Source: Dromiciops gliroides
Taxonomy: Eukaryota; Chordata; Mammalia; Microbiotheria; Microbiotheriidae
Direction of reading: 5' to 3'
DNA: 64,000 nucleotides
Assembly: GCF_019393635.1 (NCBI RefSeq)
Contig: NC_057862.1
Span: forward strand, 678,930,314 to 678,994,313
Shown: in pieces, positions 1 through 64,000 of the stretch
Position numbering within the stretch: position 1 is the stretch's first letter
How the letters are laid out: each line of letters starts with the position of its first letter
The notes under the pieces: model-generated
Database searches by the model: none
The model's input: only the letters and a program-made list of their open reading frames with translations
What the model was told of the DNA's origin: nothing
Position numbers and translations under genes: made by a program

Positions 1-412
1 GCTCAGACAGTTTCTATGGAGCTAGAAAAACTTAGCTTCTTCCCCCAAGGCTAATGCTCATAGGTCTCTCAGCTAAGGACCAGCCCATCAAAATTCCAAG
101 AGGATCATTCATAGTTTGTTCATATGGTGAAAGGCATTATAGTACAGTGGAAAGAATATTCCCTGGCTCTGGATTCAGAGGACCTGGGTTCAAATGAAGG
201 GCTTGACTCAGTGACCTCTGAGGTCTCTCATAGCTCTATGGTGAACTTCTTGGCCTGAAAAACCCCATGCTTGTTGACAAAACCATGGATCCTGTAAGTT
301 GAAGTATGTATGGGCTAGGCAAGAGCCCGTACCCTCTAGAAGTCTATAGTCTAGTTGGGAGTATAATACCTATATGCATGCTTATATACACACATGGTTT
401 ACATGGACATTT

Positions 413-709
413 TGTTTTTGTGGGGCAATGAGGGTTAAGTGACTTGCCCAGGGGGCAGCTAGGTGGCGCAGTGGATAGAGCACCGGCCCTGGATTCAGGA
501 GGACCTGAGTTCAAGTCCAGCCTCAGACACTTGACACTTACTAGCTGTGTGACCCTGGGCAAGTCACTTAACCCCCATACCCCGCCCCCCCCCCAAAAGT
601 GACTTGCCCAGGGTCACACAGCTAGTAAGTGTCAAGTGCTTGAGGACGGATTTGAACTGCTCTTGAATCCAGGGCTGATGTTTTATCAACTGCGCCACCT
701 AGCTGCCCC
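413..709 (-). mobile_element. tRNA-derived marsupial SINE (minus), split by a later SINE
   Basis: The minus-strand SINE runs 413-452 and resumes at 598-709, ending in the reversed 5' end (cacctagctgcccc). Between the halves sits a plus-strand copy of the same family, bounded by a 16-bp duplication AGTGACTTGCCCAGGG (438-453 and 598-613). Confidence 0.9.
452..597 (+). mobile_element. tRNA-derived marsupial SINE (plus), nested
   Basis: Starts ggcagctaggtggcgcag. The A-box-like segment is TGGCGCAGTGG and the B-box-like segment is GAGTTCAAGTCC. It ends in a C/A-rich tail. This is the type copy for the family described throughout the window, about 140-150 bp long. Confidence 0.92.
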
Positions 710-1449
710 CTACATGGGCATTTTTTAAAGCCTTCCCAGATCAGTGATTTTAGCGGCATAGCAAACTCCCCCTACCAATGCAGATCCTAACTTCTAGTCG
801 TAGAGATTGCCAGCATACATTGAAAGGTTACGAGATTTGTCATAGAACCAGGGTGAGGGGCGGGCCGTGAACCCAGGTCTTCCTGACTAGGCCTGCCTTT
901 CTATCTATCCAATCACTGATGCTATTTTTCTACACATATGGAAAAAGTGCTACAAAATGCGGGGATCGGACCAAAATCTACATAAGGTCCCCTCTAGGCC
1001 TACGTCTATGGTGCTGTCAGCTTTGAATACGCAAGGTAAAGGGGATTTCTTCAATGACTTAGAAACGGAATCCTAAGGAGTGGAGAAGGTAAGTGACTTG
1101 TCCAGGATTCTCACAGGTAGGGCCAGAGTTAGTCTTGGAATCTGGGTCTTCCTGGACCTAAGCACAGAACTTGATCACACCATGGTCCTCTGTTAATTTG
1201 CATAAAATGGACGTTTTTCATATACTACAACAATACGTTTAGAAACACACACATCTCCAGGAGGGGCAGAGAACAAGGGTCTTGAGTCTGTAAGATCCTG
1301 GGTTCAGGTCCTGTCTCTGCTACCCTGGGCAAACCACTGAACTTACCTCTCAGTGCCCCAGGCAAGTCTCTGAGACTAACTCAAGTGGAGAACAGATAGA
1401 GGCCAAAGGATTCCCCATCCCAGGGAATTTTTACGTCTAGTGCCGAAAG

Positions 1450-1450
<1 letters not shown>

Positions 1451-1521
<71 letters not shown>
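1451..1521. repeat. (TA)n(CA)n microsatellite
   Basis: About 34 bp of AT dinucleotides are followed by about 37 bp of AC dinucleotides. Confidence 0.97.
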
Positions 1522-1523
<2 letters not shown>

Positions 1524-3022
1524 AGACCAGCAGAAACGTGTATATAGATATGTTTGTATAAAATGCTACCACATAAAAAAGGACCAAATAGGTAGTTCTG
1601 ACAAGAACAAGAAAAGTTGGGGTGAGTTGCAGGGTAGGGAATGGGAATGAATTGTTATCTTCAAGAATGTATATGCATGTGGCTTCCAATAATCGCTAGG
1701 TGGCGCAAGAGTTTGCATCTTGCCTCAGACCTTGCTGATGAATGACCTGGGCACTTTTCTCCTCTATAAATAGGCATAATAATAGTATTCGGTTCACAGG
1801 GTAGTTGTGAAGATTAAATGAGATAATACATGCAAAGAACCTTGTAAACCTTAAATCTCCATAACTGTTAGCTAGTGTTATTCTTGTTGTTGTTCTGTTT
1901 GACCCGGAAGGCAGCGCTAAGCAGCCATGGGGAAAAGTTGAAGTGTTGCTGATTTAGGCTCAAAAACTTCTTTCTCTTTAGAGATATCTGAAAGTGGAAT
2001 GGGTTGCTTTAGAGGGCAAAGGGTTCCCTGCCACCGACAGACCTTAAGCCAAAGTCTGATGACCTTTTCAGAAAAACAATTGGGGCTTCTTGGTCAGGTA
2101 CAGGTTGGACTAGGTGGTTTCTGAGGGTTCTTCATATTCTGAGATCCTATGATTTCATTTATTTCAACAAACATGAATTAGGTGCCTTCTGTGTACACAG
2201 CCTAGTGTAGGGTGGGGGAGTGAAGGTCCGTGGTATGTAGTCCTTAGACAAAGTTGGTTAGACCTGGAGCTCATAGCATGAGGCTGACAGATGAATGCAG
2301 ATAACTGAAATGTGAAAGAATACATTAATGCAAGTTTAGGAGAGAGGGACAAAACAGCACCTGTATCACATCTGAAGGGGTGAAAGATCATGACAACCGG
2401 GGGACAGGCTTGATAGAGGAGAAGGCATTTGAATTGGCTTTGAATTCCACAAAGGATGAGGCAAGGACAGGATATTCTGGCACAGGGATCAGCATGAACA
2501 AAAGTGGCAGTGGGAAAGTACAAGAGCACATAACACACAATACATACATACACACATACATATATTTTAGAGGGTTGGGATGTAGAATGGAGTACAATAA
2601 GATAAAGCTAGAAACTTATTTTCTTGAACTATTGAGCTCATTTTGTCCTCAGCCCAGAGTAGAACTTCCAGACTGGGGCAAATCTCTTAAAGTTGAGGTG
2701 TGGCTCATGTCTAGGGTGTTTTCAAAAGAGTATTAATAAGGTCCCTTCTAAAAAATACTCAATGTCCCTAAAGTAGTAGATATAAGGTCACTGCAGAACA
2801 GCTCTATTTCTTCTACCACAAAAGAAATACTTCAAACACAAATGACTCAAAAGTGTTCATTGATTGACAAATAGTTGAAGTATGAAACTACTTTTATATT
2901 CTTCAGGGAGGCAAAGACTTTCAGGAGAGTTTTAGGATTGCTGAACAGACCTCAGATATGTACTGTCTGGGTACTCATTCAAGACCCATATCTTCTGCCC
3001 AGTCAGGAATGCATGGCTCATT

Positions 3023-3025
<3 letters not shown>

Positions 3026-3084
<59 letters not shown>

Positions 3085-3100
3085 TGTGTGTGTGTGTGTG
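3026..3100. repeat. (GT)n microsatellite
   Basis: About 75 bp of GT with a single TA interruption near 3077. Confidence 0.97.
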
Positions 3101-3675
3101 ATGGTTTTTTCCTCCAAAACAAAGGTGAAGGAAGCATCTCCCACTGGACAACCAGTGCCTTGGCTGGACCTCTCAATGACTTTAGACCTCTCAAGCTTGC
3201 AAGGTAGCTACCAAGTCTAGGAACATTTATTTCAGGATTGATGCTGGGTTACCTGTACTCAGGAAAAACACACAAAGCAGAAAAAGCAGTGAAAGATTTG
3301 AGATCCAGTCTCAGGCTCAACTTAGTAAAACATTCTCTTACCATCATATTGCTTATAGCAACCCTGTTCCTGGGTGGGGGGCATGGAGAAGGGAAGGAAA
3401 TCCTCTTATATCCTTGCTAGGAGTCCATGAAAGATAATGGAGTTCCAAACCACACTTTGGAAAATGGGGGAAGAGAAATCAAGTGGTGGCCTCAGCTCAG
3501 CAACCAATCCTCTTTGGCACAGTATCTTTGTCATGGTGACTAGGGGACCAACCAGGAGCATCTCTAGACTCTGGTTGTTCGTGTCCTTTATTTGGTAAAC
3601 ACATGTGTCACCAGAAGTGAGAGAACATAGGGTGCATCAGAAGAAGGGGCCAAGAATCCAGTTCACTTGAATATT

Positions 3676-3830
3676 TTTTTATTTTTATTTTTTGGCAGGG
3701 CTATGGGGGTTAAGTGACTTGCCCAGGGTCACACAGCTAGTAAGTGTCAAGTGTCTGAGGCTGGATTTGAACTCAGGTCCTCCTGAATCCAGGGCCGGTG
3801 CTTTATCCACTGTGCCACCTAGCGGCCCCC
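3676..3830 (-). mobile_element. tRNA-derived marsupial SINE
   Basis: Full-length minus-strand copy with a T-rich start (its A tail). It is flanked by the 13-bp target duplication TCACTTGAATATT at 3663-3675 and 3831-3843. Confidence 0.93.
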
Positions 3831-5185
3831 TCACTTGAATATTAAGAGGTTGTCATATCATGGAAATTAGTCTCTGATGATAGACAGATTGTCTGTAACT
3901 TTAGAGTTCAAAAGGCCTGAGGCAGCCTGGTAAAGTGGAGGGAGCACTGGTTTTAGAGACATAAGACCCTGATTGGCGTCTGGTTCTAAACATTACTTAG
4001 CTGTAGTTTTGGGCAAATCAGTTTCTTCAATTGCTTCATCTGTAAAATGAGAATAATATTCACACGACTTTTCTTCACAGGATTGTTGTGAGGAAATCAC
4101 CTTTAAGTATGATATAAATGTGAGCTATTAATTCCCATTAGTGGCTGTTGGGGAAAGTGTGTGTGTGTAGGTTAGTTTTAGGTTTGGCACCAGAATAGAG
4201 GAAAATAGCAAGAACTCCTAAGTTTATGAAGGTTGTTTAAGCAGAGCTGGGGAGGGGGCCCCTTCCTATTTGTGGGAGTAGCCTCCCCTGAACCACAGGC
4301 ATGTTAAGCAACTGTTTGTATTCCAGCAAGGCTGTTGAATTTAAAACCTGGAGGAAGAGCAGCTTCCTCCATTAAAACCATTATTAGTGGAATCCTTTGA
4401 AAATGAGGTTCAGAGTGTATCTCAAACCTGTGCCCCATTTCTGTGGTCTGCCTTTCCCAGTGATGAGGATCTCACCTGTCTCACAAGGTGGCAGAGATTT
4501 TTGAAGTCATAATCCAATCCCTTCATTTTCACAGAGGACAAATTTATAATGACAACAATAACAGCAGTATTGGTCTAGTTTATAGAGAGACTTGAAGCCA
4601 GGAGGACCTGGGTTCAAATCCTGTCCATAATACATACTGACTATGAACAACTCTCTAAGACTTTACATTGTAGAGAAGTGCCAACCTGCATTGGTGGAGG
4701 GATTTTCCTCACCTGAGAGTTCCTTATAGCCATGGAATCACAGGTATAGTCTTTCCATCCCCTATTCTTAAAAATTACACATGCAGATTTATATAGCACT
4801 TTTCAGTTGAGAAAGTATTTCCCCTACAACTTTGTGAGACAAGCAACTCAGAATTATTGCCCCCATTTTACAGATGGGGAAGCCAACGTAACACTAAGAA
4901 ATAAGTTGCAGATTTGATAGTTGATCCTTATTTGATTCAAAACTCAGAACCTATTACAAAACTCTACACTTCTCCTGCTTTGCAAATCTTAAAAGCCCCA
5001 TATAGGCTGTCACCTATCAGCATCACAATCGAACTACTGGGTGAAAAGGTCTCAGGAGCATAGAAGCTGGGATCTCCTTAATAATAAGCAACTAGATATC
5101 AGAACCATTTTTATCTTTATATATTATAAAGTATTTGTGCATGTGTATATATGTACATATTATATATCATGCTTTTATATGTCAT

Positions 5186-5209
5186 GCATATATATATATA
5201 TATATATAG
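5186..5209. repeat. (AT)n microsatellite
   Basis: A short pure AT run inside AT-rich sequence. Confidence 0.85.
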
Positions 5210-6424
5210 CTATGATATACCTCAGGCACACTTCTAGATCTGTAAAATGGGGTTAAGAATATGTTTACCCACTGGAATTTAGGAAAGAACTTTGTAAATG
5301 GTCAGGTGCTATACAAATGAGTTCTGATTGTCATCATTACATGTAATAGAAATATGTGTATTTCATTATCTGTAAAATGAAGGATTTATTTTATATCATT
5401 TCCAGAGCCTGTGATTCTTTGACACACACAGCAAGGCTATGTCAAAGACTAAATTTAGTGTATATTATTATCATTGTGTCCAATTGCCCTGGCATGATTT
5501 TGGAAACCAGCTTTTCTTGGTTCTCTGCTACCAAATTTTATCTTTGGATTCCTTCCAAACTCAACTCCACCACTCACCTCCTTTTGGAAACCTTCCCAGA
5601 CTAACTCCACCCTATGATGTCATGCTGCTCCAATCATTCCCAAAGTACTCCTTTCTTCTACCATTCTGACTGGATGTGATATTATATAACAATAACAATG
5701 GCTGACAATTTATAGTTCGAGTTAAGGTTTGCACATTGTTTTATGTACAGTATAATATCTCATTTAATCTTCACACTAACTTTGTGAGTAGATGCTATTA
5801 CTAGTTTCCTTTTGCTGGTAGGGAAATTGAGGTTCAGAGACATTGAATGGCTTGCCTAGAATCACAAAGCTAATTCCTGGGTAAGATTTGCACATAAGTC
5901 CTGCCTCTGAAGTCTGGCAATCTAGGCTCTAGGCCATATTGTCCCATGCATGTCATTCTGATATGTGTAGAGGGATAGATATCTGGGATCCAATTCCTCC
6001 AGGAGCAGATTCTACCCATTTCCCAACAGGTTGGTCCAAGGTAAGTTACATATTAATTGCTGCTAAGTTTTTTTTATTACTTACACATTTCATCTGATCC
6101 TCACAACAGTCCTGTGAGCTGCTATGGTATGTACCTGATTCTCTCTCTGTGTGTGTCACTGTCCCCATCAGATGAGTTTCTGAAGAGCCAAAGGCCATCC
6201 TCAAGACCCTTATCAAACCAGGCTCTTTGAGGGCAAAGGCTGAGTCTCTTTCCTTCAGACCAGATTCTCCTTGAGGGAAGGAGTTCTCAGGTAGTCTTCC
6301 TACTAGATCAAAGGTTCCCCTCTATTGGGCAGAGACAGACCAGGGGTCTCATAGTAACGAGTGGGGGGGAGGGCGGCAAGTTGCAGCAAACTGAAGGAAG
6401 CTAGCGACCGGACCTTTTTCTTTT

Positions 6425-7108
6425 TTTTTTTCACAAACGCTTTAATTGCAAAAATAAACACAGCTTTATCACCTGCCTGAGAGCAGCATCTGCTTTACAA
6501 AATCGATAAATAAATAACCAGAAAACCGAACGCTGTACCCGATGGTCGCTCAGACAGATCTGTACAAAGAAACGCCCTCCCTACCCCGTCCAGTGGGCTG
6601 GATCGAGGGTTATACCTCCGTCCTCCCCCCCGCGTCTGGGCGCGGGGTGAGGGGTGTCGGGACCCAGAGTAGAAAAGACAATCGTCCGTGTCCTGAGTCT
6701 GTGTAAATAAAGAAAGTGCCTGATAGGAGAGATAGGGCTCCCTGGGCCAGGAGCTCCGGAGGAGCTGTCCTCGGGCGTGGTGCTGAACAGCTAACCTTCC
6801 AGGCTTGGCTGGGCACACTCGCTGAAACCAACTTGTGGCGACCCTCGGGCAAAGCCGAGCAAAACCAAGATCGCCCCCTGGCGTTGATCCGGAGTGGCAG
6901 TAGGGAGACGGGATTGGGGTGGGGAGAGGGGATGGCGGGACCCATTAGAGGAATGGGATTGGAGGATCCTTGGGGTGCTGGTCCCCAGCTCAAAGGGTGA
7001 CGAATGAGGACGAAGCTAGTCGAGGGTTTGTCCCTCTGACATCAGTGCCGACAGTAGGCTTTCTCTGTTCGTGGCGCAGACCCGCTGCAGGGAGAACTGA
7101 ACAAGAGC
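6425..7108 (-). other. EGR4: EGR4 3' UTR with ATTAAA polyadenylation signal and AU-rich element
   Basis: On the minus strand an ATTAAA hexamer lies at 6446-6441, followed by a GU-containing stretch and a genomic A-run, so cleavage near 6430 is likely. Overlapping ATTTA pentamers (TTATTTATTTAT) sit at about 6517-6506, with another TTTATTTA near 6712. These are typical of unstable immediate-early mRNAs. The exact 3' end is inferred. Confidence 0.75.
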
Positions 7109-9328
<2,220 letters not shown>

Positions 9329-9611
9329 GGCGGAACAGGGGCCCGGGCTTCAAGGATGGGGAAACGCACACAAGGGGCCCTGGGGACACTGCCTCTGGGA
9401 GGTAGGGGAATGCCGATCCGGGCTCCCTACAGGTACCCTGCGGTCGGAGGGATCCTGCCTCCCAGCTTTGGGCTTTGGGGAATCGAGATCTGCCAGGCTG
9501 TGAGGCTTGGGGGCTCTGGGGATTCCCTCCTGGAGCGGCAGCTAGGGGTCCGGGCTCAGGCTCCTCGCGTTTAGTAAGGTGCAGTTGGGCTCCCCCAACC
9601 TGCAGCCCCCA

Positions 9612-9619
9612 TTTATATA
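9612..9619 (-). promoter_or_regulatory. EGR4: EGR4 TATA box
   Basis: TATATAAA on the minus strand, about 285 bp upstream of the start codon. This predicts transcription starting near 9585 and a 5' UTR of roughly 255 nt. Confidence 0.85.
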
Positions 9620-9694
9620 CTGGCTGCTGGGCTGGCGCGGGTCTTCCGCCTCCCGGGGCCGCTTCCATTTCTGGAGTCCCCGGCCCGGTCGCTG

Positions 9695-9702
9695 TGACGT
9701 AA
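9695..9702. promoter_or_regulatory. CRE-like half site in the EGR4 promoter
   Basis: TGACGTAA, directly next to the CArG box. It is a CREB/ATF half-site variant. Confidence 0.6.
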
Positions 9703-9706
9703 ATGC

Positions 9707-9716
9707 CCAAATATGG
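9707..9716. promoter_or_regulatory. Perfect CArG box (SRF site) in the EGR4 promoter
   Basis: CCAAATATGG matches CC(A/T)6GG exactly and lies about 90 bp upstream of the TATA box. CCATTTCTGG at 9665-9674 is a one-mismatch second candidate. SRF/TCF control through such sites is established for EGR-family immediate-early genes. Confidence 0.85.
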
Positions 9717-9762
9717 ACACAGGATGTGGTCCAGGGAGTCCCGATAAGGAAAGCTCGCTGGG

Positions 9763-9770
9763 TGACGTAG
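9763..9770. promoter_or_regulatory. Second CRE-like half site upstream of EGR4
   Basis: TGACGTAG, 68 bp further upstream. The pair of TGACGTA motifs flanking the CArG box fits calcium/cAMP inducibility; binding is inferred. Confidence 0.5.
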
Positions 9771-9785
9771 CCTGCCCAGAGCTGG

Positions 9786-9786
<1 letters not shown>

Positions 9787-9822
<36 letters not shown>

Positions 9823-9838
9823 TGTGTGTACGTGCAAA
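9787..9838. repeat. (GT)n microsatellite upstream of the EGR4 promoter
   Basis: About 40 bp of GT with a TTTG interruption, just upstream of the second CRE-like site. Confidence 0.95.
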
Positions 9839-9839
9839 G

Positions 9840-11810
9840 CTTTACATTTGCGCTTTTGGGGGGAGTGGGGATGAGAGAGGGATAAGAGGGAGAGCTGAGT
9901 CTTCCTGGGTGAATCCATGATTTCGCACAGGAAACCATGAATGTGTGTTTCCCTGAGTGTGCACCTGTGTGCGCATCTATGTGTGTGTGCCACCTTGATT
10001 GCTCCCCCAACCACTCCTCTGTGGATCTGGGTTTTCTCTCTGTGTCGGAGTGTGGCAGTTTGCATTTGTATTCCTGTGAGTGTGTATATTCACGTTTGTT
10101 CACACCCCGATGTGGTGTTCTGCCTCTTGGCTTTGGGCTTTTAAAAATATTTCGTCTTTTTATAATTCTCACCCCGCCCTCTCTTCCCCACCCCCTCCAC
10201 TGGGATATGGTCCAGGAAGTTCCAGGAGGAAATGATCATCACTTGTTAAAAGTTGGGAGTTTCATAGACTTTGTTGCCTGAATGGGGGGAGGAAAAAAAA
10301 GAGGGGATGCAGCCCCGAGAGGGGGGAACCTAGCTCTTGCCTATCCTGGAAAGCTGGAGAGTGGATGTCAGCCTGGGTGGGTGAGGAGAGGCTGCACTAT
10401 GCTAGGCGGCCATCTCTCTCTCCTCCTCTGCCCCTCAGACTTCTCCCTTGCGCCCTAGGTCCTCTTCCTCTCACTCCATATGTAAATCCCAAGGTTTCTT
10501 CCTGCCCACGGTGCCTTTGGGACATCATCCCAGAGTTGTGGTGAAGCTCAAATAAGATAACGTTTGTAAAGTACTTTGCAAACTTTAAAGGTCTATATAG
10601 ATGCTGGCTATAAAGGGCCTATTATGTATCAGGTCCTGTACTAGTTTCTGAGGATATCAAAACAAAGGATGAAACAATCCCTACATACAAGGAGCTGAAA
10701 TTCTGGTGTCTGAACCTCTGTGCTCTTGCCCCCCTCCCCCAGGGGCATGACCAGTGTCCAAGGATAACTCCAGGGTTCAGACTCTGAAGCCCCAGGGTCA
10801 GAGGTGCCAGGGCCAAGGCCGAGTATCCCAGCTATTGCCCCTTTCCCTCATGGGTAGACAGGCATCTCCAGAGCCTGAGATGGAGAACAGCAGCCAGGTT
10901 CCCACTCTTATAGGGGCACCCAAACCAGAGAGTCTGATTCCACTTGCCCTATAGGCTGAGACAGAAGAGAAAGAGCTAGGCCAGCTCCTCCCCTGAGCTG
11001 CCTCCTCTTTATCCATCTGTTTATCTCAACACACATTCACCCATTCCCTCATGAGACACACCCTCAGTTCAATCATTCCATTCACTCACACAGCTGTGCA
11101 CACTGAGACCTCTCACCAAAACCAGGACAGCATTGCCACCCCCCACCCCCAGGGCAAATCAAAGGATTGTGAGTGGAGGCCCTCTAGGCCGTGACTGCCA
11201 ACTTCTCCTAGGGTCCAGACCAGAGCTTCAGAAAGGCCAAAGTAGTTTAAGCTCTGAACCCATCAGTCATGCCCAGGGCACAGGTACTAGGAAGGAAGAG
11301 AGCCAGACACTGGGCTGCTCCTCTTATTTGAGGAACAGCTTGAGAGAAAGAAATCCCTTCATCCCTCTCCCACTGCTGTGGAGACCTGGCCCATGCTGGG
11401 GAAGGGGATGGACTGATAGGAACCAAGCATGTGGAGAGATTTCTAAGTCCTTTCTCTAGAAGGATTCCTTCTCTCTAGAGAAGAGAATCTCTCTAGAAGA
11501 GAATCCATTCCTATTTCCTGAGACAATTGGAGGTGGCTTCTGTGGACTTCCTCTAGAATTCATGGCAAAGTTCCAGGAGGGACAGGACAGCTCAGGGAGG
11601 TCTCTCTCAGTCACAATGGACAGCAGGGCAAAGGCAAAGGCACAACCAAGTTCCAGTCTAAAACTTGGGTGACAGGATTGGGGGTGGTAGTGGGAGATTT
11701 TGCCTGAACAAATCCCCAAAAAGGTAGAATTCAACATTTTATATTGTCCAGGACACACCCTCAATGGGCTGCCATTGCAGCCCCTGGACACACCTTTACA
11801 TTATTCTCTC
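9840..11810. other. Upstream intergenic sequence of EGR4
   Basis: Mostly unique sequence without a supported gene. A short MIR-like tail lies at about 10535-10615. A small quasi-palindromic cluster of TCTCTAGA motifs lies at about 11450-11506. Open frames across 9264-10172 on the minus strand are out of frame with EGR4 and run through a GT microsatellite, so they are not called. Confidence 0.55.
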
Positions 11811-11960
11811 TCTTTTTTTTTTTTAGTGAGGCAATTGGGGTTAAGTGACTTGCCCAGGGTCACACAGCTAGTAAGTGTCAAACATCTGAGGCTGGATTTG
11901 AACTCAGGTCCTCCTGACTCCAGGGCCGGTGCTCTATCCACTGCGCCACCTAGCTGCCCC
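11811..11960 (-). mobile_element. tRNA-derived marsupial SINE
   Basis: Minus-strand copy with a T-run at the left and the reversed SINE 5' end (cacctagctgcccc) at 11960. It is bounded by near-identical ATT(A/G)TTCTCT sequences. Confidence 0.92.
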
Positions 11961-12284
11961 ATTGTTCTCTTTTTAGAAATTGAAGTTTAACCTGATGCCA
12001 TCATGACAAGAACTGCAAGGTAGAATTTGTCTGGGGTGGGGGGAGGTTGACATTTGGGATGATTTTCATAGTCAGAATAATAATCAGGTAGAGAGCTAAG
12101 GGAGGTCAGACAGCAAGTCTCTGGAACTTTCCCCAGGGTCAAGGAAAAGGGTGGGGAGGTGAAAGCAGGTGGATTCCAGGCCGGAGGCCCAGAACAGCTG
12201 TGGAGTTCCTCTTTCAGCCACTTGATGGACACCAGGGCAAAGATCAGTGTTAAAGGAAAATCTCTAAGAGCTTGTTTTCTTCCT

Positions 12285-12785
12285 CTTGTTGCTTGTCCTT
12301 CCTTTTCAAAGAAGACCAATGATGTCAGAAGGTTATGTCTTGACTCCTGTGTGAATTAGATTTACGTGGGGCAGAGCTTAGAAAATCATCAACCTCTCTC
12401 TTCTAGAGTCATTGAAGTCCAGTGGTAAGACAAAAATCAGGACAACTGGCAATGGCCTGGGATGCAGTGGATGACCTTGGTGGCTTCCATGTTTGATCAA
12501 GTGTTCCACAGAGCTTGCTTCAGTTGCCTTCATGGCTGGTGGAACAAGTTGATCCCATCTTCCCATTCTGCCAAGAGAAGACATTTCCCTGAGTCAACAC
12601 AACGGGTTTGAGGCCTCTTGGTTACCCTCAAACTGGTTAAGTCTGTCAAGATGTTTTCCTGGTGTGGCCACTGCCCATGCTTCTTGAAGTCATAGGTGAA
12701 TGTTGGCTGATACGTGGACACCAAAGGTGGCTGAGCAGCCCTGAAAAGGGCTCAGCAAGCTCTCACTGGCTGGTCCAAGAGTCCA
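12285..12785 (+). repeat. Long copy of an interspersed repeat family of unassigned name
   Basis: About 500 bp homologous to 57557-58083. The shared stretches include the 'gcagtgg(a/g)tgaccttg' core and the 'gagcagccctgaaaagg' end. Shorter family members are at 18091-18275, 32706-32884 (minus) and 55017-55192. All share a 'tcatgactt..gtgaattgga' segment. I do not recognise a Repbase name. Confidence 0.8.
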
Positions 12786-14580
12786 AGGAAGGGCATTACT
12801 ATTGCTTTCAGAGTAAATACACATTTTCAGTCTAGCATTCAAGGCCCTCTAAAAATGACTCCAAACTACAGTTGTAGACTGATTTCACTCTGCTTCATTC
12901 ACATCTTCATACATTCTACTTCTCAGCCAAATTGGGTGACCATTTGTTACTTGAATTCAACAGTGGAATGTCCTTTGAAGGAAGAGACATTTTCCTTCCT
13001 CTGCTCTGATGCTATATAGGTATAATGTCTTACAAATGGTAACTACTCAATAAATGTTTGTTGAATTTAAATATTTTGTTAAATTATATATATATGTACA
13101 TATAGGTATGTATTTCTTTTTTTGCAGCCTATAAGTAGTACAAATTTAATTCATCAAGCATCTACCATCAAACACCTACCATGAGCAAGGGCCAGTGCTA
13201 GACACTGGAGAAACAAAGACAGTAAGAAAACAATAGATATTGGGATTTTATGGTTTTATGTATGATTTTCTTCTTTGATTTTTATTGAGGTGGTTAAATC
13301 CATAGTAAACATAATGTTTTTGAAAGAACAAATTTCTCTATAGACACCCTCGCACGAATGTGTGGATACAGCTCATGAATCCTAAACAGGCATCATCCCT
13401 GTTCTGGGCTCTTGGAGCCCAGATATTCCCTCCCTACACCCGTGCAGACATGGAGACTTAGTGTGTTCCTGCGTAGCTCATGTAAAATGCAGACAAATCA
13501 CAGGGGGGCCCTGGTGTGGGAGCTGAGCCAGGGATTATACAAACTTTGTGTCTGTTTCAGACACGTGGGTTTCAGTTCTAATCCCTATTCTGGGCCTATG
13601 GCCAGGTTACTCCGCCCTGGCCCTGAATGAACCCAACGGAACAAAGGACATAAAGGATGCATTTCTCTGGCCCTAGGCCCACCAAGGCCCACCCTTACTG
13701 GAATGGTTACCTGGAGTCTTTTTCTGCAGTGTGGCCCCCTCCCTCCAGATCTCTTCCTTTCTTGTCCCCCCCCCTCCACCATCAGGTTTCTTTCCTACTC
13801 TGCAGGTTAGTCCTCCCCCCTGTACCGACATGCCAGATTGACCATCCCCAGGCCGTCTGCTGTTTTTTTCTTCTACTGTGATTTTTTTCAACCTCTTCTT
13901 ATTGATGCCCCATTCCTTTTGTTTAAAAAAATTGTTAAGGCTGCAGCTTTGTGGGCAGTCATTTCTCAGTAAGGGATGCTCTACTCCACCACTCTCTGTC
14001 AGGATTGAGAACCTGGGGGATTTGGCCATGAATCCCTAGAGTCATTGTGTGTCCTTGGATGAAGCAAGACACTCCCCTTCCCCATGCCTTCATTTTCTTA
14101 TCTGTGAAATGGGGATATTACTGTAATGCTTTCATGAGCTACCTCATTAGCTGTAATGTGTCCCATAAAGTGCTGTTATTGTTATTATTACTATGTTAAC
14201 AGACAGGCAGGATTAAGGGATGTGGTTAGGACTTGACAAAGTCAAGTTCCATTCTCCAAGTTGCCTTGACCATTTGTTCTAGACCATAAATGTTAGCTGA
14301 ATAAATGAATACCATCTGACCACTGACCCTGACTACTGTTTGACCCATAACCCTAATACTAGCCATGGAATGAACCCTAAGCCCTGTCATAGACTTACCC
14401 TACCTAGGGACCAACCTCTGCCCCTGGTCCTATATTGATGCCTTAATGCACCCACAGATTAGACCCTATGTTCATCCACAGATTTATAGGACTGTGGGAA
14501 TTTGATTTAGTATTAGAGGACTCGGTTTCCAGTCCTGACTCTGACATTTGGGTGGTCTTGGGCAGGTTACCACCCTTTTT
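12786..14580. other. Intergenic sequence with old repeat relics
   Basis: An L2-like 3' fragment lies at about 13130-13225 ('accatgagcaagggccagtgctagacactgg' type). A MIR-like tail lies at about 14040-14200, and another MIR-like segment at 14495-14640 runs into the inverted duplication. No gene is seen. Confidence 0.5.
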
Positions 14581-14739
14581 CTGGGTAAGAGTTTCCTTTT
14601 AAATAAGACAGATGATTTCTGAGGTCTCTTCTAGCTCTAAATGTATGATCTTATTCTAGCTCCACCTCCAGAACTACCTTTCCAACTCCTACTTGCCTTG
14701 GCCAAGACCCTAGAGGGTGGCTGGACCAGATACTGGAAT
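14581..14739 (+). repeat. Left arm of a 159-bp inverted duplication
   Basis: Its reverse complement matches 15429-15587 with four mismatches by direct reading (about 97%) and no gaps. The left end abuts a MIR-like stretch. Confidence 0.92.
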
Positions 14740-15428
14740 GGGCTCAGAAGAGGATGATGGCAGCTGCATCAATGAGACAAAGCTGAGAAGAGCTGAGTTA
14801 CCAGACCATGAAGTATCGATGATCTATTTAGGCAAAGGGAGGAATGGAGGAGAGGAGTGGCATGATATAGGAGAATGAACTGTGTGTTTAGATGGGAGGA
14901 CTGGGAAAATTTACCATTCATATCTAGAGAGCTGGGGGGAGTGGCTCAAGAAATATTTCTTAGATGAATAAATGGGTGATGAAAAACATCCTTTTCTATT
15001 TCCTCCCTTCCCTTCCCTCTTCTGGAAGGAGCCCAAGGAGAGACACATTGGTACAATAGAAAGAGGAAAGGTTCTGGAGTTGGAGAGTCGGGGTCCAGAA
15101 CCTGGTTCTATAAATTTCTAGCTGTGTGGCCTTAGGCAAATTGCCTACAATTTCTGGACTTGATTTTCCTCATCTGTTAATTGGGGGGAGGGGGAATAGT
15201 GGTCTATGATCACAGGATGTCAGAGTTGAAAGGGGCTTTGAGATTGTTTAATCCAGTCCTTTCACTGTGCAAATAATGAAATGCCAGATCAGGGAAATGC
15301 TCGAGGGCACCTTGGTTCTATGTGCTATGTGGGTCTAGAACAGGAAAATGGAGTGTGTGTTTGGGAGTGGGCAAGGAAGAAGATGTGGCAGGAGTGCCTT
15401 GGTCTATTGGAGAAGGTGATGGGTTATT
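14740..15428. other. Spacer between the inverted duplication arms
   Basis: 689 bp of mostly unique sequence with a MIR/SINE-like segment at about 15045-15300. No gene is seen. The spacer ends are not complementary to each other. Confidence 0.6.
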
Positions 15429-15587
15429 ATTCCAGTATCTGGTCCAGTCACCCTCTAGGGTCTTGGCCAAGGCAAGTAGGAGTTGGGAAGGTAGTCCTGG
15501 AGGTGGAGCTAGAATAAGATCATACATTTAGAACTAGAAGAGACCTCAGAAATCATCTGTCTTATTTAAAAGGAAACTCTTACCCAG
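15429..15587 (-). repeat. Right arm of the 159-bp inverted duplication
   Basis: Reverse-complement partner of 14581-14739, with differences at four positions only. Homology stops abruptly at both ends. Confidence 0.92.
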
Positions 15588-15765
15588 AGTAATAACCCAT
15601 TCTTTGCTTGGTGCAATGACTAGAGAAACATGGGGAAGACACTTTCCAGTGTTGAGATGAACAGTCTTGTATTGTGTGATGATGACAAGTCTCCTAATTG
15701 ACTAGAACTGAAAGAGGTGGCTGAACTAGAACTCATTGTACATACAAAAGGGATCACCAGCCATC

Positions 15766-16080
15766 ACTCTGTCTGTCTGTCTCTACCTCCCTCTCTGTGA
15801 CTGTGTCTGTCTATCTCTGCTTTTGTCTCTCTCTGTGTCTCTATCTCTGTTTCTGTCTGCCTGTGTCTGTCTCTCTGTGTCTCTGTCTCTATTTCTGTCT
15901 GTCCATTTGTCTCTTTTTCTTTCTCCATCTGTCTCTTTCTTTCTGTGTGTCTCTATCTGCTATCTCTCTATCTGTATCTGTCTGTCTCTCTATTTCTGTC
16001 TGTTCATTTTTCTCTTTCTCTTTCTCTGTCTTTGGCTTTCTTTTTGTGTGTCTCTGTCTAGCTGGCTCTCTCTATCAATG
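15766..16080. repeat. Pyrimidine-rich (CTGT/CTCT)n low-complexity tract
   Basis: About 315 bp of CTGTCT and CTCTNT units. The reading frames over it are Leu/Ser/Cys repeats with no coding character. Confidence 0.92.
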
Positions 16081-17930
16081 CCTCTTGTTTTTCAAATGAG
16101 AAGGCTTTTTGAGTAGCTGCCCTGTTTTCTACCCAGGCATGGCCACGCTATGAGCACACAGTCTCTTGTGCTTGTTTTCTCCTGGCCTTAGACAAGAGAG
16201 TATTCCAGGATGGAAGTGTCCAGGTAACCTTATAAGTTTGGGAGATTGTAAGAACTGAATGGTGGCAGTAGCCACTGGAGCAGGTGTAGACAGTGGCATT
16301 GGAAGGACTGGCAATGGATATGTAAAGAAAGTTACTGTGGTCAAGAATAATGGGGTTGAGCCCCTCCAATTTAGCTAGACTGGAGGACAGATATGCAGCC
16401 CCATCCCAGGCCTTGATTCACATAATTTTCACCTCAAATTATACCTGTCATAGATTTTGATCTTGGTGGCAGAACCTTTCAGATCCCAGGGTCACTGACA
16501 CTACAGGGACACAGACACTACAATTAGGTAGGTAGGGGAGGAGAATGTTAATGGAGACAATAATAATAATAATATAATTTTTTAAAAGCCCTAAAAAGAT
16601 AACTGTCAGGCAGAATTAATCACCCTCGAGGACAGCTCTTGGTCTCCATAGCTACGCCTGACAATGAGATCTGACGATCTGTTAGTGCTTCCCACTTCCT
16701 GGGGCAGACTCCAGGGCTGGGGTGGGGAGTGGGGGTGGGGGAGAAGGAATGGGAGAATAAACAGGTGTAGATGGGAGGGAAGGGCCCCAGATTTTCTTTT
16801 TTCTCAATTTTCCTCCCTCTCTATCCCTTCCCCTTCCTTTTTCTAATTAAGTCTAACAGACAAGAAAAAACAATAACATCCTACCAATTATATGGAATGG
16901 AGACTAGTCAGATCAGGAAGTGAAGCTTGTCTCTGTCAGCTCTGTCCTCTCTCCCCCCTGCTTCTCTGCCCTCCAAATGCCAGGGTCCTCGAGTCGAGAT
17001 GGGCACATCCAGGCCTTCTTGTTTCAAAGGACTGTATATTCTGTTTCAGAGAAACCTGGTATTTGAACAAAGGAGGCTGGAGGGGGCAGTACTGAGCCTA
17101 AGGAAGTAAAGGGCAGCATTGGAGAGCAGTGGTGGGGAGGGGGGACATTTGATGGTACCGGGGTCTTTTCCATTTATGATGTTTTGCAGAGCTCACTGTC
17201 TCTTCGGGGCCTCTGTAGCCTGGAGAAATGAAACTTGTCCCCCAAAAATCTTCTCATCCCTTCCCACTAGTAAAGCAAAGGTAGGAGAGGGAAGATGGAT
17301 TTGACTTGGAAGCAACAGGCAGTAATGGCTTAGAGGCAAATTCTGGTTCAGGAAAAGTCACCAACTTAACCAGGGAAACTATTTGAAAGTAGACAGGTGA
17401 CATTCCCTGCCACTGGAGAACTTTAAGCAGAGGATGAAAGCCCACTTCTCATGGGTCTTGGAGGGACAGTTCCTGAATAGGCACAGCTGGACTAGGTTCT
17501 CTCAGGCTTCTCCTGCAATTCTGAGAATTTGTGATTTGGGGACACAGAAGACCCAGGTGGGAGTTTCAGCTCTTCCATTTCCTGTGGGACGGTGGCTGTG
17601 TCTCTGTTTCTCTAGGCCTCACTTCCTTCATCTGTGAAATGAGGGGATTGAGCTGGAAAATATGTCAAGTCCCTTCCAGGTCATATATTGAGTGGCTCTG
17701 AGGTATATTTAAAACCTTGGATTTCCCTAAGAATAGGGCCTATTTTCCCTCTTTCATATCAGAGGGTGTTTCAGTCTCTCAACTATACCTACAACCCAGG
17801 CACCAACTCATATCTCAGCCAGATACTTTGAATGGCTCAGGGCAAGAGTGGAATGGAGAGGGAGGAAGTGATATGAAGTACTGATCATATAATACCGAGG
17901 TGCTCAGGTGGAGGGCTAAGGAAGAGATAC
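16081..17930. other. Intergenic sequence
   Basis: Mostly unique. An (AAT)n run lies at about 16558-16575. A probable CR1/L3-like or MIR remnant lies at about 17290-17700. A 56-bp segment at 17722-17777 recurs at 20224-20279. No gene is supported. Confidence 0.5.
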
Positions 17931-18075
17931 ATGGATATATGGATGGATGGATAATAGATTAATGTATGTATATATGGATGTATGGTTGGAGAAATAGAAA
18001 GATGGATGGATGGATACATGGATGGATGGAGAGGTGGATGGACCATTGTGTGGATAGATAGATAGATGGATGACC
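17931..18075. repeat. (GGAT/GATA)n tetranucleotide tract
   Basis: Interrupted GGATGGAT and GATAGATA units. A shorter related patch occurs at 18411-18450 on the other side of the composite repeat. Confidence 0.9.
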
Positions 18076-18090
18076 AGAGAGATAGAGAAA

Positions 18091-18408
18091 TTGTCATTGT
18101 TGTTGATAGTCCTTCATTCTCAAAGAGAACCATGATTTCAGGAGGTGATGTCATGACTTGTAGTGAATTGGATTTAAGTGAGGTACAAAGTCACCAGCCT
18201 CACTCTCTCCTCCAAAGCCATCTGAGTCCAGTGGCAAGATATACATCAGGATGACTGGAGATGGTCCAGATGTTTGAGTCTATTGGGGTTAAGTGATTTG
18301 CCCAGGGTCCCACAGCTAGTTAGTGTCAAGTTTCTGTGGCTGGATTTGAACTCAGGTCCTCCTGACTCCAGTGCCAGTTCTCTATCTACTGTACCACTTA
18401 GTTGCCCC
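18091..18408. mobile_element. Composite repeat: unnamed family (plus) fused to a SINE (minus)
   Basis: 18091-18275 belongs to the unnamed family of 12285-12785. 18280-18408 is a diverged minus-strand SINE ending cacttagttgcccc. The same two modules, joined by the same AGATGTTTGAG junction, occur in reverse order and orientation at 32580-32884. Confidence 0.8.
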
Positions 18409-18449
18409 AGATAGAGAGAGATGGATAGAAGATAGATGGATAGATGGTA

Positions 18450-18590
18450 GATAAAGCATTTGTTCTGTGCTTACTACGAGGCACTATGCTAAGCAGTGGG
18501 CATTCAAGTACAAACAAGTAATATGGTCCCTGTGTTTGAGTAGTTTATATGTTCTAATGGGGGAAGACAACATATAAAGGCATAATTGAA
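18450..18590 (+). repeat. L2-like LINE 3' fragment
   Basis: Contains the 'tgtgcttactacgaggcactatgctaag' type signature. Other copies of this class: 19640-19800, 29700-30660, 37390-37480, 41050-41170, 45268-45420, 46810-46910, 50080-50250, 52370-52490, 57050-57160 and 58090-58200. Confidence 0.55.
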
Positions 18591-19639
18591 GGGGAGGTGT
18601 TGTGTCATGGTATGGGAATGGTAGCTGGTATGTGGAGACCTTATTTTGAGCAAGATAAAGTGAAAGCTCACCCATCAGAACCCAGAGTGGTTCCAGGGGC
18701 AGAGTCTAAGGGTCTATGGGAGAAAGAAGAAGAAAAAAGGCAACCCTGCTTTTGGAAGGTCCAATCTGACCCAGAGTTAGAAGAATGGGTGAAAGGACCT
18801 CTTCCCCCCCACCCCAACTCCCAACCTAAGGGTGGGACCAAGTTTTACAGTGCTTTCTCTTCCTTACAATGCCTGCTACATAGTAGGAATTTAATTATTG
18901 CCAATTGATTCACTTGTTAATGGTAATAAAGAGTAGTTCAGAGCATTGTCATAAGGTGAAAAGTTGATCAGAATGATTCACATTCTACAGACATGGGAAA
19001 CTGAAATGGGGAGGGCTAAATGAGTAACCTATAGTCACACAGGAGAAGTCAAAGTGGAAGCAAGTTTTTCTAGGCTTAGAAGACACACTCCTCTTCTGAG
19101 TCCCTTCCAATCTTCTGGTGTGCTTTGTGCCCTTCCCCCACTACCTAAATTCTTCATGGTCTACTCTCAGGAAAGCAAAGCCTGAGCCTTAGTAGTCTCT
19201 TCAATAGACTGCCATTCTACAATTCGAGTTGGGGTCCATGCCATGAGCCTCCATGTTTTCTTTTTTTTTTTAATTTTCTTTAATTTAAAATTTTTTAATT
19301 AATTAATTTTTTTTGCCGCTATGTTTTCTTAAGGGAAGGACAAGAAAATCAATCTCACTTCCAGGCTCTGCTATTAGGAGATTAACACATGTCCTTACTG
19401 CACTAGACTCATCTCTTCTAGGAAGCCTTCTTGGACTAATTGCACACAACTGAAGGACTTTCTTTCCCTAGTCTTCATCATCTCGCACTCAATTACGCTG
19501 TGATTCTTTATGCAAGTTGTGTTTTTGTGCTAGTATTTAAATCATTCTCCAATATGCTTTCTTTTCAACTAAAATTGGTCATACTGTTTGTGGGGAGGAA
19601 TTCCATGTCTTCTCCATTTGCATTCTGTCTGGCATCACT

Positions 19640-19800
19640 CAATCAATCAACAAGCACTTATTAAGCACCTATTATGTGCCAGGCACTGCACTAAAGACTG
19701 GGGGTAGAAAGAAGGTCAAAGACATTGTCACCTACCTTAAGGAACTCCATTCTGCTGGTGGAGACAACATGTAAATAAATAGGTAATGGAGGATATATGT
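19640..19800 (+). repeat. L2-like LINE 3' fragment
   Basis: Carries the 'attatgtgccaggcactgc' signature, then 'aaggaactccattctg' and 'gagacaacatgtaaa', the usual order of this repeat class. Confidence 0.6.
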
Positions 19801-19964
19801 TGAGTAGATGGAAGGCAATCTTTAGAGGGAAGGTCCTAGCAGGTTTGGAGAGAAGCTAGAAAGACCTTTTGCAGAAGAAATGGAAGCTTTCCAAGACAGG
19901 GTAGCAAGTCTCTCCTCCTGTACTTGGGGCTCCCTGAGGGCAGAAACTATGTCTCTCCCATCTT

Positions 19965-20195
19965 AGCTAGCTAGCGTTTACATGGGCTTTAAGGTTTGCA
20001 AAACATTTGACATATTATATTTTATTTTATCCTCACAATAACCCCATGAAGTGGAGTCTGTTATCTATATTTTACAGATGAAGAAACTGAGGATGAGAGT
20101 GGCTTTCTCACAATCATGTTGATTTTCTGAGGTAGGATTTGAACTCAGATCTTCCCAACTGAAAGTCAAATATACCCATTAGACCAAGGACTCTT
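19965..20195 (-). repeat. MIR/THER-like SINE remnant
   Basis: Minus-oriented: 'cctcacaataaccccatga', 'tttacagatgaagaaactgagg' and 'gaggtaggatttgaactca' occur in the expected order. Similar relics: 20735-20880, 22095-22260, 32135-32330, 33395-33570, 43835-44010, 45465-45670 and 55500-55720. Confidence 0.6.
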
Positions 20196-20439
20196 TGAGG
20201 TTAGGGACATTTTCTCCCCTAGGTTTCCCTAAGAATAGTACCTGCTTTCCCCCTTTTATATCAGAGGGTGCTTCAGTCTTCAGATCATATCTCTCCCATA
20301 GATTGGGGGCATCAAATGGGAGAGGGAATGACTGAATCCAAAGGGACTAGCTGGGCTCCTTCAATCACGGTGGCTCCAGTTGGGGTCCAAGGTGCCAGGG
20401 ATGGAAATGTATAGCTCCTATCAGTTAGCAATCCCTCCC

Positions 20440-20720
20440 AGAATGCTAGTCGCCTACTCCATCTGTCTGACAGCTCTAAGGAACACCGCCCAAAATAAAA
20501 ATCGCTAATTAGCAACTCCGGAAAACCGGAGCAAAACAACTTGTTTGTTTCCTAGAATAATCTGGAGCTGAGTTCTGCTTGCCACTCTCCCCACCTTCCA
20601 GCCCCCACCTCATCCTTTGATGCAACGAGCTGCAGGAAAGTGACTATAAAGATGTAAAGTCCTGCCCCAGGAAGAAAGTGGGGACAGAAGCTGCGATGAA
20701 TCCAGGATACTCACTGGGAG
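20440..20720. promoter_or_regulatory. Repeat-free segment with two adjacent palindromes (candidate regulatory element)
   Basis: GCTAATTAGC (20504-20513) is a perfect palindrome holding a TAATTA homeodomain core. Two bases later, CTCCGG-AAAA-CCGGAG (20516-20531) forms a perfect 6-bp stem. The segment has several CpGs in a CpG-poor setting and no repeat match I recognise. A regulatory role is inferred. Confidence 0.35.
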
Positions 20721-20880
20721 GCTTTATTTAATCTCAAATAAAACCCCACATTTCTGTAATACCTTCAGGTTTACAAACCTCATGAGAGAGATAGTGCAGG
20801 TGACAATATACCCATCTTACAGACATGGAAAGTAAGACTCAAACAGGTGAGCCAGGATTTGAACCCTTGATTGCAGGTAT

Positions 20881-22330
20881 AGCTTTCCCCTCCCTGTCTC
20901 ACAGTAGTAATAGACTCACATAGATTTAACATAAACAAATTAGTGTGGGGAGAGGCAGTAGGGATGAAGAGTGTCAGATTGGCATTGATGGATCAGTTAC
21001 CTATTTATTGCCCATTTGATTCTGGGACAAGTTCCTTGATTTCTCTGAATTTAAGATTTTCATCTATCAAAAAAGGCAGGGTGGATGGAGACTCTCCTAA
21101 GCATCTTGGCTCCTAGATTTCTTTCTTGGTTCTTATTCTTGCCTTTTGTTATCGTATATAAGTTGTTGTTTTTTAAGCATATCTGGGTCAATTTAAGGGA
21201 AGAAAACTTTGATTCTCACCAACATACAAGAGCAGGTAAATCCAGGTATCCCAGGGGGATGAGGGAGGTCCTGGTGGTAGTTGCAACAGAACAGCCCTCT
21301 CCTTAATGAATCTGGCTGGGTAGGTCTACCAGAAAATGAAGGGCTTCAACAGTTAACCTTGGCCCTTTTCCTTCTAGGAGGCTTCATTTCCAAAGGAGCA
21401 GTAAATAGAACTGGCAGGGGTCAAGGAGAGTGAGAATTGGGCTTCCCTTTGGATTTACCTTTCATCTCTACAGTGAGGGGATGACCCTCAAAGAAGACAC
21501 AGTGATAAGGCCATAAAGGGAGAGGCTCTGCAATGGGTCAGCATGGCTGTAACCAGATGCTACTCCTGGGTCCCAAGTGTTTATGACTTCTCAATAGTGT
21601 TTCTGAAATATTGGGGACACGGGGTAAGGGGAATGGCTGAAATCTTGAGCTGCTGGCCTCCAACCCTCAGCCAGTCATCCCTGGTGTCCCTAAGGGGAAT
21701 ATTACTACATTGAACAAGGGACCTGCCTCTGGGCTTGGAGCCTAGAGATGTGATTTCAAGTGTCCTCTCTGGCATTGCCTCAGCTTTTCAGTTCCTAGGT
21801 TTCCTCTTTTTCAAAATGAGAACAATGACACCTGTGTTAGCTCCTTCATGAGACTGTTAGGGGGAACAAATAAAATGAAGGAGGTGAGGTACAATCTTAT
21901 GAAAACAAATGTCAAAAACAATCTTTATATGTAACTGGAAAATAATAAAATACTTTTATGATTAAATAATACAAAAAACCATAACAAAACAAAAAAAGGA
22001 TAGGGGATGCATCTATATGGTCATACCCTCTACATCCTCCCTTAACCACACTGCAGCCTCCCTTAACTCATCCTTATAGACTGCTTCATTTCCTCACTAA
22101 AGGTTAGTGAGGCGGGTAGTGTGGGTGTTACTATGCCCTACTCACAGATGAGGATTTGAAGACTGTGAAGTCAAGTGACTTGCCCAGGGTCTTACAGTTA
22201 ATTTGTATCAAACGTGGGATTTGAACTTAGGCATCCTGATTTCATATCTATCATTTCATCTTTGCTATCATAGCCAAATGTAGACCTTTAGCACTTTGTG
22301 ATATAGTAGGAGTTTTGAGCAGACAATATA
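20881..22330. other. Intergenic sequence
   Basis: Mostly unique. A plus-oriented L1 3' tail lies at about 21895-21965 ('atctttatatgtaactgga' followed by A-rich sequence). A MIR-like remnant lies at 22095-22260. No gene is supported. Confidence 0.5.
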
Positions 22331-22375
22331 ACCTGACACATGAGAGAGACTTTCTTAGAAGATCATAGATTTAGA

Positions 22376-22393
22376 GGTAGTAGTAGTAGTAGT

Positions 22394-22435
<42 letters not shown>

Positions 22436-22461
22436 GCTAGTGGTGGTGGTGGCAGCGGTGG
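22376..22461. repeat. (AGT)n(AGC)n trinucleotide repeat
   Basis: AGT units are followed by about twelve CAG units (22396-22431) and then GGT/GGC units. A GA-rich stretch extends to about 22568. The serine-rich open frame here is a consequence of the repeat, not a gene. Confidence 0.92.
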
Positions 22462-22589
22462 GAGGAGGACTTTTAATGGGGGAAGAAGGAAAGAGGAAGA
22501 GGGAGGGAGAGAGAGAGATAGAAAGGAGGGACAGGGAGAGAGAAGTAGAGAGAAGAGAGGGAGAGAAATTTTTTTATATTAATCTTTTA

Positions 22590-23051
22590 AAAGATTTTCT
22601 TTCTTTCTTTTCTATATTTAGAATTTCCCCCACCTTACATGTAAATACAAATTGTAACATCAATTTTTAAAACTTTATGTTCAAAATTTTTTTCCTTTCT
22701 CCCTATCCCCCCTTAAGAATTCAAGCTATTCAATATAAGTTATACATGTACAGTTGTATAAAACATAGCAGACAAAAAAATTTAGAACGAGGAACTAGCA
22801 ACAACAATAACAAAATATACTTCCATCTATATTCAGATACCATCAGTTCTTTCTCTGTAGATGGATTGCATTTTTCATAAGTCCTTCAGAGTTGTCTTGG
22901 ATCATTGCAATTTCATTGCTGAAAATAACTAACTAATTTGCAGTAGATCATCTTACAATACTACTGTTATATACAGTACATTTCACTTTGAATCAGCTCA
23001 TGTAAGTCTTTCTAGGTTTTTCTGATAGCATCCTGCTCATCTTTTAAAAAA
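22590..23051 (-). mobile_element. 5'-truncated L1 3' end with 18-bp target duplication
   Basis: Diverged marsupial L1 3' UTR and adjoining sequence in minus orientation. It is bounded by a perfect direct repeat TTTTATATTAATCTTTTA at 22572-22589 and 23052-23069, as expected for L1-mediated insertion. Confidence 0.85.
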
Positions 23052-23119
23052 TTTTATATTAATCTTTTAGAATTTTGCTGCTGTTGTAGAGGTGTGATAT
23101 CACCCTTATTATATTTCTT

Positions 23120-23271
23120 GTTTTTGTTTTTTTTGGTGAGGCAGTTGGGGTTAAGTGACTTGCCTAGGGTCACACAGCTAGTAAATGTCAAGTGTCTGAG
23201 GCCGGATTGGAACTCAGGTCCTCCTGAATCCAGGGTTGGTGCTCTATCCACAGTGCCACCTAGCTGCCCCT
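23120..23271 (-). mobile_element. tRNA-derived marsupial SINE
   Basis: Minus copy with the 14-bp duplication TTATTATATTTCTT at 23106-23119 and 23272-23285. Confidence 0.95.
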
Positions 23272-23619
23272 TTATTATATTTCTTTAAGCCAGCTGGATT
23301 CCTAGAACTTTGGAAATGAAGGAACTTCAGAGGTTGCTAACCCCCTGCCTGCTACATGAAACTCCACCTCTCCCCCATAGCATCCCTGACAGGATGTCAT
23401 CCAGCCTTTGCTTGAATATCTTACCTTTGGGAGGATCTTCAGAGAGCAGCCCCATGTGTTACCTGCCTCTATAGACTGGGGATTCCATAAAGTCCTGGTC
23501 TGCGTTACCTCATCTGGTAGAGTTCCATGAGATTAGGGAGCATGTTTCTTTCCCCTGAGTGGGAACTGTTCCCAACAGTCTGGAAGCTACCTAAGGCAGG
23601 GGATGTCTCCTGCTTCAAT

Positions 23620-24190
23620 GTGGTTCTTCTTGTTTTTATTTTTGAAATGTGCTTTCTTGTTATCTTTTATTTCTATATAACTTACATTCCTAATATATCT
23701 TTTCCCCTTACATAGACTCCCTTATAACTAAGAATAAAAAATAGAAAAAATCCCAGTTCAACAAAACTAACCAACACATTGATTTTTTCTGGATTTGGAG
23801 AGCCTTTTCCATCATGAGTCCTTTGGAACTTTCTTGCACCATTGTATTGGTGAGAAGAATCTAGTCTATCACAGTTGATCAACACATAATGTTGATGATA
23901 CTGTGTATAATGTTCTTCTGGTTTTGCTCATCTCACTCATCATTGGTTCATGCAAGTCCTTCCAGGTTTCTCTGAACTCCTGCTCATTGTTTCTTACAGC
24001 ACAATAGAATTCCATTACATTCATATACCACAACTTGTTCAGCCATTTCCCAATTGATGGGCAACCCCTCAATTTCCAATTCCTTGCTACCACAAAAAGA
24101 GCAGCTATAAATATTTCTGTACATGTGGGTCCTTTTCCCTTTTTAATGATCTCTTTGGGAATCAACTTGAATTTCAATGACATCATGAGT
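23620..24190 (-). mobile_element. L1 3' end including the ORF2 C-terminus
   Basis: Minus-oriented. Codons between 24186 and 23869 are open and encode the L1 ORF2p C-terminal region: a CPSIGKWLNKLWY segment, then NVMEFYCAVRNNE, then TWKDLHEPM. This is the counterpart of the terminal segment of other mammalian L1 ORF2 proteins. It is truncated upstream and lacks the RT and endonuclease domains, so it is a dead fragment. Confidence 0.88.
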
Positions 24191-25914
24191 CTAAGGAGTG
24201 GCTCTCTCCTGCTCTGAATCTATGCTTTTATGATCCCATTTCTGTGAATCCTTATGCAAAACTCACCTCCAGGAAATCTTCCCTGACTAATCCTTCCTGA
24301 TTCTGATCCTTTAGGTTAAAAACAAAAATGGTTTGCAGAATATAGAATTGAGATACATAGTTAGAGGTGGTTAGACATCCTGTGAAAAAGCCCTGGGGTT
24401 TTTTGTGTACTGCATTCTAATGTGAGTCAGTGATGTCAAATTGCAGCCAAAAAAAGCTGGTGGGAACTCAGGCTGACTTAACTGGAATATGGAGGGTCCA
24501 GAGTAGGGCAGGTCATAGTCTTGCTGTATTCTGCCCAGGTCAGGTCACACCTAGAGGACTAAGTCCATTGCTAGGAGTCATGTTTGAGAAAGGACATTGA
24601 AGAGCTAGAGCATACCCTGAGGAGAGAGATTCATTCAGATGGCAAAAGAACTGGAATCATGATATACAAGGCTCTAGACCTGGAAATGTTTAATTTGGAG
24701 AAGTGAAGACTGAGGGGAGACATATTAGTTGTCTTAAAGTGACTGAAGATTTTTTTCTGAGGATGAGGCTTTTTTCAGTTACACAAAATCTCATCCTCTG
24801 TTCCACTGAAGGGGCAAGAGATGGAAAAGAGTGAGCATACAGGGTTTAGGCAGCTGCTCCCAGCTAGCATCACAGGGAACAGAAAGGCACTGTAGGATAT
24901 TGGGGAAAAGGCTCCATGTCTTATGTGTTTCCTCATATCTAAGCTCTACTAGGACTAATATGTGGAAGTTACAGGAAAGCAGATTTGGGTTTAACATATG
25001 AATGTATTTTCTAATACTTAGAGCTTCAAAACAGTTGAATGGTCTGCCTTGTAAAGTAGCGATTTCCCTGTCAATGAAGGTATGCAAGTATAACCAGTGG
25101 TTGGGGCAGTATTGTAAAATGGAGTGAAACAGAACCAGTATCTATCTGAGAGGAAGAGAGGGGAAATGAGAAGAGAATAAAGAAAGAGCATTCACACATT
25201 CATTGGGCAAGAGGTTGGAAGGGATAACAGCTAGGGTCTCTTCCAACTCAAATGTTCTAAGATCATTCCTCTACAACCTCTCAATATTTCTGGAGTTTTT
25301 TGGCATATGTTTCATTGTGGTGGTCTTAATTTTAACACCTGTCAGTCACTTCCTCAACTGAATTGTAAGTGTCTTGAGGGTAGGGAATATTTCTTACCCT
25401 GGTACTGTGATTAGCTGGCCGCATGTGGTGAATTCCCTTGGAACTTCAGTGGGGCAGGTGTTGCAGGGTCTCAGGCACAGGAGGCAAGAGAGATGCAGAG
25501 AAAACATTCCAGAAGCCTGCTCCCCACCACAGCACATCAGCCTGCATGATTGGCGAACACCTTATGGGATATAGGGGAGGGTAAATGAGGACTCCGTCTA
25601 GGGGATCAATGGGGTCAGACCTGAGCTGTAGCCCAGGTTTAGGGTGTGTCCTTTAAGTTTGGAGGCTTTAGTGGGCACAGGGGTCTGGGCATATTTCCAA
25701 CTGCAGCCATAGGGAAGGAGAAGTGTCATCTTCAATCATAAATGACTATGGTGTTATTATTCACCTTGATGTAAACATCCCATCATGTTCCAGTTCAGGA
25801 GGTCCATTTAATCATATGTGTGCACTTTCAAAATTGCTATGGCTGAAATTATTTCTTAGCTTAAAAATTAATACCAAGGTGGCTATTTGTGCCACAATGC
25901 TACTACTGTTTAAA
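24191..25914. other. Intergenic sequence with CR1/L3-like relic
   Basis: 24480-25260 resembles an old CR1/L3-type LINE end. There is a decayed 'caggtcacacctagag..ctggagaag..agactgaggggagacat' order of motifs without an open frame. 24773-24930 has an inverted partner at 27117-27265. The rest is unique, with no gene supported. Confidence 0.45.
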
Positions 25915-25925
25915 GATGTACTTCA

Positions 25926-26073
25926 GGGAGCGGCTAGGTGGTGCAGTGGATAAAGGGCACCAGCCCTGGATTTAGTAGGACCCGAGTTCAAATCCAGCCT
26001 CAAACACTTGACACTTACTAGCTGTGTGATCCTGGGCAAGTCATTAACCCTCATTGCCCCACCAAAAAAAAAT
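25926..26073 (+). mobile_element. tRNA-derived marsupial SINE
   Basis: Plus copy with A-tail. The 11-bp duplication GATGTACTTCA lies at 25915-25925 and 26074-26084. Confidence 0.95.
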
Positions 26074-26084
26074 GATGTACTTCA

Positions 26085-26640
26085 ATGTCTACCTTTTCCC
26101 CCTTTTCCTGCCTCTCCCTTTCCCTTCATATTTCTTCCTCCTCTTTCTTTAGACTAACAATAGCTACCATGTATATAGCACTTTAAGGTTTACAAAAAGC
26201 TTTACACATATTATTTCATTTAATTTCCAAATCTTTCTCTTTCCCTCTCCAGTCTCCATATGTTCTTTTCTCTCCCTCGCTTTCCCTTAACTTCTTTCCT
26301 CCCTTTGACTTTTGCCCCTCTTTTCCCTCTTTTTGATACAATTCAACAAGCATTTATTAAACATTGTTAATCACTGAACCCTTCCTACTTCTACCTTCTC
26401 TCTTTCTTCTCCTCTATTCCTTTCAACCTCTTTCCCTTCCTTCCTCTTCCCTTTCTTTTTAATTTTTTTTGATTAACAAACATCTGTTTTCTCATACATC
26501 TCCCTTCCAGCCCTCCCCATTAAGAATCTTCTCCCTTTATCGCTTATTTCCTGTCTTCCTCTTTCTTTCCTTCTCTTCTCCTTCTTTTCCTCCTCCCCCC
26601 TCTCAGATGGATACAGTCCTTAGATGTCCTTGTTTTCATC
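26085..26640. repeat. Pyrimidine-rich low-complexity region
   Basis: C/T-rich plus strand, broken by a MIR-like patch at 26155-26225 and an L2-like patch at 26338-26380. Confidence 0.75.
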
Positions 26641-26677
26641 TATTTTCCTTGCTTTGCAAAGATACACAGGGGCCAGG

Positions 26678-26824
26678 GGCAGCTAAGTGGCACAGTGGAT
26701 AAAGCACTGGCCCTGGATTCAGGAGGACCTGAGTTCAAATCCGACCTCAGACACTTGACACTTACTAGCTGTGTGACCCTGGGCAAGTCACTTAACCCCC
26801 ATTGCCTAATAAACAAACAAACAA
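26678..26824 (+). mobile_element. tRNA-derived marsupial SINE
   Basis: Plus copy ending in a (CAAA)n tail. A 20-bp duplication with one mismatch lies at 26658-26677 and 26825-26844, beginning AAAGATACACAGG. Confidence 0.95.
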
Positions 26825-27116
26825 AAAGATACACAGGAGCCAGGAAGAATGTATTCATGCAAGCAAAGAAACCAACCAACCAAGGCTGTTTGCACATTTC
26901 CTCCATTGCATGAGCTCAGGTGAAGAATTGTAGAGGAAACTGACCTAGAAGGAAAGATGGCACAGGAATTGTTATGAGGGATCTGTCCAAGGTTCTGAAG
27001 ATGCCTCGCAGAGAACTACAGAGGAGCAGTAACTCTTTGGATGAAGTTTTTTGGTTTGTCCTTCCCAAGCATTTATCCCTTGTTTTTAGAAAAAAGCCTG
27101 ATGTAAAGCTATGGGG

Positions 27117-27265
27117 AAACACATAAGACATGGGACCTCTTCCCCAATATCCTTCAGAGCCTTTCTGTTCCTTGTGATTCTAGCTGGGAGCAGCTGCCTA
27201 ATCCCTGTGTGCTTACTCTTTTCCATTTTGTGACCCTTCAGAGGATGAGATATTGTGCAACTGAA
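27117..27265. repeat. Inverted partner of 24773-24930
   Basis: Reads as the reverse complement of 24773-24930 at roughly 88% identity, with one 8-bp indel. The longest shared blocks include CTAGCTGGGAGCAGCTGCCT. This is either an old inverted duplication or two copies of an unrecognised repeat. Confidence 0.8.
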
Positions 27266-27339
27266 GCCCCTACTCAAAAGAAAGGAAAAATAATTTATTT
27301 GGTTTATTGAATTTCAAGTAATTGGTGGGGGCAGTGGGA

Positions 27340-27420
27340 TGGAGTGGGGAAGAGAGAAACAGAGAGAGAGAGACACACACAGAGAGAAACAGAGAAACAG
27401 GGACAGAGAGACAGAGAGTC
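27340..27420. repeat. GA-rich low-complexity tract
   Basis: Interrupted AGAGAG/ACACAC/GAAACAGA units. Confidence 0.9.
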
Positions 27421-27869
27421 AACTCTCCAAACTGAATCAGAGCAGCTGGCAAAAGGAGCCAGATTTGTGACATGGAAAGAAGAACCAGGAAGAGGGTTAA
27501 TGCTGGAAATATTGCTGGCACACAAAGAAGCAGAGAATGCCCGGGGACAAGGGAGGGACAGCTGTCACTGGGATCAGCAAAGGGAGGGGGGTAGGAAGGC
27601 ACTTAGAGGAATGGCATCCGAAAGAACGTTGCCAAAATAATTCACCCCTGACAAGTATATAATTTACAAGCTTTTCCATCTACTTTTCTCTTTTATATGT
27701 TTACACACGTTGTCTGCCTTATATGGCAAGAGCCAGGAAGTCAAGAAATATCTCTTCCTCTTTTTCCTTATTTAGAACCCATTACATTGCCAAAGAGCTA
27801 TGGTCATAGGCACCAACATCTGGACATAACAAATGATTATTTTATTCATTAATCTGTCTTTTTAAAAAA

Positions 27870-28156
27870 GACTAGATCTCCCTTACTCAGTCTGGAAATG
27901 CAGGGCTCCTTATGGGCCTGATTTCACTCAAATTGGTATGAGAGCTTTGCCCTACTCTATTCCAACCTGTACCAACTGGCCTTTATTTAAACAGCCTGGT
28001 CCTTCTCCCTCAGGTACTCATCATATTGATACTAGACTTAGAGTGGACACCTGATTGAATTAGTCTACTGCAGCTCAGAACTCGCTAGCTGAAGAAATCC
28101 ACCTGCTTCAGCCTTTTCAGTAGGTGGGATTACAGACTGGCACCCACTGTGCCTGG
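27870..28156 (-). pseudogene. 7SL (SRP) RNA pseudogene, near full length
   Basis: Read on the minus strand from 28156, the order of segments follows mammalian 7SL RNA. It runs GCCAGGCACAGTGGGTGCC, then TGTAATCCCACCTACT, GAGTTCTGAGCTGCAGTAG, CAGGTGTCCAC-CTAAGT, ATCAATATGATGA, then the S-domain equivalents (GGTTGGAA, GGGCAAAGCTC) and a 3' end with a T-run near 27865. Length is about 287 bp versus roughly 300 for 7SL. There are many substitutions throughout, so it is not expected to be functional. The presence of the S domain distinguishes it from Alu-type SINEs. Confidence 0.82.
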
Positions 28157-28370
28157 CTAATTTGTTTAATTGCAAGACAATTTCCTTTAATCTCTCACCC
28201 TCAAATTATATTTAGGAATTTTTTAGTGGTAATGCATTTATTTTGCTGTTGTTTTTTGGGTCGTGAATAGGGAACTGATTTGGATATAGCAATGAAAGGT
28301 AAGAGTAAGTAGGTACTTCTTTGGAAGGAAAAATATGACGAGTGGGGGTTTCATGGCCAAGTAATATCTT

Positions 28371-28510
28371 TTTTTTGTGGGGCAATGGGGGTTAAGTGAC
28401 TTGCCCAGGGTCACATAGCTAGTAAATGTCAAGTGTCTGAGGCCGGATTTGAACTCAGGTACTCCTGAATCCAGGGCTGGTGCTTTATCCACTGCGCCAC
28501 CTAGCTGCCC
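28371..28510 (-). mobile_element. tRNA-derived marsupial SINE
   Basis: Minus copy with the 14-bp duplication CCAAGTAATATCTT at 28357-28370 and 28511-28524. Confidence 0.95.
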
Positions 28511-28699
28511 CCAAGTAATATCTTAATAAAGCAGGGAAGGCATTGTGAAATATCCAAGTTTGCAGTGGCCACAAGCTCTCCAGGATAATGTGATATAAAT
28601 GGGGATGGGAAAAGAAGCTGGTGTTGAAATAGTCAAGTGTGACTGCTAACAACTTCGAATGAGAAGTCAAAAGTGCATGATCATTGTTCAGCACCATGA

Positions 28700-29042
28700 T
28701 TTTTTTCTTTTTAATAGTATTTTATTTTTTCCAATTACATGTAAAGACAAGCTTAAATATTCATTTTTGAAAAATTGGAGCTCTAAACTTTTTCCCTTTC
28801 TCCTTTACCTCCCTCTCCCTATGATGGTAAACAATTTTATATAAGTTATATATGTGCAATCATGTAAAACATATTTCCATATTAGGCATGTTGTAAGAGA
28901 AGAAACAGACCAAAAGAAAGAAAATATGAAAAAAATAAAGTGAAATTGGTATGCTTCAATCTGCATTCAAATTCCATCAGTTTTTTCTCTGGATGTGAAT
29001 AGCATTTTTCATCATGAGTCCTGTGGAATTGTCTTGGATCAC
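28700..29042 (-). mobile_element. 5'-truncated L1 3' UTR
   Basis: Minus-oriented: 'ttttccaattacatgtaaag', 'gcaatcatgtaaaacatatttccatatt' and 'catcatgagtcctgtggaattg' occur in family order. It ends at an (AT)n microsatellite (29043-29081). Confidence 0.85.

Positions 29043-29081
<39 letters not shown>
29043..29081. repeat. (AT)n microsatellite
   Basis: AT repeats with one TG interruption, directly abutting the truncated L1 end. Confidence 0.93.
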
Positions 29082-29419
29082 GATTTACCAATCATATAAC
29101 CTCTTTGGTCCTTAGTTAATGGGGTCGGTCCTCTCCAGGCCTAAATCTATGATCCTACCTGTGTGACCCTGGGTGAGTCACTTCCTCTCTGAAAAATGAT
29201 GGGGTTGAATAATATAATCCCAAGGCCTCTTCTAGCTCTAAATTCCTTATCTTATATTCCTACCCATGTGATTTAGGACAAATCACATAACCCCTCTGGA
29301 CTTCAGTTCTCTCCTCTGTTAAATTAGGCAATTGGATTGGATGACCTGCTTTTAATTTCCCCTCCAGCTTTCTAGCTCATACCATCTCCTTTATGACCTC
29401 AAAACCTCTTCAACAATTC

Positions 29420-29692
29420 ATTTATTTTTTAGTGTATTTTTTATTTTATTTAATTTTTTTTCCAATTACATATAAAGATTTTTTTGAGTTCCAAATTTTT
29501 CTCCTGCCCTCTCTTCCCTCCCCCCACCCAAAGCCAGCTAGCAATCTGATATACGTTATATGTTATAATCATGTTAAACACATTTCCACATTAGTAATTT
29601 TGTAAGGGAAGAATCAGAACAAAAGGAAAAAAATGCAAGAAAGAATAAACAATGACCAAAAAAGTGACAACAAAAGTGAAAATAGTATCAAT
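29420..29692 (-). mobile_element. 5'-truncated L1 3' UTR
   Basis: Minus-oriented copy of the same family: 'ttccaattacatataaag', 'gagttccaaatttttctcc', then the A-rich 'cagaacaaaaggaaaaa' block. It is truncated before the ORF2 end. Confidence 0.85.
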
Positions 29693-29699
29693 AATTCTT

Positions 29700-30660
29700 T
29701 TCAATTCAATTCAATTCCAAAATCCCAGATTGTGTATTTTCTATCTGCAAGGCTCTGTAATTGGCACTGGGATTTGTAATGATGAAAACTGGCATGGCCC
29801 CTACCTTCAGGAAGCTTACCTGGTAATAAGGGGGATGGGCTAAGACATATGGACTATGCATGTGGTGTGTGTACACAGAGTGTATTATAAAGGAAACTAG
29901 AGGTCCAGACGAAGTGCTCTAGAAAGATTGGAGGAGCCCAAGATTGCTTTCAACTGGAGGGATTAGGGGTACCTTTATAGAGAAAGAGGCACCTGAGTTA
30001 GAGTTGGAAGGGGAGAAAAAAGATTTCAGTAGACAGGGACAAGAGAGCCAGTGCATGTAGACCTGCAGCATTTCCTGCACAAATGCAGGGAAGTGGGAGA
30101 GGGCAGGGGTAGATTGGGAAATGGCATTTAGGCTTGTCTGAAACATAGAAGGTGAGAATACATAGTGATGTGAGATTCAACTGAAAAATTCTTACACCAA
30201 GGAGTTTGTGTTTTATCTTAGAAGCAATAGTTAGCGGGGTGGCTAGGTGGTGCAGTGGATAGAGCACTGGCCCTGGAGTCAGGAGTACCTGAGTTCAAAC
30301 CCGGCCTCAGACACTTAACACTTACTAGCTGTGTGACCCTGGGCAAGTCACATAACCCCAATTGCCTCACTAAAAAAACCCAAAAAATTAAAAAAAGAAG
30401 AAGCAATAGTTAGCCCCTTAAGGGTACTGAACAAGAGAGTTATGCAGTCATGCCTTTGCCATTAGGAAGAGGTTTTTGTGTCTTTGTGGATTGGAGAGGG
30501 GAGGGACTGGAGGGAGGCTAAAATACAGGCAAGAGAAGATAAATGGCTGGACTATGATGGTGGCCAAATGAGCAGAGATGAAGGCACGGACATGAGAGAC
30601 ATTGGAGGCCATTGTTTGGGTGTGGGGAGTGAGGGAGAGGAAGGAGTCAAAGACGAATGG
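29700..30660 (+). repeat. L2-like LINE 3' region carrying a SINE insertion
   Basis: A long diverged copy: 'ctgcaaggctctgtaattggcactgg' at the left, then 'aggaagctta', then a region continuing on both sides of the SINE at 30236-30398 to about 30660. No open frame. Family assignment is tentative. Confidence 0.45.
30236..30398 (+). mobile_element. tRNA-derived marsupial SINE
   Basis: Plus copy with an A-rich tail. The 16-bp duplication AGAAGCAATAGTTAGC lies at 30220-30235 and 30399-30414. Confidence 0.95.
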
Positions 30661-30964
30661 ATAATTTTAAGTCTTTGAAATCCTTGATTCTGAATGATCT
30701 TTCTCTAGCTTTGAACATTTACCTACTAACCAGGACAGACAGCAGAAGCCTCACAGGGCCAATGTGTCTCAGCTGTGATTTCTCTCTGGCTTTGCCTGTC
30801 TTTCGTGGTTGCATGTTGACTGTAAACTTGAAATGTTGCTATTCCAGACTATGTTATTGCTCACCTTGATTAGCTCTTTGCTTTAGTTCTTGGCCCAATT
30901 CCTCAATATCATGATTCTTTATTCCTTTCCTCCTTTCCTCCCTCCTTCCCTCTCTTTCTTTCTT

Positions 30965-31770
30965 TCTTTCCTTAACAGCATTTTTTCCAGTTACATATAA
31001 GGATAGTTTTCAACATTCATTTTTATAAGATTTTGAGTTCCAAATTTCTCTTACTTCCTCCCTTCCCTACCCTCTCCCCAAGGCAGCAAACAATCTGATA
31101 TAGGTTATATGTGTGCAATTAAATTAAACATTTCCACATTAGTCATATTGTGAAAGAAGAATCAGAGGAAAAGAGAAAAAACCTCAAGAAAGAAAAAAAC
31201 CAAAAAAAGTAAAAAATAGTATGGTTCAATATGCATTCAGATTCCACAATCCTTTTTCTGGATATGGAGAGTATTTCCTATCATGAGCCCTTTGGAAATG
31301 TCTTGGATCATTGTATTGCCAAGAAAAGCAAAGTCTATCACAGTTGATCATCACACAATGTTGTTACTATGTACAATGTTCTCCTAGTTCTGTTCTCTTC
31401 ACTCATCATCAATCCATTTAAATCTTTCTGGGTTTTTCTGAAATCTGCCTGCTCATCATTTCTTATAGCACAATAGTATTCCATTATGTTCATATACCAC
31501 AACTTGTTCAACTATTCCCCAGTTGATGAGCATCCCCTTGATTTTCAATTCTTTGCCACAACAAAGAGAGCTGCTCTAAATATTTTTGTGGGTCCTTTTC
31601 CCTTTTTTATGATCTCTTTGGTATACAGACCTAGTAGTGGTATTACTGGTTCAAAGGGTATACACAGTTCTATAGCCCTTTGGGCATAGTTCCAAATTGT
31701 TCTCCTGAATGGTTGGACAACTCTACCAACAATGCATTAGTTTTCCAATTTTTCCACAGCTTCTCCCACA
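30965..31770 (-). mobile_element. L1 3' end with decayed ORF2 C-terminus
   Basis: The longest L1 piece in the window, about 0.8 kb, in minus orientation. It has the full 3' UTR, then the ORF2 C-terminal region with its frame broken, then sequence upstream of it to about 31770. Inactive. Confidence 0.85.
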
Positions 31771-32579
31771 TATCATGATTTTTTCACTGGCATTCTTCAT
31801 GCCTGCCCTTTGGAACTGATGACTACATTTTATCCATTCTGTTCCCTCAATCAGGATGCATGACTGGGTTTCCTTTGTTTCTCTGAGATCACAGAATCTT
31901 AGGGTTGGAAGGGATCTTAGAGGCCATTGAGCTCTAGTCATTTCTCTCTACAATATTCCTGACAGCTTTCATGTGCAGACTTCAACTGGGGTCTTTTTCA
32001 ACCTCATTCCTTTCAACCGAACATGGACAATGAACATGTCAGTCCCTTGGCCAGGTCTGTCCAATGCCCATGGAAATTACCTCTAATGTAAAATATGGAT
32101 ATCTTTGTTTGGTATTCAAGCCCTTCATGATATATTGATAGTTAGCTAGCATTTACATAGTACTTGAAGGATTCCAGAATTCTTTACAAATAGATTCTTG
32201 TTTGATCCTCACAACAACCTTGGGAAGTATCATGCCCCTTTTACAGATGAGGAAATGTCAGCCAAGGTTAAGTGACTTGTCTTCCTGATTGCAGGTCCAT
32301 TGCTCTGTTCACTGTGGTGCCCCCTAGCTGCTCCAGCCCACCTTTCTAGACTTATTACATACATCACTCCCTTTCAGGAAATCTCTAGTCTAGTCAAACT
32401 GGCATTCTTGCTGTTTCCTGAACTTGGCATTCCTGGAGTACTTGCTCTTCTTACTGCCACATCTTAAAATCCCTAGCTTCCTTCAAAGTTTGACTCAGAT
32501 ACCATCTCCTACATTATGCCTTTCCCGATCACTCCAGCTATTAATGAATGCCTCTTGGGTACCACACTGCCTTACTTTT

Positions 32580-32884
32580 GGGGCAGCTAGGTAGCACAAT
32601 GGATAGAGCACTGGCCCTGAAGTTGGGAGGACCTGAGTTTAAATCTCACCTCAGACCCTTACTAGCTGTGTGACCCTGGGCAAGTCACAACCCTGATTGC
32701 CTCAAACATCTGGGGCCATCTCCAGTTGTCCTGATGTATATCTTGCCACTAGACCCAGATGACTTTGGAGGAGAAAGTGAGGTTGGTGACCTTGCACAGC
32801 CCTCCCTCACTTAAATCTAATTCACTTCAAGTCATGACATCACCTCCTGATGTCATGGTCCTCTTTGAGAGCGAAGGACAAACA
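32580..32884. mobile_element. Composite repeat: SINE (plus) fused to the unnamed family (minus)
   Basis: 32580-32700 is a SINE with a deletion after 'cagaccc'. 32706-32884 is the unnamed family in minus orientation. As a unit this is the reverse complement of the arrangement at 18091-18408. Confidence 0.8.
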
Positions 32885-33094
32885 AATCTTGCTTTTATTT
32901 TGTGAATTCTTCTATGTTTTCTCTCTTGTTTGGAATTTAAATTTCCTGAGGGCAGGGATTGTTTTTCTTTTGTCTTTGTTCCCACATTGCCTAGCATAAA
33001 GTAGATGTTTAGCAAATGATTGTGGACTGTCATTTTCTGCCCTCTGCTATCTTCTGGGAATCATGGGGTCCAAGTGGCCCCCCAGCCCAGTTTT

Positions 33095-33238
33095 TTTTTT
33101 TTGCAGGGCAATGGGGGTTAAGTGACTTGCCCAGGGTCACACAGCTAGTAAGTATCAAGTGTCTGAGGCCAGATTTGAACTCAGGTACTCCTGAATCCAG
33201 GGCCGGCGCTTTATCCACTGCACCACCTAGCCGCCCCT
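33095..33238 (-). mobile_element. tRNA-derived marsupial SINE
   Basis: Minus copy with the duplication CCAGCCCAGTTTT at 33082-33094 and about 33239-33251. Confidence 0.94.
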
Positions 33239-33570
33239 CCAGCCCAGTTTTAACCCTGTCATTTCCCATGTGTCACTTGAAAGCCCCATGGACATTAAAT
33301 AGGATACTCATAACAACAACTACAATAACTAATAACAAATATTATTAATAATAATCAATATTATTAAGAATGATTGATTTTAAATTTTACTAATATTAAA
33401 GCATTTATAGAGCACTTGAAGGCTTGCAAAGCACCTTATAAATATCTCATTTTATCCTCACAACAACCCTGGGAGATACGTGCCATGATTATCCCCATTT
33501 TACAGATAATGAAAATAATGCAGTTATAGGTGATGTGGCTTGCCCAGAGTTACACAGCTGGTAAGTAAGT

Positions 33571-33837
33571 AAGTGAGCTGGAGGGCAGATAGGTGACACC
33601 ATAGTGGACAGAGCACTGGACTTGGAGTCAGGAAGACCCGAATTCAAATCCAGCCTCAGACACCTAATAGCTGTGTGACCCTGGACAAGTCACTTTACCC
33701 TGTTTGCCTCAGTTTCTTCATCTATAAAATGAGCCAGAGAAGGAAATGGCAAACTCCACTTCAGTACCTTTGCCAAGAAAACCTCAAATGGGATCATGAA
33801 GAGTCAGATGTCACTGGAATGACTGAACAACAAAAGT
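33571..33837 (+). mobile_element. Long marsupial tRNA-derived SINE (second family)
   Basis: The head is tRNA-like ('agataggtgacaccatagtgg', B box 'GAATTCAAATCC'). The body has 'cctcagtttcttcatctat', 'gagaaggaaatggcaaac', 'tttgccaagaaaacc' and 'catgaagagtcagatg', with an 'aacaacaaaa' tail. About 265 bp. Other copies: 38617-38868, 46115-46372 and 51293-51540 (plus); 41610-41862 and 50340-50570 (minus). Confidence 0.88.
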
Positions 33838-33949
33838 ATCTGAGGCTGGATTTGAACTCAGGTCTTCCTGACTTGAGGGCCAAGGCTCTGTCCACTGAGC
33901 TGCCTGGATGCCTCATCATAATGTTAACTCCCCTTTCTGGAGGGTTTTT

Positions 33950-34427
33950 TCCCTAAATTTTAAAATTTATTTATTTATTTAAGTTTTCAACCTTTGTTTA
34001 GATAAGATTTCCAATTTCAAGTTTTTCTCCCTCCCTCCCCTCCCTTCCCCCTCCCCTAGACAGCAGGTAATCTGATATATAACATCAAACATATTTCTGC
34101 ATTAGTCATGTTATACAAGAAGAATCAGAGAAAGAAGGAAAAAGTTCCAAAAAGAAAAACAACAGCACCAAAACCAAAAGAGATAGTATGGTCCAATCAG
34201 CGTCCATATTCCACAGTTTCTTTCTTTTTTTTCTGGATTTGGAGAGCCTTTTCCATCATGAGTCCTTTGGAACTTTCTTGTACCATTGGATTGGTGAGAA
34301 GAATCTAGTCTATCACAGTTGATCAACACATAATGTTGATGATACTATGCACAATGTTCTCCTGGTTCTGCTCATCTCACTCATCATCAGCCCATGCAAG
34401 AGCCTCCAGATTTCTCTGAACTCCTCC
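33950..34427 (-). mobile_element. 5'-truncated L1 3' end with 15-bp target duplication
   Basis: Minus-oriented L1 3' UTR of the subfamily also seen at 23620-24190 ('ctggatttggagagcctttt'). It is bounded by TTCTGGAGGGTTTTT at 33935-33949 and 34428-34442. Confidence 0.9.
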
Positions 34428-34442
34428 TTCTGGAGGGTTTTT

Positions 34443-36630
34443 AATTTCTGAGGCACTTTCCCAGAAACAATCCTATAATATTTAGCACCACCGTCCCCTT
34501 TTTTACAGGTAGGGAAACAGCCTCAGAGAGTGGAAATGACTTTCCCAAAGTCTCACAGACACATCTGCCCCACAGAGACAGGATTTGAACCATGGCTTCT
34601 TGGCTCCAAGTCTGTCCCCTCCACTCATGACTCTTTGGTGCCTCTTCCATCATCTCCTGACCTCCAATAGCATGAAGGAAGAAGCTGGAACTTGATGGAC
34701 AGGAGAGGTCACATGTTGGTGCTGAGGGGGAGTGATCCCTAGAACCATAAAGCATTGTGTGTGTGTGTGTAGGGGGGGGGGTCTCAAGAAGGTTGTACCC
34801 ATGTCACAGGTCCTATTTAGGCTGGGGATTTTCACTGGATTTCTTTCCTTCAGGCTAGATGACCTCAAAGAAGGTCCGATTCTACTTTCAAACTTGATGA
34901 TTTATTTCTTTTAGGTGCCAGGAGCTAAAATTTCTCTAATGATTCAGACTATTTTTCCTTTAAAAAAAGTAAGATCTGAGAACCAGCAGATTATATATAT
35001 TTGGCAAAGCACCCAAATTAGCTGACGGGGGGAGGCCTGTATTTTAAGAAAGCAATAATCTTTTAAATTAACTTGAGAACATGCCATGGAAAGGGATGAA
35101 TCAAAGCAATCCTGAATCTCACTTACTGGCTGGGGGGTGGGGGGCAGCTTCAGGATGCCGGCCTCTGCGTGGGCACACAGAGAGGAATAGGGAAGGACTA
35201 TTGCCTCTTGGAAAGATGGTTCACAAAATTCTTCATCTGTAGAGGTGTGCCCTGACTCAGTCAATGCATAGCCAGTGCCCACTGAACACCCACTGTGAGC
35301 AGAGCCCCCTGCTGAGTGCTGGCAGGAGGAAGGGGGGAACAGTCACTGGCTTCATAGTAGAGAGCAAAGAGAGAGTTTCTGCTTCTGGTTTGGTCAGGAT
35401 GCAGCAGTCTTTGCCCTCGGGGACCACCTCCTTGAGGGAGGCTCAGTGCTTTTGTTCAGAGAACCTCTGGCTTCCCAGAATTCATATAATCACAGGATTC
35501 AGGGAACTCCAGGGCTAAAGAGGGATAAAGATTTCTTGATATCAGAAAACACTTGTGCTTGTGGAGACAACCTGGTCTCTAGCATGGTGGTGGGTACACA
35601 AGCCCATGACTGATGGGAGACCCCTGGTCTTATAGGAGAGACAAAGCCCCTGCCCTCAGAGAGCTCCTCCTCTGATATCAAGGAGAGTTCCTGGGACATG
35701 GTCCCTACCAAAGGACCTATTTTGTTTAATAGGAAAGATAAGAAGATGCAAAGGATGCAAAGGAGGCATTACAAGAACCTTTAAAACCCAGCTAGGAATG
35801 CATGTTATATGCTATATACCCACCAACCCAAGATATAGTCACATACATGTATACAAACATACTTCACAGCCCAATTCCACAAAGTGAACGGTCCAGAAGG
35901 TCAAAGTCAGTGTCAAGAATCCCATGTGAGAGCAGAGTTCCTGTATGCAGCTCAGCAAAGGAGGGTTTGGATCATGGCATCATAGACCTAGAACGGGAAA
36001 GGACCTAAGAAGTCCGTGAGTCCAAATTCTTCATTCTATGGATGAGGACACTAGGGCACAGAGGCATTCCAGATGAGGAAGAGATGACTGTCACAATGAT
36101 GATTCAAATGAGATATTTGTAAAGTGCTTGACACAGTGCCTGGAATATAGTAAGTGCTTAATAAATGCTTATTCCCTTCACTGTCCTATGACTTATGCAT
36201 CAGACCCAAAGTCTAGTGCCCCATTCATTACAGTTATGCTATAGGCTTTGGAATTTGTGTCCATTGTTCATCAAAGCCAGCAGGATAGAAGCAGACTTGG
36301 GGAATGTGCCCAGAGAGGCAAAGGAACCTTTATTAATTGCATCCACATTTACACAGTATGAACCAACCCCTTTGGAAGAGCACTCCAGAGGATGCCAGTC
36401 CACGAAGAATGAAGGGCAGAATCCTGAGGTCTCCCAGGGTACAGCAGGTCCTGAGGTCTCCCAGGGTCCCAAGGTCTGTGGGCAGAATCTTGCACAATCA
36501 CATTCTGTGTCCTGGAGGCTGTTGATCATGTGAGAAGACAGTTGACTGCCTGGCTTAGAGACAGGATCCCATGGTGGTACCAGTTGCTGAAAAGGAAGCT
36601 GGGATGAGCCATTGGTCCATCTGTCTGGAT
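34443..36630. other. Intergenic sequence
   Basis: A MIR-like relic lies at about 34470-34600 and a short (GT)n at 34756-34775. An L2-like start lies near 35275-35330 and a MIR-like tail at 36095-36175. The rest looks unique, with no coherent reading frame. Confidence 0.5.
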
Positions 36631-36639
36631 AGAAGTGGA

Positions 36640-36895
36640 TCATTGAGGAAACCAGGTGGCACAATGGATAGAATTCTGCACCTGGAATCAGGAAGACCTC
36701 AGTTCAAATTCTGTCTCTGACACTTACTACTTGTGTGACCTTGGGTAAGTCACTTAGCCTCTGCCTCAGTTTCCTCATCTGTAAAATGGGGATAATAACA
36801 ACACCTACCTCCCAGGGGGTTGTTGTTAGGATAAAGAGATGATATCTGTAAAATTCTTGCAAACTTTAAAGTACTACTTAAATGCTAGTTATTAT
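36640..36895 (+). repeat. MIR/MAR-like SINE
   Basis: 'ggtggcacaatggatagaa', 'cttactacttgtgtgacctt', 'cctcagtttcctcatctgtaaaatgg' and 'gttgttgttaggat' occur in the classic order. Related plus-strand copies: 43275-43510 and 44885-45150. Confidence 0.7.
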
Positions 36896-36915
36896 GACAG
36901 GACCATCACTTTTTA

Positions 36916-37078
36916 AATTTTAATTTAATTTAATTTTTTTTTAGTGAGGCAATTGGGGTTAAGTGACTTGCCCAGGGTCAAACAGCTAGTAAGTGTTAAG
37001 TGTCTGAAGCCGGATTTGAACCCAGGTACTCCTGACTCCAGGGCCGGTGCTCTATCTATTGCGCCACCTAGCTGCCCC
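36916..37078 (-). mobile_element. tRNA-derived marsupial SINE
   Basis: Minus copy with the 14-bp duplication ACCATCACTTTTTA at 36902-36915 and 37079-37092. Confidence 0.95.
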
Positions 37079-37092
37079 ACCATCACTTTTTA

Positions 37093-38616
37093 TATTAGGT
37101 TGTACCACATTCCTGCCAAGTTGTGTAACCAATAGATCTAAATGTAAGTTACCCTATTCAAGTCCTCCAAAATACTGCAGGAGATTGTGACACCATTACT
37201 TGAATCCCACCTCAAACATTTCCTAGCTGTAAGAACCTGGGCAAGTCATGCTATCTCTTAGCCTTAGTTTGCTCATCTCTAAATGGGAATAGTAATAGCT
37301 CCTACCAAAGAGGAACTTTTAATGGGAAGATGGATGGAAAGTTGTGTGAAGACCTCCACCTCAGTAAGATAAGGTAAAATCTCACTTGTCAGTCAGACAA
37401 CAAGCATTTATTAGGCACTGTGCTAAGTGGTAAGGACACAAAGAAAAGCAAAAATATGGTCCTTACCCTCAAGGACATGACATGGGAGACATATCAGGGC
37501 TGGTCGGAGGGGGGCTGCAGGGGTAGAATCCAGGTGACTGCAGAGAAGGGAGCAGGCTAGGAAAGGAGGGTGATTGGAGAGCAGACAGTACAGTGATAAT
37601 AAGAGAGATAATGTTTGGAAAACACTTTACAATCCTTAAGGTTAATGTCAATGTTAGCTGTTGTTGTTACCCTCAGACTCTGTTTGGGTAATTTTCTACT
37701 CCCATTGTCAGCTCCTTACCCATTTAAAAAACCAACCATTGCTAACAAATCACTTCGATCTCGTGTTATAATCAAAGGCGAAGCAGTAAAATTTGAAAAA
37801 AAGTAGGGTGATGTCAAGAAAATACATCATTAAAAAGTACTCCCAGCACCTATGGCACAAGCAAAACTCTCATCTCCTCCCAATCACACAGAGATAGAAG
37901 GTGGCAAATTTAGCTTGGTCTGGTCCTGTGCCCTTGGCCCATCTAGAGCTCTGTCTAGAGCAACTGGAAACATTGGGAGAGTAACTTGCTGAGCACCACA
38001 AGAACAGTGCATCTTCAGGATCTGGGAGCCACGGCTGCTGACCAGAAACTCATGATATGGTGTCGCTCCATCTTTTTTGTCCTTTCTTTGGGCTCTCTAT
38101 TTCTCTTCCAACCCTATAACTCTCTGTGCCTTGAACATGGCCTTGGTCTTCCTGTTTCCCAGTCTATGCTCTTGCTATTACCTATATTTCTCTCCCTCTT
38201 TGTTCAATTCTTACCCATCCTTAAAAACAGATGCTGCCTGGATTTCGAGTCAGAGGATTTGGGTTCAAATCCTAGCTCTTGATATTTCCTAACTTTGTGA
38301 CTTTAGACAAGTCACTCTATCTCTTTGGGTCTCAGTTTCTCCCTCAGTTAAATGAGGGGGTTTGACTCACTGCTGTCTAAGGTCTCTTCCAGCCTTAAAT
38401 CTATGATCTTATCATCCCAAGTTTTCAGAAATAGGAACTGAACCTCAGAAAGTCAAGGTGATTTGCCTAGTGTCACTTAGCTAATAAGCATCTAAAGTAG
38501 GATTTGAACCCATTTCTTTCAGACTCTAAGTTCAGTGCTTTGTCCACATGCTGTCTTTCTTGTGAATTTATTATGTCATATTGCTTATTAGAGATATCTA
38601 TATTTTCGTCAACATA
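37093..38616. other. Intergenic sequence
   Basis: A MIR-like fragment lies at 37170-37300, an L2-like fragment at 37390-37480 and another MIR-like at 38230-38420. No gene is supported. Confidence 0.5.
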
Positions 38617-38868
38617 GGGACATCTAGGTGGCACATTGGATAGAATGCCAGCTCTGGAGTCAGGAGGACCTGACTTCAAATCCAGCCTCATACACTTTCT
38701 AGCTATGTGATGGTGGGCAAGTCACTTAACACTCTTTGCCTCAGTTTCCTCATCTGTAAAATGAGCTGGAGAAGGAAATGGCAAAACCACTCCAGAATCT
38801 TTGCCAAGAAAACCATGAATGGGGCCCCAGAAAGTCAGATACAACTGAAACAACTCAACAATAACAAT
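38617..38868 (+). mobile_element. Long marsupial tRNA-derived SINE (second family)
   Basis: Same body order as 33571-33837, ending 'caactcaacaataacaat'. Confidence 0.85.
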
Positions 38869-41609
38869 ATGTTGTTGTCATACTCTTCTGGACTGTAAGC
38901 TACATGAGGGCAGGAACTGAGTATAGCCTAAACTATGGGTCTCTTCCAGTGCAGGTATGGTGTTCTGTACATAGTAAGTGCTTAATCAATGTCAGAATTA
39001 GTTTTGTTCAGAATAGTAAGATCATCTCTTTTCATCTGGAAGACATTTTAGAGGCTATCTAGTTCAAATCTCTCATTTTACAGATGGAGAAACTGTGGCA
39101 GAGGAGGTTAAGTGACTTGTCCAAGGTCATAGAGGTACTAAGTGCCAGAGATAGGATTTAAACCCAAGTTTTCTTTCTCTAGAGTTCTTGTTCATCCCAT
39201 GCCTCTCTGCTTATATAATTGGCCTTGATTGATTTATCAATGTCCTTATTTTTTATGACCTCCTTTTCACTGAATGTATCCCCTGAGGCCAGTCAGCTCA
39301 CTCAGTGATTAAGAGTAAAATTACCTTCTGCCCTAACCACACACTGAGAGAGGAGGCTGTTGGGTATGGTCTTGGCTGGTGCTTTCAAGCTCCATGCCTC
39401 TAGGTCAGTTGGCTTGCTTGAGTTTCCTTTTTCATCTAGGTTGTTCTGGTTGATAAAAACATCTTACCTCTGTCTTCCCATCACAGTGTTGGAAGGCTTT
39501 CACAATACAGCCTGGTGTCATAGAGAAGAGCACTGCATTTGAAGTCAATCATCTGAGCTCTAATTCTGACCGTGACCATGGGCAAACTTTTAAATCTCTG
39601 TGTGCCTCAGTTTCCTTGTTTGTAAAATGAAAGGGTTGGACTGGATGGCTCAACTCTAAATCCTATTGGAGTATAGGCTGTTTGCCAGCTGTGTGACTTT
39701 GGAAGTGTCACTTAATTCTCTGGGCTTCCATTTCTCCATCTGTAAGATGAGGGGGTTCAACCTCAGATGTGCCTTCTAAGTCCAGGTCTGTTGTGACATC
39801 AAGGTTCCTTCCCTTTTTCTGGGATGCAATTTTCTTCTCTTTATAAGCAGGGCCAATCTCTTTGGAGTGACCATAGATCTCTTTTGGGAGCCTCTGGATT
39901 GTTTTAGGGTTTGATTTCATCCATACAAAGTCACCCATAAAGAAGAACATTGGAGACTTTGTCTCAAAATGGGGGGTAACACAAGTGGATGAAAAGCATC
40001 TTTTGTCTAGGCTATGATATGGAGTTGGCTGGACAATCCATAGACCTGACCCATCAGTGCATACATGTTGGACCGACAGTGAAGAAGTCTAATGAGCTGG
40101 TCCAACATCGAACAAGAGGACAAAAGAGGGCTGCATTGCCTTTGGTGGGGGGTGGGGGTTGTGCCATTCTCTTCATGACCCCAAACTTCTCCTTTTTACC
40201 CCCAGTATTTGGATCTCAGATCTAGAATTGGAAGGAATCTCAGAGGCCATCTCATTTAACTCTCTCTCTCTCTCTCTTTTTACAAATGAGGAAACTGAGG
40301 CCAGGGAGCTTATGGAAGTAATGGAATAGTGCACTTTCAAGAGAGAAGATCATTTAAAGGACAATGGAGCAGTGCATTCTGGGTGTGCAAGTATTGCCCT
40401 GAAGCCAACTTAACCTGACTCCTTGAGTTGCCATATTTTCCAGAAACAATAGACCCGGGTATCCAAGGGGCCCTGAATGTGTCAAGGACAATTCCCCCAC
40501 CCTGAGCTGACATAATTTGTTGATTGCATTCCTAGCTGAACTCCCTATGTATCCTTGGGAGTGGAACCAGCAACAAGATAGATGCCAATCAGTCTGCACC
40601 AGACTGAGAAACTGTGCACCTGGGACCCTTTTAGCTAAGCAGACCATTCTGTCTTCATAGTCTAGCAGTTCCCAAGGGAGAGGCATGCAGCTTTACTCCT
40701 GGTCCCCCTCCCTTTCTCTTCCTCTTCAGGAGTGGATGAATCTTTTCCCCACCCCTATTGCGCCCTTCCTCCTCCCATGCCACTCCCATTTGGGAGGGGA
40801 TTGTTCTCTACAACTCCCACTTTGTTGCAACTCATAAATATGCAAGTTTCAGCCTGGATTGTGAACTCCTTTGTATTTGGTGGAGGAGTAAGTGCCACAT
40901 GCACACTCATTTCTCTTGTGATAAATCCAGTTGCAACGCATATCTCACAAACTTGTGATTTTTCTTTCTCTTTTTTTTTTTTTTGGTTAACAGAGGCTAT
41001 AAGGAGAAATTGCTCTGACAAATGGTGTGAAGGACGTCAACCAGTCACCCAGTCAGCATTTGTTAAATGTCTACTATGTGCCAGGCACTATGCTAAGCAC
41101 TGGTGGATACAAAGTTCTTGCCCCCAAGGAACTTACATTCTATCAGATGAGAGCATAGGTACAGATACAACATGTCTGCAAAGTCTTAGTGCGGTTTAAA
41201 GCTTTAATAGCATAAGACTTTTGGGTCACCCAAGTTAAGTAGATACAGAATAAATGCACAATGAGTGCAGGGTTGTTTAGGGAGGGAGAGCGTGGTGGGG
41301 CAGGATGGGGCATTGTGGCTCAGGAAAGACTCTTAAGTCTTGAAGGTAGTGAGGGTTATTACACTGACAGAGAGATGTATTAGCAGAAAAAAAATCATTT
41401 AGTAAGAGATAACCAATGGGTATCTCAAGAAAGGTGCCAATGTGACATCAGGAGAGACAGAGGAGGGACGGAAGGCCTTGGGTATGCTGGGTCCACACTG
41501 GGTCCATACTGGCCACCTCCCCCATTGGTGGATTTCTGGGAGAAAATAGAGAAGAATGGTACAGGATGGGCTATGATCTGCGCTGCTGGAGGGGTGCTCA
41601 CATGGATGA
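38869..41609. other. Intergenic sequence
   Basis: MIR-like relics lie at about 39020-39180, 39520-39660 and 40215-40330, the last with a (CT)n run at 40258-40278. An L2-like 3' fragment lies at 41050-41170. 40730-40960 looks repeat-free. No gene is supported. Confidence 0.5.
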
Positions 41610-41862
41610 AATGATGTGTGTTTAGTTGTTTCAGGCATGTCCAACTCTATGACCCCATTTTGGGTTTTCTTGGTAAAGACACCAGAGGGCTTTGCCATTT
41701 CCTTCTCCAACTCATTTGATGGATGTGGAAACCGAGGCAAATAGGGGTAAGTGATTTGTCCAGGGTCCTACAGCTAGTTTCTGAGGCTGGATTAGAACCC
41801 AGGAAGATGAATCTTCCTGATTCAAGGCCTGTCACTCTAACCACTCCAGTGCTACCTACCTT
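41610..41862 (-). mobile_element. Long marsupial tRNA-derived SINE (second family)
   Basis: Minus copy: 'ccattttgggttttcttggtaaag', 'tttgccatttccttctcc', 'cctacagctagtttctgagg'. Confidence 0.83.
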
Positions 41863-42199
41863 CCCATCCAACCATCAATGATGCCACTGGACCATATGGC
41901 CTGTGAGGTCTCCCCAAGCTCTGACCTTCTGCATTTGTATCTTACCACAGACTGGAGATACTTTCATTTTACAGATGAGGAAGATGAGGTTCCAAGAAGT
42001 CACCTGCCTTGTCCACAGCCTCAGAGCGAATAAGAGATGGGCTGGAAATTCCAGACCCTAAGTCTAACTGTTTCCATAGCATACCAAGAATCCTTAGTAA
42101 GCACTCCCCTGTACCACAGGTCCTTGAGCTCTGTGGGAGTTTGGCATTGTTGGGAATTAGAATTCAATCTTCAAAAGCCGACCCTGCCTGATAGCAGCC

Positions 42200-42770
42200 T
42201 GGGATCACCTGAGAGGGAGCTGGGAGCCAGAGGGGTGGGAGGTGAGCTCGGCAGCCAGCCTTCAGTTTTGTTGCTAAGTTCGAAGTTTCCCCTCTGCCTA
42301 AAAGACAAAAATGGCTCACCCCAGTTGCTGTCACTCCCTTGCCAACTCCATATATAGGCTGCTTCCCCCGATGTTGTTCATCTTAACTCGGAGCTTCCCT
42401 CTTGATCCCCAGCCTGGCTGCTCTGTTTCCTTAAACGGCTCCAAGCTGAGCTTTGTCATTCAGAGGACTAGTCTTTCTCCATAACAGCAGGAGCCTCAAA
42501 AACCATATCCTTGGGGGGTATATATAGGCTTTGGTGGGGAAGGGGGTGGGAGGGCTGCTGCAGTAATTAGATTTGGATGACAGGGAATATGCTGTTCTCT
42601 TATTTCAAGAAATAAAAGGATCCTGCTACTATTGTCCTTCCCATATAAAGAGAAGTAACTAGGGTGGGGCAATAGGAACTTTCCCCCAGGGTGGAAAATT
42701 TAGAGGGTGCTAAAATTTAAATATTCATGGCTTCAGCAGACTAGAAATAGGGGAGGGGAAGGTGAACTCA
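42200..42770. promoter_or_regulatory. Repeat-free segment with clustered CArG/MEF2-like motifs (candidate enhancer)
   Basis: CCATATATAGG at 42348-42358, GTATATATAGG at about 42518-42528 and CCATATAAAG at about 42641-42650 lie within 300 bp of unique sequence. Each deviates slightly from the CC(A/T)6GG consensus. The segment lies about 33 kb upstream of an SRF-type immediate-early gene. Function is inferred only. Confidence 0.3.
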
Positions 42771-44309
42771 GATGCTAGCTCAGGACTGGGGAAGAGGAGA
42801 TGTGGGTTCCAGTAGGCTGTGAGGACAGTAAACTAAAACTTTTCACTCTGACTTTCTTTCTCCAAATACCCAAGTTACTTCTTTCCATCCCTTCAAAGGG
42901 GCTTCTCCCTCCCTCCATCCTTTCCAGGCCGACCAGATTCTCTCCTGCCCCTGCAACGAACGATATTTCTCTCCTAGTGAGGTTATGTAACCATGGTGAT
43001 ATCTTCCCTCTCATAGACCATGTAGGTTGAGGCCTGGCCAAGGCTTCTCTGGTAGAATAGAAAGAACATCGTGCTTCTCAAACCCAAGGGCTGAACCAGA
43101 TGACTTTCAAGTTTCTTCCAACTTTGAGATTCTACTTGCTAACCTTACACTGTCATAACTAATCCTTCCTGCTGCTTCACTGAAAGGATCATAATTGCTT
43201 GTGCTATTTTCACATCATGGATTACAAAGTTGATGTGCAGGTAGGTTCTGTGTGGATTTCCCACTATGGTCCTGATACGCAGTGCAGTGGATAGACCTAC
43301 TCTGGAGTCAGCAAGACCTGAGATGAAATCTGGCCTCAGATACTTTCTAGTTGTCACTTAACCACTGTTTACTTCAGTTTTCTTATCTGGAAAATGGGGA
43401 TAATAACAGCACCTACCTCCCAGGGTTGTTGTGAGGACGGAACAAGATAATATTTGGGAAAGCTCTCAGTTCAGTGCCTTGCATATAGCAGGAGCTAACA
43501 GATGTTTGCTATTATTGCTGTTGTTGCTTCTCATTCACTTGGTCTTTCTTGTGTGGCCAAACTCATTTCAGGGATTACAGATTGCTTTGCAATGTCCTCG
43601 GGGCTTGAGGCAATCAACACAGTTTCATTGGCAAGCAGGGGGATTTGGAGGATCTTTCTATCCAAAAGTTATTTCTCCTTTCCAGGAACAATGCCTGATC
43701 TTCCATCACAGTGGCAAACTCCTTTGGCATCCATCTTTTGCGGACAGGGAACTCACTATCCATTGAGGCAGAGCATTTTACTTTTGAGTAGTTTTCACTG
43801 TTAGGGAAGGAGGGAAGGGAGGGAGTAAGCATTTATATGTCACTTTCTGTGTGCCACGAGCTTTTACAAATATTATATAATTTCATCATTACAACAACCT
43901 TGCTAGGTAGGTGCTATTATTATCCCCATTGTACAGATGAGGAAATTGAGGCAAACAGAGGCTAAGTGACTAATCCAGGGCCTGAGGCTGCCAGATCTCT
44001 AGCCACTGAATGACGAGCTATGTGTTAGCAAATTCTTCTGCACATTGACCCTAAATCTGCCTTTCCTCCCACAGCTCCTCATTTTGCCCTCTGGGGCTAA
44101 GCAGAGCAAGTCTCAAATTTCTTCCTCTTGACAGTCCTCAAACACCAGGAGGCAATAGCCATGTCCTTCCTTGAGCCTTTTCTCCTCCAGATTAAACATT
44201 TCCAGTTGTCTCAACTCATTTCAGTATGGCCCCATTTTCAGCCCTGTCACAATCTCAACCACGTGTCTTTTGGATGCTTTCTAATTACTCAATTACTAAT
44301 TACTATAAT

Positions 44310-44311
<2 letters not shown>
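42771..44311. other. Intergenic sequence
   Basis: MIR-like SINEs lie at 43275-43510 (plus) and 43835-44010 (minus). The remainder is unique with no supported gene. Confidence 0.5.

Positions 44312-44341
<30 letters not shown>
44312..44341. repeat. 30-base poly-C homopolymer
   Basis: An uninterrupted run of C on the plus strand. Such long G/C homopolymers are rare in mammalian DNA and are hard to sequence exactly. Confidence 0.9.
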
Positions 44342-44342
<1 letters not shown>

Positions 44343-44540
44343 CCAAATGGATACAGTTCTTTGGATGGTCAGGCCAATGGGTTTCAGGTCTTTCACACAT
44401 CTCTCCTTGCTAGGATGTTAGGCTTCCATGAATCAACTTGTTATTTCTCCTCCTTGAGAGTGGCCCATGCTCCTCTTCTGCCTTAGCAACTTATAATCAC
44501 TTCCCATTACAGTACTTTTTTTTTTTGTACAGCCTCCTTT

Positions 44541-44690
44541 TTTTTTTTTTTTTGGTGAGGCAATAGGGGTTAAGTGACTTGCCCAGGGTCACATAGCTAG
44601 TAAGTTGTTACGTGTCTGAGGCTGGATTTGAACTCAGGTCCTCCTGACTCCAGGGCCAGTGCTCTAACCACTGCACCACCTAGCTGCCCC
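44541..44690 (-). mobile_element. tRNA-derived marsupial SINE
   Basis: Minus copy with a long T-run, flanked by AGCCTCCTT at 44531-44539 and 44692-44700. Confidence 0.93.
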
Positions 44691-44884
44691 TAGCCTCCTT
44701 CTTTTAAAGGGCTCCCTGGACTTCATCTTACTGGTAGTCTCCTGTTGCCTCCCAAATGTCCTTCCACTTCTCATTGCCTCCTCCATCTGATCATCCCAGT
44801 CCTTAGTCTGCCTTCTTCCATCCCACAGGCTCTGCTTGGAATGTCCTCCCTGCTCTAACATGGAGTAGTGAAAAGACCACTGGA

Positions 44885-45150
44885 GATTCCAAACTGATCA
44901 CTTAAATCTAGGTGGTACAATGAACAGAGCACTAGATCTGGAGGCAAGAAGACCTGAGTTTAAATTCCATTTCAGACACTTATTAGCTCTATGACTCTGG
45001 GCAAGTCATTAAAATCTCTATCTGCCTCAGTTTCCTTATCTGTAAGATGGGGATAATAACAGCACCTACCTTCCAGGGTAGTTATAAGGATCAATATTTG
45101 AAAGTGCTATGTAAACCTTAAGCACATATAAATGCTCACTATTATGGCTA
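44885..45150 (+). repeat. MIR/MAR-like SINE
   Basis: 'ggtggtacaatgaacagag', 'cctcagtttccttatctgtaag' and 'gggtagttataaggat' are in order. It is followed by MIR-like and L2-like relics at 45268-45420 and 45465-45670. Confidence 0.65.
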
Positions 45151-46114
45151 CTATTATCACATTGACTTGCCAGTCAATCTAGCCTCTTCAACCAAACCTT
45201 GTTTTCCTAATCTGTAAAATCTGGATAATATTGCTTATTCTGCTTCTCATAGAGTCGCTTTGAGAGTTCAATTCAATTCAATATTCACTAAGCACCTACT
45301 ATGTGCAAGGCATTGTGCCAGGGGCTGGAGATAGAAAAACAAAAACGAAAAAACAATACTTGTCTTCCAAGAGCTGCATTCTAAGGGGGCAATGTAATTT
45401 GTACACAAGAAAGTATTGACTGACCAGGCATATGCAGGTACCTACTCTTTCCACCTGATAATAATAGCTATCATTGATATGCTTGTGAAAATACTTTAAT
45501 CTGTTATCTCACTTGATCCTTACAATAACCCTTTCACATTATTCCCATTTCATAGATGAAGAAACAGAGATATTAAATTATTTGCCCAGGATTATACAAC
45601 CAGTAAGTACCTGAGGTGAGATTCAACCTCAGGTCTTCCTTACTCCAAGCTCACCACTGTGCACTGTGTCGCTTACCTGCTTTGCAGAAACTATAGGGAG
45701 TGGACCTTTGTTAGAAAAGAGTCCCTCATGTCATTTCGTGATATGGATTGTGAGGGGATTTGAGTGATTTGGCTCCCTCTGGTTAGTCTCTCCTACACAA
45801 AATTATACTAAGTAATTTCAAGAGGAAGACCATGGAAAGAACTGGGGAGACCAGGGCAGACAATCTGGAGTAGGAGGTAACACCTGTTCCATGCTTTGTA
45901 GAAAGATGGGGATTATGAAATAATGCATGCCAAACATGTTATGAACCTTAAGGCTGCATAAATTTGAATTGTTAGCCTCTCTCTGTTATTGAAACAGTTC
46001 CCAATCTTGCCTCTTCAAAGCTTTCCTTGATTGACTAGAAAAGTTTTTCCTCCTTTCTCACCATCCCACTAAACCAGGGGCAGATTATTTTTTATGTCAT
46101 GGTGTCCTTGGCCA

Positions 46115-46372
46115 ACTAAATGATGCTACAGCACGCAGAGCACTAGATTTGGAGTCAGGAAGATTCTGCTTCCTAAGTTCAAATCTGGTCTCAGACACTT
46201 TGTAGTTATGTGACCCTGGACGAGTAATTCAACCCTTTCTGCCTCAGTTCCCTCATTTATAAAATGAACTAGAGAAGGAAATGACAATCTACTCCAGTAT
46301 CTTTGCCAAGAAAACCCCAAACGGTGTCATGAAGAGTCAGACTTGACTGAATAAGAAACAACAACAACAACC
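46115..46372 (+). mobile_element. Long marsupial tRNA-derived SINE (second family)
   Basis: Plus copy ending in an (AAC)n tail at 46357-46371. Confidence 0.85.
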
Positions 46373-46424
46373 CCTTGGGCAAGCTTATGAACCTCTTGTA
46401 GAATTTTAAAAAATGCACAGATTA

Positions 46425-46560
46425 GGGGGCAGCTAGGTGAGGCAGTGAATAAAGCACTGGCCCTGGATTCAGGAGGACCTGAGTTCAAATCTGGCCTCAG
46501 ACACTTGACGCTTACTAGCTGTGTGATCCTGGACAAGTCTCTTAACCCTCATTGCCCCAC
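46425..46560 (+). mobile_element. tRNA-derived marsupial SINE
   Basis: Plus copy with degenerate flanking repeats AAAAATGCACAGATTA / AAAAAATGCATAAATTA. Confidence 0.92.
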
Positions 46561-46577
46561 CAAAAAAATGCATAAAT

Positions 46578-47240
46578 TAAATGCATGAAATTAAAATTTT
46601 AATTTATGCTTTAAAAAGGAATCCAATAATGTTAAAATATAGTTTAACGACTATAACCTAGGTTAAGAATTCTTGCTTAAATGCATCTAGTCATTTGCTT
46701 GAATAGAATATGACTATGTTACTCATAGAATGTAAACTCTTGCGGGCAGGGGCTGTACTTTCTTTCCTTTTTCTTTTTGTCTTTGTATCCCCAGCACCTA
46801 CCTTAATTCTTGGCAGTCAATCACTCAATCAAACAATCAATCAGTGAACATTTATTAAATACTTACAACATGTCAGGCACTATGCTAAGCAGATGATTAA
46901 TAAATACTTGCTTAATTGAACTGAATTAATTTATGCATTTGTTCAATAGATGTATGTTCTGAATCATTCCAATTTATCTTGGGAAACCCTTAGAGTAGAG
47001 AGACTGTCTGTTCAAGTCATTTTATACAAAATAGCATACTTCCACACAGGGCCAGATACTTAATAAATGCTGTGGTAGTTATTCAGTTCATTTTCTTTTG
47101 CGACTCAGTACTCCAAGAAGTCACAGTTTCATCAAATCTCTCCACCCATGCTGATTACGATGTTTCTATGACTTGGTGGATGGTATTCAAGAATTGCTGT
47201 GATAAAGTGAATCTTTGGTCTACTTAGTGATAAACCTCTT
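46578..47240. other. Intergenic AT-rich sequence
   Basis: An L2-like 3' fragment lies at 46810-46910. Otherwise it is featureless AT-rich sequence. Confidence 0.5.
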
Positions 47241-47254
47241 CAGATTTATTGGGG

Positions 47255-47406
47255 GGGGGCAGCTAGGTGGTGCAGTGGATAGAACACCAGCCCTGGATTC
47301 AGGAGGACCTGAGTTCAAATCTGGCCTCAGACACTTGACACTTACTAGCTGTGTGACGCTGGGCAAGTCACTTAACCCCAATTGCCTCACCAAAAAAAAA
47401 AAAAAA
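47255..47406 (+). mobile_element. tRNA-derived marsupial SINE
   Basis: Plus copy with a long A-tail. AGATTTATTGGGG lies at 47242-47254 and 47407-47419. Confidence 0.95.
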
Positions 47407-47432
47407 AGATTTATTGGGGCTGGCTATCCTTT

Positions 47433-48330
47433 TTTTCACTTAATAATATATATATGTATTTTTTCTGATTACATATAAAGTTTTCAACATTCATTTTTGT
47501 AAGATTTTGAGTTCCAAATTCTTCTCCCTCCTTCCATTTTTTCTCCCCTCCCCAAAACAGCAAGCAAACCAATATAGGCCACACATGTGCAATCATGTTA
47601 AATATATTTCCACATTATGCATGTTGTGAAAGAAGAATAAGAACAAAAGGGAAAAACCACAAGAAAGAAAAAAACAAAAAATGTGAAAATAGTATGCTTC
47701 AATTTGCATTCGGACTCCATAGTTCTTTTTCTTGATGTGGAGAGCATTTTACATCATGAGTCTTTTGGAATTGTCTTGGATCATTGCATTGCTGAGAAGA
47801 GCCAAGTCTGTCACAGTTGATCATTGCACAATGTTGCTGTTATTGTATACAATGTTCTCCTGGTTCTGCTCACTTCACTCAGCATCAATTCATGTAAGTC
47901 TTTCCAGGTTTTTCTGAAATCCACATGCTCATCATTTCTTACAGCATAATAGTATTCCATTACATTCATATACCACAACTTGTTTAGCCATTCCCCAATT
48001 GATGGGCATCCCCCTAGTTTCCAATTCTTTGATACCACAAAAAGATCTGATATAAATATTTTTGTACATGTGGGTCCTTTTACCTTTTAAATTTTTATTT
48101 ATTATTATTATTGAGGGGCAATGAGGGTTAAGTGACTTGTCCAGGGTCACACAGCGAGTAGGTGTCAAGTGTCTGAGGCTGGATTTGAACTCAGGTCCTC
48201 CTGAATCCAGGGCTAATGCTTTATCCTCTGTGCCACCTAGCTGCCCTCTTTTTCCCTTTTTTATGGTCTCTTTGGGATACAAACCTAGTAGTGGTATTGC
48301 TGGATCAAAGGGTATGCACAGTTTCATAGA
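47433..48330 (-). mobile_element. L1 3' end with ORF2 C-terminal remnant, interrupted by a SINE
   Basis: Minus-oriented. It is bounded by GGCTGGCTATCCTTT (47418-47432) and GGCTGGCCATCCTTT (48331-48345), a 15-bp duplication with one mismatch. The 48038-47811 portion still encodes an L1 ORF2p C-terminal segment (CPSIGEWLNKLWY, then NVMEYYYAVRNDE). A SINE interrupts it at about 48089-48247. Confidence 0.9.
48089..48247 (-). mobile_element. tRNA-derived marsupial SINE inside L1
   Basis: Minus copy. L1 sequence 'gggtccttttaccttt' before it and 'ctttttcccttttttatgg' after it are the two sides of the split L1. Confidence 0.92.
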
Positions 48331-48499
48331 GGCTGGCCATCCTTTACCAAGTATTTTTTTTGGGGGGGGGGGAAGGTGGAGGAGGACCTTGGAACCAAAC
48401 AATTTTTAGCTATGTCCTTGCAGTGGGATGGGTGGATGAAGTGAGAACAGGAATTGGTGTGCTCCATCTATAGGAGGAAAACCAACATAGTGAAGGTGA

Positions 48500-48860
48500 G
48501 TCTGTGCCACATTGGGGGTACTTAGTTTGGAGAAAGGAAGACTAAAGATGGTGGTGAGGACATGGACAGGATAACTTTTCAAGTAGCTGAAGGATCATTA
48601 AGTGAAGGGGACATTAGACTAGTTTTGTTTTATGACAGAGGGCAGGGCCAGGAGCAGCAGGGGTAAATTGTAAAGAGGCTAGTTTTGGCTTGATTCAAGG
48701 AAAAACTTCCTAACAATGAGAGTTAATCCAAAGTAGAATGGGTAGTCTCCAGAGGTTGTGGATTTATGCTGCAGGACCAGTTGTCAAATGGATTGTAGAA
48801 GGAATCCTGTTTCAAGTTTAGTTTGAACTAGCTGGCCTCTAGCTCTGAAATTCTCTAATT
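48500..48860 (+). repeat. CR1/L3-like LINE 3' remnant
   Basis: 'ggaaaaacttcctaacaatgagag', 'gaatgggtagtctccagaggttgtgg' and 'gaactagctggcctctagctctgaaattct' appear in the order of this old repeat class. Heavily decayed. Confidence 0.5.
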
Positions 48861-50339
48861 AATGGCTTACCACATTGTATCCAAATTGGGTTTGGATTTT
48901 GTAGCTAAGATGCCATCTGCAGATTTATGCTCCTGTCTCATTCACTCCCCACCTTCTCTACTCTCTTCAGCAGTAAATAACACCCACTTTGGGTGGCTTA
49001 ACATTAAAAAACCCCACAAACTATAGGCAGTCTCAGCCTCTGCAGAAAAGCCAGCTCTGAATAAGGGTTGCCTCTTGTATCAGGTTTGTCAGCGTTGAAG
49101 GTGATTTCCAAATATAGCTATGATATTCTCCACTTTCAAGCCTTCCCCCACCCATTTGGTTAGACTTTCCTTTATCTTGTTCCAAAAATCTTTTCTTCCG
49201 AGACAGGACCATGGTTATGACTAAGAGGACCCCCACCCCACGTACTCTGCCCACCTTCTCAACAGTGAGGATTAGTAGGTTTTCAGCTTGGAGAGGGGCT
49301 TAGTGGCACCTGAGTGACACCCTCCAGTGAAATCTCACAAATTTAGATGCTGCCTCACTGAGTGACACATGCTGCTGTTAGTCACTCCCTTCCAGTCCTC
49401 TTCTCTAAGCTAAGTTTGTGTATCTGATCCTGAGCTGTTATAGAAACCAAGTAGTGTTCAGCATTTGGAGGCTGCCTCCCAGACTTCTCAAGAAGCAGAG
49501 ATGTTAGGTTCCTAGCTCCAGAGCTGGAAGGGAGCTCAGAGTTCATATGGCCCAACTCTTTTGTTGGGTAGATGAGAAAACCAGAGGGATAAAGTAATTT
49601 GGTAGTGGTGACACTAGGAGTGAGGCACAAAGATGAAATTCAAACTCAAGTTACATCACAATTTCAGCTCAATTCCTTTGATTACACTGCTTTGCATAGC
49701 CTAAGATCTTTAGAGGTGCCTCAGTGGATCTCTCCAGCCAAGGAAAACTGCTGGGTCTCCAAGGAATAGGGGTCAAGGATGTCCTGCCTCTTCCTCCTCA
49801 GTTCCTCTTATTAGTTATTATTTCATGACAAATGAATCCTAAGATAAGCTTGATTCAGGCAGGGCTGGTGGTTCAGGTTCAATGAGATGAGAGAGACACT
49901 TGTAGAATATCTCTGATATTTAACAAAACAAGGTGTATTTCACCGCAGCAGGGGAAGGAGAGCTAGTCAGTGACTTGCTCAGGGTCACATAGCTACCAAG
50001 TGTCTGAGTACAGATTCGAACTCACAGAGATGAGTCTTCCTGGCTTCAGTTCTGATGTTCCATCCAGTTCACCATCTAGCTTCAAGCATTTATTCAGTTT
50101 CCATTATGTGTCAGCACTTAGCGAGAAGGCTGGCACAACTGGGTGCTTAATAAATATTTATTGAATGACAGACTGACTGCCAAGTACCATTCTAGCCACT
50201 AGGGTTACAAAGACAAGTATGCAACAGTCCCTCCCCTCAAGCTGCTCTTGTTCCACTGAAATATGCAACTGAAATGACTCAACAATAACAAATGCTCATT
50301 GAATTGAATTGAATCCAGAAGCAGGTCTAGCTATTCTAT
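48861..50339. other. Intergenic sequence
   Basis: A MIR-like relic lies at 49500-49690 and an L2-like fragment at 50080-50250. 48880-49280 looks unique. No gene is supported. Confidence 0.5.
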
Positions 50340-50570
50340 TTCAGTTGTTCTTTAGTTATGTCTGTCTTTCCGTGACCCCATTTATGACTTTCTTGGCAAA
50401 GACTCTGGAGTGGTTTTGTCATTTCCTTCTCCAGCTCATTTTACAGATGAGGAAACTGAGGCAAACAGGGTTAAGTAACTTACTTGCCTAGGGTCACACA
50501 GCTAGTAAGTATCTGAGACTGGATTTTAACTCAGGAAGATGAGTCTTCCTGATTTCAGGTATGGCACTTA
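50340..50570 (-). mobile_element. Long marsupial tRNA-derived SINE (second family)
   Basis: Minus copy: 'ccatttatgactttcttggcaaag', 'gtcatttccttctccagctcatttt'. Confidence 0.82.
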
Positions 50571-50795
50571 CATTATTCTTAAGAAAAAGATGAAGAGATG
50601 TGTACTGGACAAAAAAGATCATTAGGTTCATTTACAAGTGACCAGGACCCCTGGACTATGCCTTGACCCTGAGGGTGACCAAAATGACCAGAAATTATCA
50701 TTACTCACTAATGGTTCACCTCCAAAATCTTCCTAAAGTATGTCTGTCCATGTCATTTCCCTCTTTGTTAAGTTTCAGTGGCTCCCTATCGCTTC

Positions 50796-50948
50796 TTTTT
50801 TGTTTTTGTTTTTGCACGGCAATGAGGGTTAAATGGTGTGCCCAAGGTCACACAGCTAGTAAGTGTCAAGTGTTCGATGCCAGATTTGAACTCAGGTACT
50901 CCTGAATCCAGGGCTGGTGCTTTATCCACTGTGCCACCTAGCTGCCCC
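50796..50948 (-). mobile_element. tRNA-derived marsupial SINE
   Basis: Minus copy with degenerate flanks CCCTATCGCTTCTT / CCCTATTGTTTCTT. Confidence 0.92.
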
Positions 50949-51292
50949 CTATTGTTTCTTATTGAAAAAAAAATTTTTTTTAACCAAAATGAGCCTCAAA
51001 GCCCATTTGTAGGGGACTTTCTCCTCATTGGTGGAGATATATTACTTTTTGACTCATGAGCAGAGTTGGTGAGAGCCAGAGAGAAGAAAAATCGTGCTGT
51101 GGTTTCCACCTTCAAGAGAGAAGTCACACCATTCCAGACTTCAGGACCTCGGAGAGAGAAAGACTCTAGGAAGAAGACAATCTGTAGAGAGGCGGGCACT
51201 TGCATCAACTCAGCTTGCTACACTTTGGGGATCTTCTGCTTGCATAAATTCTGAGTCTCTCGTTTCCAATGGGAGAGCTCATTCACTTGGTA

Positions 51293-51540
51293 TTGGGAGC
51301 AGCTAGGCGGCCTGGAGCAGCTCCCGGCTTGGAGTCAGGAAGAACTGAGTTCAAATTCAGCCTCAGACACTTGACAGCCGTGTGACCCTGGGCAAGTCAC
51401 TTAACTCTGTTTGCCTGTTTTCCTCATCTGTAAATGAGCTGGAGAAAAATGGCAATACCACTCCAGCATTTTGGACAATAAAACCCCAAATGAGGTCATG
51501 AAGAGTCAGACACAACTGAAATGGCTCAACAACAACAAAT
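51293..51540 (+). mobile_element. Long marsupial tRNA-derived SINE (second family)
   Basis: Plus copy ending 'ggctcaacaacaacaaa', with an unusual duplicated 'ggcggcctggagcagctcccgg' head. Confidence 0.82.
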
Positions 51541-54500
51541 ATAAATATTAGTTTCTGGTGTTACCATTTTAAGGCACTCGACATATATTCTGCCTTCTTT
51601 GATTTTTGTTTTGCCATGGGCTTATATAAGTAGGTTTGTTTGCTATTTGCTATCTACATGTTTATTGTGGAACTGGAATTCACTGGGCAAGGAGTCAAGC
51701 CTTGGATATATAACTTGGGATCCTTCTTCCTTGTTAAAGAATAGCAATCAAGAGTGCATCTTGAACATAAAAAATAATTCCCCTAGAGTAAAAATATTTA
51801 AGGGGGCAAATAGACATAATTCTATCCCAGTGCTTCTTATCTCTGAGAAGAGCAGAGTGGCTGGCCTCTAGCCTCAAACCTCCCATTCCCCATCCTGGCT
51901 GGAATCAAAGCCTCCCTTGAAGAAAGGTGAGGGGAGGAGATACTATAGGTATCTGTTCTTGCCTCCCTTTGAGCCACATATAGACAAACTCATGTGGGCA
52001 CATATAACCTACAAGGGCAAGACCATACAGCACAACTCCAAGACCACTTACATAAGGGAGCCCCATCAATGAGGGCTGAAGCCATTGGGAAAGAGGCTAG
52101 ATGAACCCTCCCCCTCCCAATCCCTTAAGGATTTTGGCAAATCCTGGGAGAGGGGTGAATTCTAACCTACTTGGCCTTGAGGCAGAGTGAAGAAGGTCAG
52201 GATAGCCAGTGTTCCTTACATCACCATGTTTCCCTCTCCCAGGAAGTCTACCCATATAACCAAGACTTTTCCCTGTTGATTTTAGGTGTAAACTCCTCAT
52301 CTTGGCCTTTAGAACCCTTTGCAACCTGGCTCCCAGATTTCTATTTATTCATACTTCTTGTGTTTTATCCCCATTTATTCAATCAATAAACATTTATTAA
52401 GTGCTTACTGTGTACCAAGCATAGTGCCAAGTGCTGGGGATACAAAAAGGGCAAAATCCCTCAAGAAATTTATAATCCAATGGAATTTACAATCTACATT
52501 CCAGGTGAACTGGTCTTGTTGTTCCCTGAACTCAGCCTTCTGGTTCTTCTGCACTGGCATCCTTCAAGTCTCAGTTCAGTTGTCATCACCCATGAAGGGC
52601 AAGACCTCTGGCCCCTAGAGATGAGCTTTAATTTGGGAACCAGGGATTGTTTTAAGTATTCTGACAAATGTAGTTCAGAACAATTAATTTCCTTTGTAAT
52701 TCTATTTAATGTTTTCTGAGAAGGGGTCTGTCCATAGGCATCACCAGACTGTTGCCCAAGAGTGCCCTTACACAAACTACGCTAAGTAGCTTTGGACCAG
52801 AGAGAACAGAAAAGAGAGACCCTTTTCTCATCTCCCTAATGATTATAGTTCTCCCTCTCCTGAAATTTGATATACTTATCTGTGTATGGGTTGTAACTCC
52901 TATAGAATAACAACAATGATAATGAGCACATAGCTCTTTAAGGTTTGCAAAGCACTTTATACATGTTATCTCATTTGATACATTTTTCACATAACAATAT
53001 CTCATAAAAGAAATGTATATTTGAGCTATATTGCATTATAAGTTATTATGTCATGCCATATAGTGATATATTGCATTATATTATATGTATAATAGCAGGA
53101 TTGTATTCTATATATAATATGTATTACATATATGATTTATTAGATATGAATTGATCTATATCTATCTCTATATAACATTTTGTTAAATATTTCCCAGTTG
53201 CATTTTAATCTGGTTTAGATTATACTCAGGAGTGTCGTGGGCTGTGCTTTTGACAATGCAGTTCTAGGAACCTCTCTAAGATTATAAATTGCCCAGAAGG
53301 TGCTGCTTGGTATTGGCAGAGAGATTTTCTTCACCAGGAATTCACCTTCTTGATGAAATCCTGTGTCTGTACCTTCTCCCTTCTCTTTTCAGGACCTAGC
53401 ACAGGGTCTTGAACATAGTAGGTACTTTAAAAATGCTGGTTGGACTAGATAGGACTTAGACTGGAACCAGTGAAATAGAATCAGTCCTTTGCAAGGGCAG
53501 GAAGGGGTCAGACCTAAGGAAGATTCTCTTGCTGGCTGTGCTGAAGAGCACCATCCAGTATCTGTTCAGAACTGCCTTTGTCTTTGCCTTCACTCTGAGG
53601 GGAACAAATGCCAAGACCTGAAGGGGGGAGGGAAAGAGAGGACCTCATTGCACCAGGAGCCGGAATCCCGACCATCTGGAGAACCACTGAGGGGAGGTGG
53701 CCCAGTTCAGAGGTTTAGATCTCCTGGCCAGGATTTTTTTAAAGGGGAAGAAACCAACAACAAAGCATCATGTAAATAACATTGTACCAACAACTGCTTC
53801 CACTACCATCAATTTAATCTGTGAACCTCAGTTGGTAAAGGTTCGTGGGGTCTACTGGAAAAACAAGAAAGGAATAAGGGTTCTTTAGCGGCATGGCTTC
53901 TGGTGGTTATTATTTCTCTCTTCTGAACATTTTAAAGGAGGCTTTGAGAATCCTGGACCGGCTTCAAAGAAATCCCTGAATTTGTTGTCATAGGTCTATC
54001 TCTGGTCCTATTGGATGAGCAGGCAGGCTCTCCATGGGGTTTTGCAATCTCTCTCTCTCTCTCTCATTCCTACAAAGCATCACTGTGTTGAGGAAATTCA
54101 GAAACCTGGGATGCTGACCCAGAAGCAAATATGATGCCTGCCTGAGCTGAATGCCAAGTCATGGGAACGACTTCTCTCCTGGGATATAATGTAGGGCACC
54201 TCACCACTGGAGTGGGCTCTAGAAGCCAGATAAATAGTAGAGGGGGGGAGACCATTTTTCTCTAATTCTCACCAATCACGTCCCTTCTTTAAAAGTAAAA
54301 AAAGGTAAAGCAAAACAAAACAAAGAAGGAATTTTGCAGGAATAAAAACAGACCCAATCTGTGAGATGTGCATATGTGTACCTTATCTTGTTTATTCAGT
54401 CCCTTGCTAATACTGCTTAGCTGACTTGGTTTCTGCTCATTAACCCTAGGACCAGAGAATTTCAACTTTGGGTGAGTCACATTTTTTCTGGAAATGCCGT

Positions 54501-55016
54501 TTTAAAAAGAGGCAATCTTAGGCAAAGTAAACTCGAGTTCCTTGTCCTCAGAGCATTTCCCTTCTATTGGAAGCACTGTAGAGTAACTGGTAACACACCA
54601 TAGGAATGGGAGTTGCTCGAATTATTACAGGTAGGACTATCCTTAGGGGGAACACCTAGGGTGGAAGTAGGAAACAGTGTTGTGGAAAGAGTGTTAGATT
54701 TGGACTCATAGGATTTAGATGAAAAAATGAGGATTGAAAAATTTGATTTCAAATATTGGTTTTGCCACTTACTAGTGAGGTAATTTTGGGCAAGTTCCTT
54801 AACTCAAGATTTGAGCTGAGTCTTTAAGGAAGCCAGGGAAGCTAAGAAGTGGAGGAGAAGGGGAAGAACATCCCAGCCAAAGGCATGGAGATAGAAGATG
54901 GAGTATGTTTCAGGAACATCCGGTCAGTTAATGTAGAATGTACTGAGGGAGCTAAGGTGTATGGGGGCTGGAAAGGGGCCAGGTTGTGAAGGGGTTTATG
55001 CATGATCCTGGAGATA
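51541..55016. other. Intergenic sequence
   Basis: An L2-like fragment lies at 52370-52490 and a MIR-like patch at 52900-52985. A very AT-rich stretch lies at 53020-53200 and a (CT)n run at 54049-54064. 54810-54990 resembles the interior of the L2-like repeat. The rest is unique; no gene is supported. Confidence 0.5.
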
Positions 55017-55192
55017 ATGTTGTTGTTTGTCTTTCATTCTGGAGGATCATGATATTGGAGAGGTGATGTCATGACTTGCACTGAATTGGATTGAAGTGAG
55101 GCAGGGCTGTGCAAGGTCACCAGCCTCACTCTCTCCTTCAGAGCCATCTGGGTCCGGATATAGATCAGAAGGACTGAAGATGGCCTCCCTGG
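55017..55192 (+). repeat. Short copy of the unnamed repeat family
   Basis: 'ttgtttgtctttcattct', 'gatgtcatgacttgcactgaattgg', 'gtcaccagcctcactctctcc'. It lacks the SINE module seen at 18091-18408. Confidence 0.8.
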
Positions 55193-55260
55193 AGATAATA
55201 GGGAGCTGCTAGAGTTCCCAAAGTTGGGGAGAGAAGGTGACATGATCAGAGATGTACTTT

Positions 55261-55399
55261 ATTTTATTTTTGGTGAGGCAATTGGGGTTAAGTGACTTGC
55301 CCAGGGTCACACAGCTAGTAAGTGTTAAGTGTCTGAGGCTGGATTTGAACTCAGGTCCTCCTGAATCCAGGGCCGATGCTCTATCCACCTAGCTGCCCC
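55261..55399 (-). mobile_element. tRNA-derived marsupial SINE with A-box deletion
   Basis: Minus copy in which 'ctatccacctagctgcccc' lacks the usual ctgcgcc bases, removing part of the A-box-like region. Flanks are GATGTACTTTA and GACGTGTACTTTA. Confidence 0.92.
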
Positions 55400-55839
55400 G
55401 GACGTGTACTTTAGAAAAATTTCTCTGGCAGCTGAATGGAGGATGGATGGATTGCAGTGGGGAAAGACTGCTTTATCCTCCTTATCCCACATTGATATCT
55501 GAGGGAAATAGAGTTAAAATGAACATTTACAAAGCATTTCATTTGATCCTCACAACTCAGGAGTTGGGTGCTATTATCATCGCCATTTTACAAATGAGGA
55601 AATTAAGGATCCAAAGAGATTTAGTGACTTGCCTTGAGGCGTGGGCCTGGGAGGTGTCTGGGAAGATTTGAACTCAGCTCTTTCTGACTCCAAGTTCACC
55701 ATTCTATCTGCAATGCCACTTCACTTCCTGATGAATCCGTAAAAGGAGAGAATTGGGTCAAATGACCTCTAGGGTTCCAAACCTTATGACCCCAGGATTA
55801 GATGACCTCAAAAATCTCTTCCTGTTCTAGCTAAACCAG

Positions 55840-56510
55840 TTGATTTCCAACTCTATTTGCATAAGCATTATTATTAAGAATAAATCATATTTAAATTAAG
55901 CCAACTGCTTTTCTGATAACAAATCCCCATTCTGTGTGATGTCTGCCTTCACTGGGGGTTTATACAGGCAGATGGGAAGCTGGTTTTAAGAAAGTTGTAA
56001 ATGAAATGTCGGCTTTCCATGGGTGCGTTTCTGATTTAATTAGCTAGCCCCTTCTGCTCCGCAAACATTAGCTCAGCAGGCCAATCCATAAGGGGAGCTC
56101 TCATTTTCTCCAGGAGCTTTCCTCTGAATTGTCCAAGGGACTCCATAAATTTGCAGTAATTGTCCCAAACCTTTTCCACAGTAGGCTTGTGTGGGAAGCC
56201 TTAAATAGGTCTCCTCCAGGCACCTGCTGAGCGTGGCAGCAAAGGACTCATTGGAGACAGGCAGGCTTAGGACTGAACTTTTGCTGGAGGCAACATCCCC
56301 TGAAAGACTTGGATGGTGTGTGCTGAGGTTGGGCCTCCATGGAAGCTGATGCATTGGTGGAAAGCATGGGGTTGAGTGCAGGTTTTCTGATGCTGAAGGT
56401 CCAGACATATTACCAGGGAACTGGAGTTGAAGGCAGACGGGGAGAGACGACTGGATGGGAGCCAGGCATGACCACTGCACTGGCTGAATTTGCATACTCT
56501 GGGTCCTGCT
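55840..56510. other. Repeat-poor AT/GC-mosaic segment
   Basis: No repeat match that I recognise. It contains TTTAATTAGCTAGC near 56035 and a TTAAGCCAACTGC stretch. The long minus frame over 56073-56660 joins a SINE to this region and is not accepted as coding. Confidence 0.4.
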
Positions 56511-56528
56511 GGCCAATGGGGTATTCTT

Positions 56529-56679
56529 TTTTTTTTTTTTTTTGGTAGGGCTATGGGGGTTAAATGACTTGCCCAGGGTCACACAGCTAGTAAGTGTCAA
56601 GTGTCTGAGGCTGGATTTGAATTCAGGTACTCCTGAATCTAGGGCCAGTGCTTTATCCACTGCACCACCTAGCTGCCCC
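56529..56679 (-). mobile_element. tRNA-derived marsupial SINE
   Basis: Minus copy. The target duplication is CCAATGGGGTATTCTT (56513-56528) / CCGATGGGCTATTCTT (56680-56695). Confidence 0.94.
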
Positions 56680-56695
56680 CCGATGGGCTATTCTT

Positions 56696-57556
56696 ACACA
56701 GAGGATCTGCCTCTGCCTGTCCGTACTTCTGTTAATCCTCTGTAACCATGTGAGGCTGGACTATTTCAGGTGAGTTGAGACAATTCAGCAAGCATTAATT
56801 CAGCAAGCAAGGCTATGAGTGGCAGTGTGGGGGCATGTATAGACAGCCAACCTCTGCAATAAAGAAGGTCCAAGTTCAAGTCTCAGGTCTGACACATACT
56901 GACTGTGCAACCTTGGGCAAGTTCACTTAACCTCTCAGTGCTCAAGACAACTTTTTAAGACAACTCGTTGCATTGGAGGGGCTGTCTTGCTTTAGGAGGG
57001 GAGAGTTTCCTCATGTAGGAGTTCCCTTTCTCAATGAAATCATGAGTTCATTCCCTCCTTCATTTCTATGTGCAAGACATTAGGTTAGGCAACAGAGATG
57101 AAAAACAGGCCCTACCCTCAATGAGCTTCCATTCTATTGGAATGATATAACATGGACCCAGATAAATAAGCATCAGTGGTGTTGAATCTGATGGTCTTCC
57201 TCCAGAAAAGTTTCTTAAGGAAGAGCTGTAAAGCCTACTGGTTTAGTAGGTAATGAGAGGACCTGGATTAAACCCCCACTTTTGATGCTTATTCCTTGGG
57301 TGGCTATCTATACTCCTAGACCTGAGTCTCTTCTTTTTACTCCTTCATGGTTGTCTCCTAAAAACCATGGGTCTATCCATGCATCAGGCACCATCTTGTT
57401 TTAGGAGTCTCCTGTTAACATGCCCAAATCAAGATAATTATCTCCTTGTTCTCTCCTATTTCACACCTCAAAACACCTCTACGTCCTTCCTTTACATCCT
57501 GACATCTATCCTCTCTTTGTTTGGTCCAGTCTCCAACTACTCTGCTTGTGATCAGT
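56696..57556. other. Intergenic sequence
   Basis: A tRNA-SINE-like relic lies at about 56820-56990 and an L2-like fragment at 57050-57160. No gene is supported. Confidence 0.5.
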
Positions 57557-58083
57557 CAGTCAATATTGTTGTTCATCCTTCATTTCTGAGGACCGATGAC
57601 ATCACAGGTAATGTTTGGACTTTCTTGTTAATTAGACTTAAGTGAGGCAGAGTTGCACAAAGTCATCAGCCTCTCTCTTCCAGAAGTCTAGCGGCGAGAC
57701 AAAAGTCAGGACGACCTTGATGATGCAGTGGGTGACCTTGATGTCTTGTATGTCTGCCCGAGTTCTAAGCACCTCCATGGCTGTGGGAACAAATTGTTCT
57801 CATCTGTCCCTTCTGCTGGGAAAAATCTTCACATGCTTGGGGGTAAACATACTCCTACTCACCAACCGGTGTAAGGCCTGTCAGTTACTTTCAACCTGGT
57901 TTAACCCATCTGCCAAAACAGTTTGACGAGGGTGGAGGGTTGGGGGGGGGTGTAGCAACAGCACATACTACAACTTTTTGGAGCCATAGGTGAAAGTTGG
58001 ACAAAAGTAAACACCACAGGTGGATGAGCAGCCCTGAAAAGGACTTGGCAAGCTCTCACACCAGAGGTGCTAGTCCTCCTGAA
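57557..58083 (+). repeat. Long copy of the unnamed repeat family
   Basis: Parallel to 12285-12785 over its whole length: 'agacaaaagtcaggacgacc', 'gatgcagtgggtgaccttgatg', 'gagcagccctgaaaaggact'. There is a G-run at about 57941-57950. Confidence 0.82.
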
Positions 58084-58089
58084 CACCCC

Positions 58090-58200
58090 ATATACTTCAG
58101 TCAGTCAATAAGAATTTATTCAACACCTACTATGTGCCAGGCACTGTGCTAAGTACTGGGATACAAAGAAAGGTTAAAAGATAGTCCTTGCTTGAACCGA
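58090..58200 (+). repeat. L2-like 3' fragment, split by an L1
   Basis: 'caacacctactatgtgccagg' and 'agatagtccttgctt' are on the left. The repeat resumes at 58604 with 'agatagcccctactcggaaggagctcacagtct'. Confidence 0.7.
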
Positions 58201-58603
58201 GGGAAAATTGCACACAGTAACAATAATATTGTAATGACGATCAATTGCGAAAGACTTGGCTCCCTTGATTAAGACAATGAACCAAGACAATTCAGAAGGA
58301 TTCATGATGAAAAGATGCCCTCCCCCCCCAGAGAGAACCGATGAGCTCTGAATGTAGATCAAAGCAACATTTTTAAAACTTTGTTTACTTTTATTACATT
58401 TTTGTCTGTTTTCTTTTGCATCATGGCTAATTTGGAAATATGTTTTGCATGACTTCATATGTATAATTGATATCAAATTGCTTGCCTTCTCAAGGGGGTG
58501 GGGAGGGAGGGAGTTTGAAACTCAAAATTTTAAAAAATTAACATTAAAATTTTTTTACATGTAATTGGGAAATGGTTAATGAAATAGATAAAAATATATT
58601 TTA
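58185..58603 (+). mobile_element. 5'-truncated L1 3' end (plus)
   Basis: The only sizeable plus-oriented L1 tail. The order of motifs is the reverse complement of the other copies, ending 'acatgtaattgggaaatgg' and an A-rich tail. It is flanked by AAAAGATAG (58176-58184 and 58604-58612). Confidence 0.85.
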
Positions 58604-58639
58604 AAAAGATAGCCCCTACTCGGAAGGAGCTCACAGTCT

Positions 58640-59196
58640 TATTCCATGCCTTCAACTGTCCTCCGAGAGTTTTTCCTTTCTGAGTCTTTCTTCATCTCTC
58701 ATCTTGACTCTCTTCTTAATTAATGTTTCTCTTCCTGCTTCATACAAATGTACCCTGATTGCCTTAAAACATTTTTTTTTTTAAATTGTACTGGTGATTT
58801 TACCAGGGCAGAGGGCTCCTGAGGAGGAATTTGTTCCAATGTAGATAAGCATCATCTCTGCAACTTAGTGAGTTGCCTAGAGCACTTAGAGGTTAAGTGA
58901 TCCATTTAGGGTCACATAGCCAGTATATGTCGGAGACAGGACTCGAACCCAGTGTTCTGGCTCCAAAAATAACTTTCTGCCCAATACTCCAGGCTGCCTC
59001 TTGGGAGGGAGGACATTGGGGAGCAGGGGGGGTGTCATGAAAGGCTTCATTTAGGAGGGGATGCTTGAGCTGTTCTGAATGCAGATTCTGAAATCTGACA
59101 TCACTAAAGTAATGTGCATTCTTAGTACTATTGAGCTTCCTTTTCAGCAAGAAGAATAAGGTAAGAACTAGCTGATTAGGACAAGATTTGATGAAG
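58640..59196. other. Intergenic sequence left of the LTR element
   Basis: A MIR-like relic lies at about 58830-58990. The rest is unique with no gene. Confidence 0.5.
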
Positions 59197-59200
59197 GGGA

Positions 59201-59558
59201 TGTAACGATTGGAATGACGCCACCTGCTGGATACTTACTGTAGAAGAGTTCTGCCCATGAAGCAAAGGTCTTTGAGGGCAAGACCAGGCTTCAGGAAGTG
59301 ACGCGGACTGGTGGGAGGAGGAAGGAAGAGACTGGCGCTCAGTCTGGGGCTTTTTCCTGAGGACGCTGGCGGAGAAGGGAGCTAGAAATGTGCTCTCCCT
59401 TTAATAGATAGGAATCTAGGCCTTTCTCTCTCTCTTTACCAAATTCTTATTCTCCTTAATAAACGCTTAAAAGTCTAACTCTTGCTAAAGCTTATAATTT
59501 ATTGGCGACCACTCATTAGATATTTTAGACAGTTTAGCTAGAATTTTAGCCCTTAACA
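59201..59558 (+). repeat. 5' LTR
   Basis: 358 bp, TGTAACG...TTAACA. AATAAA at 59458-59463 is the polyadenylation signal. There is no canonical TATA box; TTTAATAGA near 59400 is the nearest AT-rich candidate. Two TGACGC motifs (59215 and 59299 areas) are CRE-like. A pyrimidine tract lies at 59421-59438. TGGCGACCAC at 59503-59512 in U5 repeats the start of the primer-binding site. Confidence 0.96.
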
Positions 59559-59560
59559 GA

Positions 59561-59578
59561 TGGCTGACCACGAAGAGG
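59561..59578 (+). other. Primer-binding site, tRNA-Arg-like
   Basis: TGGCTGACCACGAAGAGG starts two bases after the LTR. It resembles the complement of the 3' end of tRNA-Arg(TCG), TGGCGACCACGAAGGGAC, with an extra T after TGGC and an extra A later. The tRNA sequence is from memory and should be checked. An ATG at 59560 opens an eight-codon upstream frame across the site. Confidence 0.7.
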
Positions 59579-59610
59579 AAAGCTGAACCTCACTTCTGAT
59601 CTTCCGGTTG

Positions 59611-59616
59611 GGTAAG
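59611..59616 (+). promoter_or_regulatory. Candidate retroelement splice donor
   Basis: G|GTAAGA, a near-consensus donor in the leader 34 bp after the primer-binding site, where many retroviruses carry the major donor. A matching acceptor is at 61529. Confidence 0.5.
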
Positions 59617-59685
59617 AAATTTCCCCTACCCTTTTAACTGCTAAGTACTGGTGTACTGGCTGTGTTTTCCTTTAAATTTTTTCGA

Positions 59686-60564
59686 ATGGACCTTTTAAAC
59701 TCCCTAATTATCCTATTTTTGATTTTAGTCTGTTTAACCGGACAAATGGGAGATAAGATCATGTTAATGCTTTGTTTTTGTGGATTTTCTATTTTTCTTT
59801 TTATTTTTGTTAAAAGAGCCAGCAACTTACTCACACAAGGAAATATCTCTCCCTCTCCCAACCATGCTTTTTCAGAGAAACCTGAAGAGATTCCCACAGC
59901 TTTTCCCAGTTCTAACACTAATTGTTGCTCTAATTTTGCATGCCTGGAGGCAATGACCCACCCTCTAGAAGCTTTTAATCCCCTAGCACCTGGAGGCAAA
60001 GTGGGGGAAGAGGAATCCAGGCCTGAGTTCAAAATCAAGTCTGATTCAAATTGCTCTGGTCCCTCCCCTCCTCTCCAGACCCCACCCTCTACTCCTCCCA
60101 TGGCCAAGCCCATTGCTTCCCCCGCCTGGGAAGTCCAGAGATCTAATGCTCATGCGCAACTTTCTCTAACTACATTTGCAGCTTCAGGCTCAGCCCTTCC
60201 CCAGCCTGGCTGTGCTTCTGAGACAACTTTAGAAAACCCTTTAAATTCCAGATATGCTCGATTTGTTCATAATTTTGCTAACCTGCTTTTGTCTTTAATT
60301 AGTAATCTTATAAAGCGTTTGTATGGTGAAAAGCCCGACAGACAATATAGAGGGGTTAAAGAAGAAAAACTTAAGCTGAATAAGAATGACAATCATCACC
60401 ATAGTTCAAGACTCCGCTTCTTTTGCCATGGAAGGGTATATATTTTACAGAAATGTAGAAGTAAACAGCAAGGTATTGATATGAGTATTGGGGATTTTAG
60501 ATATCGGAATCAAAAGTGTTCTGAATTCACTCAGAGTAATAGTATCAGTTCAGAGGTTACATAG
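59686..60564 (+). CDS. Unrecognised 292-residue protein of the LTR element
   Basis: The start is the first ATG of the long frame (context TCGAATGG, G at +4). The frame is open further upstream to a GTG at 59662, which is not a likely eukaryotic start. Residues 3-18 and 25-42 are two hydrophobic segments, either two membrane helices or a signal-anchor. They are followed by K43 R44. Residues 45-185 are Pro/Ser/Cys-rich, with sequons at N53 and near residue 122 and a proline cluster at 126-141. Residues 193-212 form a hydrophobic or amphipathic helix followed by a strongly basic tail (213-254) with HHH at 237-239. I find no retroviral Gag zinc knuckle, protease or RT motif and no Env signature. 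It could be a pre-gag type leader protein, a highly diverged matrix-like protein, or a captured sequence. It is intact with no frameshift, and an uninterrupted frame of this length is unlikely by chance in sequence of this composition. Confidence 0.6.
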   Translation: MDLLNSLIILFLILVCLTGQMGDKIMLMLCFCGFSIFLFIFVKRASNLLTQGNISPSPNHAFSEKPEEIPTAFPSSNTNCCSNFACLEAMTHPLEAFNPLAPGGKVGEEESRPEFKIKSDSNCSGPSPPLQTPPSTPPMAKPIASPAWEVQRSNAHAQLSLTTFAASGSALPQPGCASETTLENPLNSRYARFVHNFANLLLSLISNLIKRLYGEKPDRQYRGVKEEKLKLNKNDNHHHSSRLRFFCHGRVYILQKCRSKQQGIDMSIGDFRYRNQKCSEFTQSNSISSEVT

Positions 60565-62543
60565 GATTTCTGTGCTATTATATATACATTTTGAAATTAA
60601 TGGTATGGGTTTATTTTCATAGAGATTTTCATGCTTTTGAGATTGTGTCTTATACTTAGTTTCTAAAACAAGGAGAATATTTGTAAAAGCTTTTTATAGT
60701 CATGTGATCAAGTTTATATTTTATAATACTCTTATTGATATTAAGTTCATATTCATTTAGATTTCCTTAGTTTGAATTTCACTGTATTTTATTGTTCCAT
60801 GTGTATTTTCTTCTATTCATTTGTCTATCTAATTTTGAAACATTGCAAGATGGTTTTGATTTTATTATACAATGTTAATTCTAGGAGTATTGTGCTCCCA
60901 TATTCTGAGTTGTTTGTTTTTGTTATTTTTTCTCAACTGATTATTTGATCAAACTCTTTAAAGCATTTCCCTGGCAAATTGTTTGCCATGGCAAGTGTAA
61001 ATTGATTCTAGAAATATTATTTTTGATAAGCATATTCAAAAAAAAAAAAGAGGGGAACATTTGTAAAAGTTTTCTTTTTTCAAAAAAAAAAGTTCTTTGA
61101 GATTCTGTTGTGCTTTAACTTGTATTTAAGTATGTTCTGATTTTTCACAAAAGTAATTGTATACTAAGTAAAAAAAAAGGGTATTATTTGAAATTGTTGC
61201 ATAATTATATATTATATTTTGAGTCAAGATGTATTCACATTTTTTGCAATCATTTATTATCCTCAATTTTAAATCCATATGAGACTTGGATTATGGGAAC
61301 TTATCATTTAAGACATTAATTGCCTTTATTCTGAGTTATCAGATGCCAGTTGGCCAAGATGCCATCCAATCACAAGAGGAATACATGCAAGAGCAGACAC
61401 TGAACTGTCACATGAGGGGAGACATGCATGAAGTCAAGGTATGGCCGAGGGAACGGCTTTTGACAAATGTTGAGGTTGGATTCTCTTGGTTTAATATTTT
61501 ATTCTCTTTTTCCCCACAATATTGTACAGATGGCTGGAAGTATTCATCCCACCCATCTCACTTCTACACCTGGCTTCTATGCTCCCTCCTATATGCCTGA
61601 TGCCATGGACATCTCAATCCCATGCATCTGATTAAGTCTGACTCAGTTTCTTCCAATATGTTCGGTGGCATGAACATATATTCCATCCACCTATTTTAAG
61701 CCTGGCATACTGTATGGGCAGTACATATTGCTCAAGTGTGGGAATGCTCATATCCCATCATTTCTCTGTTCTTTTATGGTAACCCCCATAATTATCTCAG
61801 GTGTCATGATAAATAACAGTGTTGAATTTGGCCTTGACACCTGTTACCAATTATATTAGATTTTCTAATTTCTCATAATGGCATGAGGATAATTAGGCAG
61901 ATGATGCAAAAAGTGATGAAACAAAGATAAAAATTATTTTTAAAAATTAATATTGCAGCAATTGTCTTCTCAATTACCCTCCATGAGGGGGGACTATAGT
62001 AATATTATAATTTTAAAGAATGTTTCAATTTTTGTTTTATTATATGTTTCATGTGTAACAACTAAGATTCTGTATTCCCTTAGACATGTTTTTGAGAACT
62101 TTCATTGTTTGATTTTATTATTGACAAAGCTATTTTAAAGTTGTGTTAAGCTCAATTTTGTAGGAAATTTCCTGGCTGATTACCAGCATCCATACCTCAA
62201 CTCCTGAAAAGACTTCCATTCCACGACTACACCTAGAGGACATCTGAGAAAAGACTTTCAGAGACTTTAAATGAACAGTTTTGATTTGTTTTTGTTGTTT
62301 TTTTTTCTCTTTCTGTTATAATATACACCATCTGTAACATGTATTCTCTGCAGAGGCCCTCCCTTTGCAAGACCAATGTCAAAGCGTCGGTTCATGAGGA
62401 CAAAAAAAAAAAAATCGCCCCTCTGGACAAAACTTTCCTCTCTTCCTTTTCTATATTGTTGTTCACATATTATTAGTTAGCAATAGTTATTATATTGTTT
62501 TTACTGTTCCGTCAAGGAAACATTTTGTTTCTTGAGGAACAAC
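60565..62543 (+). other. AT-rich noncoding internal region of the LTR element
   Basis: About 2 kb with stops in all frames apart from short ones. It has A-runs near 61038-61049, 61082-61091 and 62401-62414. An acceptor-like site (pyrimidine tract then ACAG) ends at 61529, followed at once by ATGGCTGG opening a 33-codon frame (61530-61631). A second polypurine-like AGGGGGGACT lies at 61986-61995. Just before the 3' LTR, one frame ends in a hydrophobic stretch and a hydrophilic tail with its stop inside the LTR, as an Env tail would, but the frame is closed upstream by a TAG. Confidence 0.6.
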
Positions 62544-62551
62544 AGGGGGGA
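62544..62551 (+). other. Polypurine tract
   Basis: AGGGGGGA one base before the 3' LTR (C then TG). This is the expected place and composition for the plus-strand primer. Confidence 0.88.
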
Positions 62552-62552
62552 C

Positions 62553-62910
62553 TGTAACGATTGGAATGACGCCACCTGCTGGATACTTACTGTAGAAGAG
62601 TTCTGCCCATGAAGCAAAGGTCTTTGAGGGCAAGACCAGGCTTCAGGAAGTGACGCGGACTGGTGGGAGGAGGAAGGAAGAGACTGGCGCTCAGTCTGGG
62701 GCTTTTTCCTGAGGACGCTGGCGGAGAAGGGAGCTAGAAATGTGCTCTCCCTTTAATAGATAGGAATCTAGGCCTTTCTCTCTCTCTTTACCAAATTCTT
62801 ATTCTCCTTAATAAACGCTTAAAAGTCTAACTCTTGCTAAAGCTTATAATTTATTGGCGACCACTCATTAGATATTTTAGACAGTTTAGCTAGAATTTTA
62901 GCCCTTAACA
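62553..62910 (+). repeat. 3' LTR
   Basis: 358 bp, identical by direct reading to the 5' LTR. Its AATAAA is at 62810-62815. Confidence 0.96.
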
Positions 62911-62914
62911 GGGA

Positions 62915-64000
62915 TAAAAAATACCAGGGAGCACTAAAGCTGATTTTTCTTGCTCCTCCCTACCCCCACTCCTTTTGCTTTTATGATCTGCCAAGTGTAA
63001 ATAACAGGAAGATCTTGCCATTCCCAATGAACTTGTTTTGTGCGATCAGAGGATTCCTCTCTAAGGCAGAGAGGGTTATTGGCACTTCCAGAAGTGCTTC
63101 TCCTGTGAATCTCTCAGCAATATTTTTATCTTAGTATGAATGAACTTTTTTTTTTTTTTTGCGGGGCAATGGGGGTTAAGTGACTTGCCCAGGGTCACAC
63201 AGCTAGTAAGTGTTAAGTGTCTGAGGCTGGATTTGAACTCAGGTACTCCTGAATCCAGGGCCAGCGCTTTAACCACTGTGCCATCTAGCTGCCCCTATGA
63301 ATGAACTTTTGCTAGGGTTGGGGGGAGAATCAACACACTCACCCAGATGCATCTCAGACACAAGATTTCTTCCAACCTAGATTCCAAGACAGGAAACCTC
63401 TAATGCCCCTCCTGCCATTTCTCTTCCCCATCTCTCCCTCCAGTCCCTGCCTGAACTGTGGTGTTAGCCTTCTGCTTGGACAGAATCCCTGAATTAACAG
63501 CCTCAGCCAAGAGGCCGAGGATAATAGCATCTACTTCTCAAGGTGTTTATGAAGATCAAATAAGATAATATATAGACAATATGAGATAGTACATTCGTGT
63601 GACTGGGGGCAAGTCAGGGCGCCTCTCTGTGCCTCAGTTTCCTTAAATCTAAGATGAGGCCATTGGCCTCTGATGTTTCTTCCAGCCTGGCATCTACTGT
63701 CTTATTTATAACACACATCCCATTGAGGTTGCTTTCAGAAGGCCTTGAGATAAAGGGCGCTGATTTGACGGCCGCTAGAGGGCAGGCTTCTTTCATATTC
63801 CGTCCCACCTAGCCATATGCTAATACTTGGTTGGAAATGTGATCTTCCATCCGATTGGGGTGGCTACCTATCAACAAAGAACTCAGAGCCTGGGCTGAGA
63901 TTCTTGGATGTGGTCTGCAACAGGGCAAATCCTTAGAGAAAAATGGTTCCCATCTCTGTGGATGGCCACATTTTACATTTCTGCTACTATAGTATTAAAA
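62915..64000. other. Intergenic sequence right of the LTR element
   Basis: Apart from the SINE at 63150-63295 and a MIR-like relic at about 63520-63690, this is unique sequence with no supported gene. Confidence 0.5.
63150..63295 (-). mobile_element. tRNA-derived marsupial SINE
   Basis: Minus copy with the 15-bp duplication TATGAATGAACTTTT at 63135-63149 and 63296-63310. Confidence 0.95.

What the first reader, a model, noticed from the sequence alone, without database searches (positions are those of the whole stretch)
59197..62914. Complete, apparently recent non-autonomous LTR element with no gag/pol
The sequence shows two LTRs that I read as identical over 358 bp, a 4-bp GGGA target duplication, a primer-binding site and a polypurine tract. 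The internal region is only 2994 bp and carries no recognisable retroviral enzyme. Identical LTRs mean little time since insertion, so an autonomous partner should exist or have existed recently in the same genome. It is comparable in principle to VL30 or ETn elements, but the internal content is not one I recognise.
Basis: partly seen in the sequence, partly recalled or inferred. Interest (0 to 1): 0.88.

Follow-up and report, generated by a model that had tools for sequence, protein, structure and literature searches.

The report
Young retrovirus-like element with orphan gene
A marsupial genome carries many young copies of a short retrovirus-like element that shows none of the usual viral genes but keeps one gene of unknown origin, which may help the element spread.

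Summary
The element is real: two identical 358-bp LTRs, GGGA target duplication, PBS, PPT, 2994 bp inside, and no gag, pol or env by Pfam. It is one copy of a young family in a 3.3-Gb genome; 11 of 12 copies compared have identical LTR pairs.

A frame of 292 codons (59686-60561) exceeds every shuffle in three controls and has period-3 signal comparable to EGR4. In 8 copies it differs from the window by three indels, all 3 nt; the AT-rich part has 84, of which 74 break frame. It is open in 15 of 18 LTR-chosen copies holding it. No relative was found.

The primer is a tRNA-Arg: PBSs occur in divergent, full-tRNA and mixed forms, and one copy holds 28 nt of tRNA.

Best reading: a class-I-type non-autonomous element moved by a helper, carrying a maintained orphan protein. 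Selection on the protein is suggested, not proven. No helper was found: 20 of 459 LTR-end + tRNA-type PBS sites were sampled and none showed gag; the gag family sampled has another LTR and PBS.

The parts
59197..59200 (.). target site duplication GGGA, left
59201..59558 (+). 5' LTR, 358 bp, TG...CA
   Evidence: identical to 3' LTR; LTR hits in the genome
59458..59463 (+). AATAAA poly(A) signal in LTR (second copy 62810-62815)
59503..59512 (+). TGGCGACCAC inside U5, read as relic of an earlier primer-binding site
   Evidence: 10-nt match to the PBS motif; windows scoring as high occur only in the two LTRs and at the PBS; full form in L070
59561..59578 (+). primer-binding site, tRNA-Arg type with two extra bases, 2 nt after the LTR
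   Evidence: PBS states among copies
59610..59617 (+). GGGTAAGA, possible splice donor (by eye)
   Evidence: not tested
59686..60564 (+). orphan open frame, 292 codons plus TAG; two N-terminal hydrophobic segments, Pro/Ser-rich acidic middle, basic C-terminal third
60565..62538 (+). AT-rich region; no coding periodicity in the two stretches tested
62539..62552 (+). polypurine tract region ACAACAGGGGGGAC
   Evidence: same 14 letters in all 12 copies compared; 0 substitutions in last 34 nt
62553..62910 (+). 3' LTR, 358 bp
62855..62864 (+). TGGCGACCAC inside U5 of the 3' LTR
62911..62914 (.). target site duplication GGGA, right

Best explanation
This is one young copy of a multicopy, non-autonomous, class-I-type (gammaretrovirus-like) LTR retroelement. 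Shown: LTRs, 4-bp duplications, PBS/PPT anatomy, many copies, absence of recognisable gag/pol/env, traces of a tRNA-Arg primer in the PBS, and an open frame that mostly stays in frame between copies. Inferred: the LTR drives a full-length RNA; a helper class I virus or element packages, reverse-transcribes and integrates it in trans; the orphan 292-aa protein, probably membrane-anchored, is translated from that RNA and is kept because it helps the element spread or survive in the host, in the way that the IAP 1delta1 gag-pol fusion protein helps its own non-autonomous element.
For: Anatomy. No enzyme: (98 pieces, Pfam). Family: 43 LTR matches reported, 3506 first-look candidates of which 40 were scored; 11 further copies with both LTRs, LTR pairs identical in 11 of 12 including the window, TSD matched in 10 of 12. 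Primer: of 65 PBS sites tallied, 44 have the divergent form, 15 match the tRNA over at least the first 17 nt, 5 are mixed and L015 departs after 14 nt; L074 carries 28 nt of tRNA complement including the T-loop, as expected if reverse transcriptase copies the tRNA into the PBS. Frame: longer than any shuffle in three controls; period-3 power 3.63 against 0.68 +- 0.38, 0 of 500; all three parts of the frame show it (9, 0 and 0 of 1000 shuffles); T sits at codon position 3 in the second and third parts and G at position 1 in the second. Indels against the window in 8 copies: 3 in the frame, all 3 nt; 84 in the AT-rich part, 74 not multiples of 3. Open in 15 of 18 LTR-chosen copies with the whole frame. 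Shared changes have a nonsynonymous/synonymous ratio of 0.64, singletons 1.03.
Against: The selection signal on shared changes is not significant (Fisher p 0.079), only open copies entered that test, and 28 of its 43 had been chosen by their good ORF match. The AT-rich part is prone to indels and events are shared by descent, so the 3-versus-84 contrast is partly composition and ancestry. Substitutions are not rarer in the frame (3.14%) than in the AT-rich part (2.6%). Of 12 frames read in the PBS-chosen sample, 5 are broken. L015 lacks leader and nearly all of the frame yet has identical LTRs and a duplication, so an element without the gene could still integrate once (the loss may have happened during that reverse transcription). 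The PBS paper of 2016 prefers tryptophan for the same motif (PMC4724089, passage). No transcript, protein or helper has been seen.
Confidence: 0.66

Rival explanations
1. The frame is a remnant of a divergent gag: the element is an internally deleted provirus whose truncated gag stays open because the deletion is recent or because the gag product still helps packaging.
For: It sits where gag sits, after the leader and a possible splice donor; it has a Pro-rich middle and a basic C-terminal third, a loose gag-like order.
Against: No Pfam match at E<=10; no relative at E<=10 among 160-509 aa proteins or 471-1500 aa proteins; the best CX2CX4HX4C window has 2 of 4 ligands, reached by 1762 of 2000 residue shuffles; no PTAP/PSAP, PPxY or YPxL motif; two hydrophobic N-terminal segments, which is not a usual matrix start (recalled).
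Confidence: 0.25
2. The frame is a host gene piece captured as cDNA, with the AT-rich part as its 3' untranslated region, as in the crocodilian ERVs that captured KIT-ligand and nectin3.
For: Coding block followed by about 2 kb of AT-rich DNA without periodicity in the stretches tested; ERV capture of host mRNA is documented (PMC4299795, passages read).
Against: No protein matched, although the same database returned EGR4 of two marsupials at 87 and 90%. The search needs shared 5-residue words, so a fast-evolving source gene could be missed.
Confidence: 0.2
3. The frame is a passenger: it is open only because the copies are young and descend from a few recent sources; it does nothing now.
For: LTR pairs are identical in 11 of 12 copies; singletons look neutral, ratio 1.03; substitutions are as frequent in the frame as in the AT-rich part; some copies are broken.
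Against: The 8 copies differ from the window by about 3% in the frame and 2.6% in the AT-rich part, time enough for 84 indels there but only three 3-nt ones in the frame.
Confidence: 0.2

Closest known systems
VL30 (mouse, class I, non-autonomous, co-packaged with MLV)
   Same: Class I non-autonomous element moved in trans (PMC6466679, passages).
   Different: The VL30 insertion in that paper is 5.5 kb; this one is 3.7 kb, marsupial, with a tRNA-Arg-type PBS and a mostly conserved open frame.
ETn/MusD (mouse)
   Same: LTR element without gag/pol moved by a coding-competent relative.
   Different: ETn has no coding capacity according to that paper; this has a 292-codon frame. A relative sharing the LTR was not found.
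IAP 1delta1 (mouse)
   Same: Non-autonomous element that keeps an open frame whose product acts in cis.
   Different: Its protein is a gag-pol fusion; this one matched nothing in the searches made.
PhER (koala)
   Same: Marsupial LTR element without viral enzymes (PMC5696478, passages).
   Different: PhER is 8 kb with 478-bp terminal repeats, limited env similarity and no protein-coding capacity.
HERV9 (by primer-binding site only)
   Same: PBS motif tggcgaccacgaagggac, reported in some HERV9 chains and labelled Trp or Arg (PMC4724089, passage); tRNA-Arg by GtRNAdb (PMC11905727, passage).
   Different: Same primer motif only; no LTR or protein comparison made.
MEGrv 1-3 (class I ERVs of dasyurid marsupials)
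   Same: Class I ERVs of Australian marsupials; MEGrv 1 and 2 are described with identical LTRs (PMC11334065, section 7).
   Different: 7.8-8.5 kb with gag, pol, env; LTRs 451, 486 and 281 nt, not 358.

Membership tests
Class I (gammaretrovirus-like) LTR element | 4-bp target duplication | tested here: met
   10 of 12 copies; L011 and L013 do not match
Class I (gammaretrovirus-like) LTR element | TG...CA LTRs, PBS about 2 nt downstream, PPT before 3' LTR | tested here: met
   these features are shared by other retroelements too
Class I (gammaretrovirus-like) LTR element | class I pol phylogeny | not testable with these tools
   no pol found in the element
Non-autonomous LTR retroelement family | multicopy with the same enzyme-less interior | tested here: met
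   10 of 11 fetched copies carry the whole interior; L015 does not; 134 ORF copies scored of 9355 candidates
Non-autonomous LTR retroelement family | autonomous partner with shared LTR/PBS | tested here: inconclusive
   none of 20 sampled LTR-end + tRNA-type PBS sites showed gag in 0.7-1.7 kb; pieces upstream of gag frames at three places show no similarity to this element, one of them has a Lys-type PBS; 439 of 459 sites unread or known only by place
Deleted provirus with decayed gag-pol | recognisable gag, pol or env remnant | tested here: not met
   98 pieces
PhER | 8 kb, 478-bp LTRs | tested here: not met
   3710 bp, 358-bp LTRs against PMC5696478 (passages)
ERV with captured host gene | homology of the frame to a host gene | tested here: inconclusive
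   no match at E<=10, but the search needs shared 5-residue words and the host genome was not searched for an intron-containing homologue

The most novel reading that the evidence does not exclude
A mammalian non-autonomous retroelement that has discarded gag, pol and env but keeps a protein of its own, unrelated to known retroviral or host proteins, which selection maintains because it makes the element a better parasite of a helper virus or better protected from host silencing: a retroviral satellite with its own gene. More than a hundred copies with the frame free of stops were seen in one genome (133 of 134 scored), and there may be many more.
Probability: 0.35. Interest if true: 0.85.

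Novelty: new variant of a known kind. Interest (0 to 1): 0.63.

Why it matters
Non-autonomous ERVs such as ETn have no coding capacity and live on cis signals. A young, abundant family that keeps an orphan protein while lacking every enzyme would be a satellite-like retroelement with its own gene, and offers a live system for asking what a parasite of a retrovirus must encode. The PBS states and the tRNA over-read are a direct genomic record of tRNA-primed reverse transcription. The family is young enough that individuals may differ at many insertion sites (inference), which would make it a marker and a source of new mutations in a marsupial.

Tried and rejected
Zinc knuckle near the C-terminus: considered, rejected (2 of 4 ligands, reached by 1762 of 2000 shuffles). 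Koala PhER: rejected on length and LTR. Structured leader RNA: z-score -0.40, not significant (59479-59760). Gag_p30 family as helper by shared LTR: no similarity to this element in four pieces next to gag frames at three places (PBS read in one). Sites with tRNA-type PBS as helper: 20 of 459 sampled; 13 carry this leader and ORF start, 5 (L071, L072, L074, L075, L088) run into other parts of this element, L070 and L081 run into other DNA in which 7 frames gave no retroviral Pfam match. Viral contigs: nothing. Solved structures: nothing convincing, best E 0.062. Rfam: nothing at gathering score in the window. The listings of paper searches showed no description of this element that I recognised; none could search by this sequence, and Dfam/Repbase were not available.
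Full report
What is there. The window holds a complete LTR element at 59201-62910, flanked by GGGA on both sides, with two identical 358-bp LTRs and 2994 bp between them. It reads on the + strand: a PBS starts 2 nt after the 5' LTR, a polypurine tract abuts the 3' LTR, and AATAAA lies inside each LTR. A blastn of the element against the 64 kb found nothing at E<=1e-3 but itself and its two LTRs. The host is a marsupial by its EGR4 frame (7112-8518, minus strand), whose best database matches are Antechinus flavipes (90%) and Macrotis lagotis (87%).

It is a family. With the LTR as query the genome search reported 43 matches; it had 3506 first-look candidates and scored 40. Twenty-four of the 43 form 12 pairs, the window's own included, whose LTR starts lie 2.35 to 3.83 kb apart. 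I fetched the other 11 pairs (L009-L019). Ten carry the whole interior at 95.0 to 99.97% identity, L018 with an internal duplication; L015 lacks the leader and nearly all of the frame. LTR pairs are identical in 11 of 12 elements and differ by 2 substitutions and 1 gap in L018; the 4-bp duplication matches in 10 of 12, not in L011 and L013. These copies were chosen for LTR similarity to the window, so the sample leans to young ones. At the other 16 LTR places, stretches of about 1.1 kb were fetched: 8 hold interior sequence, 1 is rearranged and 7 look like solo LTRs, the upstream side being judged only from where the LTR match begins. Zero differences in 358 sites bounds divergence at 0.83% (95%), or under about 1.9 million years at an assumed rate of 2.2e-9 per site per year (the rate is recalled). 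L009 is 99.97% identical to the window copy in the interior, a near twin.

It has no recognisable viral enzymes. None of 98 six-frame pieces of 20 aa or more matched a retroviral Pfam family at E<=1.

It has a gene. The frame 59638-60561 (first ATG 59686, 292 codons) is open for 308 codons; the longest frame in shuffles was 180 (of 1000), 203 (of 2000, local composition kept) and 233 (of 2000, first 1042 bases only). Its period-3 power is 3.63 against a null of 0.68 +- 0.38 with 0 of 500 shuffles reaching it; the EGR4 frame gives 4.44, and two 871-nt stretches of the AT-rich part give 0.11 and 0.14. Each part of the frame shows it: 9, 0 and 0 of 1000 shuffles. Outside the element 9 of 1952 windows of that length score as high, five around EGR4 and four at 21601-21691, which I could not explain. 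T is commonest at codon position 3 in the second and third parts and at position 2 in the first, hydrophobic part; G is commonest at position 1 in the second part only. That favours the + frame as the coding one.

The frame is mostly kept between copies. It is open in all 11 of the two-LTR copies that contain it, window included. In the LTR-chosen sample of 28 places (window, L009-L019, L050-L065) the whole frame is present in 18 and open in 15; L059, L060 and L063 are broken. In the PBS-chosen sample 7 of 12 frames read from their start are open over what was fetched and 5 are broken; L085 was not read. A protein search of the genome scored 134 of 9355 candidates, all at 96% identity or more, 133 without a stop; that list is biased to the best copies. 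Against the window, 8 copies show 3 indels in the frame, all of 3 nt (0.43 per kb), 84 in the AT-rich part of which 74 break frame (5.45 per kb), and 17 in the leader (16.8 per kb); substitutions are 3.14%, 2.6% and 5.25%, so the frame is not slower in substitutions (L009, L015 and L018 were left out of this count). The AT-rich part is indel-prone and events are shared by descent, so this is strong but not a clean test. Over 43 open copies (36 distinct; 28 of them chosen by ORF match), singletons have a nonsynonymous/synonymous ratio of 1.03 (55 and 15) and shared changes 0.64 (52 and 23; Fisher p 0.079). Among the 11 two-LTR copies the pooled ratio is 0.81, and 0.31 to 0.81 for the window against the nine that differ from it. 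That fits neutral change after insertion and mild purifying selection in the source lineages, but the second part is not significant.

What the protein looks like. Two hydrophobic stretches lie in the first 45 residues or so, then an acidic Pro/Ser-rich part (21 Pro in 140 residues, pI 5.1) and a basic C-terminal part (pI 10.0) (that call numbered from the residue after Met). No Pfam match at E<=10; no relative at E<=10 among 617 candidates of 160-509 aa or 2694 of 471-1500 aa in a database that does hold marsupial proteins. These searches need shared 5-residue words.

How it is primed. The motif tggcgaccacgaagggac occurs in some HERV9 chains. PMC4724089 prefers to label it tryptophan after the Leipzig database; PMC11905727 says that by GtRNAdb it is tRNA-Arg (passages read). 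I follow the second; the UCG anticodon is recalled. In 65 PBS sites tallied, 44 (the window among them) have a form with two extra bases; 15 match the tRNA over at least the first 17 nt; 5 are mixed, tRNA-like at the start only; L015 departs after 14 nt. Twenty of the 65 were chosen for the tRNA-like start and 28 came with the ORF search, so these are not frequencies. L074 has 28 nt of tRNA complement running through the T-loop (beyond 18 nt the identity as tRNA-Arg is recalled). That is what reverse transcriptase reading too far into its primer would leave behind. Genome-wide, LTR end plus tRNA-like PBS start occurs 459 times with 2 mismatches allowed, 0 in the reversed control. Why the divergent form persists beside the tRNA form is not explained.

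An older primer site in the LTR. Each LTR holds TGGCGACCAC, 58 nt upstream of where the PBS starts; in the 64 kb, windows scoring 20 or more against the PBS motif occur only at these two places and at the PBS. L070 has a full PBS motif (17 nt) at that place and a second one 57 nt on. I read this as an LTR that grew at its right end when priming moved to a downstream, duplicated PBS. This rests on one copy, whose upstream part is not our LTR, and the search for more did not complete.

The helper. Gag_p30 matches are abundant in this genome, many in frames without a stop (150 scored of 3388). Four pieces beside gag frames at three places (L066-L069) show no similarity to this element; the one PBS read (L068) begins TGGCGCCCGAACG, lysine-type by recall. 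Among 20 sampled sites with our LTR end and a tRNA-like PBS, 13 carry this leader and ORF start (L078 cut short), 5 run into other parts of this element, and L070 and L081 run into other DNA; none showed gag in the 0.7 to 1.7 kb fetched, and 7 frames of L070 and L081 gave no retroviral Pfam match. So a helper sharing the LTR was not found; the other 439 sites were not sampled this way (one is L015, two are ORF copies listed). A helper with a different LTR, as MLV is for VL30 (PMC6466679, passages), remains possible. Integrase and reverse transcriptase families were not searched in the genome (one search did not complete).

Placement. It works like VL30 or ETn and meets the tested features of a class-I-type non-autonomous element; class by pol cannot be tested. 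The open orphan frame sets it apart from ETn, which has no coding capacity, and from koala PhER, which is 8 kb with 478-bp repeats and no coding capacity. The nearest functional parallel in what I read is IAP 1delta1, whose own fusion protein helps it in cis. I therefore call it a new variant of a known kind.

Noticed in passing
59217-59230 and 62569-62582, minus strand: Each LTR holds CCAGCAGGTGGCGT, 13 of 14 positions of a recalled CTCF consensus; the window has 5 such sites, these two included, with 0.84 expected. The family may spread CTCF sites.
   Followed up: partly
59503-59512, 62855-62864; L070:80-153: Relic primer-binding site inside U5; L070 has two tRNA-Arg-type sites 57 nt apart, suggesting the LTR was extended past an older PBS.
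   Followed up: partly
L074:143-170: 28 nt of tRNA complement at the PBS, read as reverse transcriptase over-reading the tRNA primer.
   Followed up: partly
L071, L072: Aberrant products: L071 is LTR + 22 bp + LTR; L072 has the 3' part inverted directly after the PBS.
   Followed up: no
G000:C6:191712858 and 191716232; C6:96699651 and 96703039: Gag_p30 matches sit in tandem 3.37-3.39 kb apart, close for a gag-pol-env provirus between them: perhaps a gag-only non-autonomous family. L067, from between the first two, is 98% identical over 2 kb to L068, whose PBS is Lys-type.
   Followed up: partly
L040-L045: Six copies with identical ORF letters on four contigs; L044 and L045 are identical over the 2800 bp compared, a recent burst.
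   Followed up: no
L082, L085: More diverged copies (ORF 91-92% and 85.5% identity), possible older members for a deeper selection test.
   Followed up: no
7112-8518, minus strand: EGR4 gene, used as control.
   Followed up: yes
21601-22570: High period-3 power in four windows starting 21601-21691; tandem repeats reported in 21400-22700 start only at 22394, so it is not fully explained.
   Followed up: no
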